Notes under the pieces: generated by a model
Database searches by the model: none
What the model saw: the letters and a program-made list of their open reading frames with translations, nothing else
Told to the model about the DNA's origin: nothing
DNA from: Desulfoscipio geothermicus DSM 3669
Lineage (GTDB): Bacteria; Bacillota; Desulfotomaculia; Desulfotomaculales; Desulfallaceae
Length of the DNA: 64,000 bases
Reading direction: 5' to 3'
Assembly (NCBI RefSeq): GCF_900115975.1
Contig: NZ_FOYM01000008.1
Coordinates: forward strand, 1 to 64,000
Shown here: one piece after another, positions 1 through 64,000 of the stretch
Position numbering within the stretch: the first letter of the stretch is position 1
Layout of the letters: each line of letters begins with the position of its first letter
Program-made: the position numbers and the translations under genes

Positions 1-205
1 CGGTATCCAGGTAGCGCCACAGGTTTTTGCCCATAAAGACCAGCGTGACGAGAAACTGTAGCAGATCTTTGCAAGGAAAGCCTTTCTGTTTGAAAAAGTT
101 CGACTGCTTTAGTGCTTGGCCGATCTTATGTTCCTTGAAAAAGTTCGCAACGTAATTGGCTGACTTATTTTCAGCAGCCGTATTTTCTGATAAAATAGAA
201 GTCAC
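1..205 (-). pseudogene. IS4-type transposase, N-terminal part (cut by window edge)
   Basis: Reading leftward from a GTG at 203-205 there is an open frame to the window edge, beginning MTSILSENTAAENKSANYV and continuing with a Phe/Lys-rich segment and FLVTLVFMGKNLWRYLD. This resembles the N-terminus of IS4-type DDE transposases common in Desulfotomaculum relatives (from memory, not searched). An AGAAGG ribosome site lies about 8 bases before the GTG. Only about 68 codons are inside the window, so whether the gene is intact cannot be told. The start codon lies in an imperfect inverted repeat (187-260) that may control its translation. Confidence 0.6.
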
Positions 206-260
206 AAGAACACCCTTCTTTCCTTGGTATAATGGGTTTTTGTCACTTCTATTTTACCAG
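187..260. repeat. Inverted repeat spanning the transposase start codon
   Basis: Arms 187-205 and 242-260 pair at 17 of 19 positions around a 36-base loop. On the minus strand one arm contains the GTG start and the loop contains the Shine-Dalgarno site. A transcript entering from outside would carry both arms and could fold over the start; a transcript starting inside the loop would not. It may also be part of the insertion sequence end. Confidence 0.55.
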
Positions 261-351
261 ATTGAGGGGTGTTTTTGTTGTTAGATTTCAGATTTACCAA
301 GGGTTTGAGGGCATTTTTCTAGTGCGAAAGTTGAATATATTACATTAGTGC

Positions 352-426
352 ATGGGCGGCAAGTTAACTCTAAATGAACTGGATGAAGTCGTTTTGGAAA
401 AGCTAGAAGAGCAAAAAAATAAATAA
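352..426 (+). CDS. 24-residue peptide or gene remnant
   Basis: Short open frame, ATG to TAA, with sequence MGGKLTLNELDEVVLEKLEE and a few more charged residues. It is closed upstream by an in-frame TAG at 346-348 and has no clear ribosome binding site. The composition looks like an amphipathic helix. It sits beside the transposase end, so it may be the tail of a gene broken by insertion. No family is recognised. Confidence 0.2.
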   Translation: MGGKLTLNELDEVVLEKLEEQKNK

Positions 427-495
427 CTCAAAATATTTCAATGAAACTCTAATGCCACCCCCTACCCTAACTTAAATAACCAGTAGCTTAAGAAG

Positions 496-523
496 AAGGA
501 AGAGGTTTTTAACCCTCTTCCTT
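496..523 (-). terminator. Hairpin at the 3' end of the PadR/DUF5320 operon
   Basis: The arms AAGGAAGAGG and CCTCTTCCTT (496-505 and 514-523) form a perfect 10-bp stem with an 8-base loop. The stem overlaps the stop codon of the small Cys/His-rich gene. The run after it is C/U-mixed and short, so termination may be only moderate. Confidence 0.55.
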
Positions 524-742
524 TATTTCCTTAATCAGTTCCTCAACCGCTTTAACTTCCTTTTTAAGATCACTCAGGTACTTTTCCAATTTGCCCAGTT
601 TCTCTTCCTTGCCGTAAAACCGGCGCTGAAATTCACCGCCGTGACCGCCGCACCCGCATCCTCCGTGATGACCACGGTCGTGCGGATGCCGTTGTCCCGG
701 TCCGTGACCTGGCCCGTGTCCGCGTCCCTGGCATTGACACAT
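509..742 (-). CDS. DUF5320-like small Cys/His-rich coiled-coil protein
   Basis: 77 residues. The first 35 are very rich in Gly, His and Cys, opening MCQCQGRGHGPGHGPGQ and holding a CGCGG cluster. The last 40 form a Lys/Glu heptad-rich helix likely to be a coiled coil. This matches the DUF5320 family, whose function is unknown. The Cys/His part suggests metal binding; that is inference. An AGGAAAGGGGG ribosome site precedes the ATG. It starts 5 bases after the stop of the PadR gene, which also begins with a Cys/His-rich tail, so the two are surely co-transcribed and probably sense or hold the same ligand. Confidence 0.75.
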   Translation of the reverse strand: MCQCQGRGHGPGHGPGQRHPHDRGHHGGCGCGGHGGEFQRRFYGKEEKLGKLEKYLSDLKKEVKAVEELIKEIKEEG

Positions 743-747
743 CTTGT

Positions 748-1149
748 TTACCCCCTTTCCTCAAGAGTATTGAATTGAGCGTGATACTTGGTCAGAAATT
801 TTTCCAGCCGCTGTATATTGGATTTTATAGTAACGGCCCAGGCGTGTAGTAATTCCTCTCCTTCGGCCGTTAATTTGTACAACCGCTTGGCGGGACCCCC
901 TTTTTCCGTGTCCCAGCTCGAATTGACCAACCCCTCCTCTTCCAGTTTTCTCAGGTGCCGGTATACCGTGCCCGGGTCGATTTCACTGTCCATAAACCCG
1001 AATTCGTCCAGGCTTTGCATCAGTTCATATCCGTGGGTCGAATGCCGGTGGAGAAGCAGCAGCAGGCAGGGCTGCAAAAAGCGTCCGGTTTGTACGCCGC
1101 CGCAGCGACAACTGCCCTTATGGTGATGACCACCGTGTTCACGGCACAA
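748..1149 (-). CDS. PadR-family transcriptional regulator with Cys/His-rich N-terminus
   Basis: 133 residues from a TTG start, with a GGGGG ribosome site about 8 bases upstream. Residues 1-18 (MCREHGGHHHKGSCRCGG) are an unusual Cys/His tail. From about residue 22 the PadR winged helix begins: FLQPCLLLLLHRHSTHGYEL, then GTVYRHLRKLEEEGLV as the recognition helix and wing, then a C-terminal dimerisation helix. PadR proteins are repressors that often control neighbouring genes. The tail resembles that of the gene behind it, which suggests metal sensing rather than phenolic acid sensing. Targets are not visible; autoregulation is likely. Confidence 0.85.
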   Translation of the reverse strand: MCREHGGHHHKGSCRCGGVQTGRFLQPCLLLLLHRHSTHGYELMQSLDEFGFMDSEIDPGTVYRHLRKLEEEGLVNSSWDTEKGGPAKRLYKLTAEGEELLHAWAVTIKSNIQRLEKFLTKYHAQFNTLEERG

Positions 1150-1454
1150 GATACATTCCCCCTATATGTAAAATGTCTATATATAATTAATGTCTTTATG
1201 GAATATTATCATATGCCGGGAGTAATAGCAAGATATTACTGGCTCGTCACCAAAATTTTTTCTTGCCTGTTCAAAAAGGAACTGCTAATTTATCTGTTAA
1301 AGCGGTCCAACCCCCTATTATTAGAGTCTTTATCCCAAAATCGTCTTATTTCATAGATTTTTATTAAATTAACGCTTGAACTTCCCATGAAGGACCGCCG
1401 CCTGGTGCTTAACTCAATGGGTTACCCTCTGGGACTCACCAAAAACATGCTTGA
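1150..1454. other. Intergenic stretch without a supported gene
   Basis: AT-rich DNA upstream of the PadR gene, so its promoter is probably here, but no clear -35/-10 pair was chosen. The part near 1376-1450 lies just beyond the 3' end of the IS3-type remnant and may be the old end of that element. Confidence 0.3.
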
Positions 1455-1683
1455 TTAAACTTTGACGATAAATGGTTTCACTCTGCCTGCTGCTAATTGA
1501 TTGATAAATTCCAGTGGCGATAAATCATATAAGCTGCCATGCAGGCGGCGTTGGTTGTTGGGCGTTTTTGTTCGGTGTCTTGGGTGGAATACGCTCGTGT
1601 TCTGTGCCATATTCCGAACAAGCATCTTCAAAGGCATGGATAATAAACTGTGGACCGTTATCAGTTTATCAGTTTATCAGTTC
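1455..1683 (-). pseudogene. IS3-type transposase (OrfB) remnant, deleted and frameshifted
   Basis: Two frames on the minus strand carry pieces of an IS3-group DDE integrase. The first (about 1662-1600) reads DNGPQFIIHAFEDACSEYGT followed by EHERIPPKTPNKNAQ, the block around the second catalytic Asp. The other, ending at the TAA at 1455, reads NNQRRLHGSLYDLSPLEF and ends VKPFIVKV, the C-terminal tail. The stretch normally between them, with the catalytic Glu helix, is missing and the frame changes at the joint near 1590. Upstream of DNG a tandem repeat of about 8 bases (1659-1682) adds stops. No function is possible. Confidence 0.75.
1659..1682. repeat. Tandem octamer, three copies
   Basis: TTATCAGT occurs three times in a row on the plus strand, inside the transposase remnant just ahead of the DNG motif. 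It looks like slippage duplication in decaying sequence. Confidence 0.7.
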
Positions 1684-1836
1684 TAATAATTGGCCTGGTT
1701 GGCCCGGAAAATAGCCGACGTTTCCACAAAGCTCTTTGTATAAGCCGGGCAGCATGTTTTCCTTCGCAGGAAAGCCCGATATGATAATCTATAATCATCC
1801 GCTAAATAAATAGATATTTATTTACATCCCTTAAAA
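1684..1836. other. Intergenic stretch without a supported gene
   Basis: Between the transposase remnant and the palindrome next to dacF. One minus-strand frame is open for about 35 codons but has no start or ribosome site. Probably decayed mobile-element DNA. Confidence 0.3.
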
Positions 1837-1883
1837 TAGGACAAGGAACCGTCCCTTGTCCCAGAGAACCGTTCCTTGTCCCA
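1837..1883. repeat. GGGACAAGG-type palindromic repeat
   Basis: GGACAAGG-AACC-GTCCCTTGTCCC at 1839-1862 is followed by GAACCGTTCCTTGTCCC. The units are self-complementary and partly overlapping. It lies 15 bases beyond the dacF stop codon, so on the minus strand it could fold as an end-of-transcript hairpin. Similar GGGACAAGG palindromes are scattered in many Firmicute genomes (general knowledge). Only one site was seen here. Confidence 0.6.
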
Positions 1884-1897
1884 TAAGTTTGTAGATT

Positions 1898-3082
1898 TTA
1901 CTTTACGGCAAAAACCCGGTCCAATACCCGGTACATTTGCCGGAAAACTGAGGCCTTGCTCACCTGGTTCTGGGCTACCAGCGGGACCCTCTGCACTTCC
2001 CGCTCGCCTTCGAGCAACACAAATTCGCCCAATTTTTGCCCTTTTTGTACCGGGGCCGTAACCTCTTCGGGTAAAATAATCTTACCCCGGTATTTGTCCT
2101 TAAGGCCCCTGGGCACGGCCATGGCGATATCTGCACCGGCCGCTACGCCAATTGTTTCAACATTTCCCTTGCCCACTTTTACGGTTTTCACCCTTTCACC
2201 CTTTTGGGCGTAATTAACCGCCTCGAAACGGGCAAATCCGTAATTGAATATTTTTATGGTTTCCCGAAAATGACTGCGGGGTTCGGGTGTCCCCAGCACC
2301 ACAGAAATCAGGCGCAGGCCGTCCCGTTTGGCCGTAGCCGCCAGGCAGTATTTGGCTTCGTTGGTCCAGCCGGTTTTTCCGGCGTCTACTCCCCGGTACC
2401 ACTTGAGCAATTTGTTTGTGTTCCACAGAACGAAATCGCCGCCCCGTATGTCATATCTGTAAATGGACGATATTTTGCGGAAATGCGGGTAATTCAGAGA
2501 TTCGCGTAAAATAACGGCCATGTCGTAAGCCGAAGTATAATGGTTTTCCGCCGGCAGACCGGTGGGATTGGCAAATCGTGTATGCTTGCAGCCCAGATCT
2601 TGGGCCCGTTTGTTCATCATTTCCACAAACGCTTCTTCCGAACCCGCTATATGTTCAGCCACGGCAACGCTGGCATCGTTGGCCGACCCCACGGCCACGG
2701 AGATCAGCATATCTTTCATGCTCATCTCCTCACCGGGTTCGAGATAAATCTGCGACCCCCCCATGCCCCAAGCGTTTTCCGATACATTAACCCGATCATC
2801 AAGGCTGATCTTGCCCTGGTCCAGGGCTTCCACCGCCAACAATAGGGTCATGATTTTGGTCACACTGGCCATCGGCAGTTCTTTATCCGGCTCCTTGGAC
2901 CAGAGTATCCGCCCGGTGGCATAATCCATGAGCACCGCCGATTCGGCTGTAGTTTCCAGTGCCTCGGCCGCCACCTCTTTATCGGCCGCCGGCTTTTCGG
3001 GCGCCGCAAACGCTGTTCCCGTGCTTGCCGGGATAACCATCAAAAGCAGTAACAAAATCGCAGAAATATATCTTCTTCTCAT
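1898..3082 (-). CDS. dacF: D-alanyl-D-alanine carboxypeptidase DacF (PBP5-like)
   Basis: 394 residues. It trims the terminal D-Ala from peptidoglycan stem peptides; DacF is made in the forespore and affects cortex cross-linking. An N-terminal signal peptide (hydrophobic run about 8-20, AFA|AP cleavage near 26) is followed by the S11 triad: SVTK (Ser73, Lys76), SAN (133-135) and KTG (236-238). A C-terminal PBP5 beta domain and an amphipathic end (about 370-394) fit membrane anchoring. I chose the ATG at 3082, which has a GGGGGA site 6 bases upstream, over an in-frame TTG five codons earlier. The order deoB-pdp-dacF and a forespore-type promoter (3114-3143) agree with the call. Confidence 0.93.
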   Translation of the reverse strand: MRRRYISAILLLLLMVIPASTGTAFAAPEKPAADKEVAAEALETTAESAVLMDYATGRILWSKEPDKELPMASVTKIMTLLLAVEALDQGKISLDDRVNVSENAWGMGGSQIYLEPGEEMSMKDMLISVAVGSANDASVAVAEHIAGSEEAFVEMMNKRAQDLGCKHTRFANPTGLPAENHYTSAYDMAVILRESLNYPHFRKISSIYRYDIRGGDFVLWNTNKLLKWYRGVDAGKTGWTNEAKYCLAATAKRDGLRLISVVLGTPEPRSHFRETIKIFNYGFARFEAVNYAQKGERVKTVKVGKGNVETIGVAAGADIAMAVPRGLKDKYRGKIILPEEVTAPVQKGQKLGEFVLLEGEREVQRVPLVAQNQVSKASVFRQMYRVLDRVFAVK

Positions 3083-3113
3083 TACACTTCCCCCCAAATT
3101 TTATTGCTCAAAA

Positions 3114-3143
3114 TATTATGTGGAGGTTAAAGAAAGTTATACA
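3114..3143 (-). promoter_or_regulatory. Forespore-type (sigma-G/sigma-F) promoter of dacF
   Basis: On the minus strand TGTATA (3138-3143), 17 bases, then CATAATA (3114-3120). This is close to the sigma-G consensus TGAATA-N17-CATACTA. The start point would be near 3107, leaving a leader of about 25 bases with the dacF ribosome site. Bacillus dacF is transcribed in the forespore, which supports the match. Confidence 0.55.
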
Positions 3144-3211
3144 GGGGAAGTGAATCACATTGGGGAAGGTTCTTTAATGTGAATTTATTGAAAATTTAAT
3201 GCGGGTTTTAT

Positions 3212-4528
3212 TCATCCAATGGCTTCGTTGATGGTTTCCAGTATCAGCGGCCTTTGCGCCGGAGTCTCACCGGCCAGGGCAAAGGCCTCGGCCACCAGTT
3301 CCGCCACTTCCGCCAGAACCTGTTCGCGGTTGGTATGCAACACGGCCAGGGATTCACCCCGCCTCACATATTCGCCCGGCTTTTTGTTAAGTACGATGCC
3401 GGCGGCGTGGTCGATTTCATCGCCGGCGGCCGCCCGGCCCGCGCCCAGCAACATGGCGGCCCGGCCGATCGCCATGGTGTTCATGCCGGATATGTAACCG
3501 TCCACCGGCGCGGGCACCGAATGTCGCAAGCTCGCCACGGGTAGTTTTTGGGGGTTTTCAATTACTGAAACGTCGCCGCCCTGCGCCCGTACCAGTTCCC
3601 TGAACTTTTCCCGGGCCCCGCCGCTCGCCAGCAGTTGTTCCAACCTTCGCCTGGCTATGGCATAATCCTTTTCCCGGTCACCCAGCACCAGCATGTGCGC
3701 CCCCAGAGTCAGGCACAGTTCCTTGAGGTCTTCCGGGCCGCCCCCTTGCAATGTTTCCATCGCCTCGCGCACTTCCAGGGCATTGCCCACGGTCCGGCCC
3801 AGGGGCTGGTTCATATCGGTGACCACCGCGACCATGCGCCGGCGCACCATTTTACCGATGTCCACCATGGCCCTTGCCAGGGCGACAGCCTGCTCCCTGG
3901 TTTGCATGAATGCGCCGTTGCCGCATTTTACATCCAGCACTATGGCATCCGCTCCCGAGGCAATTTTCTTGGAAGTGACGCTGGAGGCTATCAACGGAAT
4001 GCTATCCACTGTGGCCGTTACATCCCGCAGGCCATACAGCTTTTTGTCCGCCGGGCAAAGCCTGCCGGTCTGGGCCGCCAGCGCAATGCCCGTTTCCCTG
4101 ACCTGTGCGATAAAGCCGGCGGGGTCAATATTTACATTAAACCCGGGAACGGACTCTAATTTATCAATGGTGCCACCGGTATGCCCAAGCCCCCGGCCGC
4201 TCAACTTGGCCACCGGCACCCCCGCGGCAGCCACCAGCGGGGCCAGCACCAGGGTGGTTTTGTCCCCCACGCCGCCGGTACTATGTTTGTCCACCTTGGT
4301 ACCCGGAATGGGGCTTAAATCTATTTTATCTCCGGAATTGACGATCGCCATGGTCAAATCAGCGGTTTCCCGCTCATTCATACCCTTGAAATAGATGGCC
4401 ATGAGCAGGGCGGATACCTGATAGTCCGGTATTTTTCCCGCTGTATAACCATGGACAAAATATTCAATTTCTTCCCGGGATAAAGTGGCACCATTTCTTT
4501 TTTTCAAAATTACATCATACATATGCAT
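3212..4528 (-). CDS. pdp: Pyrimidine-nucleoside phosphorylase
   Basis: 438 residues. It splits uridine, thymidine or deoxyuridine with phosphate to give the base and (deoxy)ribose-1-phosphate. The thymidine/pyrimidine phosphorylase signature [20 protein letters not shown] is present near residue 110, after [15 protein letters not shown], which contacts phosphate. The length is normal for Firmicute Pdp. The ATG at 4528 has GGGAG about 10 bases upstream; a second ATG two codons later is possible. It follows deoB, which converts the (deoxy)ribose-1-phosphate product to the 5-phosphate, so the pair forms a salvage step. Confidence 0.95.
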
Positions 4529-4543
4529 GGCTGCACAGCTCCC

Positions 4544-5722
4544 TCAAGATGTAATAGCACCGGTAAACGCCTTGCCGGCGGGAAAAACCAGGCCGAACAG
4601 ATCGGCCACCGTGGCCGCCACGTCGCTAAAGCTGGCACGGGTCCCCAGGTCCGCTCCCTTTTTCAGGCCCCGGCCGTAGACCAGCAGCGGTACGAATTCC
4701 CGTGAATGGTCGGTGCTGGGGGTGGTGGGATCACACCCGTGATCGGCCGTAATGAACAGCACGTCTTCGGGACCCAAGGCGTTAGTGATTTCCGGCAGAC
4801 GCCGGTCAAATTCCTCCAGCGCAGCGGCGTACCCCCGGGGGTCGTTGCGGTGCCCGTATTGCTGGTCAAAATCAACCAGGTTGGTAAAAATAAGCCCGGG
4901 CACTTTTTGCCGCATCAGCTGCAGCGTTTTGTCCACACCATCCATATTTCCAGTGGTATGTATTGATTTGGTAATCCCCCGGCCGGCAAAAATATCATTT
5001 ATTTTACCCACCGCCGCCACTTCCCGGCCGTTTTTCTGCAGCAGTTCCAGGACTGTGGGCCGTGGCGGGGCCAGGGAAAAGTCATGCCGGTTGGCGGTAC
5101 GCTTAAAAGCGCCCGGAGAGCCCGCAAACGGCCGGGCGATCACTCGGCCCACCGCGTGTTCACCCGTAAGCAACTCCCTGGCTATTTTGCACATGCGGTA
5201 CAGTTCCTCTACGGGAATGACTTCTTCATGCGCGGCAATTTGAAATACGCTGTCCGCGGAAGTGTATACAATAGGTCGCCCGGTTTGCATGTGTTTTTCG
5301 CCCAGTTCCTCGATGATGGCTGTTCCCGAAGCGGCCCTGTTACCCAGGATGTCCCTGCCGATGCGTTTTTTAAAGGGCTCGATTATTTCCGGGGGAAATC
5401 CCTGCGGATACACGGGGAAGGGCCGGTCCAGTATTATGCCGGCTATTTCCCAGTGCCCGGTGGTGGTGTCTTTACCCGGCGAAAGTTCGGCCATTTTACC
5501 GTAACAAGCCGTGGGATTGTCCACCGGGGGCACACCTGTAATATCGGCCAGCCGGCCCAGTCCCATTTGGCCCAAATGGGGCAGTTTTAAACCGCCCACC
5601 GCCCGCGCCGTATTCCCCAGGGTGTTACTGCCGCTGTCCCCGTATTTTGCCGCATCCGGCAGTGCGCCGATACCGGCGCTGTCCAGCACGATAATAACTA
5701 CCTTTTTATCTTTTTGCAACAC
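4544..5722 (-). CDS. deoB: Phosphopentomutase
   Basis: 392 residues. It interconverts (deoxy)ribose-1-phosphate and 5-phosphate and belongs to the alkaline-phosphatase-like metalloenzymes. Metal-binding segments are [20 protein letters not shown] near the N-terminus and [18 protein letters not shown] near residue 325, with [10 protein letters not shown] between. The start is uncertain: the GTG at 5722 lies 9 bases after GGAG and leads straight into the first beta strand, while in-frame TTG codons exist up to 5737. It sits between xerD and pdp in the order known from Bacillus (xerD-drm-pdp/punA-dacF). Confidence 0.94.
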
Positions 5723-5779
5723 ACCAACCAACTCCAAATATCAATTTTAATTACCAAAGACTAACCGTCAACCACTCAA

Positions 5780-6667
5780 TTAAGCCCGGGGGTGATGCTT
5801 CTTATACGCTTCCCTTAACCGGGTATCGGTCAAGTGGGTGTAGATTTGAGTGGTGGCAATGTCGGCGTGACCGAGCATTTCCTGGACGGAGCGCAGGTCG
5901 GCGCCGTTTTCCAACAGGTGGGTGGCAAAGGAATGGCGCAGGGTATGGGGGGTTATTTCCCCGGTGATACCTGCCTTTAAGGCGTATTTTTTAATTATTT
6001 TCCAGAACCCCTGCCTGGTCAGCCGCTTGCCGCGTATATTCAGAAAAAGTGCTTCTTCCTGCCGGTTTGAAGTTATTTTGGCCCTGCCCCGCCGCAGGTA
6101 TTCCGTGAGAAACTTCCCGGCCACCGAGCCCATGGGGATGATGCGCTCCCGGGCACCTTTACCCAAACAGCGCACAAATCCCCGCTCACAATCCACATGT
6201 TCGCGGTCCAGTGACAGCAACTCGGAAACCCGCATCCCGGTGGCGTACATCAATTCCAGCATGGCTTTGTCCCGCAATCCCGCCGGGTTGCCGGAGCGGG
6301 GCTGTTCCAGCAATTTTTCCACTTCCTCCTGGCTCAACACATCCGGCAATTTTTTCTTTATCCCCGGTGATTCAAGGTTGGCGGTGGGATCACCCGGCAA
6401 CACCTGCTCGTCCAGCAGAAACCGGCAGAAAACTTTCAGGGCTGCCATGTGCCGGGATATAGTCGCTGCTGAGAGACCTCGCTTTTTCAGTTCCAGTAGA
6501 TAGGTCAATATTATATTTCGGTCAATCTGGCTGCAGTGCAACACCTTTCGGTCAGCACAAAAGGCAGTGAACTGTTTCAGGTCCAAGGCGTATGAAATGA
6601 TGGTGTTTTCAGCCAGCCCTCTTTCCACGGTCAGGTAGTTTAAAAAATTTAAAATTTTCTTTTCCAT
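5780..6667 (-). CDS. xerD: Site-specific tyrosine recombinase XerD
   Basis: 295 residues. XerD acts with XerC at dif to resolve chromosome dimers. An N-terminal SAM-like core-binding domain (about 1-85) is followed by the catalytic domain. The active-site residues are visible: Arg in [12 protein letters not shown], the [12 protein letters not shown] box, His in [11 protein letters not shown] and the nucleophilic Tyr in IYTHLTD. The ATG has GGTGG upstream. The neighbours deoB and the YqzK-like gene match its usual place, which favours XerD over a phage integrase. Confidence 0.95.
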
Positions 6668-6743
6668 ATTTTACCACCACCGTTTTTTATACTGTTTTTT
6701 TCAACGTCAAGCAAATAATTCCTTTTGCTGCATACAAAAAACT

Positions 6744-6822
6744 AAAAGGGAACAGGCGCCGATTTTGAAAGAAAAGGTGCCTGTCCCCTTTTTTTCCCCT
6801 TTTACCGGTGCCAGTCCCCTTA
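6744..6822. repeat. Family A hairpin repeat (GGGGACAGGC / GGTGCCTGTCCCC), copy 1
   Basis: A first hairpin pairs GGGAACAGGCGCC with GGTGCCTGTCCCC around a short A-rich loop. A half unit follows, GGTGCCAGTCCCC. It fills the gap between xerD and the YqzK-like gene. Any frame read through it is repeat-derived and not a gene. Confidence 0.85.
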
Positions 6823-6910
6823 TGCAAGGCCCCATTTTCCCTGCGCCCTCTCCTAGATATACATTTTTTAACAATAAAAAGCAACAGCGGGGTAAATACT
6901 AATAGGCTAT

Positions 6911-7108
6911 TTATTGTAACAAATGCTCTTCCACGGGTACAGAATCTTTGACGGGTTGTTCGTCATCAAACCAGCTGCGGACGAAGCCGCCGGTTTTAAA
7001 CATGCCGTAAAGCTGCGCCACCAGGATGAATAAAATACACACCACCAGCACCAGGCGCATAAACAGCAGAACCTTGTCTTTAACCCGGGAAATTACCACA
7101 AAAAACAT
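6911..7108 (-). CDS. Small single-span membrane protein, YqzK/DUF4227-like
   Basis: 65 residues. The start is the ATG at 7108, because a GGAGG lies 9 bases upstream; an ATG seven codons earlier directly abuts the spoIIM stop and has no ribosome site of its own. It has one transmembrane helix (about residues 14-34, LFMRLVLVVCILFILVAQL) and an acidic C-terminus. Its place between spoIIM and xerD matches YqzK (DUF4227) beside xerD in Bacillus. The similarity is mainly positional and topological. Function unknown. Confidence 0.65.
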   Translation of the reverse strand: MFFVVISRVKDKVLLFMRLVLVVCILFILVAQLYGMFKTGGFVRSWFDDEQPVKDSVPVEEHLLQ

Positions 7109-7129
7109 TTTACCCGCGCCTCCTTTCAA

Positions 7130-7762
7130 CTACCAGCCCGCAAAAAGCGAAGCGGATAACCTGGTTAACTCTGGCGTTATATACCCTTCGGTCAAGGCTG
7201 CGGCGGCAAACGCCGCGATACAGCCGGCCATAATAATGGTGTAACCGAGGAAATCGGGCCAGACCCGGGTTTGTGAGTTAAAGAATCGTTTAATCAACAA
7301 AAGGGAAAACGACAGCGAAGCCGTACCTCCAATGATCAGCGCGGGGATGAAAAATATATTTTGTGGCAACATGGAAACAAAAATTACCACCAAGCCCTGC
7401 AGGTCCGGGTCCGTGGTCAGAAAACTGACGGTAAACCCCAGGATAAAACCTCGGATAAAAATTATCGCCAACACCAGCGGCAGGCAGATAATAGTCAAGC
7501 CCAGGATGTACATGAGCACGCCCACCAGCAAATTGTCATACAGCGCCCCCCTGGCCACCTGGGCCCGGTCCACTTCTATTTCCGCGGCCTGGGTCAAAAA
7601 TGCCTGCAAATACCGGTGCAGTTCCAGTGATTGTTCAGCCTGCAAGGTACTGACGCCCAGGGAACCCAGCAGTATGCCCAGGCTAAAGATGCCGATAACT
7701 ATCAGGTAAAGCGGCCAGCTCCGGCGGAGGGACGCAGTCCATAACCGGCGCACATATCCCAT
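7130..7762 (-). CDS. spoIIM: Stage II sporulation protein M
   Basis: 210 residues with five or six hydrophobic helices. SpoIIM joins SpoIID and SpoIIP in the mother-cell complex that thins septal peptidoglycan and drives engulfment; it anchors the enzymes in the membrane. The N-terminus (RLWTASLRRSWPLYLIVIG) and the later segment with GGTASLSFSLLLIKR fit the family. AAAGGAG lies 8-9 bases before the ATG. A strong sigma-E-like promoter lies directly upstream (7798-7825), as expected for a mother-cell gene. Confidence 0.88.
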   Translation of the reverse strand: MGYVRRLWTASLRRSWPLYLIVIGIFSLGILLGSLGVSTLQAEQSLELHRYLQAFLTQAAEIEVDRAQVARGALYDNLLVGVLMYILGLTIICLPLVLAIIFIRGFILGFTVSFLTTDPDLQGLVVIFVSMLPQNIFFIPALIIGGTASLSFSLLLIKRFFNSQTRVWPDFLGYTIIMAGCIAAFAAAALTEGYITPELTRLSASLFAGW

Positions 7763-7797
7763 ACCACCGCTCCTTTAAGATAACCTGTCCATGCCTA

Positions 7798-7828
7798 TTT
7801 ATATGAGCGGCGCAGTACCGAATATGAC
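7798..7828 (-). promoter_or_regulatory. Sigma-E-type promoter of spoIIM
   Basis: On the minus strand GTCATATT (7821-7828) is followed after 15 bases by CATATAAA (7798-7805). The early mother-cell consensus is about KMATATT-N14-CATACAHT. It lies 36 bases before the spoIIM start. Spo-specific transcription of spoIIM from sigma-E is known in Bacillus. Confidence 0.6.
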
Positions 7829-7829
7829 T

Positions 7830-8498
7830 TTACAGTAAATATTCTTCAATAATTGTACGTGTTATATATTCAGCCGCCAGGATATCCTCCATTGAATTGC
7901 CGCTGGCCGCCACCACGGTAATGCCGGCGTCAAGCGCCCGGGCCGCCCGGACAGCCCGCTTGGCCGCCGAGCGGGCCGGGGCAGGCCCCTTCTTTTGCAT
8001 GGTCCTGGCCACTGTGCCGGTAAATACCGCCGGTGCTCCGCCGGATACTGCGGCATCAAAGGCCACCCCGCCGGTTGCCGTTGCCGCGATAACCACCTTG
8101 CCCCGCAAATCGCAAAGCTTGGATGTCTCGGCACCCAGGTTGGGCAGCACCGCATTGATTTCGGCAGCGGCCCTTGCCAGCCCGGCCGTTACACGGGTGA
8201 TGTTTTGCAGCCTTTCCTCGTCCGTGCCCACCCGGGGCTCGGCCACCAACACCACCCCGGTGTTGTTATCCACCGCCTGTTTACCGGCCAGCAAGCCAAT
8301 GTTTTCGGGGTTAGTAACCACCGGCGGCCGGGCGCTGTCAGGAGCGGCCCCGAATACGGCAAGGGCGCCGGCGTCCAGGGCGGCCTCCAGCGTTGTGGAC
8401 ATGTCAATCACGTCGACAATCACCACCACATCGCCCGCCTGGGCGGCGACAGCGGCTCCGCTGGCATTGACGGATAATTTTACGGTAGGTATCTTCAC
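7830..8498 (-). CDS. ComB-like protein (2-phosphosulfolactate phosphatase superfamily)
   Basis: 222 residues. The start GTG at 8498 follows GGAGG by 7-8 bases. The fold features of ComB are visible: VVVIVDVIDMSTTLEAALDAG near the N-terminus (compare VDVLRASTT in ComB), a central GKVVIAATATGGVAF strand-turn, and NSMEDILAAEYI near the C-terminus. ComB of methanogens hydrolyses phosphosulfolactate in coenzyme M synthesis. This bacterium is unlikely to make coenzyme M and no other com gene is near, so the substrate is open. It lies between spoIIM and a DUF3866 gene. Confidence 0.6.
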   Translation of the reverse strand: MKIPTVKLSVNASGAAVAAQAGDVVVIVDVIDMSTTLEAALDAGALAVFGAAPDSARPPVVTNPENIGLLAGKQAVDNNTGVVLVAEPRVGTDEERLQNITRVTAGLARAAAEINAVLPNLGAETSKLCDLRGKVVIAATATGGVAFDAAVSGGAPAVFTGTVARTMQKKGPAPARSAAKRAVRAARALDAGITVVAASGNSMEDILAAEYITRTIIEEYLL

Positions 8499-8572
8499 CT
8501 TAAATACCTCCAGCATAATTACTTTTTTACCGGCATATAGATTGGTATAATCCGGCACAAGGAGGGATGTAC

Positions 8573-8716
8573 ATGCGTTTTCTCATATCCCGAAACAGTA
8601 TTTGCTATTTCGGCAAAGTAAGCGAGTTAAGGCAACTAATGCAATCCTGGTCCCGCTCAACCGTCACCCTGCACGAATACATCATCGCGGGTCAGACTTT
8701 AACTTATTTAAACTAA
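8573..8716 (+). CDS. Small hypothetical protein, 47 residues
   Basis: One of only two plus-strand genes proposed. AAGGAGG lies about 8 bases before the ATG at 8573. The product starts MRFLISRNSICYFGKVSELR and goes on with MQSWSRSTVTLHEY; it has no membrane segment. The last seven residues and the stop are encoded by the start of a GGGTCAGACTT repeat (8689-8718), so the original C-terminus may have been replaced by repeat insertion. It diverges from the ComB-like gene. No known family. Confidence 0.5.
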   Translation: MRFLISRNSICYFGKVSELRQLMQSWSRSTVTLHEYIIAGQTLTYLN

Positions 8717-8718
8717 CT
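8689..8718. repeat. Family D repeat half-unit (GGGTCAGACTTTAACTT...)
   Basis: 30 bases nearly identical to the left arm of the inverted repeat at 51510-51539 (about 28 of 30 match). It supplies the stop codon of the 47-residue gene. No second arm is present here. Confidence 0.75.
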
Positions 8719-8811
8719 ATATTATTCTAATATAGCGAAATTCTCATTACGCTGAACCATTACAAAGGGGTGCTAAGGGGTGAGTTTACCCCAAATGCAA
8801 CCCTCTACCGA

Positions 8812-9903
8812 TTATTCTCCAGGCAAAGCCAGCCCAGCGGCGTAAATGCCGGCGGCACCGGCAGCCAGGAAAAAGGCCGGGTCATCTGCCGGTCCCCGTC
8901 CCATGGAAGTTACCTCGATGCCACGCCGTTCAAGCTCCTCCAGTGCCGGGCCGCCATCAGCCGCCACTACCCGGTGTTTATCCTCCGGCCAGGCCCGGGC
9001 GATCTGCTCCCGCAGCAGCCCGGTCTGATCCGCATCCGGCAATTCGGGCAGCACCACGGTACAGGTGGTCAGAGCGATTTTGCCCAGGGCGGTGACGGTG
9101 TGGTGGCTGATGCCCCGGTGTCTCTCCCGCGGGTCGGCAAAACTTATGCGGGGGATGGCCACTGGCCGGCCGCCCAGGATATTCACCGCGTTGATGATTT
9201 CCCCCTGCTCCACTCCGGTAAACCCGAACCTGGAAGCAGTCCCCACAATGCCCGGCCCCATGGCCACCACGATGACATCGGCCCGGGCCACCGCTTTAGC
9301 CGTGAGCAAAGCGGTGTAAATATTCACCGTTTCCCAATCGCCCCCAAAAGCGTGGCCGCAGGTTATCATTGCGTCAATGAGACCGCTTTCACGTAGGTTA
9401 TGTGCCAGGTTGCTCAGCATAAGCGGCAGCGCCGCCCCGTCCGTCATCACATAAACCACCCGGGCCCGGCCCGCGGTGGCGGCTTTGATACCCGCCGCCG
9501 CCGGGGCCAGCATGCTGTGCAGCGCACCCACCACCACCGGTGTCCCCGCCAGGGATTCGGTATTTTTAATTGCTGCTGAGTGCGGGCTGTCCTGCTCTTC
9601 CGCCGCCAGCACCTTTACCTGGCACGGGCTGTAGCGCAGTTTCATGATGTGGCCCGCTTCCCGGGCATCCCTTGTAGGGGCGGATACATTGGCCATAACG
9701 AAATGCGCCCCGCCGGTTCCCAGTTTTTTTGCCACGGCAGTGGTATTGAGAATTACCGTGTGGCCTTCTTCAACCGACCCGGTCAACAGATCGTAATTAT
9801 AGGCTTTTTGTATGCCCTCACCCGGTATTTCCACCATAATTTCAGTAATCCCGGGCCGGCTGGCTTTGATAGCTGTAACTTTACCCTGTCTTGTTCTAAT
9901 CAA
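8812..9903 (-). CDS. DUF3866 family protein
   Basis: 363 residues from a TTG start with GGGAG upstream. The N-terminus (GKVTAIKASRPGITEIMV) is a short beta domain; the rest has alpha/beta segments such as VIVVAMGPGIVGTASRFGFTG and CGHAFGGDWETVNIYTAL. This is DUF3866, found in Firmicutes and Actinobacteria, of unknown function. No catalytic motif is recognised. It sits beside a ComB-like gene and a peptidase T-like gene, with no close overlap to either. Confidence 0.8.
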   Translation of the reverse strand: MIRTRQGKVTAIKASRPGITEIMVEIPGEGIQKAYNYDLLTGSVEEGHTVILNTTAVAKKLGTGGAHFVMANVSAPTRDAREAGHIMKLRYSPCQVKVLAAEEQDSPHSAAIKNTESLAGTPVVVGALHSMLAPAAAGIKAATAGRARVVYVMTDGAALPLMLSNLAHNLRESGLIDAMITCGHAFGGDWETVNIYTALLTAKAVARADVIVVAMGPGIVGTASRFGFTGVEQGEIINAVNILGGRPVAIPRISFADPRERHRGISHHTVTALGKIALTTCTVVLPELPDADQTGLLREQIARAWPEDKHRVVAADGGPALEELERRGIEVTSMGRGPADDPAFFLAAGAAGIYAAGLALPGE

Positions 9904-9944
9904 GCCCCAAAACTCCCAACTTTTTTTGTTTAAAAAAAACTTAG

Positions 9945-11081
9945 TTAACTTGGTCGCCCGGAAACGCCCGTTGTCGCCGCCCGGATAATGGCCAGCACAT
10001 ATTCGGCGTTCCTGGTTAAATCATCTACGGCAATATACTCATCTGTGGTATGCACCTTTTTCATGGCTATGCCCAGGTTCACTGCCGCAATGCCGTTTCC
10101 GTTAAATATGTGTGTATCGCTGCCGCCACCGGTGCTCTTGACTTGAGGCATCAGCCCGATATCCAGGGCCGCCTTGCGGGCCAGTTGCACCACAGCTGCA
10201 TCCTCCGGAACATGCATGGCCGGATACTCGGACTCCACGTTAATTCGCACTTTGGCCCCGGAATCACGGGCGGCCTTTTCCAGCGCCTCGCATATGGCCC
10301 TGGTTTGTTTGCTGCGTTTTTCTTCTCTCAGGCTTCTGGTTTCGCCTTTTAACGTAACCTTATCCGGCACGATGTTGGTGGCCGCGCCACCGGAAACAAC
10401 CCCGATATTGGCCGTGGTTTCCTCGTCAATGCGTCCCAGCTGCATACCGGCAATGGCCCGGGCTGCCACCTGTATAGCGTTTACCCCGTCTTCCGGGTTA
10501 ATCCCGGCATGGGCGGCCCGGCCCAGCACCTCGGCGGTGATCCGGTCATGGGATGGGCCGCGGTTTATGATGCTTCCCGGCGGACCATCGCTGTCCAGAA
10601 TAAATCCCATACGGGCCGTAAGGCGGGAAAAATCCAGGGCCTTTGCCCCGGCCAGCCCAACTTCCTCACATACGGTGAAAACCAGCTCCAGATCGCCGTG
10701 CGATATATCATTTTCCCGCACAGCCCGCACCGCTTCTATAATAGCGGCAATGCCCGCTTTGTCGTCCGAGCCCAATATTGTATCCCCGGCGGAACGTATA
10801 ACTCCGTTTTCTACTATAGGCCTGATGCCGCAACCCGGAGCCACGGTATCCATGTGTGCGCAAAACAATAAGGAAGGCGCTTCGGCATTGCCGCGTAACC
10901 GGGCGATGATATTGCCGGTTTCCGAGCCCGCTTTTGGCGCGGCGTCGTCTATGCAGACTTCAAACCCCAGATCCTGGAGTTTTTGCTTTAACAGTTCGGC
11001 CATACGGCCTTCCCGGCCGCTTTCGCTGTCCACCTGCACCAGTTCAATAAATTCGGCCACCAATCGTTCCCTGTTTATCAA
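9945..11081 (-). CDS. Peptidase T-like M20 metallopeptidase (YqjE type)
   Basis: 378 residues from a TTG start preceded by GGTGG. The M20 dizinc site is visible: His and Asp in CAHMDTVAPG, the bridging Asp in GSDDKAGIA, Glu-Glu in CEEVGLAGAK, Asp in DSDGPPG, and a late His in GGGSDTHIFNG. An inserted dimerisation domain lies about residues 180-290. The family removes N-terminal residues from small peptides and is probably cytoplasmic. It is closest in length and motifs to Bacillus YqjE, annotated as tripeptidase T-like. Exact substrates are unknown. Confidence 0.85.
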   Translation of the reverse strand: MINRERLVAEFIELVQVDSESGREGRMAELLKQKLQDLGFEVCIDDAAPKAGSETGNIIARLRGNAEAPSLLFCAHMDTVAPGCGIRPIVENGVIRSAGDTILGSDDKAGIAAIIEAVRAVRENDISHGDLELVFTVCEEVGLAGAKALDFSRLTARMGFILDSDGPPGSIINRGPSHDRITAEVLGRAAHAGINPEDGVNAIQVAARAIAGMQLGRIDEETTANIGVVSGGAATNIVPDKVTLKGETRSLREEKRSKQTRAICEALEKAARDSGAKVRINVESEYPAMHVPEDAAVVQLARKAALDIGLMPQVKSTGGGSDTHIFNGNGIAAVNLGIAMKKVHTTDEYIAVDDLTRNAEYVLAIIRAATTGVSGRPS

Positions 11082-11123
11082 TGGTACACCACCTTTTCTA
11101 TTTTAATGCTATTAATATAATAA

Positions 11124-11162
11124 CCGCCGGAGGCCCGGCTGTAAAACACGGGCTTCCGGCGG
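11124..11162 (-). terminator. Terminator of the 2-oxoacid oxidoreductase operon
   Basis: CCGCCGGA-GCCCG pairs with CGGGC-TCCGGCGG across a small loop: a strong GC stem with one internal bulge. On the minus strand it is followed by TTATTATATT. It lies between the last gene of the operon (stop at 11273) and the peptidase gene. Confidence 0.75.
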
Positions 11163-11272
11163 CTAGTTTATCATTATCACGAAAAATCCCTTTAATTTAC
11201 GGTTCGTCAGTCCCTGCCGCAATCCCGTTACCGGTACCCGTTTGTGCGGCAGTAAACGTCTTTATTAATAAT

Positions 11273-11833
11273 TCATGAACTTTTTTTCTCTTTAAACTTA
11301 CAGGCCAGTTCCCGGCCTTTTTCCAGGGCCTCGGCGTTAACGGGTATCAAGTTATGGCGCTTCGGAGGCAGCACTTTTTTCAGTGATTCCAACACGGCGT
11401 CGGCGGATACCACACCCGTTAATTCCAGCAAGGCCCCCAGGATGATATTGTTGGCTACCTTGCTGTTGCCGAGTTCTTCGGCAAGGTCATTGGCTGGCAT
11501 ATATACAGTGCGCACGTCGGTGCGTTTGGTTTTGATATTAATTAATGAACTGTTCACCAAGATCAACCCGCCCGGTACCACGGCAGGTTCAAATTTCTCC
11601 AGCGAAGGGCGATTCATGGCGATGAGCACGGTGGGTTCGCTCACCACCGGCGAGCTGATGGGCTGGTCGGATATGGTGATTCCGCAGTTGGCCGTACCCC
11701 CGCGCATTTCCGGCCCGTAAGAAGGAATCCAGGCCACGTGTTTGTCTTCCATCATTCCGGCGTAGGCCAGTAATTGACCGGTGGACAAGACTCCCTGCCC
11801 GCCGAAACCTGCAATTAATATACCTTCGAACAT
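11273..11833 (-). CDS. 2-oxoacid:ferredoxin oxidoreductase, gamma subunit
   Basis: 186 residues. It forms the catalytic domain III of the enzyme that cleaves a 2-oxoacid with CoA, passing electrons to ferredoxin. The N-terminus GILIAGFGGQGVLSTGQLLA is the family hallmark. Its ATG overlaps the beta-subunit stop in TAATG, so translation is coupled. An unpaired AT-rich end follows. It is the last of four genes in the order delta-alpha-beta-gamma. Confidence 0.92.
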   Translation of the reverse strand: MFEGILIAGFGGQGVLSTGQLLAYAGMMEDKHVAWIPSYGPEMRGGTANCGITISDQPISSPVVSEPTVLIAMNRPSLEKFEPAVVPGGLILVNSSLINIKTKRTDVRTVYMPANDLAEELGNSKVANNIILGALLELTGVVSADAVLESLKKVLPPKRHNLIPVNAEALEKGRELACKFKEKKSS

Positions 11834-12582
11834 TACCCGTTCACCTCCGCCGGTGTTTTATATTCACCCAGTGGGTAGTATGGAATCATCTTCTCTTCCA
11901 GCCACTTAAGTGCTTCCAGCGGGGACAGCCCCCAGTTGGTGGGGCAGGAACTCAGCACTTCCACCATGGTAAACCCGTCTCCGCGCATCTGCACTTCAAA
12001 GGCCTTGCGGATAGCCTTTTTGGCAGCGTTGACATTTTTGGGGTTATGCACGGAAACCCGGGCCAGGTAGGCGCTGCCGTCCAGCGGGGCTAGCATCTCG
12101 CACACTTTTACCGGTAAACCGTTGATCTCGCCCTCGCGCCCGAAGGGTGTGGTGGTGGTTTTCTGGCCCAGCAGGGTGGTTGGGGCCATTTGGCCGCCGG
12201 TCATGGCGTAAACGGCATTGTTGATGAAAATAACCGTTATTTTTTCGCCCCGGGCCGCAGCGTGCACCAGTTCGCCGGTGCCGATGGCCGCAGCATCCCC
12301 GTCGCCCTGGTAGGTAAATACCAGCCGGTCGGGCAGCACCCGCTTGATGCCCGTGCCCACGGCGGGAGCCCTGCCGTGGGCGGCCTGGTACATGTCAATA
12401 TCCAGGTAATTATAAATAAAAACGGAGCAACCCACCGGCGCAACGCCCAGCGCGCGCTCGTACATGCCCATTTCGTCTATGACCTCGGCCACCAACCGGT
12501 GAACGATCCCGTGGGTGCAGCCCGGACAGTAATGGAAGGGGATATCCGCCAGCGCTTTCGGCCTGGTAAATACTTTTTTCAT
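11833..12582 (-). CDS. 2-oxoacid:ferredoxin oxidoreductase, beta subunit (TPP-binding)
   Basis: 249 residues. The thiamine-diphosphate site is visible: YCPGCTHG near residue 20 and [20 protein letters not shown] followed by [16 protein letters not shown] (about 95-130). It overlaps the alpha gene by TAATG. A short beta subunit without a cluster domain fits the VOR/KOR type rather than pyruvate oxidoreductase fused forms. Confidence 0.92.
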
Positions 12583-13646
12583 TATGCAGCACCCCCGTTG
12601 TAAAGCTTTTTAACTTCCCCGAAGACGTCCCTGGCCACAGGCATCATGCCGCCGGAACGACCGTAAAAATGTACCGGCCTCATACCTTCCACCGCCAGTT
12701 TAACATCTTCAATCATCTGGCCCATGTTCATTTCCACCACCAGGAACTGCTCCGCTTTTTCCCGCACCCGGGTTATAACGTCCGTGGGATAGGGCCAGAC
12801 AGTGATGGGCCTGATCAAGCCCACGGCCATTCCTTCATTACGGGCGCTGTCCACAACCGCTTTGCATATCCTGGCGCAGGTGCCGAAGGCCACCAGGATC
12901 ATCGTGGCATCGTCCACCCGGTATTCTTCCCAACGCTGTTCGTTCCGGCGAATGGTATCATATTTTTGGGCCAGTTTGATATTATGTTTTTCACATTCTT
13001 CCGGCACAATGTACAACGAATTGATTAATCGCTTGGGACCGCCTTTTTTACGGCCGGTGGCCGCCCAGGGCTTTTCGGGAGCCTCCGCGATCTTTTCTTC
13101 ACCCAGTTCCACCGGCTCCATCATCTGGCCCAATACACCGTCAGCCAACAGCATCACCGGGTTTCTGTACTTGTCCGCCAGATCGAAGGCGTCCTGCATC
13201 AGGTCGATAATTTCCTGCACCGATGCCGGTGCCAGGCATATCAGCCTGTAGTCACCGTGTCCGCCACCCTTGACCGCCTGGAAGTAATCGGACTGGGCGG
13301 GCGCAATATTCCCCAACCCGGGGCCGCCCCGGATCATGTTAACGATTACGCACGGCAGTTCGGCACCGGCGATATAGGAAATCCCTTCCTGCATCAGGCT
13401 GATGCCGGGACCGGACGAGGAAGTCATCACCCGGGCGCCGGCGCCGGCGGCGCCAAAGACCATGTTGGCCGCTGCAGTTTCACTTTCCGACTGCAGGTAT
13501 AATCCACCCACTTCCGGCATGCGTTTGGCCAGGTAGTGGGGTAATTCGCTCTGTGGAGTGATGGGGTAGCCGAAAAAATAACGGCAACCTGCCCGCACGG
13601 CTCCTTCACCGAGGGCTTCATTGCCTTTCATCAAAACTTTAGCCAA
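12582..13646 (-). CDS. vorB: 2-oxoacid:ferredoxin oxidoreductase, alpha subunit (VorB-like)
   Basis: 354 residues from a TTG start with AGGAGG upstream. It binds the 2-oxoacid and CoA with the beta subunit. Motifs: [40 protein letters not shown] and [17 protein letters not shown]. Proteins with this pattern are usually annotated 3-methyl-2-oxobutanoate (2-ketoisovalerate) oxidoreductase VorB, but 2-oxoglutarate enzymes look alike, so the substrate is inferred only. In an anaerobe it may run either way, with reduced ferredoxin shared with NfnAB elsewhere in this window. Confidence 0.88.
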
Positions 13647-13866
13647 CTTTTCTCTCCTCCTTTGCCACTTCTATCACCAAATCGGGACACATGCGGGCGC
13701 ACAGGGCGCACCCGGTACATTTCTCCTGTTCTTCAACGGTGGCCGGGTGAAACCCCATGACGTTGATGTGATCGGCCATTTTAATCAGTTTTTTAGGACA
13801 TACCGCAGCACATAACTGGCATCCCTTGCAACGATCTTCCCGAAATGTTATTTGTACTTGAGCCAA
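13639..13866 (-). CDS. 2-oxoacid:ferredoxin oxidoreductase, delta subunit (2[4Fe-4S] ferredoxin)
   Basis: 75 residues. I chose the TTG at 13866, which has GGGAGGG about 8 bases upstream, over an ATG 17 codons earlier that lacks a ribosome site. Two cluster motifs are present, CKGCQLCAAVCPKKL and CTGCALCARMCPDL. It passes electrons from the TPP-bound intermediate to free ferredoxin. Its end overlaps the alpha start by 8 bases. Confidence 0.9.
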   Translation of the reverse strand: MAQVQITFREDRCKGCQLCAAVCPKKLIKMADHINVMGFHPATVEEQEKCTGCALCARMCPDLVIEVAKEERKVG

Positions 13867-13917
13867 ATAAAATCCCTCCCTTTGACAAAAAATGCAGTAA
13901 ATTATAGTAATTTTCAA

Positions 13918-14601
13918 CTATTCCCGCAACCAGGGCGGCAGCATGCGCAAGTCAACGGGGAAAACCGGAACTTGCGGCACGCGCCGGGTCATTTCCGGCG
14001 CCAGATCACTTTTTACCGCCATAAACGCCACGGGTAGTTGTAACTGGCGCGCCGCTTCCTCCACTACTGCATGGCCGGCCATCACCGTGTCCGGGTCCGT
14101 TGCCAAGCCCAGGTTGGTATTGCTGACCAGCGCGGTAACCTTTAGGCGTGACGCTTTTTCTACGGACCTTAACATCTTGACAATACCTGCCGGTTTACCG
14201 GTAAAAGGCCGGCAGGCATTGGCCACAAAATACATGTGGTACGCTCCCTCGGGTAAGTATGGTTTAAAACGCCCAAGGGCGGTGGCACCTATATCATCGC
14301 CCCCCACATCAAAAACGCCCATACCCTGTTCGTCTTCCAGAACACCCAGAATAGCAGGCGACAGGGCGGGCACATCAGCGCCCGCCAGTTTACCCGGCGG
14401 GCATATTACACGTAAACCCATTTTTTCCAGGTAATCTTTCATGATCCTGGTGCGAAAATAGGGATTTATAATATCCAAATCCACAATACCGACCCGTTGA
14501 TGTTTTTTCTTGAGCCATAAAGCAAAGTTAATGGCCAGTTCAGTTTTACCGCTGCCAAGGTTCCCGGTAAATATGGTTATCCTTCTGACATTATTAATCA
14601 T
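13918..14601 (-). CDS. ParA/MinD-like P-loop ATPase upstream of the oxidoreductase
   Basis: 227 residues. Walker A is TGNLGSGKTELAINFAL near the N-terminus, then VGIVDLDIINPYFRT (switch I-like) and GVFDVGGDDIGATALGRF (Walker B with an extra Asp pair). The second Lys of deviant ParA Walker A motifs is absent. The fold resembles CobQ/CobB/MinD nucleotide-binding proteins. It stands 51 bases before the delta subunit and probably shares its transcript. A role in loading or placing the oxidoreductase is possible but unproven. Ribosome site AGGAG is about 13 bases before the ATG. Confidence 0.7.
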   Translation of the reverse strand: MINNVRRITIFTGNLGSGKTELAINFALWLKKKHQRVGIVDLDIINPYFRTRIMKDYLEKMGLRVICPPGKLAGADVPALSPAILGVLEDEQGMGVFDVGGDDIGATALGRFKPYLPEGAYHMYFVANACRPFTGKPAGIVKMLRSVEKASRLKVTALVSNTNLGLATDPDTVMAGHAVVEEAARQLQLPVAFMAVKSDLAPEMTRRVPQVPVFPVDLRMLPPWLRE

Positions 14602-14648
14602 TAAAATACATAACCACTCCTAATTAACATATCCTTGAGTATTCGACA

Positions 14649-15503
14649 TTATTTTGGGGGTTCCTTCTCCCGGCCCAACATATCCAGGTAATTCAACAGG
14701 CTATTTCCCGCAATAATCCGGGTCAGGGAATACTTTTCGGTAATCAGGTGCAGCAATACCAGCGCTGCCAAGTACCCCGCACGGCAGTATCCATCCAGTA
14801 TTGCGGCGGCGGTTATGCCTATTGCCACTCCCAATGTATTGGCTCCGGCATCGCCCATCATGGCCCGGGCTTTGAGGTCGGCACTTAAAAAAGCCCCCAG
14901 GCTGCCCAAGACCATAGTGGACATGATCGCCTCCGGCTCCCCCAGGTTTGCAGGCAACAAAATAAAGTAAAGCAGTATGTAGACTTTACCGGCCCGGCCC
15001 GGGCGCAGGTCGAACAGGTTGACCATATTCACAGACAGGGCGATAATCAGCGCGCTGTCCATTATCCTCCAGACGTTGCCGGGGTGAAGCTGCGCTCCCA
15101 CGATGAGTGCCAGCATACCACCGGCCAGCGCCTTAACGGCACCGGTGGTCAAATTTCCCTTGCACAGGGCTTTAAAGTGGCCGGCCAGACCCGACGCTTC
15201 CCGGGAACCCCAGAAATCGTCCATCAGCCCCAGGCAAGTGGCGCCGGCCATGGCAAACAAAAATATTAAAGCCGGATTACGTATACTGGCCGGCCAAATA
15301 AAAAACAAGGGGGTGGATACAGCCAGCGCGGTAATAAAAAAAACGACCCCCGCTGCCAGGGGAATATTTTCGCCTTTGTAATTAGGACGGGTAAATCCGC
15401 TGCCGGCAATTACGGTCATTATTTTATCTCTGGTTATAATGGTTACAACAAATGCAAGTATGAATACTACCGGTAAATAGGTTATTTCCGGTTGCCAGTT
15501 CAA
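14649..15503 (-). CDS. MraY/WecA-like glycosyl-phosphate transferase (GT4)
   Basis: 284 residues, about nine transmembrane helices. The family moves a sugar-phosphate from a UDP-sugar to undecaprenyl phosphate at the cytoplasmic face. Family motifs are LGLMDDFWGSRE (Asp-Asp), NMVNLFDLRPGRAGK (in place of NAxNLxDG) and MMGDAGANTLG. The RPGRA variant separates it from MraY proper. Start: the TTG at 15503 with GAGGTG 8 bases before it; an ATG 16 codons earlier lacks a site. It is followed by the ParA-like gene and preceded by a GT2 gene and the SteAB pair. Confidence 0.75.
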   Translation of the reverse strand: MNWQPEITYLPVVFILAFVVTIITRDKIMTVIAGSGFTRPNYKGENIPLAAGVVFFITALAVSTPLFFIWPASIRNPALIFLFAMAGATCLGLMDDFWGSREASGLAGHFKALCKGNLTTGAVKALAGGMLALIVGAQLHPGNVWRIMDSALIIALSVNMVNLFDLRPGRAGKVYILLYFILLPANLGEPEAIMSTMVLGSLGAFLSADLKARAMMGDAGANTLGVAIGITAAAILDGYCRAGYLAALVLLHLITEKYSLTRIIAGNSLLNYLDMLGREKEPPK

Positions 15504-15562
15504 CCTGACTTCACCTCGAAACAGTTTGAGTGAGTGTTCGAAAAGGAGCACGTGCCAGTTCT

Positions 15563-15650
15563 GGTGCCAGGTGTTGAAAGTTGAAAATCAAAGATTTTCA
15601 ACTTTCAACACCTGGCACCTATCAAGGGAGCGAAGGCTTTGAGGAGCAAA
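15563..15650. repeat. Family B palindrome with conserved tail, copy 1
   Basis: Perfect 27-bp inverted repeat (15563-15589 and 15593-15619) with a 3-base loop, starting GGTGCCAGGTGTTGAAAG. The next 30 bases (TATCAAGG..GCGAAGGCTT and on) also recur, inverted, beside the copy at 63924-63985. The element is therefore a long hairpin plus an asymmetric tail. It lies between the GT2 and GT4 genes. Confidence 0.85.
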
Positions 15651-15727
15651 AGGACCAACTTTTTTCATCCTCTGCTTGTGCCGCGCCAGGCGGCATGGGG
15701 GTCGGTACTACAAGCAGATCCCTTGCC

Positions 15728-16405
15728 CTATTTTACCACCGCTGCCCTGGCGAGTACCCGGGTGATGTGCCAGAATTGCCTGCCCCGGTGTAAAAAGCCT
15801 TTTAAATCGCGCCCGGTTTCCGCGTGGGTCATTTGTACCGGTACTTCCAGCACCTTGAAACCCGCCCGGGCCGCTTTGATGGTCAGCCCCACTTCCACAC
15901 CGTATCCCGAATCAAAGGGGAGCAGTTTATCCAACACCGGGCGGGTCATGGCCCGCTGACCGGACAGGGGTGATTTCATCTCCAGGCCGGTGTGCATTTT
16001 AATACCCCGGCGCGCCAGCCCCTTGACCAGGCCGAAGCCTCCCTTGCGGCGAGCGGGTGGGAAACCGGCCACGGTCATGTCGGCCCGGCCGTTCAGTATC
16101 GGTTCCAGCAACAGGCGAGCTTCTCCGGCCGATGCGCCCAGGTCCCCGTCCAGCAGCACAACCACGTCCGCCGATATTTCGGCAACGCCCCTGTTCAGGG
16201 CCGCCCCTTTGCCACCGTTGCAGGGCAGACCAACCACCCTGGCCCCGGCCCTGGCCGCCAGTTCAGCCGTACGGTCGGTGGAAGCGTCATCTACCACCAC
16301 AATTTCCGCAATTTCATTAATCTCGACCAGTGATGACACAGTGTCATGTATATACCGCTCTTCATTATAGGCCGGAATCAACGCTACTACACGTTCACGG
16401 GCCAT
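15728..16405 (-). CDS. Family 2 glycosyltransferase (polyprenyl-phosphate sugar type)
   Basis: 225 residues. GT-A fold: VVALIPAYNEERYIHDTVSS, VVVDDASTDRTAELA (first Asp pair) and VVVLLDGDLGASAGEA (metal-binding DxD). The length and motifs are like dolichyl-phosphate mannose synthase-type enzymes, but no membrane helix follows. It probably transfers a sugar from a nucleotide donor to a lipid phosphate or glycan. It starts one base after the SteB-like stop, so the four genes SteA, SteB, GT2 and GT4 look like one pathway. Confidence 0.8.
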   Translation of the reverse strand: MARERVVALIPAYNEERYIHDTVSSLVEINEIAEIVVVDDASTDRTAELAARAGARVVGLPCNGGKGAALNRGVAEISADVVVLLDGDLGASAGEARLLLEPILNGRADMTVAGFPPARRKGGFGLVKGLARRGIKMHTGLEMKSPLSGQRAMTRPVLDKLLPFDSGYGVEVGLTIKAARAGFKVLEVPVQMTHAETGRDLKGFLHRGRQFWHITRVLARAAVVK

Positions 16406-16406
16406 G

Positions 16407-17288
16407 TCACTTGACCTCCCGTTTTTCCAGTTCGGGCAGCAGGGTCTGGGCGGTGGACTTTACACCATAATGCCCGGGCTTACCGCTCAATGCCAGCACC
16501 AGGGCCAACTGGCCCGGCGCAGTGTCAATATTATCCACCGTACTGACATGTTTCCGCTGGTATTCTTTCATGGTTGAATATGCGACATCGGTTTCTTCTA
16601 CACCGACCACGGGTATATTTAAATCTTGAAAATAATTTATAAATGCAATATCAATTTGTATATTGCGCTTGTTTTCTCGGTAACTGCCACCGACAATAAT
16701 TACGCCATCCACGGGAATACCGTATTCGCCGCTGGTTTTGATGATTTCATTTTCTGCCAGAGAATTAACCACTGCCGGGTTTTCTCCGGTTACAATGCCG
16801 TCGGCTATTTCCGTGGCCAACCTGCCGATCAGTTTTTCGCCGGAAGCCGCCTCCCAGCCCAGTTCCTGCTGCAACTTTTCCAGCGCCTGCTTATCATCAT
16901 AAAGGGTACTGACTGAAGTTATGGAACTGACCTGTCCCCCGGCGCTGGCAATGGCTTCGGTAAGTTCGGGCGGAAAACCATAACTGTTCAACTCAACAAG
17001 CGCAAATTTCTTTTCCGCCAGCTTACCCGCCATCAACACCGGCAGCACCTGTTTTTCAAATTGTTTATGCATGTTGGCATCAATTTCCAACGTATTGGCC
17101 CGCGCCTGGATGGCTTCATTGGTTTCCCGCAAAGATTGCAATTGGTTTTCCAGACGGTCCGTAACCTGCTTCTGGTAATCAATCAGCGCATCGTTACCCA
17201 GCAGGGTGCTGCCGATCAGGATACCGATCCCCAGGGCCAAAAACACGGCCACCAGGGAGGCTATATGATATTTGTAATCTACGATCAT
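16407..17288 (-). CDS. SteB-like protein (MctB/DUF3186)
   Basis: 293 residues. It has one N-terminal transmembrane helix (about 9-27, SLVAVFLALGIGILIGST), then a coiled coil (about 35-75) and an extracytoplasmic alpha/beta domain. This is the DUF3186 family, called MctB copper transport protein in mycobacteria and SteB in corynebacteria. In Corynebacterium SteB works with SteA in cell separation. Pairing with a SteA homolog 12 bases upstream supports that reading; a copper role has no support here. Confidence 0.8.
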   Translation of the reverse strand: MIVDYKYHIASLVAVFLALGIGILIGSTLLGNDALIDYQKQVTDRLENQLQSLRETNEAIQARANTLEIDANMHKQFEKQVLPVLMAGKLAEKKFALVELNSYGFPPELTEAIASAGGQVSSITSVSTLYDDKQALEKLQQELGWEAASGEKLIGRLATEIADGIVTGENPAVVNSLAENEIIKTSGEYGIPVDGVIIVGGSYRENKRNIQIDIAFINYFQDLNIPVVGVEETDVAYSTMKEYQRKHVSTVDNIDTAPGQLALVLALSGKPGHYGVKSTAQTLLPELEKREVK

Positions 17289-17299
17289 ATAATAATCAC

Positions 17300-18421
17300 C
17301 TAAATTCCCACCAGTAATCGAAATTGGATGAACAGCAGGCGCAGCAACTCCCGGGTGGAGGGGGAAATAACCATCACAGCCGCCACGGGCAGTAACGCGG
17401 CAATAAATATGGGCGCCAGGTGTTTTGCACGCAGCCTGCTTTTGTATAGTTTACTTACCCCCTTGGCATCGACCAGGATTGACCCGACCTTGGCCCGGAC
17501 CAGAAAGGTACTGGCCATTCCCTTGCGTCCTTTCTCCAAAAAATCAATCATGTTGGAGTGGGTGCCCACCGCCACAATCAACTCGGCACCGTACTCGTAA
17601 GCCATAAGCATGGCAATATCCTCACTGGTACCCGGCGCGGCGTAAGTAACCGCTTCCAGCCCAAGTTCGCGCACCCGGGCCATGCCCGGCGCTTTCCCGT
17701 TGGGGTATGCGTGCACTACCAGTTCAGCGCCGCAAAACAACGTTTTATCACTGACACTGTCCATGTCACCTACAATAATATCAGGCTTGAGCCCGAACTC
17801 CATCAGGGCGTCGGCCCCGCCGTCCACTCCAACCAGGACGGGGCTTATTTCATTAATATACGATTTTATGGCTTTCAAATCATCCTTGTAATTTTTGCCG
17901 CGCACGACAATCAGCACATGCTTACCTTTAAAATCAGTTTTTATTTCCGGCACTTTATATTCGCCGCAAATCAACCCAATTTCATGTTGGGCATAATCCA
18001 TGGTATTTTGGACAAAATGGGACAGTACATTTTCCAAGTTGCCCTTAGTTTTTTCCATTTTATGTATAATGATTTGGGCATTTAATTCCTTTCCGCTGGC
18101 CAGCACCCGACCGGCACGGATAATCTGACCGTTTTTTATTTCTATTTCTTCACCTTCCGTTAACAGTTCGAATAGATTACTGCCCGGGCAGTCTACTAAT
18201 TTGACCCCGGATTCTACCAGCCTAAGCGGGCCGCAATTAGGGTAAACTTCGCTCATTGATTCCTGCACATTGATAACCGCCCGTACATGCGCTTCCACCA
18301 GCGCATTGGCAGCCACTTCATCAAGATCACCATGATCTATAACGGCAATATCACCGGGCTGTAGTCGCTTTACCAGATGTTTTGTTTTTTTATCCAGCCG
18401 TACCGTTCCTTTAACAGCCAC
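17300..18421 (-). CDS. steA: SteA-like cytokinetic protein
   Basis: 373 residues from a GTG start with GGTGGG upstream. The central domain resembles thiamine pyrophosphokinase: VGVDGGADALMEFGLKPDII and VGDMDSVSDKTL (about 200-225). Two hydrophobic helices at the C-terminus (about 325-345 and 352-370) place it in the membrane. Corynebacterial SteA has the same plan and helps daughter-cell separation. The N-terminal 150 residues are unlike TPK. Whether it binds a nucleotide or thiamine-like ligand is unknown. Confidence 0.85.
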   Translation of the reverse strand: MAVKGTVRLDKKTKHLVKRLQPGDIAVIDHGDLDEVAANALVEAHVRAVINVQESMSEVYPNCGPLRLVESGVKLVDCPGSNLFELLTEGEEIEIKNGQIIRAGRVLASGKELNAQIIIHKMEKTKGNLENVLSHFVQNTMDYAQHEIGLICGEYKVPEIKTDFKGKHVLIVVRGKNYKDDLKAIKSYINEISPVLVGVDGGADALMEFGLKPDIIVGDMDSVSDKTLFCGAELVVHAYPNGKAPGMARVRELGLEAVTYAAPGTSEDIAMLMAYEYGAELIVAVGTHSNMIDFLEKGRKGMASTFLVRAKVGSILVDAKGVSKLYKSRLRAKHLAPIFIAALLPVAAVMVISPSTRELLRLLFIQFRLLVGI

Positions 18422-18520
18422 TTAATTTCACCCACCTTAACTTTAACATTTTACAGTTTTTGCTTATTTACGTCAAGATTAGGTTATATATTATGATGCG
18501 CGAATATGACTATAAAAAAT

Positions 18521-18616
18521 AAAAAAAGGGGACTGGCTCGGGAAAAAAAAGGGGACTGGCACCTTTTTCAAAATGTGAAAAAGGTGCCTGTCCCCTTTTT
18601 ATACCGGTGCCTGTTT
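18521..18616. repeat. Family A hairpin repeat, copy 2 (also likely spo0A terminator)
   Basis: GGGGACTGGCACC pairs with GGTGCCTGTCCCC around TTTTTCAAAATGTGAAAAA, itself paired. A truncated second unit lies on each side. Read on the minus strand the hairpin follows the spo0A stop within 20 bases and is followed by a run of eight T, so it should also work as an intrinsic terminator. Confidence 0.85.
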
Positions 18617-18617
18617 T

Positions 18618-19385
18618 TCAACTTACCTTGGCCTCGATGCGCAGCTTGTCCGCCACCATGGCGATAAATTCACTGTTGGTGGGTTTGCCACGCTGCAAAT
18701 TTATTGTATAGCCAAAAAACTTGGTCATCATTTCAATATTACCCCGATCCCAGGCCAATTCAATGGCGTGCCGGATAGCCCTTTCCACCCGGCTGGGTGT
18801 GGTTTGGTACTTATGAGCAATCATGGGATATAGTTCCTTGGTTACCGCCCCCAGTAAATTGACATCATCTATCACTTGCAAAATGGCATCCCGCAAGTAA
18901 TGGTATCCTTTTATATGAGCCGGCACGCCCATCTCGTGAATAATATTTGTAACAGCAACGTCAAGATTTTTCGGTTTGGCTACCGCAATATACTGGGAAT
19001 TTCGCATACCGCCCGCCAGCTGTCTGATCCTGGTGGAGAGCACGGAGAAATCAAATGGCTTTAAAATATAATAATCAGCACCAAGTTCCATGGCCCGTTG
19101 AGTAATGCTCTCCTGGCCAAAAGCTGTCAGCATGATAACCTTGGGGGCTTGTTTAATATTACCGTCATTTATTTTTTCCAGTACTCCAATACCGTCCAAA
19201 TGCGGCATAATTACATCCAAAACAAGCACGTCCGGTTTTTCTTCTTGGACCAGTTCCAGCGCTTCCAGGCCGTTTTGCGCAATGCCGGCCAATTCAAAAT
19301 CTTCCTGTTGCTGCAGAAATTCTCTTAACAATTCGCAAAATTCTTTGTTATCATCTGCAATTATAATTTTAATTACCTTTCTCAT
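18618..19385 (-). CDS. spo0A: Sporulation master regulator Spo0A
   Basis: 255 residues. The receiver domain (1-120) has the acidic pair Asp11-Asp12, phosphoacceptor Asp57 (VLVLDVIMP), Thr87 and Lys109. The C-terminal Spo0A_C DNA-binding domain (about 150-255) includes [19 protein letters not shown]. Phosphorylated Spo0A binds 0A boxes and switches on early sporulation genes. AGGAGG precedes the ATG. A sigma-H-like site and one candidate 0A box lie upstream. It follows spoIVB, the usual order in Firmicutes. Confidence 0.97.
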
Positions 19386-19434
19386 TAAAATTCCCGCCTC
19401 CTAAAATGCTTCTAATTTTCTATAAATAATTTCT

Positions 19435-19460
19435 TTCGACGTAGAGGAGGGAATACCTTT
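19435..19460 (-). promoter_or_regulatory. Possible 0A box and sigma-H-like element upstream of spo0A
   Basis: On the minus strand AAAGGTATT (19452-19460) resembles a sigma-H -35 element, and ACGTCGAA (19435-19442) matches the 0A box TGTCGAA at six of seven positions. It lies 50-75 bases before the start codon, as in the controlled promoter of Bacillus spo0A. The -10 is not convincing. Confidence 0.3.
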
Positions 19461-19516
19461 ATTTTATTTTAACTTTTTTGTTAAATTTTTACTTTTTTAT
19501 TGGGCGTAATTTACAT

Positions 19517-20854
19517 TTATCCCACTTTACTTTGGATATTCTTCTCATTTAACAAATTTACTTGCTTTAACATGTTTTCTGCCAGGACACCATAGCCCCT
19601 GGTGGGATCATTGATAAATACATGAGTTACCGCTCCGACCAGCCGCCCGTTTTGGATAATCGGGCTGCCGCTCATCCCCTGAATTATTCCTCCGGTACGT
19701 CGGATCAATTCTTGGTCTGTAACCTTTATTACCATTCCTTTACCCTGCTTTCCTGCTGGAAAGACATCTATAATTTGAATATTGAACTTTTCAATTTTGT
19801 TTTTATCCAGGACAGTGAAAATTTCTGCCGGTCCTTTCTCTATTTGATAGCGCATGGCTACCGGAATGGGTTTATTATAGTATGGATTGGAAATGCCTTT
19901 TTCCAGCTTGCCGAAAATACCGCATTCGGTATTTTTTTCTATGTTGCCGATTATATCACTTTCTCCCTTGAATACACCCATTTTTTCCCCGGGTTGTCCC
20001 TTTCTGCCGGGATGCAAGCCCTTTATCGCAGCTTCCACTATTTTACCGTCAACAGAATTAACGCTGCTGCCGCTGTCAAAATCAGCTATAATATGTCCAA
20101 GCGCCCCGTAAGTCCTGGACCCGGGCTCGTAAAAGGTCAATGTGCCTACGCCTGCGGTACTGTCTTTGACAAACAACCCGATGCGGTAGCGACCGGTTTT
20201 TTCACATAAAATAGGGGTTATACTGGCCAGTCTGGTTTTTTTTCCATGTTTGACTAATAAATTAACATCTTTTTCCTGCCTGCCATAATGATCTATGACT
20301 TCCTGCAACTGGGCCTCACTGGTAACTTTTTTATTGTTCACCCGCAGTATCAGGTCGCCAACCACAATGCCGGCTTCCCGGGCGGGAAATTTCTTATCGC
20401 CATTGTGCTCAACACCAGCCTCACCGACCACCATTACCCCTTCGGCATGCAGTAAAATACCCACCGATTGGCCACCCGGTATAACCTTTTCCGGCACCAC
20501 TACATTGACCATCATCCGATGGATAGGCACAAGACCGAAAAGTTTAACCTGCATTTCCAGTTCCCCCGGTTCCATTGCCACCGGCATCACATCGCTGGGG
20601 TGGTAAGTAAATTCATGATATTGATTTCCGTCAACGGAAAAAATGCCACCGGCAGAATGCAAATCCAGGCTGCTGTTTTCCAAAATAAGTCCGGGCAATT
20701 CCATGCCATGGACAATTTTATCGCCTACCTTGACGTACTGCCGGTCCGGAAGAAAATTGTGCCAATAGGAATTTAGAGTCATTAAAGACATTACAAGTGC
20801 AAATACTACAATAAATACTTTGCCCATTAAGCTGTTTTTCTTGCTGCGACTCAA
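19517..20854 (-). CDS. spoIVB: SpoIVB serine peptidase (S55)
   Basis: 445 residues from a TTG start with GGGAGGT upstream. SpoIVB is secreted from the forespore into the intermembrane space and starts sigma-K activation by cutting SpoIVFA. It has an N-terminal signal/anchor helix (about 12-28), a PDZ domain (about 125-205), and the peptidase domain with the catalytic His in GALGHIIADFDSGSSV and Ser in GMSGSPIIQNGRLVGAVTHV. It is divergent in length by only a few residues from family members. Confidence 0.95.
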   Translation of the reverse strand: MSRSKKNSLMGKVFIVVFALVMSLMTLNSYWHNFLPDRQYVKVGDKIVHGMELPGLILENSSLDLHSAGGIFSVDGNQYHEFTYHPSDVMPVAMEPGELEMQVKLFGLVPIHRMMVNVVVPEKVIPGGQSVGILLHAEGVMVVGEAGVEHNGDKKFPAREAGIVVGDLILRVNNKKVTSEAQLQEVIDHYGRQEKDVNLLVKHGKKTRLASITPILCEKTGRYRIGLFVKDSTAGVGTLTFYEPGSRTYGALGHIIADFDSGSSVNSVDGKIVEAAIKGLHPGRKGQPGEKMGVFKGESDIIGNIEKNTECGIFGKLEKGISNPYYNKPIPVAMRYQIEKGPAEIFTVLDKNKIEKFNIQIIDVFPAGKQGKGMVIKVTDQELIRRTGGIIQGMSGSPIIQNGRLVGAVTHVFINDPTRGYGVLAENMLKQVNLLNEKNIQSKVG

Positions 20855-21080
20855 AAAGGCACACCTCCCTTTTTTTCATGATAGTCAAACCTTCATAAAT
20901 AAAAAAATTACAGGCTTGCTGGCATGGCGCTTAATAAAAGTATTTCTTCCGCTTTTTTTAATATTAAATTGGCCTCGCGGCAGCCGATTTATTCCGCCCT
21001 GTAGTACCGTACATTGGCATGGTCAGTTGGGACGCGGTGTGTTCATTGTTTGTAACATATTGATAGCTGAAAAAAGGCAT
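20855..21080. other. Intergenic stretch between recN and spoIVB
   Basis: No gene is seen. It contains a candidate forespore promoter for spoIVB (20965-20994) and AT-rich leader sequence with the ribosome site at the spoIVB end. Confidence 0.4.
20965..20994 (-). promoter_or_regulatory. Possible sigma-G-type promoter of spoIVB
   Basis: On the minus strand GAATA (20990-20994), 18 bases, CAATTTA (20965-20971). The -35 matches the forespore pattern GHATR well, the -10 CATNNTA only partly. It is about 110 bases before the start. spoIVB is sigma-G dependent in Bacillus. Confidence 0.3.
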
Positions 21081-21105
21081 AAAAAAAGACCGCAGTTTTG
21101 CGGTC
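21081..21105 (-). terminator. Terminator of recN
   Basis: GACCGCA-TTT-TGCGGTC (21088-21105) forms a 7-bp stem with a short loop. On the minus strand seven T follow at once (21087-21081). It lies 62 bases beyond the recN stop. Confidence 0.85.
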
Positions 21106-21166
21106 GGCAAAATTTTTTGAAAAAATTTTAACCATAAAGAGCCCGTGTTTTTTATTAGTATACCGG

Positions 21167-22849
21167 TCAAGACTCACCAAGCAGTTTGCGCACGTGCCGC
21201 ACCAGAGGCTCCGACTGGCTGTCCCCGCCCAACATACGGCTAAGTTCGTTGATGCGCTCCTCGCCTTCCAGGCGGTGCACTGTGGTGACCGTTCTGCCCC
21301 CATCGGTTGATTTTTTAATCAGATAATGGGTTACGGCTACCGCGGCCACGGCTGTGGCGTGGGTTACACAGAGTATTTGCCTTTCCCGGCCCAGTTGCTC
21401 CAGCTTTTCCGCCACGGCCTGCAGCGTGCGACCACCAATACCGGCGTCCACTTCGTCAAAAACCAGGGTGCCGACGTCATCGGTGGTGGCCAGGATAGAC
21501 TTTAAAGCCAACATCACCCGGGACAATTCCCCGCCCGAGGCGATTTTGGCCAGGGGACGCAGCGGCTCACCCAGATTGGGGGATATGAGAAACTCCACTT
21601 TGTTGATACCTCGGGCACCCGGGTCGGCGGCATCAACCTGAACAGCAAAATGCACGCTGCCCATTTCCAGGTCTTGCAGTTCGTTTTCGATAGCCTTTTC
21701 CAAGCTACCTGCCGCATTATGCCTACCTTCTTCAAGTTGTTTGGCCAGATTGAAATATTCCCGCTCGCTTTTATGTACCAGTTCTTCCAGTCCCTCTACA
21801 TCGGTTTCCAGTAACTGCAGTTCCTCCAGTTCCGCGGCAATGTTTCGGCGGTAAGCCAGTATTTCCGCCACGCTCGCGCCGTATTTCCTTTTCAGGCGCT
21901 CTATTGTAGCCAGCCGATCCTCTATGTAATCCAGTTCTTGCGGGTTAATGTCCACGTTTTCCCGCTGCGCCGCCAGTTCGCGGGCAGCTTCTTCAACCAG
22001 GCACAGCGCGGAATAAACATTATCCAGGCAGGTTCTGCAGTCCGGCAGGTAGCGGCACAGTTCATCCAGGTCGTTTTTGGCTTCACCCAACAAATCAACC
22101 GCTGCGGGGTAGTGTCCGGTCCCCTTGTAAATGCGGTTCAGCACCTGCTCGGCCAGCAGGCCGATTTTTTCGGCGTTGGCCAGCAAATCGCGCCTTTTAA
22201 TCAAAGCCTCTTCATCTTCCCCGGTCAGGTTGGCGGCATCAATTTCATCCATCTGGTATTTGATCATGTCCATGCGCTGCTGCCTCTCCCGACCGCCGGA
22301 GATTATTTGCTCCCGCAATTGCACGTTCTTGCGCCATTCCCGGAAAACCCGGCCGGTTTGTCTTAATAATTCAAGCAAATCCGGGCCGCCGTATCTGTCC
22401 AGCAAGAGCATTTGCTTGTCCGACTGCATCAGGGACTGCTGATCATGCTGGCCGTGCAAATCAACCAAAGAACCGGCAATTTGTTTATAGCTGCTCAGGT
22501 TGACTATGCGTCCGTTAACGCGACAGGTATTGCGACCCTGGCGGTTTATTTCCCGGCTCAATATCAACGTCCCCGGGTCAGCTTCATCGGGTTCCAAACC
22601 TGCTTTCAGCATCCTGGCCCGTACGGTTTCCATCCGGCTGATGTCAAAGGTTGCCTGAACCAGTGCCCGGTCCCGTCCGCTGCGCACCGAACCGGTTTGC
22701 GCTCGCCCCCCCAGCGCCACCTGGAGCGCTTCCAAAACAATGGATTTACCAGCGCCCGTTTCACCCGTCAGTACGTTTAACCCGGCGCCAAATTCCATCT
22801 CTATAACATCAATTAACCCAAAATCCTTTATATAAAGCGAAATCAACAC
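21167..22849 (-). CDS. recN: DNA repair ATPase RecN
   Basis: 560 residues, usual family length. RecN is an SMC-like protein that gathers at double-strand breaks. Walker A GETGAGKS is at 29-36, a central coiled coil spans about 150-370, and the C-terminal part carries the ABC signature SGGELSRVMLALK and Walker B TLVFDEVDAGIGG. Start GTG with GGGAGG upstream. It follows argR by 7 bases and is in the argR-recN-spoIVB-spo0A order found in Bacillus. Confidence 0.96.
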   Translation of the reverse strand: MLISLYIKDFGLIDVIEMEFGAGLNVLTGETGAGKSIVLEALQVALGGRAQTGSVRSGRDRALVQATFDISRMETVRARMLKAGLEPDEADPGTLILSREINRQGRNTCRVNGRIVNLSSYKQIAGSLVDLHGQHDQQSLMQSDKQMLLLDRYGGPDLLELLRQTGRVFREWRKNVQLREQIISGGRERQQRMDMIKYQMDEIDAANLTGEDEEALIKRRDLLANAEKIGLLAEQVLNRIYKGTGHYPAAVDLLGEAKNDLDELCRYLPDCRTCLDNVYSALCLVEEAARELAAQRENVDINPQELDYIEDRLATIERLKRKYGASVAEILAYRRNIAAELEELQLLETDVEGLEELVHKSEREYFNLAKQLEEGRHNAAGSLEKAIENELQDLEMGSVHFAVQVDAADPGARGINKVEFLISPNLGEPLRPLAKIASGGELSRVMLALKSILATTDDVGTLVFDEVDAGIGGRTLQAVAEKLEQLGRERQILCVTHATAVAAVAVTHYLIKKSTDGGRTVTTVHRLEGEERINELSRMLGGDSQSEPLVRHVRKLLGES

Positions 22850-22856
22850 CAGCGTT

Positions 22857-23312
22857 TCACCTCCCGGTCAGGGCGACGAACTTTTTTAAAATGGTATGTG
22901 TCATTTTTTTAGGCTTGATCACCACCAGTATAGTGTCATCCCCGGCCACGGTACCGATTATTTCCGGCCACCCGGCATGGTCGATGGTGGAAGCCACCCC
23001 CTGGGCCTCCCCGGGTAATGTTTTGATGATGATCAGGTTTTCGCTGCTATCCAGGGATACTACCGAGTCTTTAAACAGCCTTTTCATGCGGTCTTCATTT
23101 CTGGGATTCAGCGGCTCACCGGGAACGGTGTAACGGGAAACCCCGGATTTTCCGGGTACCTTTATCAAACCAAGTTCCTTGATATCCCTGGAAATTGTTG
23201 CCTGAGTAACTGAAAACCCGGCTTTTTGCAACGCACTCACCAGTTCCTCCTGGGTGCTGATTTCCTGATCTTTGATGGTCTCAAGGATTTTTTTATGGCG
23301 CCAGGCTTTCAT
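22857..23312 (-). CDS. argR: Arginine repressor ArgR/AhrC
   Basis: 151 residues. The N-terminal winged helix (about 1-70) includes [18 protein letters not shown]; the C-terminal hexamerisation and arginine-binding domain has [12 protein letters not shown] with its Asp pair. It represses arginine synthesis genes and activates catabolism. No arginine gene is in the window; it is kept here by old synteny with recN. Its start overlaps the end of the methyltransferase gene by 20 bases. Confidence 0.95.
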
Positions 23313-23910
23313 TTTCCTCGTTCACCCTTTCTATAAAAATTAAAAAGGGGGCAGAAGACGACCGGTTGGCAAAAGTAATCCTGAGCACCCCAAAAACCCC
23401 CGGGTCCAAATTTTTTGCCAGTTGATCTACAGCGTCACTTTCATCTTCAGCACCCTGGTGAGCGGTATATACCACAATACTTACTCTTCCCCCCGGTTTT
23501 AATAGATTTAAAGCAGTATGCAGCGCCTTTATCGTGGTATCCGGCCTGGTTGTTTTATTATGGTCGCCGCCGGGTAAATAACCCAAATTAAACATAAACC
23601 CATCCACGGGATGAGTTATGTAGCGGCCCATTTCTTCATGACCGGCGTTAACCAACACAACATTTTTTTCCCTGCCGGCCTGTTTCAAACGCCCGGCGGT
23701 GGCATCCAGCGCCCCGCGCTGAATGTCAAAAGCGAATACTTTGCCGCTATCCCCTACCGCGCCGGCTAAAAAAAGAGTGTCGTAACCGTTACCCGCCGTG
23801 GCATCAACCGCCACACACCCCTCATGTAAAATTTCGCCGATGAACTTTTGCGCCAGAAGGGCGGCATTGCCACGTATACCCGCGAAACGAACGGGTAATC
23901 CGTCATACAT
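23293..23910 (-). CDS. mnmM: tRNA 5-aminomethyl-2-thiouridine methyltransferase-like MnmM (YtqB)
   Basis: 205 residues. Class I SAM-dependent methyltransferase: [16 protein letters not shown] is the SAM loop and VFAFDIQ the acidic strand end. The [15 protein letters not shown] motif is typical of YtqB, now known to be MnmM, which makes mnm5s2U34 from nm5s2U34 in Gram-positive tRNAs. The ATG at 23910 has GAAGG upstream; a GTG four codons earlier overlaps that site and is less likely. It overlaps nadK by 8 bases. Confidence 0.82.
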
Positions 23911-24769
23911 TAATTCCGTCACCTTCTTTTAATTTATCCCGCAATATATCAAAAAATGTTCGGTTATTTAGTTTGATAAATTTAGCCCGGTGATCCGCCT
24001 TCCTGATCCTGACGGTATCACCGTACTGCAGGGGCATCCCGTGCTGCCCGTCCATGGTTAGCATCACCTCGCCCTGGTCGGAAAGCAGGGTGATCCGTAC
24101 CTGGCTATCCGCTGAAATGACCAGGGGCCTGGCCCACAGAGCATGCGGGCATATGGGAGTCACCAGCATCAGGTCCAGATCGGGCGCCACCAGCGGCCCA
24201 CCCGCCGATAGGGAGTAAGCCGTGGAACCGGTGGGGGTGGCAATAATCACCCCGTCTGCGTGGTAACTGTTGAAGTGCTGCCCGTCTACCACGGCGTCAA
24301 ATATGATAAGCCTGGCAAACCCGCCCTTGGTAATTACAGCGTCATTCAGGCCGCTTACCGGCGCGTAGGTTTGCCCACCCCTGATAACGCAGGCTTCCAG
24401 CATCATGCGCTCTACAATAGTATACTTGCCCGTTAGCAGTTGTTCCAGGGCCCCGTAAAGGTGGGGGATGTCCACCTCGGTAAGAAACCCCAGGCGCCCC
24501 AGATTTACGCCGAAAACGGGCACGCCCACCGGAGCCGCCAGTCGTGCGCTGCTGAGCAGTGAACCGTCTCCGCCCAGCACTATCAGGCATTCCACCTTCT
24601 TAACCATTTCCCGGCGGGTACAGCCGGTTGACTGCCTGTCGATCTTGCCCGCGGTTTCGTCGTCCAGGATAAGGGTAACGCCCCTGTCGTCCAGCCAAGC
24701 ATTAATGTCGTTGACCAAGGGTGCTATTTTATCTTTTCCCAGGTTGGATAACAGGCCGATAACCTTCAA
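23903..24769 (-). CDS. nadK: NAD kinase
   Basis: 288 residues from a TTG start with GGAGG 8 bases before it. It phosphorylates NAD+ to NADP+. Family motifs are LGGDGSLLSSAR near residue 65, NLGRLGFLTEVD, and the Gly-rich PTGSTAYSLSAGGP near 180. The product supplies NADPH for dxs-pathway and fatty-acid enzymes, but the linkage to tlyA and recN is simply the conserved Firmicute order. Confidence 0.95.
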   Translation of the reverse strand: MKVIGLLSNLGKDKIAPLVNDINAWLDDRGVTLILDDETAGKIDRQSTGCTRREMVKKVECLIVLGGDGSLLSSARLAAPVGVPVFGVNLGRLGFLTEVDIPHLYGALEQLLTGKYTIVERMMLEACVIRGGQTYAPVSGLNDAVITKGGFARLIIFDAVVDGQHFNSYHADGVIIATPTGSTAYSLSAGGPLVAPDLDLMLVTPICPHALWARPLVISADSQVRITLLSDQGEVMLTMDGQHGMPLQYGDTVRIRKADHRAKFIKLNNRTFFDILRDKLKEGDGINV

Positions 24770-24781
24770 AAGATAAACCTC

Positions 24782-25591
24782 CTACCCCAGGTTCCGGTGC
24801 GCTTCCCGGACAACCTGATCGACCAGTTCGGGCAAACCCTGAACACTGCCGGCGGGTTTTTGGAAATACAGTAGGTATTCAATGTTGCCCTCCGGGCCCT
24901 TGACCGGCGAGTAATCCAGCCCCAATACCGCAATGCCGTTATCTATAGCCGCCGTAGACACTTTTTGCAGCACGCTCCGGTGCACCCCGGCGTCCTTGAC
25001 CACGCCTTTTTTGCCAACGTGCTCGCGCCCCGCTTCAAATTGGGGCTTAACCAGGGCCACCCCTTCAAACTCGTCCAGCAGGTAACTCACCCGGGGCAGC
25101 ACCAGGGTGAGGGAAATAAAAGATACGTCAATGGTCACAAAATCCGGGATGCCCGAAGTAAACACGTCCTTTTCCATGTAGCGGACATTGGTCCGTTCCA
25201 GCACCTTCACCCGCGGGTCGTTGCGCAAAGACCAGGCCATTTGCCCGTAACCAACGTCCACTGCGTAAACCGCGGCGGCGCCGTTCTGCAGTGCGCAGTC
25301 TGTAAAGCCTCCGGTGGATGCACCGATGTCCAGCACCACCTTCCCCCGCAAATTAATGGAAAAAACTTGCAGCGCCCGGGCCAGTTTAAAGCCGCCCCGG
25401 CTGACATAGGGCATTTTTTCCCGGATAGTAATCTCAGTGTCGGCAATATCTACATTGTGACCGGGTTTATTTACCTTTGTGCCGTTGACCAGAACGTCCC
25501 CGGCCATAATGGCGGCCCGGGCCTTTTCCCGGCTGGTAAAGTAGCCTTTCTCAACCAGCAGCAGGTCAATTCTTCTTTTCTCAGCAGCCAC
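24782..25591 (-). CDS. tlyA: TlyA rRNA 2'-O-methyltransferase / hemolysin A family
   Basis: 269 residues. An S4 RNA-binding domain (RIDLLLVEKGYFTSREKARA, about 5-65) precedes an FtsJ-like domain with SAM motif DIGASTGGFTDCAL and the catalytic region near VTIDVSFISL. TlyA methylates cytidines in 16S and 23S rRNA in mycobacteria; Firmicute YqxC is less studied. I chose the GTG at 25591, 4 bases after the dxs stop, with GGAGG about 10 bases upstream inside the dxs end. Confidence 0.9.
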   Translation of the reverse strand: MAAEKRRIDLLLVEKGYFTSREKARAAIMAGDVLVNGTKVNKPGHNVDIADTEITIREKMPYVSRGGFKLARALQVFSINLRGKVVLDIGASTGGFTDCALQNGAAAVYAVDVGYGQMAWSLRNDPRVKVLERTNVRYMEKDVFTSGIPDFVTIDVSFISLTLVLPRVSYLLDEFEGVALVKPQFEAGREHVGKKGVVKDAGVHRSVLQKVSTAAIDNGIAVLGLDYSPVKGPEGNIEYLLYFQKPAGSVQGLPELVDQVVREAHRNLG

Positions 25592-25595
25592 GTCT

Positions 25596-27515
25596 TCATG
25601 AACCTCCGCCCAGGCCAACCAATTTCCTGCCTTTGGCCGCGCGCGTTTTGACCATTTCCCGGGCCGCTTCAACCAGCCCTTGCGCGGTCAGGCCGTATTT
25701 TTCACGCAGCAGCGCTTGGCTACCGTGTTCCACAAATGTATCCGCAATGCCCAGGCACTTCACCTGGATATCATGCAGCCCCCGGGATTCCAACAACTCC
25801 AGGACTGCTGAACCAAACCCGCCGGCCAGGACGTTTTCTTCAATGGTGATTAAACGTCCGGTGCGTTTGGCATGTTCGGCAATGCATGCGGCGTCCAGGG
25901 GCTTGACAAACCTGGCGTTGATCACCGTGGCCAGCACGCCCTGTTCTTTAAGCATGGCCGCTGCCCGGCGAGCCACCGGTACCATGTTGCCCACCGCCAG
26001 CAGGGTGATATCCTTGCCCTCGCTCAGCACCTCCGCTTTGCCCACGGGTATATCCCGGTACTGGCGGTCCAGGGCCACGCCCAGGCCGGTGCCCCGTGGG
26101 TAGCGCAGGGCGCACGGGCCGTTTACTTGCAGCGCGGTGTTCAGCATGTGTTGGAGCTCGTTTTCGTCAGCCGGTGCCATTATGGTCATGTTTGGTATAT
26201 TACGCAGGAAAGAATAGTCGAACAGGCCGTGGTGCGTGGGTCCGTCGTCCCCCACAATTCCGGCCCGGTCAATGGCAAAAACCACCGGCAGGTTCTGCAG
26301 GCAGACATCGTGCAATATCTGGTCGTAAGCCCGTTGTAAAAACGTGGAATATATGGCCACCACAGGTTTCAAACCCGAGATGGCCAGGCCCGCCGCCAGG
26401 GTTACGGCATGTTGTTCCGCAATGCCCACATCAAAAAACCGGCGGGGAAACTTACCGGCGAATTCGGTCAAGCCGGTGCCGCTGCACATGGCGGCGGTAA
26501 TGGCCACGATACACGGGTCCTGTTCGGCCAGTTGCACCAGCGTACGTCCGAATATTTCCGTGTAGGTACTGATATCGCTTTTTTTCAGGCAATCCCCCGA
26601 GCTAATGTCAAATGGCCCGATGCCGTGGAACTTATCCGCCTTTTCCACCGCCGGTGCGTACCCGTGTCCTTTTTGGGTGATTACATGTACCAGCACCGGC
26701 CCGCCCAGGGATTTGGCCTGTTCAAAGGTGTTAAGCATGGCGGATATATTATGCCCGTCAATTGGTCCCAGATAGGTGAAACCCAGTTCTTCGAAAATCA
26801 TCCCCGGTACCACCAGGTATTTAAAGCTATCCTTTAAACGCTCGGCTACTTTGAGCACCTTGGAACCAATGGAAGGAATCCGGCGCAGGATTTGTTCGAT
26901 CTCATCCTTGCCCCGTGAATATTTGGGGTCGGTCCGAATCCTGTTCAAATACCCGGCCATGGCACCTACATTGGGAGCGATGCTCATTTCGTTGTCGTTC
27001 AATACTACAATGATGTCTTTCTGTAGATGTCCGGCGTGGTTCAGCGCCTCAAAGGCCATGCCCCCGGTCATCGCCCCGTCGCCGATAACCGCCACCACGG
27101 AATATTCTTCGCCTTTCATATCCCTGGCCAGCGCTATGCCCAGGGCGGCGGAAATGGAAGTGCTGCTGTGCCCTGTTCCAAAAGCGTCGTGCTCGCTTTC
27201 ATCCGGGCGCGGAAACCCGCTCAGGCCGCCGTGGCAGCGCAAAGTATCAAACCGCTCCCGCCGTCCGGTGATCAATTTATGCACGTAACTCTGGTGACCG
27301 ACATCCCAAATGATTTTATTCCGGGGCGTCTGAAAAATTTTGTGCAATGCCAGGGTCAATTCCACCACGCCCAAATTGGGTGCCAGATGCCCGCCGTTGC
27401 GCGCCACCGTGACGATTATTTCCTCCCTGATTTCACCGGCCAGTTGCTCCAGTTGGGCCACTGTGAGGGCCCTGATGTCGCCGGGAGAATTTACCTGTTG
27501 CAAGTACTTGCCCAA
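25596..27515 (-). CDS. dxs: 1-deoxy-D-xylulose-5-phosphate synthase
   Basis: 639 residues. First enzyme of the MEP isoprenoid pathway: pyruvate plus glyceraldehyde-3-phosphate to DXP, with thiamine diphosphate. The TPP motif [18 protein letters not shown] and [14 protein letters not shown] are present near residues 150-190; transketolase central and C-terminal domains follow ([15 protein letters not shown]). It starts with TTG. It belongs with ispA upstream; oapA and the OLE RNA lie between the two, as in Bacillus halodurans. Confidence 0.96.
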
Positions 27516-27563
27516 GGTTTCACCTTCAATCTTTTATAAACAGCTTTTATGCATAGATTAGTT

Positions 27564-28142
27564 TTATTTTTTTACGAAGTTAATGCCGGTTATACTGCTG
27601 ATCATGGCCATTATCCGGCCCACCAAGAAAATAACATCATTGGACCGGCTCAAGGCGATTTTTTTGCCGTAAGCCTTACCCCCTACAGTAAAGGCCGCAA
27701 TTAGCGCCGTTATTAGCATATTCAGTATAAACCGGTTGGCATCTTCCCATAAGCTCATGATCCGGAGCACCAGGGCGATGCCCAGCGCGCCGCTGACAGT
27801 GCCGGCTATGTCGCCGATGACATCATTGGCAACATTGGCCACCCGATCAGCGTTACGGATTAGAAACACTCCTTCCCTAGCACCGGGCACCCGTTTGGAA
27901 GCCTTGGCGTGAAAAGGCACCTCACTGGCTGCCGCCACCGATGTGCCTATTATATCGGAAATGATGCCGAAAAGTATAATTAAAGATAGAAATATAAAAG
28001 ATAATAGCAGGCTGTTGATGGTTCTGGATAAAAATTCGGACAATAAAAAAAAGGAAGCGGCAAATATAAAGGAAAGCAAACCGACAAAAAATATGTATTT
28101 GCCGGAAACAGTGGACTTATTGTTTTTCAAAATTGTTTTCAC
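27564..28142 (-). CDS. oapA: OLE RNA-associated membrane protein OapA (DUF21/CNNM-like)
   Basis: 192 residues with about four hydrophobic segments: two N-terminal helices (18-37 and 43-66), a middle amphipathic part with GTSVAAASEVPFHAKASKRV, and helices near 115-130 and 138-155. The middle resembles the DUF21 membrane domain of CNNM/CorB magnesium transporters, without CBS domains. In Bacillus halodurans the same gene follows the OLE RNA and its product binds that RNA at the membrane. The start is doubtful: GTG at 28142 overlaps its own GGAG; the TTG at 28130 lies 11 bases after it. Confidence 0.8.
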   Translation of the reverse strand: MKTILKNNKSTVSGKYIFFVGLLSFIFAASFFLLSEFLSRTINSLLLSFIFLSLIILFGIISDIIGTSVAAASEVPFHAKASKRVPGAREGVFLIRNADRVANVANDVIGDIAGTVSGALGIALVLRIMSLWEDANRFILNMLITALIAAFTVGGKAYGKKIALSRSNDVIFLVGRIMAMISSITGINFVKK

Positions 28143-28144
28143 TC

Positions 28145-28811
28145 CAGGTCGCGTAAATGGCGCGGTTTGAAAGAACCGGTCCTGTATATATACCGAACAA
28201 GTGACAACAATGCGGGTAAACGTTGTGGCTTAGGTCCAGCAGGTTTTCCCAATTTCGTACCGGCTGTCGCCATACCGGCGGTTTCCCTTTAAACGAAAAT
28301 CCGGAATGTTGCCGTGTCCGGGGCTGGATTACCACTTAGTCCACACTGCAATCCCCGCATTGTCCCGTAATTCCGGACAGCCTAGGAGTTTTCCTCTGAC
28401 AGGAGTACCTTTTCCTAGCCTCTTTTGCAATGACGGTTTAAACCTACGTACACTGAGTATGGGCCCATACATCAGTGTACGCATCATCGGCCTCCACCGG
28501 CACCACTCAAGGCAGGCTACACTGCACGCAGCTTTCCCCACGTACAGGTTTATTCCCAAGCCATAATGACTGCCGTTAACAGACACCACGCACTTGGGTC
28601 TCCACGGGGGCAGGGTCAACGCCCACATGCCCTTGCGGGTCGCCCCGCCCCCTTAACTCCCAGTACCGACCCCCGACTGGGCGTCAGCAGCCAGCACCAG
28701 GAACTTCATTGATGTGCCCTTGACGGATTTTTAGGCCCGCCTTCAAAAAAGGGTTCCTGACTAGGATACTGCGTCACTTGTTCATATTTAAGGAATATAA
28801 ATCACCATCAG
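28145..28811 (-). ncRNA. ole: OLE RNA (ornate, large, extremophilic RNA)
   Basis: About 660 bases between ispA and oapA have no credible gene yet are GC-rich and full of pairing segments. Examples are GGGGGCGGG (about 28649-28657) with CCCGCCCC-like partners 30-45 bases on, and CAGTGTAC/GTACACTG (about 28450-28480). OLE RNA is about 600 nucleotides, lies in isoprenoid operons beside oapA, and in Bacillus halodurans sits between ispA and oapA, exactly as here. It forms a membrane complex with OapA and affects growth under alcohol, cold and magnesium stress. Ends are estimates: 5' from the promoter at 28818-28847, 3' from the oapA start. No alignment was run. Confidence 0.82.
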
Positions 28812-28817
28812 TCCATA

Positions 28818-28847
28818 ATTATATCATGGTGTTTGCCCGAACGGCAA
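28818..28847 (-). promoter_or_regulatory. Sigma-A promoter for the OLE RNA
   Basis: On the minus strand TTGCCG (28842-28847), 18 bases, TATAAT (28818-28823), a perfect -10. The start would be near 28811. It lies about 125 bases after the ispA stop, so the RNA can be made apart from the ispA transcript. Confidence 0.6.
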
Positions 28848-28972
28848 ACATCTATTCCGCTTATTTATCACCAATTATGGCCCGCCCGGTTTTTTTTACA
28901 GCCGGGGCACTGTTTTACGACCCCACGCTCAGCCTCGTGCAAGTACGATGCCTTTTAGGAAGGTTATCCAAC

Positions 28973-29863
28973 TTAATAATCCCTGCTGATTACGAAGCGC
29001 ACCAGTTCCCGTAAAAAATCCGCTTCTTCGCCGAAAGATGCCAGGGCGGCCAGGGCGCGGTCCGCCGCCAGCCGAGCATTTTCTCTGGCTGCCTCCAAAC
29101 CGTACAGGGCCGGGTAGGTGGCTTTTTGATTTTTGGCGTCACTGCCCACCGGCTTGCCCAATTTTTGCTCGTCTCCCTGAATGTCGAGAATGTCGTCGAT
29201 TATTTGAAAAGCCAGGCCGAGGTTTTCGGCGTACGTGGTAAGGCTTGCCAGTTGGTCGGCGGATGCGCCGGACAGGATGGCCCCGGCCCGCACCGCAGCT
29301 TTGTACAACGCGCCTGTTTTGCGGGTGTGAATATAATCCAGGGTTGGGGCATCTATGGCAGCGGCGCTGGACAGCGTATCCACCACCTGCCCGCCGATCA
29401 GCCCCATGGTCCCGGCCGCCCCCGCCACCTCGGCTATCACCTGCACCGCCCGTTCCGGTGGAACCAACCCGGATTTGGGCAGGTCGGCCAGCAACGCGAA
29501 GGATAAGGTAAGCAGCGCATCACCGACCAGGATGGCCACGGCCTCGCCGTACACCTTGTGGCTGGTGGGCTTGCCGCGGCGCAGGTCGTCGTTATCCATG
29601 GCGGGCAGATCGTCATGGACCAGGGAATAAGTATGCAATAATTCCAGGGCGCAGGCTGCCGGCATTGCTGCTTCCTCGCCGCCCCCCACCGCCCGGGCGC
29701 CGGCCAGCACCAAGGCGGGCCGCAGCCGCTTGCCGCCGACAAATACGCTGTAGCGCATGGCCTCGTGAATCAAAGGCGGGTAACAATCCGCCTTTGGCAG
29801 GTATTTATCCAGGGCCCGGTTTATTTTTTGGGCCTGTCCGGCCAGTTCCTCCTTGAAGTTCAT
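28973..29863 (-). CDS. ispA: Polyprenyl (farnesyl) diphosphate synthase
   Basis: 296 residues. It condenses IPP with DMAPP and GPP to farnesyl diphosphate. First Asp-rich motif DDLPAMDNDD with RRGKPTSHK follows; the second is DDILDIQGDEQKLGKPVGSD. GGKRLRPAL is near the N-terminus. GAGGAA precedes the ATG. The stop of xseB is one base upstream, so the xseA-xseB-ispA genes are translated together. Dxs, the first pathway enzyme, is further on in the same direction. Confidence 0.95.
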   Translation of the reverse strand: MNFKEELAGQAQKINRALDKYLPKADCYPPLIHEAMRYSVFVGGKRLRPALVLAGARAVGGGEEAAMPAACALELLHTYSLVHDDLPAMDNDDLRRGKPTSHKVYGEAVAILVGDALLTLSFALLADLPKSGLVPPERAVQVIAEVAGAAGTMGLIGGQVVDTLSSAAAIDAPTLDYIHTRKTGALYKAAVRAGAILSGASADQLASLTTYAENLGLAFQIIDDILDIQGDEQKLGKPVGSDAKNQKATYPALYGLEAARENARLAADRALAALASFGEEADFLRELVRFVISRDY

Positions 29864-29864
29864 G

Positions 29865-30092
29865 CTAAAGTTCCTCTTCCCTGATAACCGAATTGCCGTT
29901 TTTGTCTTCCATCAACATGCATATTTGCTTTTCCGCCTCTTCCAGTTGTTTATTACACTGTTTGGTTAATTTTATGCCCTCGGCGAAGAGTTCCAGCGAC
30001 TCTTCCAGAGACAGATTGCCCTCTTCCAGCTTGTTGACCAGTGACTCAAGCCGGGCCAGCGCCTCTTCAAAAGACATTTCCTTACTACTCAT
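29865..30092 (-). CDS. xseB: Exodeoxyribonuclease VII small subunit
   Basis: 75 residues. All-helical partner of XseA: SFEEALARLESLVNKLEEGN and LSLEESLELFAEGIKLTKQC are the typical two helices. A GGAGG lies 14 bases before the ATG at 30092, somewhat far; the ATG five codons later is an alternative. Exo VII digests single-stranded DNA from either end. Confidence 0.93.
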   Translation of the reverse strand: MSSKEMSFEEALARLESLVNKLEEGNLSLEESLELFAEGIKLTKQCNKQLEEAEKQICMLMEDKNGNSVIREEEL

Positions 30093-30189
30093 TATTTACT
30101 GTTTTAACCTCCAATTTACCTAAATATACTCATTTATTATCTAAATTATATATTAATCAACTGCGAGAAGCCACCTTTTTAAGACCTAC

Positions 30190-31398
30190 TTATTCCCTTT
30201 CCGGCATCACTTCCCGCACCGAGCATTTAAGAAGACCCCGGTATAAATGCACGGAAATGGGGTCACCGGCGCTGACCTGCCCGGCATCGCGCAGCACCGC
30301 GCCGCCGGGTCCGGTAGTGTAACTGTATCCCCGGGACAGGGTGGACAGCGGACTGAGGGCGTCCAGCCGGCCCGCCAGCAGGGCCAGCCGGTGGCCCTGG
30401 TTGTTCGCCAGACTCCGGGCCCCCTGGTACAGTTGTTTTTCCAATAAATCCACGGTCTGGCGCCGCTGATCGCAGATACAGGCTACCGGCCTGGCCAGCA
30501 CCCGGCTCTCGGCGCAGCGTTGCAACCGCTGCCGGTACCCGCTGATCTGCTGCCTCACACAGCGGGTCAACCGGACCCGGTGCGTATCAATCATTCTTTT
30601 TATTTCCCGGCAATCCGGTACCACCATTTCCGCCGCCGCCGACGGTGTGGGCGCCCTGAGGTCCGCCACCAGGTCGGCAATGGAAAAATCAGTTTCATGA
30701 CCCACCGCCGAAATGACCGGTATCGCGGACCCAGCTATAGTCCTGGCCACTATTTCCGTATTAAAGGCCCAGAGTTCTTCCAGGGAACCGCCGCCCCGCC
30801 CGACGATGATTACATCCACGTTGTTTAATTCATTGAATTTGCTGACGGCCCTGGCCACTTCCCCGGGGGCGGACTCCCCCTGCACCGCCACCGGCGCCAA
30901 AATGATCTTAATCAGCGGCCAGCGGCGTTTTAGTATATTCAACATGTCCCTTACCGCCGCACCGGTGGGTGACGTAACTATGCCGACACAGCGGGGAAAG
31001 GCTGGCAATTTCTTTTTATTGGCGGAGTCGAACAACCCTTCAGCAGCCAGTTTTTGCTTTAATTTTTCCAGGGCGACAAACAGGGCGCCCGTTCCGTCGG
31101 GCTCCACTTCTTCGGCATATAACTGGTACTGCCCGTCCCGCTCGTAAACGGTTACATATCCCCTGACCCTTACGGCCACGCCGTTATCCAGATTGCATTT
31201 CAAAAACCTGGCCCGGGAGCGGAACATCACCACCCGAACACAGGAATAACTGTCTTTTAAAGTAAAGTAAATGTGTCCGGAGGAAGCTTTTTTAAAATTG
31301 GATATCTCCCCCTTGACCCACAAGTTGGTTAAAAGATGATCATTCTCCAGTATATTTTTGACATACCTTGTCAGTTCCTGCACCGTTATCGTTTTCAT
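30190..31398 (-). CDS. xseA: Exodeoxyribonuclease VII large subunit
   Basis: 402 residues. The N-terminal OB fold (about 1-100) includes VKGEISNFKKASSGHIYFTL; the catalytic part has VGIVTSPTGAAVRDML, GRGGGSLEELWAFN and SAVGHETDFSIADLVADLRA, then a coiled coil that holds XseB. I start at the ATG at 31398 with AGAGGT just upstream; the frame stays open upstream only because it runs into a hairpin repeat. It heads xseA-xseB-ispA. Confidence 0.95.
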   Translation of the reverse strand: MKTITVQELTRYVKNILENDHLLTNLWVKGEISNFKKASSGHIYFTLKDSYSCVRVVMFRSRARFLKCNLDNGVAVRVRGYVTVYERDGQYQLYAEEVEPDGTGALFVALEKLKQKLAAEGLFDSANKKKLPAFPRCVGIVTSPTGAAVRDMLNILKRRWPLIKIILAPVAVQGESAPGEVARAVSKFNELNNVDVIIVGRGGGSLEELWAFNTEIVARTIAGSAIPVISAVGHETDFSIADLVADLRAPTPSAAAEMVVPDCREIKRMIDTHRVRLTRCVRQQISGYRQRLQRCAESRVLARPVACICDQRRQTVDLLEKQLYQGARSLANNQGHRLALLAGRLDALSPLSTLSRGYSYTTGPGGAVLRDAGQVSAGDPISVHLYRGLLKCSVREVMPERE

Positions 31399-31425
31399 AT
31401 ATACCTCTATACCTCCAGACGCTTT

Positions 31426-31537
31426 GCAAAAAGGGGACAGGCACCGGTAAAAGGGTGAAAGGCACCGATTCACAAAACGAATCGAGCCAGTCCCCTTTTA
31501 CCGCAAAAAGCAAAAAAGGAGCCGGTCCCCTTTTTGC
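31426..31537. repeat. Family A hairpin repeat, copy 3
   Basis: Nested units: GGGGACAGGCACC at the left, a central GGCACCGATTC...GAATCGAGCC stem ending CAGTCCCC, and GGAGCCGGTCCCC at the right with AAAAAGCA flanks. It lies in the 5' leader of xseA and downstream of folD's neighbour strand. Confidence 0.85.
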
Positions 31538-31584
31538 GCTTTGGAGCAACATGCTGTATGAACACCATTATAACAAATAAAATT

Positions 31585-31620
31585 CCCCCAAGTAAAAGAT
31601 CATTCCACATAACTTGGGGG
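31585..31620 (-). terminator. Terminator of folD
   Basis: CCCCAAGT (31585-31592 region) pairs with ACTTGGGG (31612-31619) across a loop of about 20 bases. On the minus strand GAATTTTATTTG follows. It is about 30 bases after the folD stop. Confidence 0.6.
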
Positions 31621-31648
31621 ATGAAAAATTTATTCTTCTGCCCGGAAA

Positions 31649-32533
31649 TTACTTATTCAGGCTGTACTTGAAAGATTCCAGGGTGTTTTTCATCAGCATG
31701 GTGATGGTCATAGGTCCTACGCCGCCGGGCACCGGGGTGATCAGGCTGGCCTTTTCTTTAACGGCTTCAAAATCCACGTCGCCGGCCAATTTGGCTTTGC
31801 CTTCCGGGGTAACGCCGATCCTGTTGACGCCCACGTCAATAACGGCCACGCCATCCTTGACCATGTCGGCAGTAACGGCGTTGGGCTTGCCGGCGGCTAC
31901 GATGAGGATGTCAGCCTGCTTGGTGAAATACGCAACGTCTTTGGTGCCTGTGTGCACTATGGTAACCGTGGAATTGGCTCCGACCGCTTTCTGCAACATC
32001 ATGTTGGCAATGGGCTTGCCCACGATATTACTCCGACCGACCACGACAACGTGCGCTCCCTTGGTTTCCACGCCGCCCCTGATCAACAATTCCTGAATAC
32101 CGGCGGGAGTGCAGGGCTTGAATACCGCTTCACCAATGACCAGTTTACCCACGTTCACCGGGTGGAAAGCGTCCACGTCCTTGTCAGGATTGATGGCGTA
32201 AAGCACCTTGGTTTCGTCCACGTGCTTGGGCAGCGGCAACTGCACCAAAATGCCGTGGATTTGCGGATCGTTATTATACTTGTCGATAAGCGCCAGCAGC
32301 TGCTCTTCGGTAATATCCGCAGGTTGGTTGTCCTGAATGGAATAATAGCCCAGTTCCTTGGCGGTTTTTTGCTTGGCAGTTACGTAACTCACGGAAGCAG
32401 GGTTTTCACCCACCAGAATAGTTACCAGGCCGGGCACTGACCCGTGCTTCGCCTTTAAATCCTCAACCTCGGCTTTAATTTCCGCCCTGATTTGCTTGGC
32501 CACTTCAACACCGGAAATAACTTTTGCCGCCAT
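31649..32533 (-). CDS. folD: Methylene-tetrahydrofolate dehydrogenase/cyclohydrolase FolD
   Basis: 294 residues. It converts 5,10-methylene-THF to 10-formyl-THF in two steps. Catalytic Tyr-Lys motif YVTAKQKTA is near residue 51, GILVQLPLPKH follows, then the NADP-binding VVVVGRSNIVGKP and the closing PVPGGVGPMTITML. GGAGG precedes the ATG. In an acetogenic or sulfate-reducing anaerobe it serves the methyl branch of the Wood-Ljungdahl pathway, and NfnAB next to it can supply NADPH. Confidence 0.96.
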   Translation of the reverse strand: MAAKVISGVEVAKQIRAEIKAEVEDLKAKHGSVPGLVTILVGENPASVSYVTAKQKTAKELGYYSIQDNQPADITEEQLLALIDKYNNDPQIHGILVQLPLPKHVDETKVLYAINPDKDVDAFHPVNVGKLVIGEAVFKPCTPAGIQELLIRGGVETKGAHVVVVGRSNIVGKPIANMMLQKAVGANSTVTIVHTGTKDVAYFTKQADILIVAAGKPNAVTADMVKDGVAVIDVGVNRIGVTPEGKAKLAGDVDFEAVKEKASLITPVPGGVGPMTITMLMKNTLESFKYSLNK

Positions 32534-32584
32534 ACCTTATCCTCCTTATTTTTTTAATCTTCTTACAAAAATAATGAAATTATA

Positions 32585-32622
32585 CTGCTTGCTGTCCGCA
32601 CTTTGACGCGGATAGCAAGCAG
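32585..32622 (-). terminator. Hairpin between nfnB and folD
   Basis: CTGCTTGCT-TCCGC pairs with GCGGA-AGCAAGCAG (32585-32599 and 32608-32622): 14 pairs, one mismatch, 8-base loop. TATAATTTC follows on the minus strand, a weak U tract. It is about 25 bases beyond the nfnB stop. Confidence 0.65.
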
Positions 32623-32646
32623 GTCAATATATGTCAATCACCAGTA

Positions 32647-34059
32647 CTACTTGTTGCCCAGGTACTCGTGTATAGCCTTGGCCGCAGTCCTGCCGGCCCC
32701 CATGGCCAGAATAACGGTGGCCGCGCCGGTGACCACGTCGCCGCCGGCAAAAATGCCCGGCTTGGAAGTGGCGCCGTTTTCATCGGCCACTATGTTGCCC
32801 CTTTTGGTGAGTTCCAGGCCCTTGGTGGTCCTGGGTACCAGCGGGTTCGGGCCCTGGCCGATGGCCACCACTACGGTGTCCACGTCCATGACGTATTCGG
32901 AACCTTCAATGGGCACCGGGCGGCGCCGTCCGGAGGCGTCGGGCTCGCCCAACTCGTACCTGATGCATTTCATACCGGTGACCCAACCGTCTTCATTACT
33001 GAGAATTTCCACCGGACTGGTCAGGAAGGCAAACTTGACACCCTCTTCCTCGGCGTGCTCCACCTCTTCCTTCCGGGCCGGCAATTCCTCGTGCGAACGC
33101 CGGTAAACAATCCAGGATTCTTCGGCACCCAGGCGCAGCGCGGTGCGGGCACCGTCCATGGCCACGTTGCCGCCGCCCAGCACGGCCACTTTCTTGCCTA
33201 CCTTGATAGGAGTATCCCAATCGGGGAACCGGTACCCCTTCATCAGGTTGGTCCTCGTTAAAAATTCGTTGGCGGAATACACGCCGCAGGAGTTCTCGCC
33301 GGGGATGTTCATGAAGTAGGGAAGTCCGGCGCCGGTGCCGATAAATACCGCGTCGAAGCCCCCTTCTTCCATTAGTTCATCCACGGTGGTAAATTTGCCC
33401 ACCACGGAGTTGACTTCTATTTCCACGCCCAGTTTCTTGAGGTTTTCAACCTCGGCCTGCACAACCGCCTTGGGCAAACGGAACTCGGGGATGCCGTACA
33501 TCAGCACGCCGCCGGCTACGTGCAGCGCCTCAAAAACAGTTACTTTATGCCCCAACTTGGCCAGGTCGGCGGCACAGGTCAATCCGGCCGGGCCGGAGCC
33601 GACAACGGCAACTTTTTTTCCGGTGGAAGGCGCCACTTCCGGAACCTTTACACCGTGAGCCAATTCCCAGTCGGCACAGAAACGCTCAATCCGGCCAATG
33701 CCCACGGGCTCGTGTTTTTTGCCCAGGGTGCAGTATTTTTCACACTGGTTCTCCTGGGGGCATACCCGGCCGCAAACAGCCGGCAAGGCATTTTTTTCCT
33801 TGATTTTGGCAATGGCGCCGGCAAAATCGCCCTCGGCAACCAGTTTAATAAAGGCCGGGATATCCACTTCCACCGGGCAGCCCTGGCGGCAAGGTTCCTT
33901 TTTGCACTGCAGGCAGCGCTTGGCCTCGTCTATGACAGCCGCTTCGGAGTAACCCAGGGCAACTTCACTGAAGTTTTTGGCCCGCACAACGGGGTCCTGG
34001 GCCGGCATCGGGTTCTTGGTCGGCTTGATTTCTTTTTTCGGTTTTTTAACATCAGTCAT
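32647..34059 (-). CDS. nfnB: NfnB-like NADPH-binding subunit (glutamate synthase small-subunit type)
   Basis: 470 residues. An N-terminal Fe-S domain with CLQCKKEPCRQGCP and CGRVCPQENQCEKYC, then FAD-binding VAVVGSGPAGLTCAADLAK and NADPH-binding KVAVLGGGNVAMDGARTALR. Such proteins are often labelled gltA/GltD, but the gene overlaps an NfnA-type gene by TAATG and no glutamate synthase large subunit is here, so NfnB is the better call. NfnAB couples NADH and reduced ferredoxin to reduce two NADP+ (electron bifurcation). Confidence 0.9.
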   Translation of the reverse strand: MTDVKKPKKEIKPTKNPMPAQDPVVRAKNFSEVALGYSEAAVIDEAKRCLQCKKEPCRQGCPVEVDIPAFIKLVAEGDFAGAIAKIKEKNALPAVCGRVCPQENQCEKYCTLGKKHEPVGIGRIERFCADWELAHGVKVPEVAPSTGKKVAVVGSGPAGLTCAADLAKLGHKVTVFEALHVAGGVLMYGIPEFRLPKAVVQAEVENLKKLGVEIEVNSVVGKFTTVDELMEEGGFDAVFIGTGAGLPYFMNIPGENSCGVYSANEFLTRTNLMKGYRFPDWDTPIKVGKKVAVLGGGNVAMDGARTALRLGAEESWIVYRRSHEELPARKEEVEHAEEEGVKFAFLTSPVEILSNEDGWVTGMKCIRYELGEPDASGRRRPVPIEGSEYVMDVDTVVVAIGQGPNPLVPRTTKGLELTKRGNIVADENGATSKPGIFAGGDVVTGAATVILAMGAGRTAAKAIHEYLGNK

Positions 34060-34919
34060 TACTTAGCACCTCCGCATCCGGATCCGCACTTGCACTGGTG
34101 ATGCTCCATGGCTTTTTGTTCTTCGGGCTTGAAGATAGCGCCGCGGCGGCCCAACTCCAGCCAGTCCACTTCGTGCCCGTCAAATTCAGGTCCGTCCACG
34201 CACACAAACTTGGTGGTGCCGGCCACGGAAACCCGGCAGCAACCGCACATGCCGGTGCCGTCAACCATCAATGCGTTCAGGCTGACAATGGTCTTAACCC
34301 CGTATTCCTTGGTCAGGTTGCACACCGCCCGCATCATGGGCTGGGGACCGATGGCCAGAACCATGGGGATGTTTTCCTTGCCTTTATCTTCAATAACCTC
34401 TTTCAGCACATCGGTCACAAACCCCTTGCGCACGTAACTGCCGTCGTCGGTGGTGACTAAAAGTTCGGAACATGCTTCCCGCATCTTGTCTTCCCAGAAA
34501 AGCAGATCTCCGCTGCGGGCGCCGATAATGCCGATGACATGGTTGCCCGCCTTTTTCAGATCCCGGGCAATGGGATGCACCGGCGCGATACCTACGCCGC
34601 CGCCAACAACAACCACCGGTCCGTCAAACTTCTCAATGTGCGAAGGTTCTCCCAGGGGGCCCACGAAGTCCTTGATATAATCTCCGGCTTCCATCTGGCC
34701 CAGTTGCGTGGTGCTTTTACCCACTTCCTGGAACACGATGGTAATGGTGCCCTTCTCCCGGTCGTAATCCGCAATGGTCAGAGGGATTCTCTCTCCCTCT
34801 TCATGGATGCGCAGAATGATAAATTGTCCGGCCTTGCAGCTTTTGGCTACCTTGGGCGCTTCAATGATAAATTGCTTAATTATTGGCGAAAACACTTGTT
34901 TTTCTAAGATCTTGAACAT
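34059..34919 (-). CDS. nfnA: NfnA-like FAD/NAD(H)-binding subunit
   Basis: 286 residues. Ferredoxin-NADP reductase fold: RIPLTIADYDREKG for FAD and GPVVVVGGGVGIAPVHP for nucleotide, then a [2Fe-2S] site formed by CGCCRVSVAGTTKFVC near residue 225. The Cys-rich tail CKCGSGCGG is extra. It pairs with the nfnB gene. GAGGGAGG precedes the ATG. Alternatives are PyrK-like or sulfide dehydrogenase beta subunits; the neighbour decides. Confidence 0.9.
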   Translation of the reverse strand: MFKILEKQVFSPIIKQFIIEAPKVAKSCKAGQFIILRIHEEGERIPLTIADYDREKGTITIVFQEVGKSTTQLGQMEAGDYIKDFVGPLGEPSHIEKFDGPVVVVGGGVGIAPVHPIARDLKKAGNHVIGIIGARSGDLLFWEDKMREACSELLVTTDDGSYVRKGFVTDVLKEVIEDKGKENIPMVLAIGPQPMMRAVCNLTKEYGVKTIVSLNALMVDGTGMCGCCRVSVAGTTKFVCVDGPEFDGHEVDWLELGRRGAIFKPEEQKAMEHHQCKCGSGCGGAK

Positions 34920-35042
34920 TAGCCTAATACCCCTCCCTCGTTACTAATCAAAAATCTAACTAAATATTTCGTGGCTAACGGTGTGATTCCTGCTATTTTT
35001 TTAAACAATGAACGAAATTTTGAAAAAAATAAGAAAAATAAA

Positions 35043-35130
35043 ATAGGGACCGAACGAAAAGGGGACAGACCGTAAAAGGGGACTGGCTCCGATTCGTTTT
35101 GTAAATCGGTGCCTGTCCCCCTTTTTGTTC
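35043..35130. repeat. Family A hairpin repeat, copy 4
   Basis: GGGGACTGGCTCCGATTC pairs with AATCGGTGCCTGTCCCC; two T-T mismatches interrupt the stem. A partial GGGGACAGACC unit precedes it. It lies between nusB and nfnA, directly after the nusB stop on the minus strand, where it may end transcription. Confidence 0.85.
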
Positions 35131-35133
35131 TGG

Positions 35134-35550
35134 CTATTTCCTTTTTTTTATAACTTCTTTTTTTAATATGGCGCCCAAAATGCCGTTGATAAACTTGCCG
35201 GATTCTTTGCCGCTGAAAACTTTGGTCAATTCCACAGCTTCATTTATCGCCACGCTTTCGGGTATATCCTCGGCGTACAGCATTTCAAACAGCGCCATGC
35301 GGAGAATACTCTTGTCCACCGCCGCCAGGCGGCTGAAATGCCAATCCCGGCTATACTCAGCGATGGTTTTATCCAGTTCCGGCAGGTTGTCAATCGTCCC
35401 GTGCACCAAATAGCGGGTGTATTCCATATCCCGGTCCGCCAGGGCCAGGTTCTCCTGCACATAACCGCACGCCTCTTCCACGTTTACCCGGCCAACTTCC
35501 ACCTGGTACAAAACCTGCATGGCCGCTTCCCTGGCCTGTCTTCTGCCCAT
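35134..35550 (-). CDS. nusB: Transcription antitermination protein NusB
   Basis: 138 residues, all helical. RRQAREAAMQVLYQVEVG at the start and PESVAINEAVELTKVFSGKES near the end are the NusB hallmarks. It binds boxA RNA with NusE in rRNA antitermination. The ATG at 35550 with GGTG before it is preferred over a GTG-led start four codons upstream. Its start overlaps the end of the DUF2273 gene. Confidence 0.95.
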   Translation of the reverse strand: MGRRQAREAAMQVLYQVEVGRVNVEEACGYVQENLALADRDMEYTRYLVHGTIDNLPELDKTIAEYSRDWHFSRLAAVDKSILRMALFEMLYAEDIPESVAINEAVELTKVFSGKESGKFINGILGAILKKEVIKKRK

Positions 35551-35558
35551 GTTCCACG

Positions 35559-35777
35559 TCACCTTTCTCCCAGCAAGCGTAATAGTTTGTCTTTTATATC
35601 AACCCGGTCGTCCAGCTGTTTACCGCCCAAGTAGCCCAAACCGACACATACGGCTATGAACAGCGTTTTTAAAACACCCCAATAGATAACGGAAAGGCTG
35701 ACAGCCAGACCAACCAGGGTACCCAATATCTTACCCCGGTGCATCATTATCCATTCCCGGAGAAGGTGATTGTCCAT
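35559..35777 (-). CDS. DUF2273 small membrane protein
   Basis: 72 residues with two transmembrane helices (about 16-32 and 36-52, KILGTLVGLAVSLSVIYWG and TLFIAVCVGLGYLGG). DUF2273 genes regularly lie next to asp23 and amaP in Firmicutes. It is thought to belong to the membrane-linked envelope stress set; no activity is known. GGGAG lies upstream of the ATG. Confidence 0.85.
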   Translation of the reverse strand: MDNHLLREWIMMHRGKILGTLVGLAVSLSVIYWGVLKTLFIAVCVGLGYLGGKQLDDRVDIKDKLLRLLGER

Positions 35778-35791
35778 AAGCAGTCCACTCC

Positions 35792-36325
35792 CTATTCCAC
35801 CCTGGGCTTGCGGGCAAAAAAGCTCTCCACTGTGACACGCACCTCGTGCACGGAAATACCCACTATATCGTATATGCTTTCCTTGACTTGCCGCTGCATG
35901 TCTTCCGCAACCCGGGGAATATTTATATCAGGCGTGGTGACGATGCGCAAATTAACAGCGATGCCCTGCGGCACCGCCTCCACTCTGGCCCGGACCTCCT
36001 TGACCCCTTGCACGGCGGAGACCACCTTTTCCGACAGCGATTCAACCGCCGGCAGGGAAACGCGCACCTGCCCGAGGTTCCCCTCATGTACTATGGCCTG
36101 TTTTTTCCGCTCGCCCTTGAAGCCACTCCAAAGCAAACGAACACCCATCAGCACATACACTCCCAACAAAGCCCAGGTAATTTCCTCCTGCCCGGGCAAC
36201 TGCATTTCTTGCCACAATTCCTGCACGGGCTCCGGCCAGCCGGCCAGGTAAGCCGCCAGGGCCAGGAAAAGCAGGGTCAAGGTAAACGTGTAGATTGCCA
36301 GAATTCCCCGGTCAAAGGGCCCCAT
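35792..36325 (-). CDS. amaP: Alkaline shock protein membrane anchor AmaP
   Basis: 177 residues. Two N-terminal helices (about 8-28 and 50-68) are followed by an Asp23-like domain (about 80-177: VRVSLPAVESLSEKVVSAVQ). In Staphylococcus AmaP tethers Asp23 to the membrane. The start is the ATG at 36325 with GGAGG 8 bases upstream. It lies directly after asp23. Confidence 0.88.
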   Translation of the reverse strand: MGPFDRGILAIYTFTLTLLFLALAAYLAGWPEPVQELWQEMQLPGQEEITWALLGVYVLMGVRLLWSGFKGERKKQAIVHEGNLGQVRVSLPAVESLSEKVVSAVQGVKEVRARVEAVPQGIAVNLRIVTTPDINIPRVAEDMQRQVKESIYDIVGISVHEVRVTVESFFARKPRVE

Positions 36326-36342
36326 CAAGTAATCCTCCCGGT

Positions 36343-36744
36343 TTATTTTACTCGGTTGTCCTCTTCGTTAAATTCGTTGCCAAATGATACTCCCTGGACA
36401 TTGACGTTAACTTCCACAACCTTCAGGCCGGTCATTCTTTCAATGGCGTTCTTGACGTCGTCCTGGATTTTGGCGGCCACTTCCGGTATACGGGCACCGT
36501 ACTCCACTATGATATACAGGTCAACCGCCGCTTCTTTTTCCCCTACTTCCACCTTAACGCCCTTGGAAAGGTTTTTTCGTCCCAACTTCTCTGTAATGCC
36601 GCCGACCACGCCGCCGCTCATGCCGGCCACGCCGGCCACTTCGGTGGCGGCCAACCCTGCAATAACGCGCACAACATCATCAGCTATACGGATAGAACCA
36701 AGATTGTTCTTGTCTTCGCGCATGACCGTTTCCTGCTGCTCCAC
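36343..36744 (-). CDS. Asp23/Gls24 envelope stress response protein
   Basis: 133 residues. The domain runs from IRIADDVVRVIAGLAATEV through GVKVEVGEKEAAVDLYIIVEYG to the end, typical of Asp23. The GTG at 36744 has GGGGGG 9 bases before it; an in-frame GTG seven codons earlier lies inside that site and is less likely. In many Firmicutes this copy is called YqhY and lies by accBC, where its loss causes acetyl-CoA carboxylase-related suppressors; the position here, next to accC, is the same. Confidence 0.88.
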   Translation of the reverse strand: MEQQETVMREDKNNLGSIRIADDVVRVIAGLAATEVAGVAGMSGGVVGGITEKLGRKNLSKGVKVEVGEKEAAVDLYIIVEYGARIPEVAAKIQDDVKNAIERMTGLKVVEVNVNVQGVSFGNEFNEEDNRVK

Positions 36745-36804
36745 TTTGGTGTACCCCCCTAGCACGATTTAAGTTATTATACCAAAGGAGGAAAAATACT
36801 GCAA

Positions 36805-38154
36805 TCAGTCATGCGACAATATGCGGCGTTGAATAAAGTTGGTATACGTTTCTCCGCGGCGGAAAAAGGCGTTGCGCAGTATGCGCCGGTGGAAGGGAAC
36901 AATGGTCTTGACACCTTTTATCTCCAGCTCATCCAGGGCCCGCTGCATTCTGGCCACGGCCTCATCCCGGTCCCTGCCCCAGACGATAAGTTTGCCCAGC
37001 ATGGAATCGTAGTGCGGCGGCACTTCCCAGCCGGCAAAAACCGCGCTGTCCAGGCGTACGCCCGCCCCGCCGGGAGGCAGGTAACCCGTGATTTTGCCCG
37101 GGCAGGGGATAAAGTTGCGATCCGGGTCCTCGGCGTTGATCCGGCATTCGATGGCCCAACCGGAAAATTGCACATCCTCCTGGCGCAGGTTCAGTTCCCG
37201 CCCGGCGGCAATGGCAATTTGAGACTTGACCAGGTCAATGCCCGTCACCATTTCGGTAACGGGATGTTCCACCTGGATGCGGGTATTCATTTCTATAAAA
37301 TAAAAGTTGCCGTGCCGGTCCAGCAAAAATTCCACCGTGCCGGCGCTGCGGTAATTGACCGCCCGGGCCGCCTCAATCGCTGCTTCGCCCAAACGCCGGC
37401 GCAACTCTTCATTAACCGCCGTGGAAGGCGATTCCTCAATTATTTTTTGATTGCGCCGCTGAATGGAACAATCCCTTTCACCAAGGTGTATGATATTGCC
37501 GTAGTTGTCGGCCAGGATTTGTATTTCGATATGCCGGGGCTCTTCCACGTATTTTTCCAGGTATATGTCGCCGTTGCCAAACGCGGCCGCAGCCTCGGAG
37601 CGGGCGGTCAAAATGCCCCTCACCACTTCCTCGCCGCACTGGGCCACCCGCATCCCCTTGCCGCCGCCCCCGGAGGAAGCCTTGATCAATACCGGGTAAC
37701 CGATGTCTTCCGCTATCCGCAGGGCCTGGTCGGTATCCTGCACCAGTCCCCGGGACCCGGGCACCACGGAGACCCCCACCTGTTGCATGGTTTCCCGGGC
37801 CCGCACTTTGTTGCCCATTAGGCGCATGGCCTCCGGCGGCGGGCCGATAAAAACGATTTCATTGGCGGCGCACATTTCGGCAAACCGGGCGTTTTCCGAA
37901 AGAAAACCGTATCCGGGATGGATGGCATCGGCACCCGTTACCTGAGCGGCACTGATAATGTTGCTGATATTCAGGTAGCTGCGTCCCGGGGGAGGCGGTC
38001 CGATACACACCGCCTCGTCGGCCAGGTGTACGTGCAGGCTGTCCCGGTCGGCTTCGGAATAAACCGCCACGCTTTTAATGTTCATTTCCCGGCAGGCCCT
38101 GATGACCCGCACCGCTATTTCACCCCGGTTGGCGATTAAAATTTTATCGAACAT
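36805..38154 (-). CDS. accC: Biotin carboxylase subunit
   Basis: 449 residues, usual length. ATP-grasp enzyme that carboxylates biotin on [24 protein letters not shown] begins the N-terminal lobe; [14 protein letters not shown] is the ATP loop and [15 protein letters not shown] the catalytic region. It lies 11 bases after a gene that fuses a carboxyltransferase to BCCP. So it could serve acetyl-CoA carboxylase, a two-subunit pyruvate carboxylase (PycA role), or both. Confidence 0.94.
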
Positions 38155-38165
38155 AGTTCAGTCAC

Positions 38166-38630
38166 CTAATCTTCCCTGATAACCAGCAGGGGCTGGCCGT
38201 ACTCGACGGGCTGAGCGTTTTCCACCAGGATTTCGACCACGGTGCCGGAAACCTCGGCCTCTATTTCATTCATCAACTTCATGGCTTCGATGATGCAAAG
38301 GGTTTGGCCCTTCTCCACCCGGGAGCCCACTTCCACAAACGGCGCGGCGTCGGGTGCCGGAGCGCGGTAGAAGGTGCCCACCATGGGTGACTGCACCGTT
38401 TTGCCGTCCGCTTCCCCTGTAACCGGAGACGCCTTTTGCGCGGACGCGGCGTTAGCCGTTTTTACCGGAACATCATCGTCGTTTTCCGTAGCTTGCACAG
38501 CTGATACATCACTGCCGGCTGCGCCCGCTTTTTTGATGGATAACTTTATGGAATCGTTTTTCAGCGAAAATTCGGCAATATCTGTTTGATTAATCAAGTT
38601 AATCAATTCCTTGATCTCCTGTAATTCCAT
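38166..38630 (-). CDS. accB: Free biotin carboxyl carrier protein from an internal start
   Basis: 154 residues, nested in the fusion gene. The ATG at 38630 is preceded, 8 bases upstream, by a perfect AAGGAGG (38639-38645), stronger than most sites in the window. The product starts [20 protein letters not shown], the exact kind of N-terminus seen in stand-alone AccB, with an Ala/Pro-rich hinge and the biotinyl domain (about 75-154). So a free BCCP is probably made as well. This is inferred from the site; no stop codon separates the two frames. Confidence 0.65.
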
Positions 38631-40025
38631 GCTGTTTACCTCCTTGTCCGGCCCGGTCGTACCTCTGCCGCCGGCCGGTTCGGCATGGCCGGCACCGTTT
38701 TTGCCGGCTTCCAAGAATTTTTTAGTAATTTGCGGAAAAATGGCGTAGGAAAGAACATCATCTTCCGAGCGGGCCAGCCCGGTGGTTTCCCGCCGTATTT
38801 TTTCCATTTGCGGCTCCAGCAGGTCCGCCGGGCGGCAAGTCACGGGTTCTTTATCACCCAGCACCCGCCGGACCACCGCCTCATCCAGCGGTGCCGGCGG
38901 TCGACCGTAAAGGCCCTGTACGTAGGCTTTCACCTCGCCGGGCACCAGCTTGTAGCGCTCGCCGGTAAGCACATTAAGCACGGCCTGGGTCCCCACAATC
39001 TGGCTGGTGGGTGTAACCAGGGGCGGGTAACCCAGTTCCCGGCGCACCCGCGGAATTTCCTGCAATACCCCGGGCAGCAGATGAGCGGACTTTTGCTCCT
39101 TTAGCTGCGACACCAGGTTGGTTATCATGCCCCCCGGCACCTGGTGTTCAAACACACGCATATCGCTAATGCGGGTTACACCGCGTTCCCGGCCCTGCTG
39201 CTCACGCAGACCCTCAAAATAGTCCGCTATCTCAAACAGTTGTCCCATGTCCAGCCCGGTGTCGTACGGCGTGCCCTGCAGCGCCCGGACCACCGTTTCC
39301 ACCGGCGGTTGTGACGCCCCGAAGGCCAGCGGCACCGAAGCTGTGTCAATAACATCCACCCCCGCCTCCACGGCCTTTAAATACGTGGCCAGGGCCAGCC
39401 CGCCTATGTAATGACTGTGTAGTTGCACCGGTAACCCTGGGTTTTTCTTTAACTGGCCGATCAGTTCGTAGGCGTGATAGGGGGTTAGCAAGCCGGCCAT
39501 GTCCTTGACACAGATGGAATCCGCTCCCATTTCCGCAAGCTTGACGGCTGTTTCCAGGTAATGTTCAGTGGTATGCACCGGGCTGACGGTGTATACCACG
39601 GCGGCCTGCACGTGGGCGCCCGCCTTTTTGCCCGCCCGTACCGCCGTTTCCATATTGCGAATATCGTTCAGGGCATCGAAAACCCGGATGATGTCGATAC
39701 CGCCTTCCACCATATGGCTAACGAACGCCTCCACCACATCATCGGGGTAATGCTGGTAACCCACCAGGGACTGCCCGCGCAACAGCATTTGCAGCGGTGT
39801 CCGTTTGATATGTCGTTTTAACGTGCGCAACCTCTCCCAGGGATCTTCATTGAGGTAGCGCAGGCATACGTCAAAGGTGGCGCCACCCCAGACCTCCAGG
39901 GAATGGTAGCCCACCGCGTCAAGTTTTTCCACAATGGGCAGCATATCACGGGTGCTCATTCTGGTGGCCCACAGGCTTTGATGCCCGTCCCGCAGAGTAG
40001 TATCGGTTATTTTTACTCCAGCCAT
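38166..40025 (-). CDS. Pyruvate/oxaloacetate carboxyltransferase fused to BCCP (PycB/OadA-like)
   Basis: 619 residues. Residues 1-455 are a 5S-type carboxyltransferase: [18 protein letters not shown] near the N-terminus, [39 protein letters not shown] (metal-binding His). The rest (466-619) is a complete AccB-type BCCP with biotin Lys in [10 protein letters not shown]. The two are joined in frame by a Gly/Pro linker. The ATG at 40025 has GGAGGAG 6 bases upstream; the ATG five codons earlier is inside that site. PycB of archaeal pyruvate carboxylase also carries BCCP, but its N-terminal half is shorter and lacks the AccB leader seen here. Confidence 0.9.
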
Positions 40026-40087
40026 TGCAATCTCCTCCATAAAAAAGACAGGCTGTCACTGGCTAACAACCTGATATCACAAGGATT

Positions 40088-40093
40088 ATTATA
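40088..40093 (-). promoter_or_regulatory. Possible -10 box of the carboxyltransferase-accC operon
   Basis: TATAAT on the minus strand, 63 bases before the carboxyltransferase start. The -35 region is not clear. Confidence 0.3.
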
Positions 40094-40197
40094 TAACTGT
40101 CTAATGTAAAATAAAATAATTTCCGGGCAAGTATACAATATATCGGTAAAAAACACTGTATACTGTACAATATGTATTTAGAATACAGAATACAGAT

Positions 40198-40326
40198 AAA
40201 AAAGGGGACTGGCTCTTTTTTCGCTTTTTGAAAAAAGTGCCTGTCCCCTTTTTAGCCTGGGCACCGTAAAAGAGGGACAGGCACCGATTCATAAAACGAA
40301 TCGGAGCCAGTCCCTCTTTTACGGTG
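40198..40326. repeat. Family A hairpin repeat, copy 5 (double)
   Basis: Two hairpins in a row. The first, GGGGACTGGCTC...AGTGCCTGTCCCC, has a loop stem of TTTTTTCGC/GAAAAAA. The second, GGGACAGGCACCGATTC...GAATCGGAGCCAGTCCC, has the opposite orientation and is flanked by GCACCGTAAAAGA and TCTTTTACGGTGC, extending the stem. It fills the gap between spoIIIAH and the carboxyltransferase leader. Confidence 0.88.
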
Positions 40327-40391
40327 CAGTAAGTTTTCATTACTTGGCATGAGTTCTATATTCTGAGTCCTGAGTTCTGTGTTCTAATCCG

Positions 40392-41003
40392 TTATTCCTT
40401 GGTAATCACGATCACGCCTTCCTCCGGTACGCCGGTGGCCCGGGCCACCAGTTCGGTAATGGAAGTGCTGTCGGCACCCGCCGTCATTTCTTTGCCTGGT
40501 TGCACAATTACGGTAACCGTTTCATTGTCGAGAAAGACAGCGACATCCTGGTATCCCCGGGCCCGGATGAGGTTTTCCAGCTCCATTTCCTGGGATATTA
40601 TGCTGCTCAGTTCCAGCAGCCTTTCCTGGGCCGCCTTGCGAACTTCCTCATCCGCCGTATCAGACGCCATCACCTCGCGTATGGTTTCCATTTCCATGCC
40701 CCTGGCGCGTTCCCGGTTCATGCGGGTCTCCACAAAATAGGCGGTGTTGTCCCGGTAACCTCCCTCCTGCACGGCAGCCGGTTCGGGCGCGTCAGCTTCG
40801 TGTTTTTCCGCATCAGCAACGGGGCCGGCTCCTTCCCCGTCCGTCTCGGTCACTGTGACCGAAGCGGCGGTGGTCTTTTTCTCTTGCAGGCCGATTATCT
40901 TTTCAGTGACTCCGCTAAACCCCACCGCGCAAAAAACAATTCCCGCCAGGACCAGTATCACAAGCACAATTTTTTTGCGATTTATTTTAATAACCTTGAT
41001 CAT
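40392..41003 (-). CDS. spoIIIAH: Stage III sporulation protein AH
   Basis: 203 residues. One N-terminal helix (about 9-29) and an outer domain that faces the space between the two membranes of the engulfed forespore. The C-terminal ring-building domain (about 105-203; MEMETIREVMASDTADEEV) contacts SpoIIQ. AGGGGGG precedes the ATG. It ends the eight-gene spoIIIA operon. Confidence 0.92.
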   Translation of the reverse strand: MIKVIKINRKKIVLVILVLAGIVFCAVGFSGVTEKIIGLQEKKTTAASVTVTETDGEGAGPVADAEKHEADAPEPAAVQEGGYRDNTAYFVETRMNRERARGMEMETIREVMASDTADEEVRKAAQERLLELSSIISQEMELENLIRARGYQDVAVFLDNETVTVIVQPGKEMTAGADSTSITELVARATGVPEEGVIVITKE

Positions 41004-41004
41004 T

Positions 41005-41616
41005 TTAATCCCCCCTCTTCATGGGTAAAACAATGATTTTATGCGGTTCAACCCCCAGCGCCACTTGGGCGGCCCGGAACAGGTCGGCCTTGACCCGGGG
41101 TATCCCGGCTCCCTCGGCCACCACCAGTACACCGGCCAGATCTGGCGCCACTTCCCTTTTCACCACCGGTGTTTCATAACCCTGACCGCCCCGGGCGATA
41201 ACTACCGTCCGGGAGTCGGTGTTCTCAGTTATTTGCCTGGAACCGCCGTCCTGGTCCTGTTCTTCCGTAGTCTTTAATCCCGTAGTGGTGTTGATGGCAT
41301 AATCGCTGTGGGTGGACGTAGCCAGCTGCACCGTAACCTGCACTTGCCCGGCCCCGGCAACCTGTTCCAGCATTTGCTGCAATTCGGCGGCCAGTTCCCG
41401 TTCCTCCCTGGTCATGACCGACTGTCCGACCGGTTTTTCCTCACCCGCCCCGGCCGCCGGTTCATTGCCGGGCGGCGCCTGCTGCGGCCCGGAAACCGCA
41501 CCGTTGCCCGTACAACTACCCAGGAGTAGCAGCATGACACCAAGTAAGAACAATATCAACAACACCCAAAATTGCTTGTTTCTGGGGTTAAACAAATTAT
41601 TATCTTCCCCGGCCAT
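41005..41616 (-). CDS. spoIIIAG: Stage III sporulation protein AG
   Basis: 203 residues. An N-terminal helix (about 17-35), a low-complexity Gly/Ala/Pro linker, then the ring-building motif domain (about 65-203; LQQMLEQVAGAGQVQVTVQL). It forms the large ring of the feeding-tube channel. The ATG at 41616 has GAGGTG 5-6 bases before it; an upstream in-frame GTG is in that site. Confidence 0.92.
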   Translation of the reverse strand: MAGEDNNLFNPRNKQFWVLLILFLLGVMLLLLGSCTGNGAVSGPQQAPPGNEPAAGAGEEKPVGQSVMTREERELAAELQQMLEQVAGAGQVQVTVQLATSTHSDYAINTTTGLKTTEEQDQDGGSRQITENTDSRTVVIARGGQGYETPVVKREVAPDLAGVLVVAEGAGIPRVKADLFRAAQVALGVEPHKIIVLPMKRGD

Positions 41617-41637
41617 AAAATCACCTCGCACTTATTA

Positions 41638-42273
41638 TCATTGAAATTCAATTTTAACCTGCCCGGACGGCAAGTTGTAAAATTCGGCCACCGCCCCGGC
41701 CACACCGGCAGCGGCTTTCCTTTCTTCCGGTGTGGGAACCCCGGCAGCCCCTTTTGCTCCATCACCCACATCATCTCCTACGTTTATCACCACCGGCTGC
41801 ACACCCGCCACGGTACCGCCCGCACCCGTCGTTTCCGCCTGCTTTGCAGTGCCGGTATTGAAAACAATGGTAATTTCATCAATACTGTTATTCTCCGGCC
41901 CGATTTTAACCCGGGCATCCACTGCATTAACATCGGCGTGCAGCTTGGCCAGCGATAGCACCTGCCCGGCCACTCCCTCGCTGTACCGGCGCGCCGCTTC
42001 GTCCCGGCTTAATTCCGATAACTGCTTGCCCGCGGCCATAATATCCTCCAGAGACGGGGAACCGTTATCCGAAACGGTGACCCGGGGCACTTCCCGCAGC
42101 AATTCGCTGTTCACCACTCCGGCGGCGGTTTGCATTACGGCGATAATAACCAACAGGCCCATCACCATTTTGACGTAACGGCGCATGTCACCCCGTGGCA
42201 GCAGCATTTCCATGAATACCGCCAGCACTACAATAACCACCAGGGTTTGTATCAATTCGCGCAGTACATCCAT
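41638..42273 (-). CDS. spoIIIAF: Stage III sporulation protein AF
   Basis: 211 residues. Two transmembrane helices at the start (about 5-23 and 32-50) and a periplasmic-type ring-building domain. MDVLRELIQTLVVIVVLAVF begins it. AGGAGG lies upstream. It acts in the SpoIIIA-SpoIIQ channel. Confidence 0.92.
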   Translation of the reverse strand: MDVLRELIQTLVVIVVLAVFMEMLLPRGDMRRYVKMVMGLLVIIAVMQTAAGVVNSELLREVPRVTVSDNGSPSLEDIMAAGKQLSELSRDEAARRYSEGVAGQVLSLAKLHADVNAVDARVKIGPENNSIDEITIVFNTGTAKQAETTGAGGTVAGVQPVVINVGDDVGDGAKGAAGVPTPEERKAAAGVAGAVAEFYNLPSGQVKIEFQ

Positions 42274-42288
42274 GCAATATACGACCTC

Positions 42289-43452
42289 CTAATGCAGCAT
42301 CACCGTAATATTGCCCAGCCCCACCACAATAGCCAGAGCAAAGAAAAACAACAGTCCCACCATGGCCACGGCACCGAATACGGTAATCAGGCTGTTACCC
42401 AGCCCGTTCAGGCAGTCGCTGATTTTTTCCTCCCCCACGGGCTGGATTACCGCCCCGGCCAACTTGTATATAAAAGCAATGGTAATAATTTTCACCAGGG
42501 GGATGATGACAATCATGGCGATCAATAAAACCCCGGCAATGCCCACCGCGTTTTTCATCAGCAGGGACGAGCGAATCACCGCTTCCAGGGCGTCGCTGAA
42601 CACGCCGCCCACCACAGGAATAAAGGTATCGGTGGCAAACTTGGCCGTCCGGAAAGTAACGCTGTCCCCCACTGCTCCGGCCACCCCTTGGATGGCCATT
42701 ACCCCCAGGAATATGGTACTCAAAAGACCCATCAGACCCATGGCCACCCCTTTAAGCAGGCCGGCCAGCCTGGATACCTGAAAGTGCTTGGACAATCCGC
42801 TAACGATTTCCAGGATTGCCGCAAAGAAAATTAACGGTAGAATAATATTTTTAATAATCGTGCCAGACGCAGTGATGGTAATAAAAATTAAGGGATGGAA
42901 TATCGCTGCCGAGGTAATTCCCCCCACGGCCACCAGCAGCGTCAGCAGCAGGGGCAGCAGGGCCTGCATCAAAGTGACCATTTTATCCACAACCTCGCGG
43001 CCCAGCTGGATGGCCAGGCCGAAAGATCCCACGGCAATGGTAATCAGCACCAGGTAAGCCACCATGTGGGTAAGCTGCCCGGTACTGCTTTTTTCAAAAG
43101 CCCCGGCCAGATTCTGCAATACCGCGCAGATCACCGCCAGTACCACCAGCTTGCCCAGCAAGGCCGAATTGGCCACCACCTCGCGGAAAATGTACTGCAC
43201 GCACCGGTTGAATATGTCCGCCGGCTGCAACGAAATGTCCCCGGTGGCCAGCCCCCTGACCAGGGATTTGAAATCGGTTTCCGGCAGCGCGCTTTGCAAC
43301 TCATAATCCATCCGGTTGATAAACTGTTGAATTTGTCCCATGTCCAGCTTGTTCATCTGCTCGTCCATTACGCTGCCGGCGTCCGGTGCCGCCCGGGCCG
43401 CAGTGGGGAATACGGTAGTCATTAATAGAAACAACAACCAAAGAATTGCCAT
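42289..43452 (-). CDS. spoIIIAE: Stage III sporulation protein AE
   Basis: 387 residues. A signal peptide (cleavage about ARA|AP at residue 22), an extracytoplasmic segment to about 95, then about seven transmembrane helices. It is the main multi-span subunit of the SpoIIIA machine. It overlaps no neighbour but sits 15 bases before spoIIIAF. Confidence 0.93.
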   Translation of the reverse strand: MAILWLLFLLMTTVFPTAARAAPDAGSVMDEQMNKLDMGQIQQFINRMDYELQSALPETDFKSLVRGLATGDISLQPADIFNRCVQYIFREVVANSALLGKLVVLAVICAVLQNLAGAFEKSSTGQLTHMVAYLVLITIAVGSFGLAIQLGREVVDKMVTLMQALLPLLLTLLVAVGGITSAAIFHPLIFITITASGTIIKNIILPLIFFAAILEIVSGLSKHFQVSRLAGLLKGVAMGLMGLLSTIFLGVMAIQGVAGAVGDSVTFRTAKFATDTFIPVVGGVFSDALEAVIRSSLLMKNAVGIAGVLLIAMIVIIPLVKIITIAFIYKLAGAVIQPVGEEKISDCLNGLGNSLITVFGAVAMVGLLFFFALAIVVGLGNITVMLH

Positions 43453-43476
43453 GTTTTTCTTCAGGTCGATCCCCCC

Positions 43477-43863
43477 TTACGGTATCAACCGCAACAGTGC
43501 CTGCAGCACCGCCACCACGATCGGCACCGCCAGCATGAGCACCATTACCTTGGCGGCCAGTTCCACCTTAACCGCAAAGGCGCCCTGGTCTGCATCACGG
43601 CATATCTGTGCGATAAAATCAGCTATATAAGCGATACCTATGATTTTCAGCAAAGTGCCAATATAAATAGAACTAATGTCAGCCCGATCTGATAACTGCT
43701 TTAAAATGTCTACAACAGCGCCGATCTTGCCCAGCACCAGCAGGAAGATGACCACGCCGACAGCAATGCTGAGCATGAGGGCCATAGGCGGCGTTTTATA
43801 TTTCAACACCATGGCCAGTACCGCGCCGGTCAGGGCGATACCGGAAATCTGCAAAATATCCAT
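43477..43863 (-). CDS. spoIIIAD: Stage III sporulation protein AD
   Basis: 128 residues, four hydrophobic helices, starting MDILQISGIALTGAVLAMVL. Its C-terminal part resembles SpoIIIAC. GGTGGTG is the ribosome site. Confidence 0.93.
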   Translation of the reverse strand: MDILQISGIALTGAVLAMVLKYKTPPMALMLSIAVGVVIFLLVLGKIGAVVDILKQLSDRADISSIYIGTLLKIIGIAYIADFIAQICRDADQGAFAVKVELAAKVMVLMLAVPIVVAVLQALLRLIP

Positions 43864-43874
43864 CTCACCACCGC

Positions 43875-44078
43875 CTAAAACAGTTTAAATACCGACTTGA
43901 CCTCTTCAAAAAGGGTGCCCAGCATCTGGATCACCATGATCAGCACCACAGCAATACCCGTCAGGGTCACCGCAAACCCGTAATCCTCCTTGCCAGAATT
44001 TTTCAATACCGTGTGGGCCACAGCCACCAAAATACCAATGCCGGCTATCTTAAAAATCAAGTCGATGTTGGCACCCAT
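43875..44078 (-). CDS. spoIIIAC: Stage III sporulation protein AC
   Basis: 67 residues, two transmembrane helices: IDLIFKIAGIGILVAVAHTV and YGFAVTLTGIAVVLIMVI. I chose the ATG at 44078, with AAAGGAGG 7 bases upstream and the usual family length, over an in-frame start 24 codons earlier inside spoIIIAB. Confidence 0.93.
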   Translation of the reverse strand: MGANIDLIFKIAGIGILVAVAHTVLKNSGKEDYGFAVTLTGIAVVLIMVIQMLGTLFEEVKSVFKLF

Positions 44079-44095
44079 AAGCACTCCTCCTTTTT

Positions 44096-44614
44096 TTAAT
44101 AAAGCGCCAGAACAACCAACAAGCCGCCCAGTAAACCTAAATAATTCCACAACTTGACGTTTTTGGCCGCCTGGTCTTCGGCAGCAGCCAGGGCCATTTT
44201 CAACTGCTCCTCGGCCAGGCGCAGATGCTTGCCCTGGTCTTCCCGGTCGGAAAGGCCGATGCTGTTTCCCAGGCCGCGCAATATGCCCACGTCGCTGCGA
44301 CTCAGCGCGCTCCGGGGTGAATAATCCGCCAGGGCCTGGTTCCAGGCCTCCCGGGCCGAGATTCCCCGGCTGGACTGCAATTCAACGGCCACATACCGGA
44401 AAAACGCGGCGGCCGGCTGGTCAACCTGTTCCGCCAGCCGGCTGAAGGCATCCGGCAGCGGTGTGGCCACGTAGGTGATTTCCGTTTCCAGCACTTGCAG
44501 CGCAGCCATAAACTGCCGCAGTTCCACCGGGCGGCGGGCATAACCCATGGCCACCCGCCAACCGGCCAGCCCGGTGGCTGATATGACCAACAGCCCGCCA
44601 ATTAACTTGAGCAC
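44096..44614 (-). CDS. spoIIIAB: Stage III sporulation protein AB
   Basis: 172 residues from a GTG start that overlaps the spoIIIAA end by 13 bases. An N-terminal helix, a helical domain like type II secretion GspF (about 30-150), and a last helix (about 152-171). It is thought to help SpoIIIAA act on the membrane complex. Confidence 0.92.
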   Translation of the reverse strand: MLKLIGGLLVISATGLAGWRVAMGYARRPVELRQFMAALQVLETEITYVATPLPDAFSRLAEQVDQPAAAFFRYVAVELQSSRGISAREAWNQALADYSPRSALSRSDVGILRGLGNSIGLSDREDQGKHLRLAEEQLKMALAAAEDQAAKNVKLWNYLGLLGGLLVVLALY

Positions 44615-45624
44615 GTTTTTTTCACCCCCAGGTGGGGCAAATCATGCCCGCTAAAAATTTTTTCCACCGTGCCCACACCCCGGGAGCGCCCCAGGAGCAC
44701 AAACCGGTCGATGACATTCAGTTGCAAAAGGTATCTAAGGGCCGGACGGTTGGCCAGTTCCTGCAGCGAAGAACCGTGAATGGTCACCACCACGCGCACC
44801 CCGGCGTTAAAAACCTCTTCCAGGGCCTGCACGTCCTCCATCCGGCCGATTTCATCGGTGGCAATAACATCGGGCGACATGGCCCGCAGCAGCATCATCA
44901 TACCCTGGTCTTTGGGGCAGCCGTCCAGCACATCCGTCCTGACCCCCACGTCCATTTGCGGCACCCCCAGATGGCAGCCTGCAATTTCAGAACGCTCATC
45001 CACCATACCCACCGTGCGACCGGCAAAACCCAGGGCCGGGACGCCGTTGCTGATTTGTCGCACCAAATCCCGGAGCAGGGTCGTTTTACCGCAGCGGGGC
45101 GGCGAAAAAATTACCGTATGGTAGATATTGTTGGCTTTATGGTCAATAAGCTGTTTTATCAATTCACCGGCTATACCTTTTATCTCCCGGCAAACGCGGA
45201 TATTTAGGCCGGACAGGTGTTTAAGAGTTTTGACCCGACCGTTTTCCAGCACGGCCTTGCCGGTCAGCCCCACCCTGTGGCCGCCGGGAAGGGTCACATA
45301 CCCGTTTTTTAATTCCTCTTCCAAGGCATATATGGAATAACCGCTTATGTTTTGCACCACCTTTTCCAGGTCCGCGGCAGACACCAGATATCCATTTGAC
45401 GAGCCGGCTTCAAATCCGCCGTCGCGCCGCACGAAATAATCGCGATCGCCCACCCCCAGCAAGAGCGGCCTGTCCCGCCGCAGCCTGATCTCCTCCAGCA
45501 CGGCCAGGTAACGCAACGGTACGCGCCCGATTATTTCCTGCAGGTTCGGCGGCAGAAAAGTCATTATATCCCGCCAAGCACCGGCGGGGGTGGTTTTTGT
45601 TTTAACCGCCGGAAAACCGCCCAC
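44602..45624 (-). CDS. spoIIIAA: Stage III sporulation protein AA (ATPase)
   Basis: 340 residues. Secretion-type ATPase; Walker A SPPRCGKTTLL lies near 174-184 and the Walker B region near PDVIATDEIGRMEDV. GGGGGG is 6 bases before the GTG at 45624; an earlier in-frame GTG lies before that site. It heads the spoIIIA operon, which feeds the forespore after engulfment and is needed for sigma-G activity. A sigma-E-like promoter lies upstream. Confidence 0.94.
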   Translation of the reverse strand: MGGFPAVKTKTTPAGAWRDIMTFLPPNLQEIIGRVPLRYLAVLEEIRLRRDRPLLLGVGDRDYFVRRDGGFEAGSSNGYLVSAADLEKVVQNISGYSIYALEEELKNGYVTLPGGHRVGLTGKAVLENGRVKTLKHLSGLNIRVCREIKGIAGELIKQLIDHKANNIYHTVIFSPPRCGKTTLLRDLVRQISNGVPALGFAGRTVGMVDERSEIAGCHLGVPQMDVGVRTDVLDGCPKDQGMMMLLRAMSPDVIATDEIGRMEDVQALEEVFNAGVRVVVTIHGSSLQELANRPALRYLLQLNVIDRFVLLGRSRGVGTVEKIFSGHDLPHLGVKKTCSS

Positions 45625-45666
45625 AGCGCACCCCCCTTTCACCCTATAGCCAGTCCGTTTATTTAT

Positions 45667-45693
45667 AATCTATTTACCCCATTGGAAAAATAT
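45667..45693 (-). promoter_or_regulatory. Possible sigma-E promoter of the spoIIIA operon
   Basis: On the minus strand GGTATATT (ATATT at 45689-45693), 14 bases, AATAGATT (45667-45674); the -10 consensus is CATACAHT. The start point would lie about 35 bases before spoIIIAA. The -35 lies against the edge of a family A repeat, so the repeat inserted right at the promoter border. Confidence 0.42.
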
Positions 45694-45697
45694 ACCC

Positions 45698-45846
45698 AAA
45701 AAAAGGGGACTGGCTCCATTTTCGTTTTTTGAAAATGGTGCCTGTCCCCTTTTTTTACCATGGCTTCGTAAAAGGGGGACTGGCACCGATTCAAAAAACG
45801 AATCGGAGCCAGTCCCCCTTTTACGGTGTCAATCCCCCTTTTTACG
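45698..45846. repeat. Family A hairpin repeat, copy 6 (double)
   Basis: First hairpin GGGGACTGGCTCCATTTTCG...GAAAATGGTGCCTGTCCCC; second, reversed, GGGGGACTGGCACCGATTC...GAATCGGAGCCAGTCCCCC with TAAAAG/CTTTTA flanks. It lies between the CoA-disulfide reductase gene and the spoIIIA promoter. Next to it, 45846-45880, GACTACGAACC-type short direct repeats reach into the reductase stop codon. Confidence 0.88.
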
Positions 45847-45875
45847 ATACCCGACGACCGACTACGAACCACCGA

Positions 45876-47564
45876 CTACAACTGGTACGGCCAGGCCTGC
45901 AGGCCGCCCTCCATGTATTTCACATCCTCGAAGCCCGCGCCCTTCAAGGTGCGCAGCGCTTCGTAACTCCTGGTACCCAGAGCGCAGATAACCACGATTT
46001 CCTTGTCCCTGGGAACTTCGTCAATCTTTTCGCGCAGGTCGCCCAGCACCACCAGCTTTACCCGGTTATCCTTCAGGCGGCGCATCTTAAACTGCGGCTC
46101 GGTGCGCACGTCCAGGATCACCATGTCATCGCCGCGATCCATTTTCTGCTTCAATTCCCGGGGGGTGATGGTTTCGGCCAGCCCGGCCACCTTGTTGCGC
46201 ACAATATTGGCCGCATGCGTGCTCACGTCAATGGGCGTGGAGAACGGCGGGGCATAGCCCAGGTCCACTTCAGCCAGCTGCTCCACAGTGGCGCCCATGG
46301 TAATGGCGGTAGCTGTCACGTCGATGCGTTTCACGGCGTCGCCTTGGCCCAGGGCCTGAGCGCCCAGGATTTTGCCCGTGCCCTCTTCAGTAACCAGTTT
46401 CATCAACACCATGCCGTGCTCCGGGTGGTAGTGAGTACGGTCAAAGCCGTGATACAAGCTGGTAACCACATTGTAGCCCAGATCGCGGGCCTGTTTTTCG
46501 CTCAAACCGGTGCGGCCGATGTTGAAGCCCATGGAGTGCAACACCCCGGTGGCCAATATGCCGCGAAAAACGGAATCGCCACCGGCCACGTTGTCGCCCA
46601 CCACGCGCCCCTGCCGGTTGGCATAGGTGGCCAGAGGCACGTAAACCTTTTTGCCGCTCACCAGGTGGGTATTTTCCACGCAATCGCCCAGGGCGTAAAT
46701 ATCCGGGTCGCTGGTCTGCAGGTGCTCGTTTACGGCAATGGCGCCGGTTTCACCAATGGTCAGGCCGGCCTGCCGGGCCAGTTCCACGTTGGGACGCACC
46801 CCCACGGACACCACGACCAGTTCGGCGTCAATGGTCCCCTGGTCGGTAACAACGGCGGTGACGTTGCCCTCTTCATCCCCCTCCAGCTTCAGAACCTTTT
46901 GTCCCAGGTAAAACTCAATACCCTGTTCCGTCAGCTTCTTAGCCAGCACCTCGGCCATATCCGCATCCAGAACGCCCGGCAAAATCTGATCCTGCAGCTC
47001 CACCACGGAACAGAACATGTGCAGCTTCATCAGGGCATCCGCCGTTTCCAGGCCGATGAACCCGGCACCCACGATAACGGCCTCGCCGCCCTCCCCTTTA
47101 TCCAGATATTCCTTGATTTTCTGGGCGTCGTCCGGGTGATTGAGCTTGTATACGCCCTTCAAATTCAACCCCTCGATGGGCGGCACAAAGGGGTCCGCAC
47201 CGGTGGCAATGACCAACTTGTCGTAAGGAACAGCATATTTTTCACCGGTAACCAGGTTTTCCACGTGCACTTCCTTTTTCTCCCGGTCTATTGACCTGGC
47301 TTCGGTTTGGGTTAATACCCGGCAACCCTTTTCACGCCAGAAATACTCCTCATTCCTGATCACTCCGTAAGTGGTTTCAAACAGGTGATCGAACTTGGAT
47401 ACCTCGCCGGACAGGTAAAACGGCATACCGCATCCCGCGTAAGAAATAAGTTTACCTTTTTCAATAATGGTGATTTCCGCATCCGGCGCCACGCGACGCG
47501 CCCTGGCCGCCGCCTTGGGGCCTGCAGCCACGCCGCCGATGATTACTATTTTCTGCGCGCTCAT
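45876..47564 (-). CDS. CoA-disulfide reductase/NADH oxidase with C-terminal rhodanese domain
   Basis: 562 residues. FAD site VIIGGVAAGPKAAARARR at the start, redox Cys in ISYAGCGMPFYLSG near residue 43, NAD site VIVGAGFIGLETADAL, and the C-terminal reductase dimer domain. From about 460 a rhodanese domain follows with active Cys in VVICALGTRSYEA. Such CoADR-RHD fusions reduce CoA-disulfide or CoA-persulfide, or act as NADH-dependent sulfur reductases. GGTGGGAG precedes the ATG. It splits the usual efp-spoIIIA neighbourhood and is bordered by family A repeats. Confidence 0.9.
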   Translation of the reverse strand: MSAQKIVIIGGVAAGPKAAARARRVAPDAEITIIEKGKLISYAGCGMPFYLSGEVSKFDHLFETTYGVIRNEEYFWREKGCRVLTQTEARSIDREKKEVHVENLVTGEKYAVPYDKLVIATGADPFVPPIEGLNLKGVYKLNHPDDAQKIKEYLDKGEGGEAVIVGAGFIGLETADALMKLHMFCSVVELQDQILPGVLDADMAEVLAKKLTEQGIEFYLGQKVLKLEGDEEGNVTAVVTDQGTIDAELVVVSVGVRPNVELARQAGLTIGETGAIAVNEHLQTSDPDIYALGDCVENTHLVSGKKVYVPLATYANRQGRVVGDNVAGGDSVFRGILATGVLHSMGFNIGRTGLSEKQARDLGYNVVTSLYHGFDRTHYHPEHGMVLMKLVTEEGTGKILGAQALGQGDAVKRIDVTATAITMGATVEQLAEVDLGYAPPFSTPIDVSTHAANIVRNKVAGLAETITPRELKQKMDRGDDMVILDVRTEPQFKMRRLKDNRVKLVVLGDLREKIDEVPRDKEIVVICALGTRSYEALRTLKGAGFEDVKYMEGGLQAWPYQL

Positions 47565-47757
47565 TTATCTCCCACCTTCCGATGTTGAAATTTTACCGGG
47601 CGAATTATAACCGCGCCCGTGTGCAATTTTTGAACATTAATCCATTTAAAACCTGGAACTATTTTAATTTGGACGGGCAGGATAAGTCAAGGACCTGTAA
47701 ACAATTAAATGATTAAATTAATATAAATAAATATTATGAACTGTAAGCTGTTACTGC

Positions 47758-47820
47758 CGCAAAAAGGGGACTGGCTCCTTTTTTACATTTTGAAAAAGGT
47801 GCCTGTCCCCTTTTTTTGGC
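47758..47820. repeat. Family A hairpin repeat, copy 7
   Basis: GGGGACTGGCTCC-TTTTT...AAAAA-GGTGCCTGTCCCC flanked by AAAAA and TTTTTTT. It lies after the stop of the zinc-ribbon gene and could end its transcript. Confidence 0.88.
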
Positions 47821-47833
47821 GCTCCGCAAAATC

Positions 47834-48280
47834 TTATATATCATCCTCCACTATCGCAGCCGGGGCTGTACCATCCAGAGTCTCCGGCTCATCAGCCGTT
47901 TCAAAGTCATCGTCATTGACAAAAACAACCTCGTCGCAGTTGGGACAGGTTACTTCAATAACATCATCTTCCTCAATGATCTCCGGGTCAAAGAGAACCG
48001 TTTCCCCGCAGCGCGGGCAATCCACTTCCACGTATTCTTCGTAATCGTCCATTTCCTCGTCGTGGATGTCATTTTCCAGCGCGTATAAATCTTCGTCCAG
48101 TGTTTCAACATATTCTTCCAACTGTTCCTGGGCACTTTCCAGCTCCGTAAAAGAGTCGGCGATATCTTCCAGTACATTGATAATGCCGTTAAGCAGCTTG
48201 CCCTCTTTACTCTCCGCGTCTACGTTCATACCGTTGGAAAGCCCCTGCAAATATGCTACTTTCGATCTGAGATCAGACAT
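47834..48280 (-). CDS. CD1247-type protein with zinc ribbon
   Basis: 148 residues, very acidic. An N-terminal domain (MSDLRSKVAYLQGLSNGMNV) found in Clostridia under the name CD1247, a long helix (about 35-75), then a zinc ribbon with CPRC and CPNC pairs 24 residues apart, and an acidic tail. The ATG at 48280 has AAAGGGGG before it. It sits between efp and spoIIIA in related genomes. Function unknown. Confidence 0.8.
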   Translation of the reverse strand: MSDLRSKVAYLQGLSNGMNVDAESKEGKLLNGIINVLEDIADSFTELESAQEQLEEYVETLDEDLYALENDIHDEEMDDYEEYVEVDCPRCGETVLFDPEIIEEDDVIEVTCPNCDEVVFVNDDDFETADEPETLDGTAPAAIVEDDI

Positions 48281-48353
48281 GAAAAAACCCCCTTTGTAGT
48301 AACGTAACAAGCCTAGTATTACTCGTTCAGAGGGTTTTTAAACATATATTTCC

Positions 48354-48430
48354 TAAGAAAGGGGACAGGCACTGTAAAAGGGGGACTGGCTCCGATTCGT
48401 TTTGTGAATCGGTGCCTGTCCCCTTTCTTA
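48354..48430. repeat. Family A hairpin repeat, copy 8
   Basis: GGGGGACTGGCTCCGATTC...GAATCGGTGCCTGTCCCC inside a second, outer pair TAAGAAAGGGGACAGGCAC / CCCCTTTCTTA. Only 7 bases separate it from the efp stop codon, so it forms the 3' end of the efp message. Confidence 0.88.
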
Positions 48431-48436
48431 ATCTTT

Positions 48437-48994
48437 TTAAGCGCGCTTAATATAATGGCCGGTGCGGGTATCAATCTGCAATATATCCCCCGTGTTCACG
48501 AAGAACGGCACCTGCACCACGTACCCCGTTTCCAAGGTGGCCGGCTTGGACCCGCCGGAGGCCGTATCACCCTTGATACCCGGCGCGGTATCTATTACTT
48601 CCAGTTCCACAACATTGGGCAGATCCACGCCGATGGACCGTCCCTGGAACATCATCAGGGTGATGGTCATATTCTCCTTGAGGAACTTCACGGCGTCCCC
48701 CAACTGCTCTTTATTCATACTGAACTGGTCGTAAGACTCCATATCCATAAAGTGGTAATCTGCGCCGTCATTGTAAAGGTATTGGCATTCCCGGCGATCT
48801 ATCCGCGCCCTGGGAATTTTTTCACCGGCGTTAAAGGTTTTGTCCACGACAGCGCCGGTCCGTAAGTTTTTCAGTTTGGAACGCACAAAAGCCGCGCCCT
48901 TGCCCGGCTTTACATGCTGGAAATCCACGACCTGATATACGTCACCCTCCAGTTCAATGGTCAGGCCGGTGCGAAAATCATTGGTTGAAATCAA
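48437..48994 (-). CDS. efp: Translation elongation factor P
   Basis: 185 residues in three beta barrels. EF-P frees ribosomes stalled on proline runs. [19 protein letters not shown] near residue 30 contains the loop Lys that is modified in some species. Start TTG with GAGGAGGCGGGG upstream. It comes after pepP and aroQ, as in Bacillus and Clostridia. Confidence 0.96.
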
Positions 48995-49038
48995 ATTACC
49001 CCGCCTCCTCGAAAATACCTGAATTTATGTTAACACAT

Positions 49039-49130
49039 AACTGTGGTATTTTTTTCCTTAAAGTTTCCTCCACAATATAAGGCTTTTGAAACTATCCTTG
49101 GGGCAAGCCGCGGTCAAAAACACCACAGTT
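49039..49130. repeat. Long-loop inverted repeat between pepP and efp
   Basis: AACTGTGGTATTTTT (49039-49053) pairs with AAAAACACCACAGTT (49116-49130) at 14 of 15 positions, with a 62-base loop. It lies in the leader of efp, after the pepP stop. It may end pepP transcription or bring the efp leader into a closed form. Confidence 0.5.
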
Positions 49131-49152
49131 TAAATCTTACACTATAAATAAA

Positions 49153-50223
49153 TTAAAGGTGGATTAATTTATCCTTGGGCGAATGCGTCAGCAACCGGCA
49201 ACCGCCCCGTTCAACCACCACACTGTCCTCGATACGCACGCCGCCGACGCCGGGCAGGTAAACACCCGGTTCGACGGTAACCACCATGCCCTCCTGCAAA
49301 ACGGTATCGTCCCTGGATGAAAGGCGCGGTCCCTCGTGGACCGCCAATCCTACCCCGTGGCCGGTACTGTGACCGAAATAGTCACCGTACCCCCGCGACT
49401 CAATCACATCCCGGGCGGCCTTGTCCACCGCGCAGGCCGGGACCCCGGCCTTGACCGCCGCCAGGCCCGCCATCTGTGCCTCAAGGACAATATCGTAAAT
49501 TTCCTTTATTTTATCAGGCGGCTTCCCCAAAGCCACCGTCCGCGTCATATCGGAATTGTAAAAATCCAAAACAACCCCAAAGTCCATGGTGATGACGTCC
49601 CCCGGCCGGATGGTCCGCTCCGATGCCACCCCGTGGGGCAGCGACGCACGGGGACCCGAGGCGATGATAAAGGGAAAGGCCGTACCTTGCGCGCCCCGGC
49701 GGCGCAAAAACATTTCCAATTCCAGACCTATTTCACTCTCACTCATGCCGGGTTTTATATAGCCGCAAATATGGGCAAACCCCTCATCCAGCAGGGCCAT
49801 GGACCTTTGTATGGCGGCCAGTTCAGCACTGTCCTTGACCAGGCGAAACCTTTCAATTATTCCTTCAACGGGGCGTAGTTCCACCCCGGCCAATTTTTCC
49901 TGCAAAGTACGGTAAAGTTTAAAGTTTATGTAGTCCGCCTCGAAGCCCAGGGAACGCAAGTCCGTCTTCTCCTGCATAGCTGCCAGGGTATCCGGCAGGG
50001 TTTCCTGCATCCTGACAATCTCCAGGTGCGGGCTTTGTTCCTTGGCCTGTTCCAGGTAACGAAAATCAGTTATTAAATATGCTTTCTCACCGGTCACCAG
50101 CAGCGCGCCGGAACTACCGGTAAAACCGCTTAAATACAGCCTGTTTTCCGGCTGCAGTACCAGTATTGCGTCAAGCCCGGAGCCTTCAAGAGATCCGGCC
50201 AATTTCCACACGCGTTTGAACAT
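49153..50223 (-). CDS. Xaa-Pro aminopeptidase-like M24 peptidase
   Basis: 356 residues. Creatinase-like N-terminal domain (1-125) and pita-bread catalytic domain with metal ligands in ITMDFG, SDMTRTVAL, GHSTGHGVGLAVHEGP, VVTVEPGVY and VRIEDS. It removes N-terminal residues before proline. GGCGGGG precedes the ATG. Its place ahead of efp suits yqhT of Bacillus. Confidence 0.93.
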   Translation of the reverse strand: MFKRVWKLAGSLEGSGLDAILVLQPENRLYLSGFTGSSGALLVTGEKAYLITDFRYLEQAKEQSPHLEIVRMQETLPDTLAAMQEKTDLRSLGFEADYINFKLYRTLQEKLAGVELRPVEGIIERFRLVKDSAELAAIQRSMALLDEGFAHICGYIKPGMSESEIGLELEMFLRRRGAQGTAFPFIIASGPRASLPHGVASERTIRPGDVITMDFGVVLDFYNSDMTRTVALGKPPDKIKEIYDIVLEAQMAGLAAVKAGVPACAVDKAARDVIESRGYGDYFGHSTGHGVGLAVHEGPRLSSRDDTVLQEGMVVTVEPGVYLPGVGGVRIEDSVVVERGGCRLLTHSPKDKLIHL

Positions 50224-50288
50224 ATTGTTTCCCCGCCCTGCAAATTAATGCCCCGTACTTTTGTCCGGTTAAACACCGTAAACTGCAT

Positions 50289-50732
50289 TTAACTCTGCCG
50301 CGACTGCACCACTTCCACCGCCGCCCGCAAGGCCAGCAGATAACCCGCCGCGCCAAAACCGGAAATCTGCCCCGCCGCCACCGGGGCGATCACCGAATGC
50401 CTCCGGAAATCCTCCCGGGCGTGAATATTGGAAATATGCACCTCAATCACCGGCACGCCTATGGCCGCCACCGCATCCCGCAGGGCATAGCTGTAATGGG
50501 TGTACGCGCCGGGGTTGAAAATCACCGCCTCATATTCACCCCACGCGGACTGCAGGCGGTCCACCAGTTCGCCCTCATGATTGGACTGGTAAAAATCCAC
50601 TTCCACCCCCAGCCTTTGGGCCAGGGACGATATCGACGCGTTGATTTCCTCCAGCGTTCCGGTGCCGTATACGCCGGGCTCCCGTCGACCCAGCAGGTTG
50701 AGATTCGGACCGTTTAAAACTAATATTTTCAC
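50289..50732 (-). CDS. aroQ: Type II 3-dehydroquinate dehydratase
   Basis: 147 residues. [21 protein letters not shown] has the catalytic Arg and Tyr; [12 protein letters not shown] and [15 protein letters not shown] complete the site. Third step of the shikimate pathway. GTG start with AGGGGG before it. Confidence 0.96.
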
Positions 50733-50869
50733 AACTGTCCCCCTAAAAATACTGGAAATATTTTAGCACAAAAGCCCCGGGTTGCAAAGGCAAGATAAGT
50801 ATAAAGATCGAAATCAGTGGTGTTTGGCAGTTTTATGCAAGCTATACGTATTGGCGGAATGAGCTTAAC

Positions 50870-51418
50870 TTAGGTAAATATTTTTTGCAAGTTTATTTCC
50901 AATCCGGATAACAATGGGGATGATAATGTTTCTTTGCGGTTATATGCGCCGGCGATTTGCCAGTATTTCGCGCCGGGGATTAATACTTCAACCACCCCGT
51001 TATCCGGGTCAACAATCCAGTATTCTTTTACGCCGTGAGCGTAATATAACCTGCTTTTTTCCACTTTGTCGCGGCTTGCCGTTGACGGGGAAAGTACTTC
51101 TACAACCAAATCGGGAGCACCGTCAATGTATTGTTCTTTGATAATGTCAAGCCGTTCTTTTGAAATATATAAAATATCCGGTTGAGGTTTGTCTTCCGGG
51201 GTCAACACAACGTCGGTCGGCGCGTAAAACACAACGCCCAAATTATTCTCCTGAATAAAATTTTTAATAGCTGCAAATATTTCCCCGCTTATTCGTTGAT
51301 GAATAGTTTTAGGCGCCGGAACCAATATTAAATCACCACCGATTATTTCATACCGGTTATCGTCGTTTATTTTCAGATAATCTTCATAAGTGAAATACTT
51401 GTTTTGTTCAATCTGCAT
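50870..51418 (-). CDS. Uma2-family putative restriction endonuclease (DUF820)
   Basis: 182 residues. PD-(D/E)XK-type core: KPQPDILYISKERL, APDLVVEVLSPSTASRDKVEK and RLYYAHGVKEYWIVDPDNG. The family is widespread, often on mobile or accessory DNA; its role is not settled. The ATG at 51418 has GGTGG before it. Base use is more AT-rich than the neighbours, suggesting later arrival. It stands alone between aroQ and the TldE gene. Confidence 0.8.
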   Translation of the reverse strand: MQIEQNKYFTYEDYLKINDDNRYEIIGGDLILVPAPKTIHQRISGEIFAAIKNFIQENNLGVVFYAPTDVVLTPEDKPQPDILYISKERLDIIKEQYIDGAPDLVVEVLSPSTASRDKVEKSRLYYAHGVKEYWIVDPDNGVVEVLIPGAKYWQIAGAYNRKETLSSPLLSGLEINLQKIFT

Positions 51419-51481
51419 ATAGCCACCCACTTTTCTATTGATGGTTATGAATACTATAACAAATTTTTGATTAAATAGAAA

Positions 51482-51505
51482 TAACCCCCGTAAACAAGGG
51501 GGTTA
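51482..51505 (-). terminator. Hairpin downstream of tldE
   Basis: TAACCCCC-GTAAACAA-GGGGGTTA, a perfect 8-bp stem. On the minus strand TTTCTATTTAATC follows. It is next to the family D inverted repeat and could terminate the tldE message. Confidence 0.55.
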
Positions 51506-51509
51506 AACA

Positions 51510-51595
51510 GGGTCAGACTTTAACTTGTTTAAACCAACTACAATATTTGCATATTAGAATTTAAGAGTTAGTTTAAATTAGTTTAAGCCTGACCC
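51510..51595. repeat. Family D inverted repeat (GGGTCAG arms)
   Basis: Left arm 51510-51539 and right arm 51566-51595 are inverted copies of about 30 bases starting GGGTCAG, with some mismatches and a 26-base AT-rich loop. The right arm includes the last codons and the TAA of tldE (51583-51585). One arm recurs at 8689-8718. It looks like a small miniature element. Confidence 0.78.
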
Positions 51596-52935
51596 CCGCC
51601 GCTGATGCTCATGCGGGAGATACGGATGGTGGGGGCACCCTTGCCGCCGAAAAACTGCAGGTCATTGCCCACCGCATCCACGTTGCGCAGCAGTTCAGTG
51701 ATGTTGCCGGCGATGGCCATGCCCCGCACCGGGCGGGTGATTTGACCGTTTTCAATCCACAACCCGCCGGCGCCCAGGGAAAAGTCGCCGGAAATGGGGT
51801 TGGCGGTATGCAGGCCCATCACTTCGGTTACATAAAACCCGCTTTCTACTTCGCCGATAATTTGTTCCGCCGTCTTGTCGCCCGGCTCAATGAAAAAGTT
51901 GGTGGTGCCCACCTCCGGCGTCCCCTTGAAGGAACCGCGCACCCCGTTACCGGTGGACAGCACGCCGTCCTTGGCAGCGGTGTAAGTATTGTGTAAAAAC
52001 CCCTGCAGCTTGCCACCGTGGATCAATACCGTTCTGGACGTGGGGACACCTTCGCCGTCAAAGGGGGAAGAGGAAATACCGTTTTTCAGCGTGCCGTCAT
52101 CAATGATGTTAACCTGTTCGGAAGCAACCTGCCGGCCCACCTTGCCGGCGAACAGGGAACGCCCCTTTTGCACCGCCTCGGCTGACAGGGCGGGGGCCAG
52201 CAGGCCCAAAAAACCCGTGGCCACGTAGGGCTCCAGCACTACAGCCGCCTGCTGCGTGGCGCCGGGCTTGGCCCCCAGCATGCGCACCGCCCGGCCCGCC
52301 GCCTGTTTACCCAACTGCGCGGGGTCCAAATCGTTAAATCGCAGGCTGTATTTCAATGCAAAACCGGTCTGGCTGTCTTCTCCCTCACCGGCTACCAGGG
52401 ATATGTACATGCCGCAGTAAGCCCCGCCGTAGTGCAGGGACAGGCCGTGGGAGTTGACCAGCGTCACCTCGGCTTCCCCGTCCTGGTAAGTGGAACTTTC
52501 AATAATTTTAATTCGGTTGTCGAAAGCCCGGGCCTCGTTTTCCATAGTGCGGGCCATTTCAATTTTATTTTCCACGGCCGCGGCCCGGATGGCCGGGTCA
52601 TATAAATCCATCTCCGGGTAACCGGGCGCCGGTTTGGGTAAAACGCGATGTGGATCGGGCTCGGCGCAGGAAGCATTGGCCAGCGCTTGCCTAACCGCCT
52701 CTTCCACGGCGGTATCCTCCAGGTCGGTGGTAAAGGCAAAGCCCGTTTTGCCGTCCGCCATGATCCTGATGCCCATGCCCCGGTCCTCGGCCAGTTTCAT
52801 GGTTTCCACCGCACCGTTGCGCACTTCTATATTCAGTTCCTTGCTGTTGCTGATATATGCCTCGGCCATACCGGCGCCCAGTTGCAGCGCTTTCTGGACC
52901 GCGTCTGATGCGTGTTTCTGATACTTGGATTCCAT
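51583..52935 (-). CDS. TldE/PmbA-family metallopeptidase subunit
   Basis: 450 residues. The TldD/PmbA fold is clear: MGIRIMADGKTGFAFTTDL near the start, VGTTNFFIEPGDKTAEQII in the middle and ISGDFSLGAGGLWIENGQI toward the end. The HExxxH zinc motif of TldD is absent, so this is the inactive-partner type (TldE/PmbA). No tldD is in the window. The ATG at 52935 with GGAGAGAGG upstream is preferred to one 14 codons earlier. Its last codons lie in a repeat. Confidence 0.88.
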   Translation of the reverse strand: MESKYQKHASDAVQKALQLGAGMAEAYISNSKELNIEVRNGAVETMKLAEDRGMGIRIMADGKTGFAFTTDLEDTAVEEAVRQALANASCAEPDPHRVLPKPAPGYPEMDLYDPAIRAAAVENKIEMARTMENEARAFDNRIKIIESSTYQDGEAEVTLVNSHGLSLHYGGAYCGMYISLVAGEGEDSQTGFALKYSLRFNDLDPAQLGKQAAGRAVRMLGAKPGATQQAAVVLEPYVATGFLGLLAPALSAEAVQKGRSLFAGKVGRQVASEQVNIIDDGTLKNGISSSPFDGEGVPTSRTVLIHGGKLQGFLHNTYTAAKDGVLSTGNGVRGSFKGTPEVGTTNFFIEPGDKTAEQIIGEVESGFYVTEVMGLHTANPISGDFSLGAGGLWIENGQITRPVRGMAIAGNITELLRNVDAVGNDLQFFGGKGAPTIRISRMSISGGGQA

Positions 52936-53010
52936 AGTTTTAACCTCTCTCCTTTCACTTAAATTAGTATAATTCAATGAAAAATAAACTATTCCTTTTC
53001 ATGCCAATAT

Positions 53011-53051
53011 AAAAAGCGCGCTTAAATCAGTTCCCTTAATGCGCGCTTTTT
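53011..53051 (-). terminator. Second hairpin downstream of the 71-residue gene
   Basis: AAAAAGCGCGC (53011-53021) and GCGCGCTTTTT (53041-53051) pair fully, 11 bp with a 19-base loop; T-rich on the minus strand. Confidence 0.7.
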
Positions 53052-53111
53052 AATAATTTATCCCTTAGCCCTTGCCATATATATAGCAAGGCATAATTTA
53101 AAAAAGTAAAC

Positions 53112-53136
53112 AAAAAACTGCCGCAAACAGGCAGTT
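53112..53136 (-). terminator. Terminator of the 71-residue gene
   Basis: AACTGCC-TGTTTGC-GGCAGTT on the minus strand followed at once by TTTTG. The stem begins in the stop codon. Confidence 0.8.
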
Positions 53137-53350
53137 AATGAAGAAAAGAGGAACTGGCAGTCAAAGCAATCAAGTCCTTGATTGATACCGGCGCCAATTC
53201 CTGAACTGATACCTCGGACACTGAATTGGGGTCCAACATTGCCACAATAGCCACCTTTTCACCGGTTTGCTGGTCGGTATAGAACCCGATGATACAGAAC
53301 TGGGCCTCCCCGCCGGCAACCTTTCTGGTGACAATATCACCTATTCTCAT
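53135..53350 (-). CDS. Small hypothetical protein (SH3-like beta protein)
   Basis: 71 residues, beginning MRIGDIVTRKVAGGEAQFCI. The opening is like the KOW/SH3-like start of proteins such as YabG, and GFYTDQQTGEKVAIVAML suggests more beta strands. No catalytic motif. AGGAGG 8 bases before the ATG makes it a real gene. It is a single-gene unit with its own terminator. Function unknown. Confidence 0.7.
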   Translation of the reverse strand: MRIGDIVTRKVAGGEAQFCIIGFYTDQQTGEKVAIVAMLDPNSVSEVSVQELAPVSIKDLIALTASSSFLH

Positions 53351-53535
53351 TAATAAATACCTCCTACAGGAAGTATCACCTCACCGGAAAATGTTTTTTC
53401 CTGCTTAAAATACAAAAATTTATATTATATGCGCCTCTTTAACACCATATGCCACAATACCGGGAATTGTGTCATAAAATAAATAGCTGTAATTTCATAT
53501 GCTGGTTATTTTTGAAAAAATATACTTATGGCCGC

Positions 53536-53564
53536 GCATAACTTTATCTTTACCGGGGAAAATA
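53536..53564 (+). promoter_or_regulatory. Possible forespore (sigma-F-like) promoter of the DUF3243 gene
   Basis: GCATA (53536-53540), 14 bases, GGGGAAAATA (53555-53564), compared with GYWTA-N15-GGNNANAHTR. It lies about 50 bases before the ATG. Spacing is one short, so this is tentative. Confidence 0.32.
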
Positions 53565-53614
53565 AAAATAAATCATGACCATACACTTGAAACTATAACA
53601 AGGTGGTGTAAAAT

Positions 53615-53878
53615 ATGGATTTTAATTTCAAGCAAAACGCCAACACTGACTGGGAAACCTGGAAAAACTACCTGAAAAACGCCATGGAATTTGCCGAAGA
53701 ACTGGGTATCGGGCGCGATAAAATCCAGTCCCTGGCCTACCAGGTGGGGGACCTGCTGGCCCAGAACGTTCCCCCGTCCAACCCGGAGCAGCAGGCCATC
53801 AAGGAACTCTGGCAGGTGGCAGATGCCAACGAGCGTCAAACCCTGGCCCGCTTGATGACCAAGGTAGTTAACCAGTAA
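53615..53878 (+). CDS. DUF3243 family protein
   Basis: 87 residues, plus strand, AAGGTGGTG before the ATG. MDFNFKQNANTDWETWKNYL begins it; the rest is helical (AMEFAEELGIGRDKIQSLAY). This is DUF3243, seen in Bacillus as YmfJ, unknown function. A strong hairpin follows the stop. Confidence 0.82.
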   Translation: MDFNFKQNANTDWETWKNYLKNAMEFAEELGIGRDKIQSLAYQVGDLLAQNVPPSNPEQQAIKELWQVADANERQTLARLMTKVVNQ

Positions 53879-53894
53879 CCGGACATATGCGCGG

Positions 53895-53920
53895 GAGCGC
53901 CCGGAATTCACCGGGCGCTC
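53895..53920. terminator. Hairpin between convergent DUF3243 and pilO genes
   Basis: GAGCGCCCGG-AATTCA-CCGGGCGCTC, 10-bp perfect stem, between two genes that converge. No T run on either strand, so termination may need help. Confidence 0.55.
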
Positions 53921-53940
53921 TCGAAATTACGAATATATGA

Positions 53941-54753
53941 TCATTTAAGATAAAAATCCCGAGGTGCCCCGGCGGGCAACCCGATTTGGCCAATGTTGCC
54001 ACTTTTATAGCCTGAAGAAGATTGTACCGGGTGCCCCGTACCCTGGTCACCGTCAACACCGCCGGCATTATCACCGCCGGTTGTTTCTCCCCCCGGGGGA
54101 GGCATGAATACGTTGTAGGCCGGAAGAGTGCCGAATTTCCCGGTCATAAACGGGTAAGTTTCCGGTTCCCGGCCGGGTGTTCCCAAAACGTAAAACTCCG
54201 CTGTAATATTGCAGGTAACCCATTTGCCACCCGCGGGAGTAAATTCAACTGCGGCCACCCGAACCCGCCGGTGGTAATTTTCCAATTGTTCCAGGAAGCG
54301 GTACACATCAATTAATGAACCCTCCACGGTCAGCGAAACCGGTAACCTGCCGAAACCGTTTTCCTGTTGATATTTTTCAAAGACAATTTTTTCCGAATAC
54401 AGGTTATTCTCCCGCACCAGGTGATACATGTCAACCAGCACCGAAGCCTCACCCAGCTGCGCGGGAACCTGCATATGTAAATTGGCCAATTTGGCCTGTA
54501 ATTCATTTTTTTCTTTTAGCAAGGCCGCGACATTGTCGTATCCCCGCGCCCTGTACTCGTCCAATACCTCCCGGCGGGACGCCAGTTCCGCGGACAGTTG
54601 ATTTATTTCCTCCATTTGAACTGTATAAACCTCACGGTAATACAGGAACAGCAACAGCAAGACGACAAATATGCAGGCCAGCACCTTTTCCCGCTTACTC
54701 AAGTTTACGTTTAAGTTTGCTTTCAACCTCTTCCTTAATACTGTCGGCAACAT
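53941..54753 (-). CDS. pilO: Type IV pilus assembly PilO-like protein
   Basis: 270 residues. One N-terminal helix (about 25-43), a coiled coil (about 45-85) and a ferredoxin-like domain (LGEASVLVDMYHLVREN and onward). The tail is Gly/Asp-rich and longer than usual. PilM-N-O form the inner-membrane alignment complex. It overlaps pilN by 59 bases. Confidence 0.85.
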   Translation of the reverse strand: MLPTVLRKRLKANLNVNLSKREKVLACIFVVLLLLFLYYREVYTVQMEEINQLSAELASRREVLDEYRARGYDNVAALLKEKNELQAKLANLHMQVPAQLGEASVLVDMYHLVRENNLYSEKIVFEKYQQENGFGRLPVSLTVEGSLIDVYRFLEQLENYHRRVRVAAVEFTPAGGKWVTCNITAEFYVLGTPGREPETYPFMTGKFGTLPAYNVFMPPPGGETTGGDNAGGVDGDQGTGHPVQSSSGYKSGNIGQIGLPAGAPRDFYLK

Positions 54754-55366
54754 TTTTCTCCCCTGCGCTTTCTACCTCCCCTGACGGTTCCTCCTCCTGT
54801 TCCGCCTGCACGACGCCACGTAAAGTAAGATTAAAAGTAAACGGCTCTGCAACTTTGATCAGGGGAACTTCCTTGCCCTGCAAAGTTACCTCTTCAAAAA
54901 GCCCGGTATTGCGCAGTGCCACCACTACCCGGGCAATATCCACAGGGTCATCGGTTATTACGCTCAGTTCCAATGTTTTTCCCGATACGTATTTCAAGGA
55001 AGATATGTATACTCCGGCCGGCAAAGCCAGGGAAACGCGATCCAACAGCGCTACAAAATTTTTATCTTCTTCCTCAATATGATTCAATGCTGCCAGCTTG
55101 TCCCGGTACTCTTTTCTAACCTCTTCCAATTCTTCATATACCGGCGCAGCTTTTTCCAACTCGGCAATATACTCATTTACTTCCCTGATATCGGCGCGGG
55201 CGGTGGCCGCCATATTTTCCGGGATCCAGTAGATCGTCCCCAGCAAAACGCCCATAATCCACAACGCCACCGCCGCCACGAAGAATTGCCTGCGCCGCCG
55301 GGCACGTTCAATAACTGTTTGCGGTATAAAGTTTAAGTCTTTACTGTATATATTATACGCTTTCAA
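54695..55366 (-). CDS. pilN: Type IV pilus assembly PilN-like protein
   Basis: 223 residues. LNFIPQTVIERARRRR at the start is the PilN hallmark that docks in PilM. One helix (about 27-45), a coiled coil (about 50-85), then the outer domain; an acidic/basic low-complexity end. The TTG at 55366 has GAGGTG 7 bases upstream. Confidence 0.85.
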   Translation of the reverse strand: MKAYNIYSKDLNFIPQTVIERARRRRQFFVAAVALWIMGVLLGTIYWIPENMAATARADIREVNEYIAELEKAAPVYEELEEVRKEYRDKLAALNHIEEEDKNFVALLDRVSLALPAGVYISSLKYVSGKTLELSVITDDPVDIARVVVALRNTGLFEEVTLQGKEVPLIKVAEPFTFNLTLRGVVQAEQEEEPSGEVESAGEKNVADSIKEEVESKLKRKLE

Positions 55367-55467
55367 TAGTACACCTCGCGCATTTCCAGCAGCAGGCATA
55401 CAGCCACCATATATTCACCTTCCGGAGGAAGTAAGATACCTTTAATGCAAACTTTCCACCCCGCTGT

Positions 55468-56481
55468 TTAAGCTCCCATAACCCTTGAGCCGGAAGATAA
55501 TTCCATGCCGGGGCTTACCGGGACGGAAGCGGTCGGCCGGAATTTGCACTCTCTCATCATCAAACCCAAATTGCCGGCATAAACCGCCGCCAGTTCATGA
55601 AAATTATTCGCTTTACCTTTAAAACTGAAATCCCCCGCCTGTGACAAGCTAACAGTGATGGGTATGGACCCGATCAACTCTTCCATTTCATCTATACCCG
55701 GCAGCACGGCCAGCTCGCCCAGGATAGTAATATTATCCACAGTCTTGCCAAAGTTACGGGAAGAAAAATAATCCAGGTAACCGCGCATCTCCCCGGCCAG
55801 CACGGACAGGTCGTTTTCTCCGGCCGGTTTTACCGCAAAGGGTATGTCCGCGTAAACAAATAATGTTTTCCCCTTAAATACGGCCAGACTGGTGCCGTCG
55901 GAGCCCCCGTCCAGCACCATGATATCCCGGTTGGCCAGGTGGCCGAACAACCTGTGCAGCATATTGGGCAGCACATCAAACACCACCGGCCTCAAACCCG
56001 CCTGCTCCAGCAAGCTATAGCATCGTTCAGCCTGGTCATGGCTTACCGCCGCCACCATCAAGTCCAAAAACTCGCTGCCGTCTTCCTCAATTTCATCCAA
56101 AACTTTGTAATCAAAAGCGTAATCTTCCGGGCTGACAGGCAGGTAATCATTGATATTCAGTTTCATCATGTTGTCCAGGTCCCCGGGCGACATCTTCGGC
56201 ACCCTGACATTCCGGGTAATGACCCCGGTATGGCCGAGGCCCGCAATCACTCTTTTGGCTTTCATTCCACTTTCCGCCAGAAAATCCTCCAGCCTGGCCG
56301 CATTTTCGGCAATCAACCGGCTGTCCGCATGCGGTCCGAGGTGCCCCGGCAAAATCACGGAGCCGAATTTATCCACGGTAAAGTTCAAGTTTTCGTCCAT
56401 GGTTTTTCCCTGCACCACCCGGACAACTTCACCGCGGATATCAATGAATAATGTGGAAAATAAATCAGCTTTTAGCAACAT
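55468..56481 (-). CDS. pilM: Type IV pilus assembly PilM-like ATPase
   Basis: 337 residues, actin/FtsA fold, cytoplasmic. VRVPKMSPGDLDNMMKLNIN and DIMVLDGGSDGTSLAVFKGK (phosphate loop) are visible. It binds the PilN N-terminus. No strong ribosome site precedes the ATG at 56481; a TATAAT lies only 5-10 bases upstream, so the start may be leaderless or further in. Confidence 0.85.
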   Translation of the reverse strand: MLLKADLFSTLFIDIRGEVVRVVQGKTMDENLNFTVDKFGSVILPGHLGPHADSRLIAENAARLEDFLAESGMKAKRVIAGLGHTGVITRNVRVPKMSPGDLDNMMKLNINDYLPVSPEDYAFDYKVLDEIEEDGSEFLDLMVAAVSHDQAERCYSLLEQAGLRPVVFDVLPNMLHRLFGHLANRDIMVLDGGSDGTSLAVFKGKTLFVYADIPFAVKPAGENDLSVLAGEMRGYLDYFSSRNFGKTVDNITILGELAVLPGIDEMEELIGSIPITVSLSQAGDFSFKGKANNFHELAAVYAGNLGLMMRECKFRPTASVPVSPGMELSSGSRVMGA

Positions 56482-56634
56482 AGCATATTATACATCCCAT
56501 TTTAGTATTATGTACAAGAGCAATTTCAGCGGCGTGAATGTATAGTATAGTTAGGGTGAATCAGGTTACAATAAATTTCAACATAATTCTTTTAAAAACC
56601 TGCTTCTAACTCGCTAATAACGTGTATTTTCTAA

Positions 56635-57855
56635 TTAACGCTTGATGTGGCTGACCATGTCCAGCATGGGCAGCATTACGGAAATTATTATCGTGCTGAC
56701 AATGCTGCCGATAACCACCAGCATCATGGGTTCGACCATGGCCAGCAGCTTGGTGAAGCCGGCATCGGATTCCTGGTCGTAGTATTCAGCCATTTCTTCC
56801 AGCACTTTCTCCAGTTCACCGGTTTCTTCCCCGATGGAAAACATTTGAATGGCCAGGTTGTCGAAATACCCGGCCCTGGCCAGGTTGGCCGCCAGGGATT
56901 CTCCCCTTTGCAGGCCTTCGGCCGCATAGTCCACAGCCTGCTCCGCCAGGGCATTGTTCAGGTTTTGTTTGATATATTCCAGCCCCTGCAGCAGGGGCAA
57001 GCCGCTCTTGATCAATATATGCGCGGTGCGGGCAAAACGCATGGTGGCCACGCACCGCAGGGTTTTGCCCAGCATGGGAATGCGCAGGATGATTCTATCC
57101 CGCGCCAGGCGGCCCCGGGGTGTTTGAAAATGCATGCCCAAAAAAACTGCCAGCCCCCCCAGGATAGTAAAAATCAGAAAAAAATACCGGGTGCTGAATT
57201 CCGATATGCCGATCACAATTCTGGTCAACAGCGGCAGTTGGCCGCCGCTTTCCGTAATCAGCGTCACCAGCTGCGGCAGCAAAAAATTAAAGAAGAAAAC
57301 AATTAAACCCACCGCCATAACAGCCATGATGGCGGGGTAAATGGAAGCTGTCCTGATTTTTTGCTTGATGCGGTGTTCCTTTTCGTAAAAAACAGACATA
57401 CTGCGCAGCACCGCATCCAGAGTGCCGCTGGCCTCACCGGTGGCCACCATGCCGGCGAGCAGCCGGGGCATCAGGGAAACCCGGTCCTCCATTACTTCGG
57501 AGATGGTGCGGCCCTTTTGCACTTCCCGATAAATACGGTCTATCTCGGACGCCAACCGCTTATCCGGCGTTTGCTGTGCCAGTATTTCCAGGCCCCTGAG
57601 CACATTGACCCCCGACATGACAATAACCGATAATTGCCGGCAGAATTGACTGAGGGCTTCGCCGCTGATTTCCCTTTTCAGCCTGAAAGACGGCAAAGCA
57701 AGGGCTCCCAATCCACCCCCACTCTGTTTTATTTCCACAGGCAGCAAGCCTTCATTTTTCAAAGTTTGCCGTACGGCCGGTACATTGTCGCCGCTCAGAG
57801 AACCGGCAACCATTTCGCCCCGGGGATCCACGGCCCGGTAGCTGAATTCCGGCAT
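56635..57855 (-). CDS. pilC: Type IV pilus inner-membrane platform PilC
   Basis: 406 residues. Two T2SSF domains (about 70-193 and 273-395), each ending in membrane helices; FCRQLSVIVMSGVNVLRGLE and MRFARTAHILIKSGLPLLQG open them. The N-terminus MPEFSYRAVDPRGEMV is typical. AGGGAGGG precedes the ATG. Confidence 0.93.
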   Translation of the reverse strand: MPEFSYRAVDPRGEMVAGSLSGDNVPAVRQTLKNEGLLPVEIKQSGGGLGALALPSFRLKREISGEALSQFCRQLSVIVMSGVNVLRGLEILAQQTPDKRLASEIDRIYREVQKGRTISEVMEDRVSLMPRLLAGMVATGEASGTLDAVLRSMSVFYEKEHRIKQKIRTASIYPAIMAVMAVGLIVFFFNFLLPQLVTLITESGGQLPLLTRIVIGISEFSTRYFFLIFTILGGLAVFLGMHFQTPRGRLARDRIILRIPMLGKTLRCVATMRFARTAHILIKSGLPLLQGLEYIKQNLNNALAEQAVDYAAEGLQRGESLAANLARAGYFDNLAIQMFSIGEETGELEKVLEEMAEYYDQESDAGFTKLLAMVEPMMLVVIGSIVSTIIISVMLPMLDMVSHIKR

Positions 57856-57877
57856 AACCGTCCCTCCCTGCTGTCAG

Positions 57878-59563
57878 TTAAGTCGTATAGGTTACCCTGA
57901 GCATTTCCTCCAGGGTGGTTATCCCGTCCAAAACCTTCCGCCGGGCATCCTCCCACAGCGGGACCATGCCGTGTTTTACAGCGACATCCCGCAGCTCTTC
58001 CGCAGAAGCTTTCTTATCTATCAATAAACGGTGTTCCTTGTCGACTTCCATGATTTCAAATATACCGGTCCGCCCCCTGTAGCCGGTTTGGTGGCAGTAG
58101 TCACAACCCCTGCCCCGCGCGAGCAGCAAAGGTTTTTCCGGGACACAGCGCAGGATGTTTTTTTCCCTTTCCCCGGCTTCATACCGCTCGCGGCATTCAG
58201 GGCATATTTTGCGCACCAGGCGCTGGGCCACCACCCCGACAAGGGAAGATGAGAGCAGGAAGGGTTCCACGCCCATATCGACCAGCCGGGCCACCGCCCC
58301 GGGCGCGTCATTGGTATGCAAGGTGCTGAGCACCAGGTGGCCGGTTAAAGCGGCCCGCGCCGCGATCTCCGCCGTCTCGGAATCGCGGATTTCCCCCACC
58401 ATGACTATATCCGGGTCCTGGCGCAAAATGGCCCGCAGTCCCGCGGCAAAGGTCAGCCCCGCCCGGATATTGATCTGGGTCTGGTTGATGCCCCGCATGT
58501 CCAATTCCACCGGGTCTTCCAGGGTAATGATGTTCTTTTCATCATCATTCAGCTCGGCCAGCATGGCATACAAAGTGGTGGTTTTGCCGCTGCCGGTGGG
58601 GCCGGTGACCAGAATGATCCCGTAGGGTTTGCCGACCAGCCGGTTGAACCTGTCAATATCGCCGGAACCCAAGCCCAGGTTTTCTTTTTCCACCAAAAAA
58701 CCGGCCCGGTCCAGGATGCGCATGACTATCTTTTCGCCGTAGGTGGTGGGCATGGTGGACACCCGCAGGTCGATGTCCCGGTGATCCACCTGAATCATGA
58801 TGCGCCCGTCCTGGGGCACCCGCCGTTCGGAAATATTCAACCCGGCCATCACCTTGACCCGGCTGGTGACGGCCCCGTGGACTTTTACGCCGGTGGCCAG
58901 CGATTCCCGCAGAACCCCGTCCACCCGGATGCGCACCCGCATGCGGTCTTGCTCGGGCTCAATGTGCACGTCGCTGGCCCCGCTGCGCACCGCGTTTTCC
59001 ACGATGGAATTGACCATGCGCACAATGGGCGCGGCGTTGATGTCCAGGCCGGCATCGTCCAGGCCTTCCGGCACGCCGCCCTGGGCCTGGATAAAATCAC
59101 TGGCGGCCCTGGCCGCCGATGCCTGGCTGAACACCCGGTCGATGCTGGCGACGATATCTTCCCGGGTGGCCAAAAGGGGAATAACGGGCATCTGCACCAG
59201 CAGGCGCACGTCCTGGATGGCCACCTGGTCCAGCGGGTCCCGCATAGCCAGATGCAGGCGGCCCTGGGCCACCTGCACCGGGATGACGACATGCCGCCGG
59301 GCCAGGTTCTCGGGAATCAACCGGGCCGTCTTGGGGTCCACCGCCGTTTGTTTGAGGTTGATACTCTCGATGCCCAGCTGTTCCTCCAACACCCGGGTCA
59401 GGTCCTGCTGGGTGATATAGCCGTCCTCCAGCAGTATTTCACCCAGCCGCTGGCCGGTGGTGCGCTGCCGGGCCAGCGCCTCATTTAATTGTTCTTCAGT
59501 TAACGCACCGGCGGCCACAAGAATTTCACCAAGGCGTTTACGTTGATTAGTTTTCAACATCAT
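57878..59563 (-). CDS. pilB: Type IV pilus extension ATPase PilB with c-di-GMP-type MshEN motif
   Basis: 561 residues. Residues 10-33 and 39-62 are two copies of the pattern RLGxx(L/V/I)(L/V/I)xxG...LxxxLxxQ separated by five residues, which is the c-di-GMP-binding MshEN signature. The ATPase core follows: Walker A TGPTGSGKTTTLYAM, the Asp box LEDPVELDMRGINQTQIN, Walker B MVGEIRDSETAEIAA and a zinc site CPEC...CDYC. It powers pilus extension. No pilT was found. The gene starts 3 bases after pilA stops. In motif I the residue after Gly is Ala in place of a larger aliphatic. Confidence 0.93.
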   Translation of the reverse strand: MMLKTNQRKRLGEILVAAGALTEEQLNEALARQRTTGQRLGEILLEDGYITQQDLTRVLEEQLGIESINLKQTAVDPKTARLIPENLARRHVVIPVQVAQGRLHLAMRDPLDQVAIQDVRLLVQMPVIPLLATREDIVASIDRVFSQASAARAASDFIQAQGGVPEGLDDAGLDINAAPIVRMVNSIVENAVRSGASDVHIEPEQDRMRVRIRVDGVLRESLATGVKVHGAVTSRVKVMAGLNISERRVPQDGRIMIQVDHRDIDLRVSTMPTTYGEKIVMRILDRAGFLVEKENLGLGSGDIDRFNRLVGKPYGIILVTGPTGSGKTTTLYAMLAELNDDEKNIITLEDPVELDMRGINQTQINIRAGLTFAAGLRAILRQDPDIVMVGEIRDSETAEIAARAALTGHLVLSTLHTNDAPGAVARLVDMGVEPFLLSSSLVGVVAQRLVRKICPECRERYEAGEREKNILRCVPEKPLLLARGRGCDYCHQTGYRGRTGIFEIMEVDKEHRLLIDKKASAEELRDVAVKHGMVPLWEDARRKVLDGITTLEEMLRVTYTT

Positions 59564-59566
59564 ACC

Positions 59567-60073
59567 TTATTCAACAGTTTTTACAAATTGATTTGAAGCT
59601 GCTTTGCCGTCTTTATCAATGTAAAAAATCTCCGCTTTTATCTTACCGTTATCTTCACTCAAGGCACAAACAGTAGCCCCAGCTACGCCTGAATAAGTAC
59701 CGGTCCAAGCTGAATACGCTCCATTAAAAATAACAACCGCAGGCTGCCCGGTGGTACTGCCATTTCCTATTACTGCATCTTTTTTGTTTGAAAAGGGGTT
59801 GGTTAAATTACCATTTAGTTTTGCTTTAAGATCGGTATTCAAATAACCATTGTTGCTAGCATGCCATATTGTACTTGAATTATATTTTACTATCATTGAA
59901 TTAACAGTGGCTTCCACCATGCGTACATTAGCTTCCAAGCCTGTTTCTTTGGCGCTGTCCTTCATAAACCCCATTTTGGGCACCAGCACCGCCGCCAGAA
60001 TACCGATCACCGCAATAACCATCATCAACTCAACCAGGGTGAAACCCTTCCGATTCTTGAAATACTTCCTCAA
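59567..60073 (-). CDS. pilA: Major prepilin (type IV pilin, PilA-like)
   Basis: 168 residues. The class III leader RKYFKNRKG is cut before FTLVELMMVIAVIGILAAV, with Glu at position +5. A globular C-terminal domain follows with few Cys. The TTG at 60073 has GAGGAG 7 bases upstream and gives a normal leader of 9-10 residues. Adjacent pilD processes it. Confidence 0.88.
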   Translation of the reverse strand: MRKYFKNRKGFTLVELMMVIAVIGILAAVLVPKMGFMKDSAKETGLEANVRMVEATVNSMIVKYNSSTIWHASNNGYLNTDLKAKLNGNLTNPFSNKKDAVIGNGSTTGQPAVVIFNGAYSAWTGTYSGVAGATVCALSEDNGKIKAEIFYIDKDGKAASNQFVKTVE

Positions 60074-60109
60074 AACATTCTCCTCCTCAATATTATAAAA
60101 TCGCACTAC

Positions 60110-60871
60110 CTAACCCATACCAACCACCGCCATGTACCACGCCAGCAGCTCTCGCCCCCATATTGCCGCCACCGCCCCGCCCAGCGCCAGGAACGGTCCG
60201 AAGGGTAACGCGTCTTTGCGGCCCTTGCGCCCGGCGGCCAGTAATAACACGCCGGCCAGCCCGCCGGCCAGAAATGCCAGGAACAGCGCCACCAGCACTC
60301 CCTGCCAGCCCAGGTACAGCCCCATTACCGCGCTCAACTTGATGTCGCCGCCGCCCATCCCTCCTTTGGAAAGTACTGCAATTAAAAACATAATTATTCC
60401 GGCCGTAAGGAAACCAATGATGCCGGATATTAAATAATCAATTGATTGCCAGAGTACTAAAGGTAACCCCAAAACTGTTCCAGTTATCAATAAACCATCG
60501 GGAATAATCCGGTGGTGTAAATCAATTACGGACACCACCGCCAATATTGAAAAAAATACCCAAAACAGCAATGTCGCCGGGGCATAGCCAAACTTATAAA
60601 AAACCAGCAAGTACAGCAGTCCGGTAACAAACTCCACCAGCGGGTACTGCGGCGAAAACCCCGCGCCGCAGTAGCGGCAGCGCCCGCGCAAGAATATATA
60701 ACTGAGCACCGGCACCATATCAAAAAAACTTAATTTATGGCCGCAGGAATAACAATAGGAGGAACCGGTTACCACCGAATTGCCTTCCGGAATCCGGTAA
60801 ATGCAGACGTTTAAAAAACTGCCGATACACGTCCCCAGAACAAAAACAAATACATCATCCATATATATCAT
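60110..60871 (-). CDS. pilD: Prepilin peptidase/methyltransferase PilD
   Basis: 253 residues, seven or eight helices. The zinc-binding loop has CYSCGHKLSFFDMVPVLSY and RCRYCG; the catalytic Asp pair is in VSVIDLHHRIIPDG and GGGDIKLSAVMGL. It cuts and N-methylates pilins. GGAGAAAA precedes the ATG. It is first in the pilD-A-B-C operon, downstream of a riboswitch. Confidence 0.94.
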   Translation of the reverse strand: MIYMDDVFVFVLGTCIGSFLNVCIYRIPEGNSVVTGSSYCYSCGHKLSFFDMVPVLSYIFLRGRCRYCGAGFSPQYPLVEFVTGLLYLLVFYKFGYAPATLLFWVFFSILAVVSVIDLHHRIIPDGLLITGTVLGLPLVLWQSIDYLISGIIGFLTAGIIMFLIAVLSKGGMGGGDIKLSAVMGLYLGWQGVLVALFLAFLAGGLAGVLLLAAGRKGRKDALPFGPFLALGGAVAAIWGRELLAWYMAVVGMG

Positions 60872-60908
60872 GGTTTTTCTCCAGTTATGCCATCAATGCA
60901 TTAAAGAC
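60872..60908. other. Short leader between riboswitch terminator and pilD
   Basis: The stretch holds the ribosome site of pilD and no other feature. Confidence 0.4.
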
Positions 60909-60947
60909 AAAAAAATCCAAACACTAAATACATTACTTAGGTTTGGA
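60909..60947 (-). terminator. Expression platform terminator of the c-di-GMP riboswitch
   Basis: On the minus strand TCCAAAC pairs with GTTTGGA (60941-60947 with 60916-60922), with inner TAA/TTA pairs, then seven T. The 5' arm ACCTAAG can instead pair with CTTAGGT just after the aptamer, giving an antiterminator. Confidence 0.8.
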
Positions 60948-60964
60948 AAGTGCTGATTGGATTT

Positions 60965-61052
60965 ACCTAAGGCAGCCCGGCTACCATGGTATATTACTAC
61001 CTGCAGGCCCGTGGCTTTGCGTCCCTCCCTTTCGGGAAAGTTTGCCTTTTAT
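60965..61052 (-). promoter_or_regulatory. Cyclic-di-GMP-I riboswitch (GEMM)
   Basis: The minus strand shows, in order: AAAAGGCAAAC, a GAAA-closed hairpin, GGGACGCAAAGCCACGGG, CCT, a variable stem loop, ATGGTAGCCGGGCTGCC. These are the conserved segments of the GEMM-I aptamer, including the tetraloop and its receptor. It binds c-di-GMP. A terminator hairpin follows and then pilD, so it should control pilD-pilA-pilB-pilC. Confidence 0.95.
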
Positions 61053-61250
61053 AGTATTATTAACTTATTTTACGGTATATAGTGTAAATTAAGTTTTGGA
61101 TTTTGTCTATACTTTCCGGCTTAATAGCTGATAATTATCTGAAATAATTATTCTTTCTACAACTAATCGGGTTGTTATCATAAAAACTTTAGATTTCCAG
61201 GAAGATATTAAAGACAATTAATTAAATAATTGAAATCCAATTCAATAATC
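61053..61250. other. AT-rich leader upstream of the riboswitch
   Basis: No gene is seen. The promoter for the pilD operon should be here; several A/T-rich boxes exist (for example TATACC near 61080) but none is a clear -35/-10 pair. Confidence 0.35.
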
Positions 61251-61850
61251 TTACCATTCCCCTTCTCCTTTGTATTCATAAACCGCCCCGTGCCGGCAAA
61301 ACCTTAATCTCAATTGATATGGATAAACTTCCCCCCTGTACGTTGCTTCAATATTTATAGTTAAGGTACCGTAAGCTCTTGCCGACTCATCATCATAATC
61401 ATGCAGATAACCGTTACTATCACACCCGGAAAAACCAGTGTATTGAATGGAAATATCGTTTGTGCCCAGCGCATCTCTAAATTTTTTTTCCATGTCGTAT
61501 CTGGGGTTTCCGGCACTGTCAGTGCCGTTATCCAGTTTATATTGGAAACTGTTTGCATAATCACCGGGATTGTTGATATTAACTTTAATATTTTCCGTGG
61601 AGGTGGTAAAGGTCACATAGGTATTATCATCATGCAAATCGTTGATGAACTCGATAAATGTGTTGATTGCCTGGTCAGCCGCGGCCTCGGCAATGTAATA
61701 AGCCTGTTTGCGATCGGTATAGTCGTTGGTCATCAAACGCTCCTGAATGACCATGTTGAACAACAGCGATAAGATAATTAAAATTACCGACATAATGATC
61801 ATTAACGTAAGCAAAGCAATGCCCCGGGTATCTTTAAGCATGCCGATCAT
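61251..61850 (-). CDS. Minor pilin-like protein (PilX type)
   Basis: 199 residues. The start MIGMLKDTRGIALLTLMIIM is a hydrophobic pilin-like helix without the Glu5 of main pilins, as in PilX/GspK-like N-termini. AGGGGGG lies just before the ATG at 61850. The rest is a globular domain with aromatic residues and one Cys pair. It overlaps no gene but is in the same run as two other minor pilins. Confidence 0.78.
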   Translation of the reverse strand: MIGMLKDTRGIALLTLMIIMSVILIILSLLFNMVIQERLMTNDYTDRKQAYYIAEAAADQAINTFIEFINDLHDDNTYVTFTTSTENIKVNINNPGDYANSFQYKLDNGTDSAGNPRYDMEKKFRDALGTNDISIQYTGFSGCDSNGYLHDYDDESARAYGTLTINIEATYRGEVYPYQLRLRFCRHGAVYEYKGEGEW

Positions 61851-61861
61851 GGATACCCCCC

Positions 61862-62434
61862 TCAAGAATCCAAATCCACCAACTGCCGGCCGGTTCTCAG
61901 TTTGGAATTCAGCAGCAGTCCAGGGGCGTCGGGTTCTTCGGTGTTAACGGCATAAATCTTTATGTCTATGACCGCTGTGTTTTCCGGGTCCGGTGAAATA
62001 ACAAATTCTTTGATGCCGCCGGCTACAATATTCCCGTCCCGGCTTTTTATCCGGCCGATTTGTTTTGCCGCATCATACAAATAATAATATTTATAACCGC
62101 TGACATCCGATGTGTTTTTATTAAAGTTAATCAACGGGTCTTTAAATTGATTTTCGGGGTCCGGTTCATCATTGGGGTCGTCCAGGGCCCTGATGCCGAT
62201 AACTGTGCCGCTGTCGATCAGCAAATGATTGTATTGCTGCAGTAAATTTTCAACCCGGTTCATGGCAATCCTGGCCTGTAGATATGATTCGTGCTCGTCA
62301 TTACGCCGGTCCATAAACTTAAAATTAAAGCCCAAAAAATTATAAATAATACTGAAAAAAATCCCCAGGATGCCGGTAACCAGCATTAGTTCTATAAGAG
62401 TAAAACCACGGGAGTTTTGCAAATGTTTTATCAT
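61862..62434 (-). CDS. Minor prepilin (PilV/PilW-like)
   Basis: 190 residues. Class III leader MIKHLQNSRG, cut before FTLIELMLVTGILGIFFSII. GGAG lies before the ATG at 62434. It could form the tip complex with its neighbours. The C-terminal domain is not recognised. Confidence 0.82.
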   Translation of the reverse strand: MIKHLQNSRGFTLIELMLVTGILGIFFSIIYNFLGFNFKFMDRRNDEHESYLQARIAMNRVENLLQQYNHLLIDSGTVIGIRALDDPNDEPDPENQFKDPLINFNKNTSDVSGYKYYYLYDAAKQIGRIKSRDGNIVAGGIKEFVISPDPENTAVIDIKIYAVNTEEPDAPGLLLNSKLRTGRQLVDLDS

Positions 62435-62454
62435 TTGTATCGCTCCATTTTCCG

Positions 62455-63576
62455 TCAGTGCATACTGCAATCATCCTCACCGCCGGCAGCAGAGGGAATC
62501 TGAAAAGTGGAGTTGGTTGAACCGGCAGTCTCGTCATACAAGCCCAAATAATAGTCCAGACTCGGGTCAAAGTAAGGCGCGGGAAATACTTTCTCAAAAA
62601 CAGGATCGGGCTGCTGCAAAACACCATCAGCAAAATAACCGAATTGTAATGTTAATGTCCCGTCCACCGCGCCTACAGCGCGCAAATAATACTTTTCGTT
62701 ATCATCAGGGTATAAGTCTTCAGACCTCAAAATCAAACCTGTGTTATATGGAAATGTATCGGTATCTTGATTAACGCCGTTTTTTACAAAATTCAAATAT
62801 ATTACCGGATGGTGATTTCTATTGTTTTCCCCGCCGTTGGTCATATAAAAAACATACCTGTCGGTGCCGTTTTTAAAGGTCAGCCCGGTACCCGTGTTGT
62901 TTTGGGAAATATTATGGTAAACTGAATAGGTAGTAAAATCAAAAATATTGAATTCTTTTTTATAATACAGGTAATTGGTCTGGTCTTCTAGTCCGCTACC
63001 GGTACCACCCCTGTGTTTTCTGAAAATCCCGTCATCCGTTACGCCCCAGTTATGCTCACTGTAGGGGTCGCCGTCATCGTCCACCCAGTTGCCCGGTTTA
63101 TACGGGTCCGTAGGTGCCAGCGGGTTCAATACAACAATATCGGGTTCTACTTCGGGAGGTTCCCAGCCTGCCAAAATGTAAGTGTCCGGGTCACCGGGGT
63201 CGGGCAATGACCCGGCAGGTCCCACAATTACCTTGTAAATTGTATCGGGAGCAGGATTATATGGCTCACCAGTTATCAGAGGCTCGTAATCAACATAATA
63301 TTTTTGCTCCGGTATAGATAAAACAGTTTCATCCTCTCCGGTGGTATAATCTTTATCACCGCTTACCGTTGCATAGTTGCCGCCCTTTATCTTTTCTATT
63401 TCGGCCCGGGCCATTTCCGCCATGCGCACCCGGTCCAAGGTATCAGCGTCATACCTGCTGACAAAACTATACACTTGACTGCAGGTAACTAAAAACAGCC
63501 CCAATACCGCTATGGCCATCATCAGTTCCACCAGCGTCATGCCTTTGCTGTTCAAGTAACTTTTAACCGGGTGCAA
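62455..63576 (-). CDS. Large minor prepilin with a lectin-like C-terminal region
   Basis: 373 residues, long for a minor pilin. Class III leader ending NSKG, cut before MTLVELMMAIAVLGLFLVT. The middle is Pro/Asp-rich (DPGDPDTYILAGWEPPEVEP). Then a beta-rich part of about 170 residues with FTTYSVYHNISQNNTGTGLT and YYLRAVGAVDGTLTLQFGY resembles the jelly-roll of LamG/concanavalin-like domains; this is judged by eye. It may be a tip adhesin. TTG start with AAAGGAGA. It overlaps the next gene upstream end by no bases. Confidence 0.75.
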   Translation of the reverse strand: MHPVKSYLNSKGMTLVELMMAIAVLGLFLVTCSQVYSFVSRYDADTLDRVRMAEMARAEIEKIKGGNYATVSGDKDYTTGEDETVLSIPEQKYYVDYEPLITGEPYNPAPDTIYKVIVGPAGSLPDPGDPDTYILAGWEPPEVEPDIVVLNPLAPTDPYKPGNWVDDDGDPYSEHNWGVTDDGIFRKHRGGTGSGLEDQTNYLYYKKEFNIFDFTTYSVYHNISQNNTGTGLTFKNGTDRYVFYMTNGGENNRNHHPVIYLNFVKNGVNQDTDTFPYNTGLILRSEDLYPDDNEKYYLRAVGAVDGTLTLQFGYFADGVLQQPDPVFEKVFPAPYFDPSLDYYLGLYDETAGSTNSTFQIPSAAGGEDDCSMH

Positions 63577-63827
63577 AGGTTAATCTCCTTTCAGCTTTTG
63601 TATTAAAACGGCTTGGATATGTTGTTTATATAATGTACAGGCTAGTTGGCTACCTGACTAATGCCTGTACGAAATCAACAACAGCATTACACAGGCAAAA
63701 TATGCGAGTAAAACAACTCGTCCAAGTTTGGGGGCATGCAGGTGAAGGATAGGAATCAAAGGCCAGGCAATATATGAAATTACTAAAAAATATATAATAA
63801 AGTGATCCATAAGACATTTATCAAGAA
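63577..63827. other. Region upstream of the minor pilin genes
   Basis: No gene found. It is AT-rich and should hold the promoter for the three minor pilin genes; none was chosen. Confidence 0.3.
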
Positions 63828-63860
63828 AAAGGGGACAGGCACCTTTTTCGCGTATGCTTT
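63828..63860. repeat. Family A repeat, truncated copy 9
   Basis: Only the half GGGGACAGGCACCTTTTTCGCG is present, with AAAAA before it. The other arm is missing. Confidence 0.65.
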
Positions 63861-63894
63861 CTTGGCAATAAAAACTTTTTTACCGCTAGTTGCG

Positions 63895-63985
63895 CTGTTC
63901 CTCAAAGCCTTCGCCGCCTTGATAGGTGCCAGGTGTTGAAATGTTGAAAATCGAAGATTTTTCAACATTTCAACACCTGGCACCT
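63895..63985. repeat. Family B palindrome with tail, copy 2 (opposite orientation)
   Basis: Arms 63924-63952 and 63956-63985 pair over nearly 29 bases with one extra A; the sequence differs from copy 1 by compensated changes (GTTGAAATG versus GTTGAAAG). The tail (reverse complement TATCAAGG..GCGAAGGCTT) lies at 63895-63923, so the element is inverted relative to 15563. Confidence 0.82.
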
Positions 63986-64000
63986 TTTCTGCCGCTATTC

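Follow-up and report, generated by a model that had tools for sequence, protein, structure and literature searches.

A full-length OLE RNA locus with its partner gene oapA and a conserved predicted promoter in Desulfoscipio geothermicus and its order

The window analysed here is the whole 64,000-nucleotide stretch of DNA from Desulfoscipio geothermicus, and all positions refer to it. Its gene order around the locus of interest is xseA, xseB, ispA, OLE, oapA, dxs, tlyA, nadK, mnmM, argR and recN, followed by spoIVB and spo0A homologues. The OLE RNA gene, ole, is clustered with oapA and isoprenoid genes as ispA-OLE-oapA-dxs on the minus strand, where the farnesyl diphosphate synthase gene ispA (28973..29863; NF045485, 371 bits) is the upstream neighbour and dxs (25596..27515; TIGR00204, 879 bits) the downstream isoprenoid gene. 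Farther along the same strand are the genes for a TlyA family rRNA methyltransferase (24782..25672; TIGR00478), the NAD kinase NadK (23903..24769; PF20143/PF01513) and the arginine repressor ArgR (22857..23312; PF02863/PF01316). This gene run is the setting described for ole, made of isoprenoid, translation, repair and sporulation genes (PMC12265935). That source cites ArgR as a candidate OLE-binding partner from unpublished work, and argR shares one gene run with OLE in the window. Elsewhere in the window, a c-di-GMP-I riboswitch (60968-61056, minus strand, 74 bits) immediately precedes a type IV pilus cluster with a prepilin peptidase, a pilin-like protein, a T2SSE ATPase and a T2SSF protein.

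From the ispA stop at 28973 to the oapA start at 28142 or 28130, about 830 bases hold no plausible gene. The sequence-only reading had given about 660 gene-free bases, which is close to the RNA length but short of the actual gap. It had also named beforehand the Rfam OLE model as the search that could refute its assignment, and model RF01071 matches the minus strand at 28793-28185 with an E-value of 4.5e-154 and 535 bits, far above the gathering score of 50. The match runs end to end over model positions 1-616 of 616, and it is the single OLE copy that the model finds in the 3.65 Mb genome. The RNA (28185..28793) is thus 609 nt long by the model and about 627 nt from a predicted start near 28811.

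The region is strongly structured, as had been claimed. The OLE strand folds with a minimum free energy of −269 kcal/mol, which corresponds to z −7.9 relative to 20 shuffled sequences, and 145 of the 159 consensus pairs are canonical. The loops for dimerisation are GCCC in the P5.1 loop with GGGC in the P6.1 loop, and the P9 loop carries the palindromic GGGCCC. The kissing-loop core, GCC in P5.1 and GGC in P6.1, is conserved among 96 sequences, with GCCCA in 88 and NGGC in 95. OLE is a large membrane-bound RNA known from many Gram-positive bacteria, and an abundant transcript of ~600 nt and membrane localisation are traits of its family. It is among the largest structured bacterial RNAs, and we know of no member whose chemical function has been established.

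The gene directly 3′ of ole is oapA, for OLE-associated protein A (27564..28142, or to 28130, minus strand), assigned by adjacency, the DxxxD motif and a predicted CNNM fold. Its start is likely the TTG at 28130 rather than the GTG at 28142, since the former aligns with the starts of relatives and has GGAG upstream. Each of the 36 OLE loci that have flanking sequence carries an OapA homologue directly 3′ of the RNA gene. The window protein has the motif NDVIGD, in which DxxxD is D106-V-I-G-D110 and is invariant in 18 homologues; DxxxD has been reported as distinctive of OapA (PMC11332333).

The sequence-only reading had called this membrane gene DUF21-like. The 192-codon frame has no Pfam or NCBIfam match, including none to Pfam CNNM/DUF21 (PF01595) at any reported E-value, a sequence search among solved structures returned no match, and profile-profile comparison with CNNM domains gave an uninformative probability of 1.9. 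Eight of the 18 sister sequences match CNNM weakly (best E-value 6.5e-5), and such weak matches in other genomes land on the gene adjoining OLE. The AlphaFold2 model of the window protein (pLDDT 76) is predicted to be a four-helix membrane protein with a CNNM-like fold, aligning with the CNNM transmembrane domain 7m1t over 129 residues (Z 13.4, rmsd 2.2) and with 7cfg (Z 11.9), against 5.9 for the best unrelated entry. Hence the label stands by predicted fold and sister sequences only, because the protein's own sequence misses the Pfam model.

Like the OapA family, the window protein adjoins ole, has DxxxD and is predicted to take a CNNM-like membrane fold, but it is too divergent for the Pfam CNNM model. 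It resembles the CNNM/DUF21 Mg2+ transporters MpfA, CorB and CorC in the predicted fold of the transmembrane domain (7m1t, 7cfg), whereas it is only 192 residues long without CBS or CorC_HlyC domains, has DxxxD and is no member by sequence. Binding of OapA to OLE RNA at 2:1 is a trait of the OapA family.

The other known partners are encoded elsewhere in the genome. The OapB gene has 95 codons, is flanked by map and infA, and matches the solved structure of OLE-associated protein B (7k9b, E-value 1.6e-8). OapC/YbxF is encoded by an L7Ae-type gene of 83 codons that has rpoC and rpsL as neighbours and matches YbxF (3v7e/4lck), and a bS21 gene is present. With the full-length RNA and the genes for OapA, OapB, OapC/YbxF and bS21, the earlier claim that this bacterium carries an OLE system is upheld. 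OLE is reported to be anticorrelated with CNNM/MpfA transporters, and as that predicts, none was detected in the host genome. Across the order, a CNNM gene scores above the cut-off in 36 of 113 genomes and many coexist with OLE, so the rule is a loose one there.

OLE is carried by all 16 genomes of the family, 101 of the 113 of the order and 217 of the 299 sampled in the phylum, and by none of 14 control genomes. Within the order, 97 genomes have both OLE and OapA, eight have neither, four have OLE alone and four OapA alone. In three of the OapA-only genomes oapA lies at most 230 bases from a contig start, and several single-partner cases are at contig edges while others are unexplained by that. 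One genus (G074-G077, 92–96% complete) shows a clean joint absence, with all four genomes devoid of both. Two genomes, G028 and G030, have OLE at an unlinked site and OapA was not detected in either; G030 is 97% complete, and either OapA was missed by the assembly or OLE is there without OapA.

Upstream of ole on the minus strand is TTGCCG-N18-TATAAT, which ends at 28818. Its −35 element TTGCCG (28842..28847; conserved core TTTG) and its −10 element TATAAT with an upstream TG extension (28818..28823) would place the transcript start near 28811, and these coordinates agree with those given by the sequence-only reading. The predicted transcript of about 627 nt compares with ~630 nt reported in Halalkalibacterium halodurans (PMC9723947). 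As a lone pattern the promoter is unremarkable, 10 promoter-like sites being found in 9 kb against 7.4 expected, so that the argument rests on conservation.

The conservation was counted for TGNTATAAT at a distance of 15–100 bases 5′ of GTATCCTAGTC, which is itself conserved. TGNTATAAT occurs in 75 of 96 sequences of the order, against an average of 0.64 in dinucleotide shuffles and 0/96 in a control stretch farther upstream. Together with a TTTG −35 at a spacing of 16–18, it is kept at the same place in 74–75 of the 96, against 0–1 in the control regions. A phylum-wide sample gives 24/40 against 0.34 expected, a fraction slightly diluted by one mis-anchored locus (L162) among the 40. All these counts come from related sequences and hence are not independent; the intergenic DNA flanking the promoter is visibly less conserved than the promoter itself.

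These data bear on a rival reading, in which the promoter match arose by chance and all OLE comes from ispA read-through followed by processing. The region has about as many promoter-like sites as its shuffles do, and in H. halodurans the cluster has been reported to be transcribed as a single polycistronic RNA (PMC12265935). That much would fit read-through, but a chance match would hardly recur at one position across the order and the phylum sample, and an ole-specific promoter has been reported in H. halodurans (PMC9723947). We therefore regard exclusive read-through as improbable. The earlier suggestion that the RNA can be made separately from ispA gains support from the order-wide conserved promoter, which extends the case known in H. 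halodurans rather than being the first.

Other elements surround the −35. By direct reading, an inverted repeat GTTTGCC-N5-GGCAAAC (28831..28849, minus strand) overlaps it; comparable repeats of different sequence occur in some family members only (L008, L012, L013 and L015), and the repeat was dropped as a general operator for that reason. Short conserved blocks, CATAATTGA and GGCGGGAAT, lie upstream of the ole −35 in the host's family (L001-L016), and they are possibly a regulator site.

Shorter OLE matches, at 399–447 bits, predominate in one family of the order (G025-G032) and in G069. The short loci are L165 (G029:C26), L166 (G025), L167 (G031), L168 (G069), L173 (G030) and L174 (G028), and also L169-L172. 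Seven short OLEs examined are without the GGCC P9 loop and miss most of the P9 arm, and they form one clade with a support of 1.0 on a long branch. In six genomes oapA is on another contig than the short OLE. The ispA-oapA gap holds no OLE in G025 (28 bases), G031 (abutting) and G069 (55 bases). Both types occur in genome G029, where the full-length OLE lies between ispA and oapA, and the short OLE is encoded on the opposite strand, flanked by rpmA and spo0B-obg. Most simply, the short OLEs would represent an old second lineage, and most members would have lost the operon copy; transfer of the short OLE from outside is a less simple possibility. Shortened P7-P9 variants are described in a published survey, in which we found no mention of two OLE types in one genome (PMC11332333).

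The short lineage also bears on whether the region is instead a structured untranslated leader or riboswitch, acting in cis on oapA and dxs with no independent RNA. In favour of this, the OLE region directly precedes oapA, and no intrinsic terminator is convincing above the shuffle background between ole and oapA, as is the case also between ispA and ole. Against it, G025, G031 and G069 keep ispA-oapA-dxs without OLE between ispA and oapA and have the OLE gene at an unlinked site. Moreover, the family that RF01071 matches is known as a stable trans-acting RNA (PMC9723947), and we hold the cis-acting leader to be very improbable. A short protein-coding gene filling the interval has a negligible chance and was rejected, since the overlapping frames of 72, 86 and 99 codons are not conserved in relatives, where the long sense frame, stop-free for 107 codons here, extends for at most 89 although the RNA is 85–89% identical.

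We are thus highly confident that this is a genuine OLE ribonucleoprotein locus with predicted expression and function, in which the usual isoprenoid cluster encodes the complete OLE RNA together with OapA, its partner at the membrane. By analogy, two routes would yield OLE transcripts, initiation at the ole promoter near 28811 and read-through of ispA transcription, and the 3′ end of the RNA would be processed. The RNA would then dimerise through the conserved loops, a dimer of OapA would bring it to the membrane, and OapB, OapC and bS21 would complete the particle. Once assembled, the particle may help the cell adapt to stresses that include cold, alcohols, Mg2+ and poor carbon sources. The dimerisation, the membrane holding by OapA and the completion by OapB, OapC and bS21 are described in PMC12265935, PMC12286853, PMC9723947 and PMC12054373, and for the host we infer these dynamic steps from them.

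The locus shares with that of H. halodurans the full-length RF01071 match, the ispA-oapA-dxs cluster, an own promoter and the encoded OapA, OapB, OapC and bS21. It differs in belonging to another bacterial lineage and in having the −35 TTGCCG overlapped by an inverted repeat. OLE with oapA in the isoprenoid setting is already known and catalogued, and the window locus adds a textbook example.

On balance, we favour a view in which ole across the order is its own conserved and separately regulated transcription unit, with an extended −10, a TTTG −35 and, in the host's family, upstream conserved blocks, and in which the P9-shortened paralogue lineage of one related family works away from oapA. 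Such a separately regulated unit would let the OLE dose be set apart from that of the isoprenoid genes.

In summary, the locus is a clean full-length example of OLE with all the known partner genes and with a promoter conservation that is directly testable. The comparison with the related family shows that OLE can move out of the operon without oapA and that one genome can hold two OLE types, which offers OLE specialists a natural experiment.
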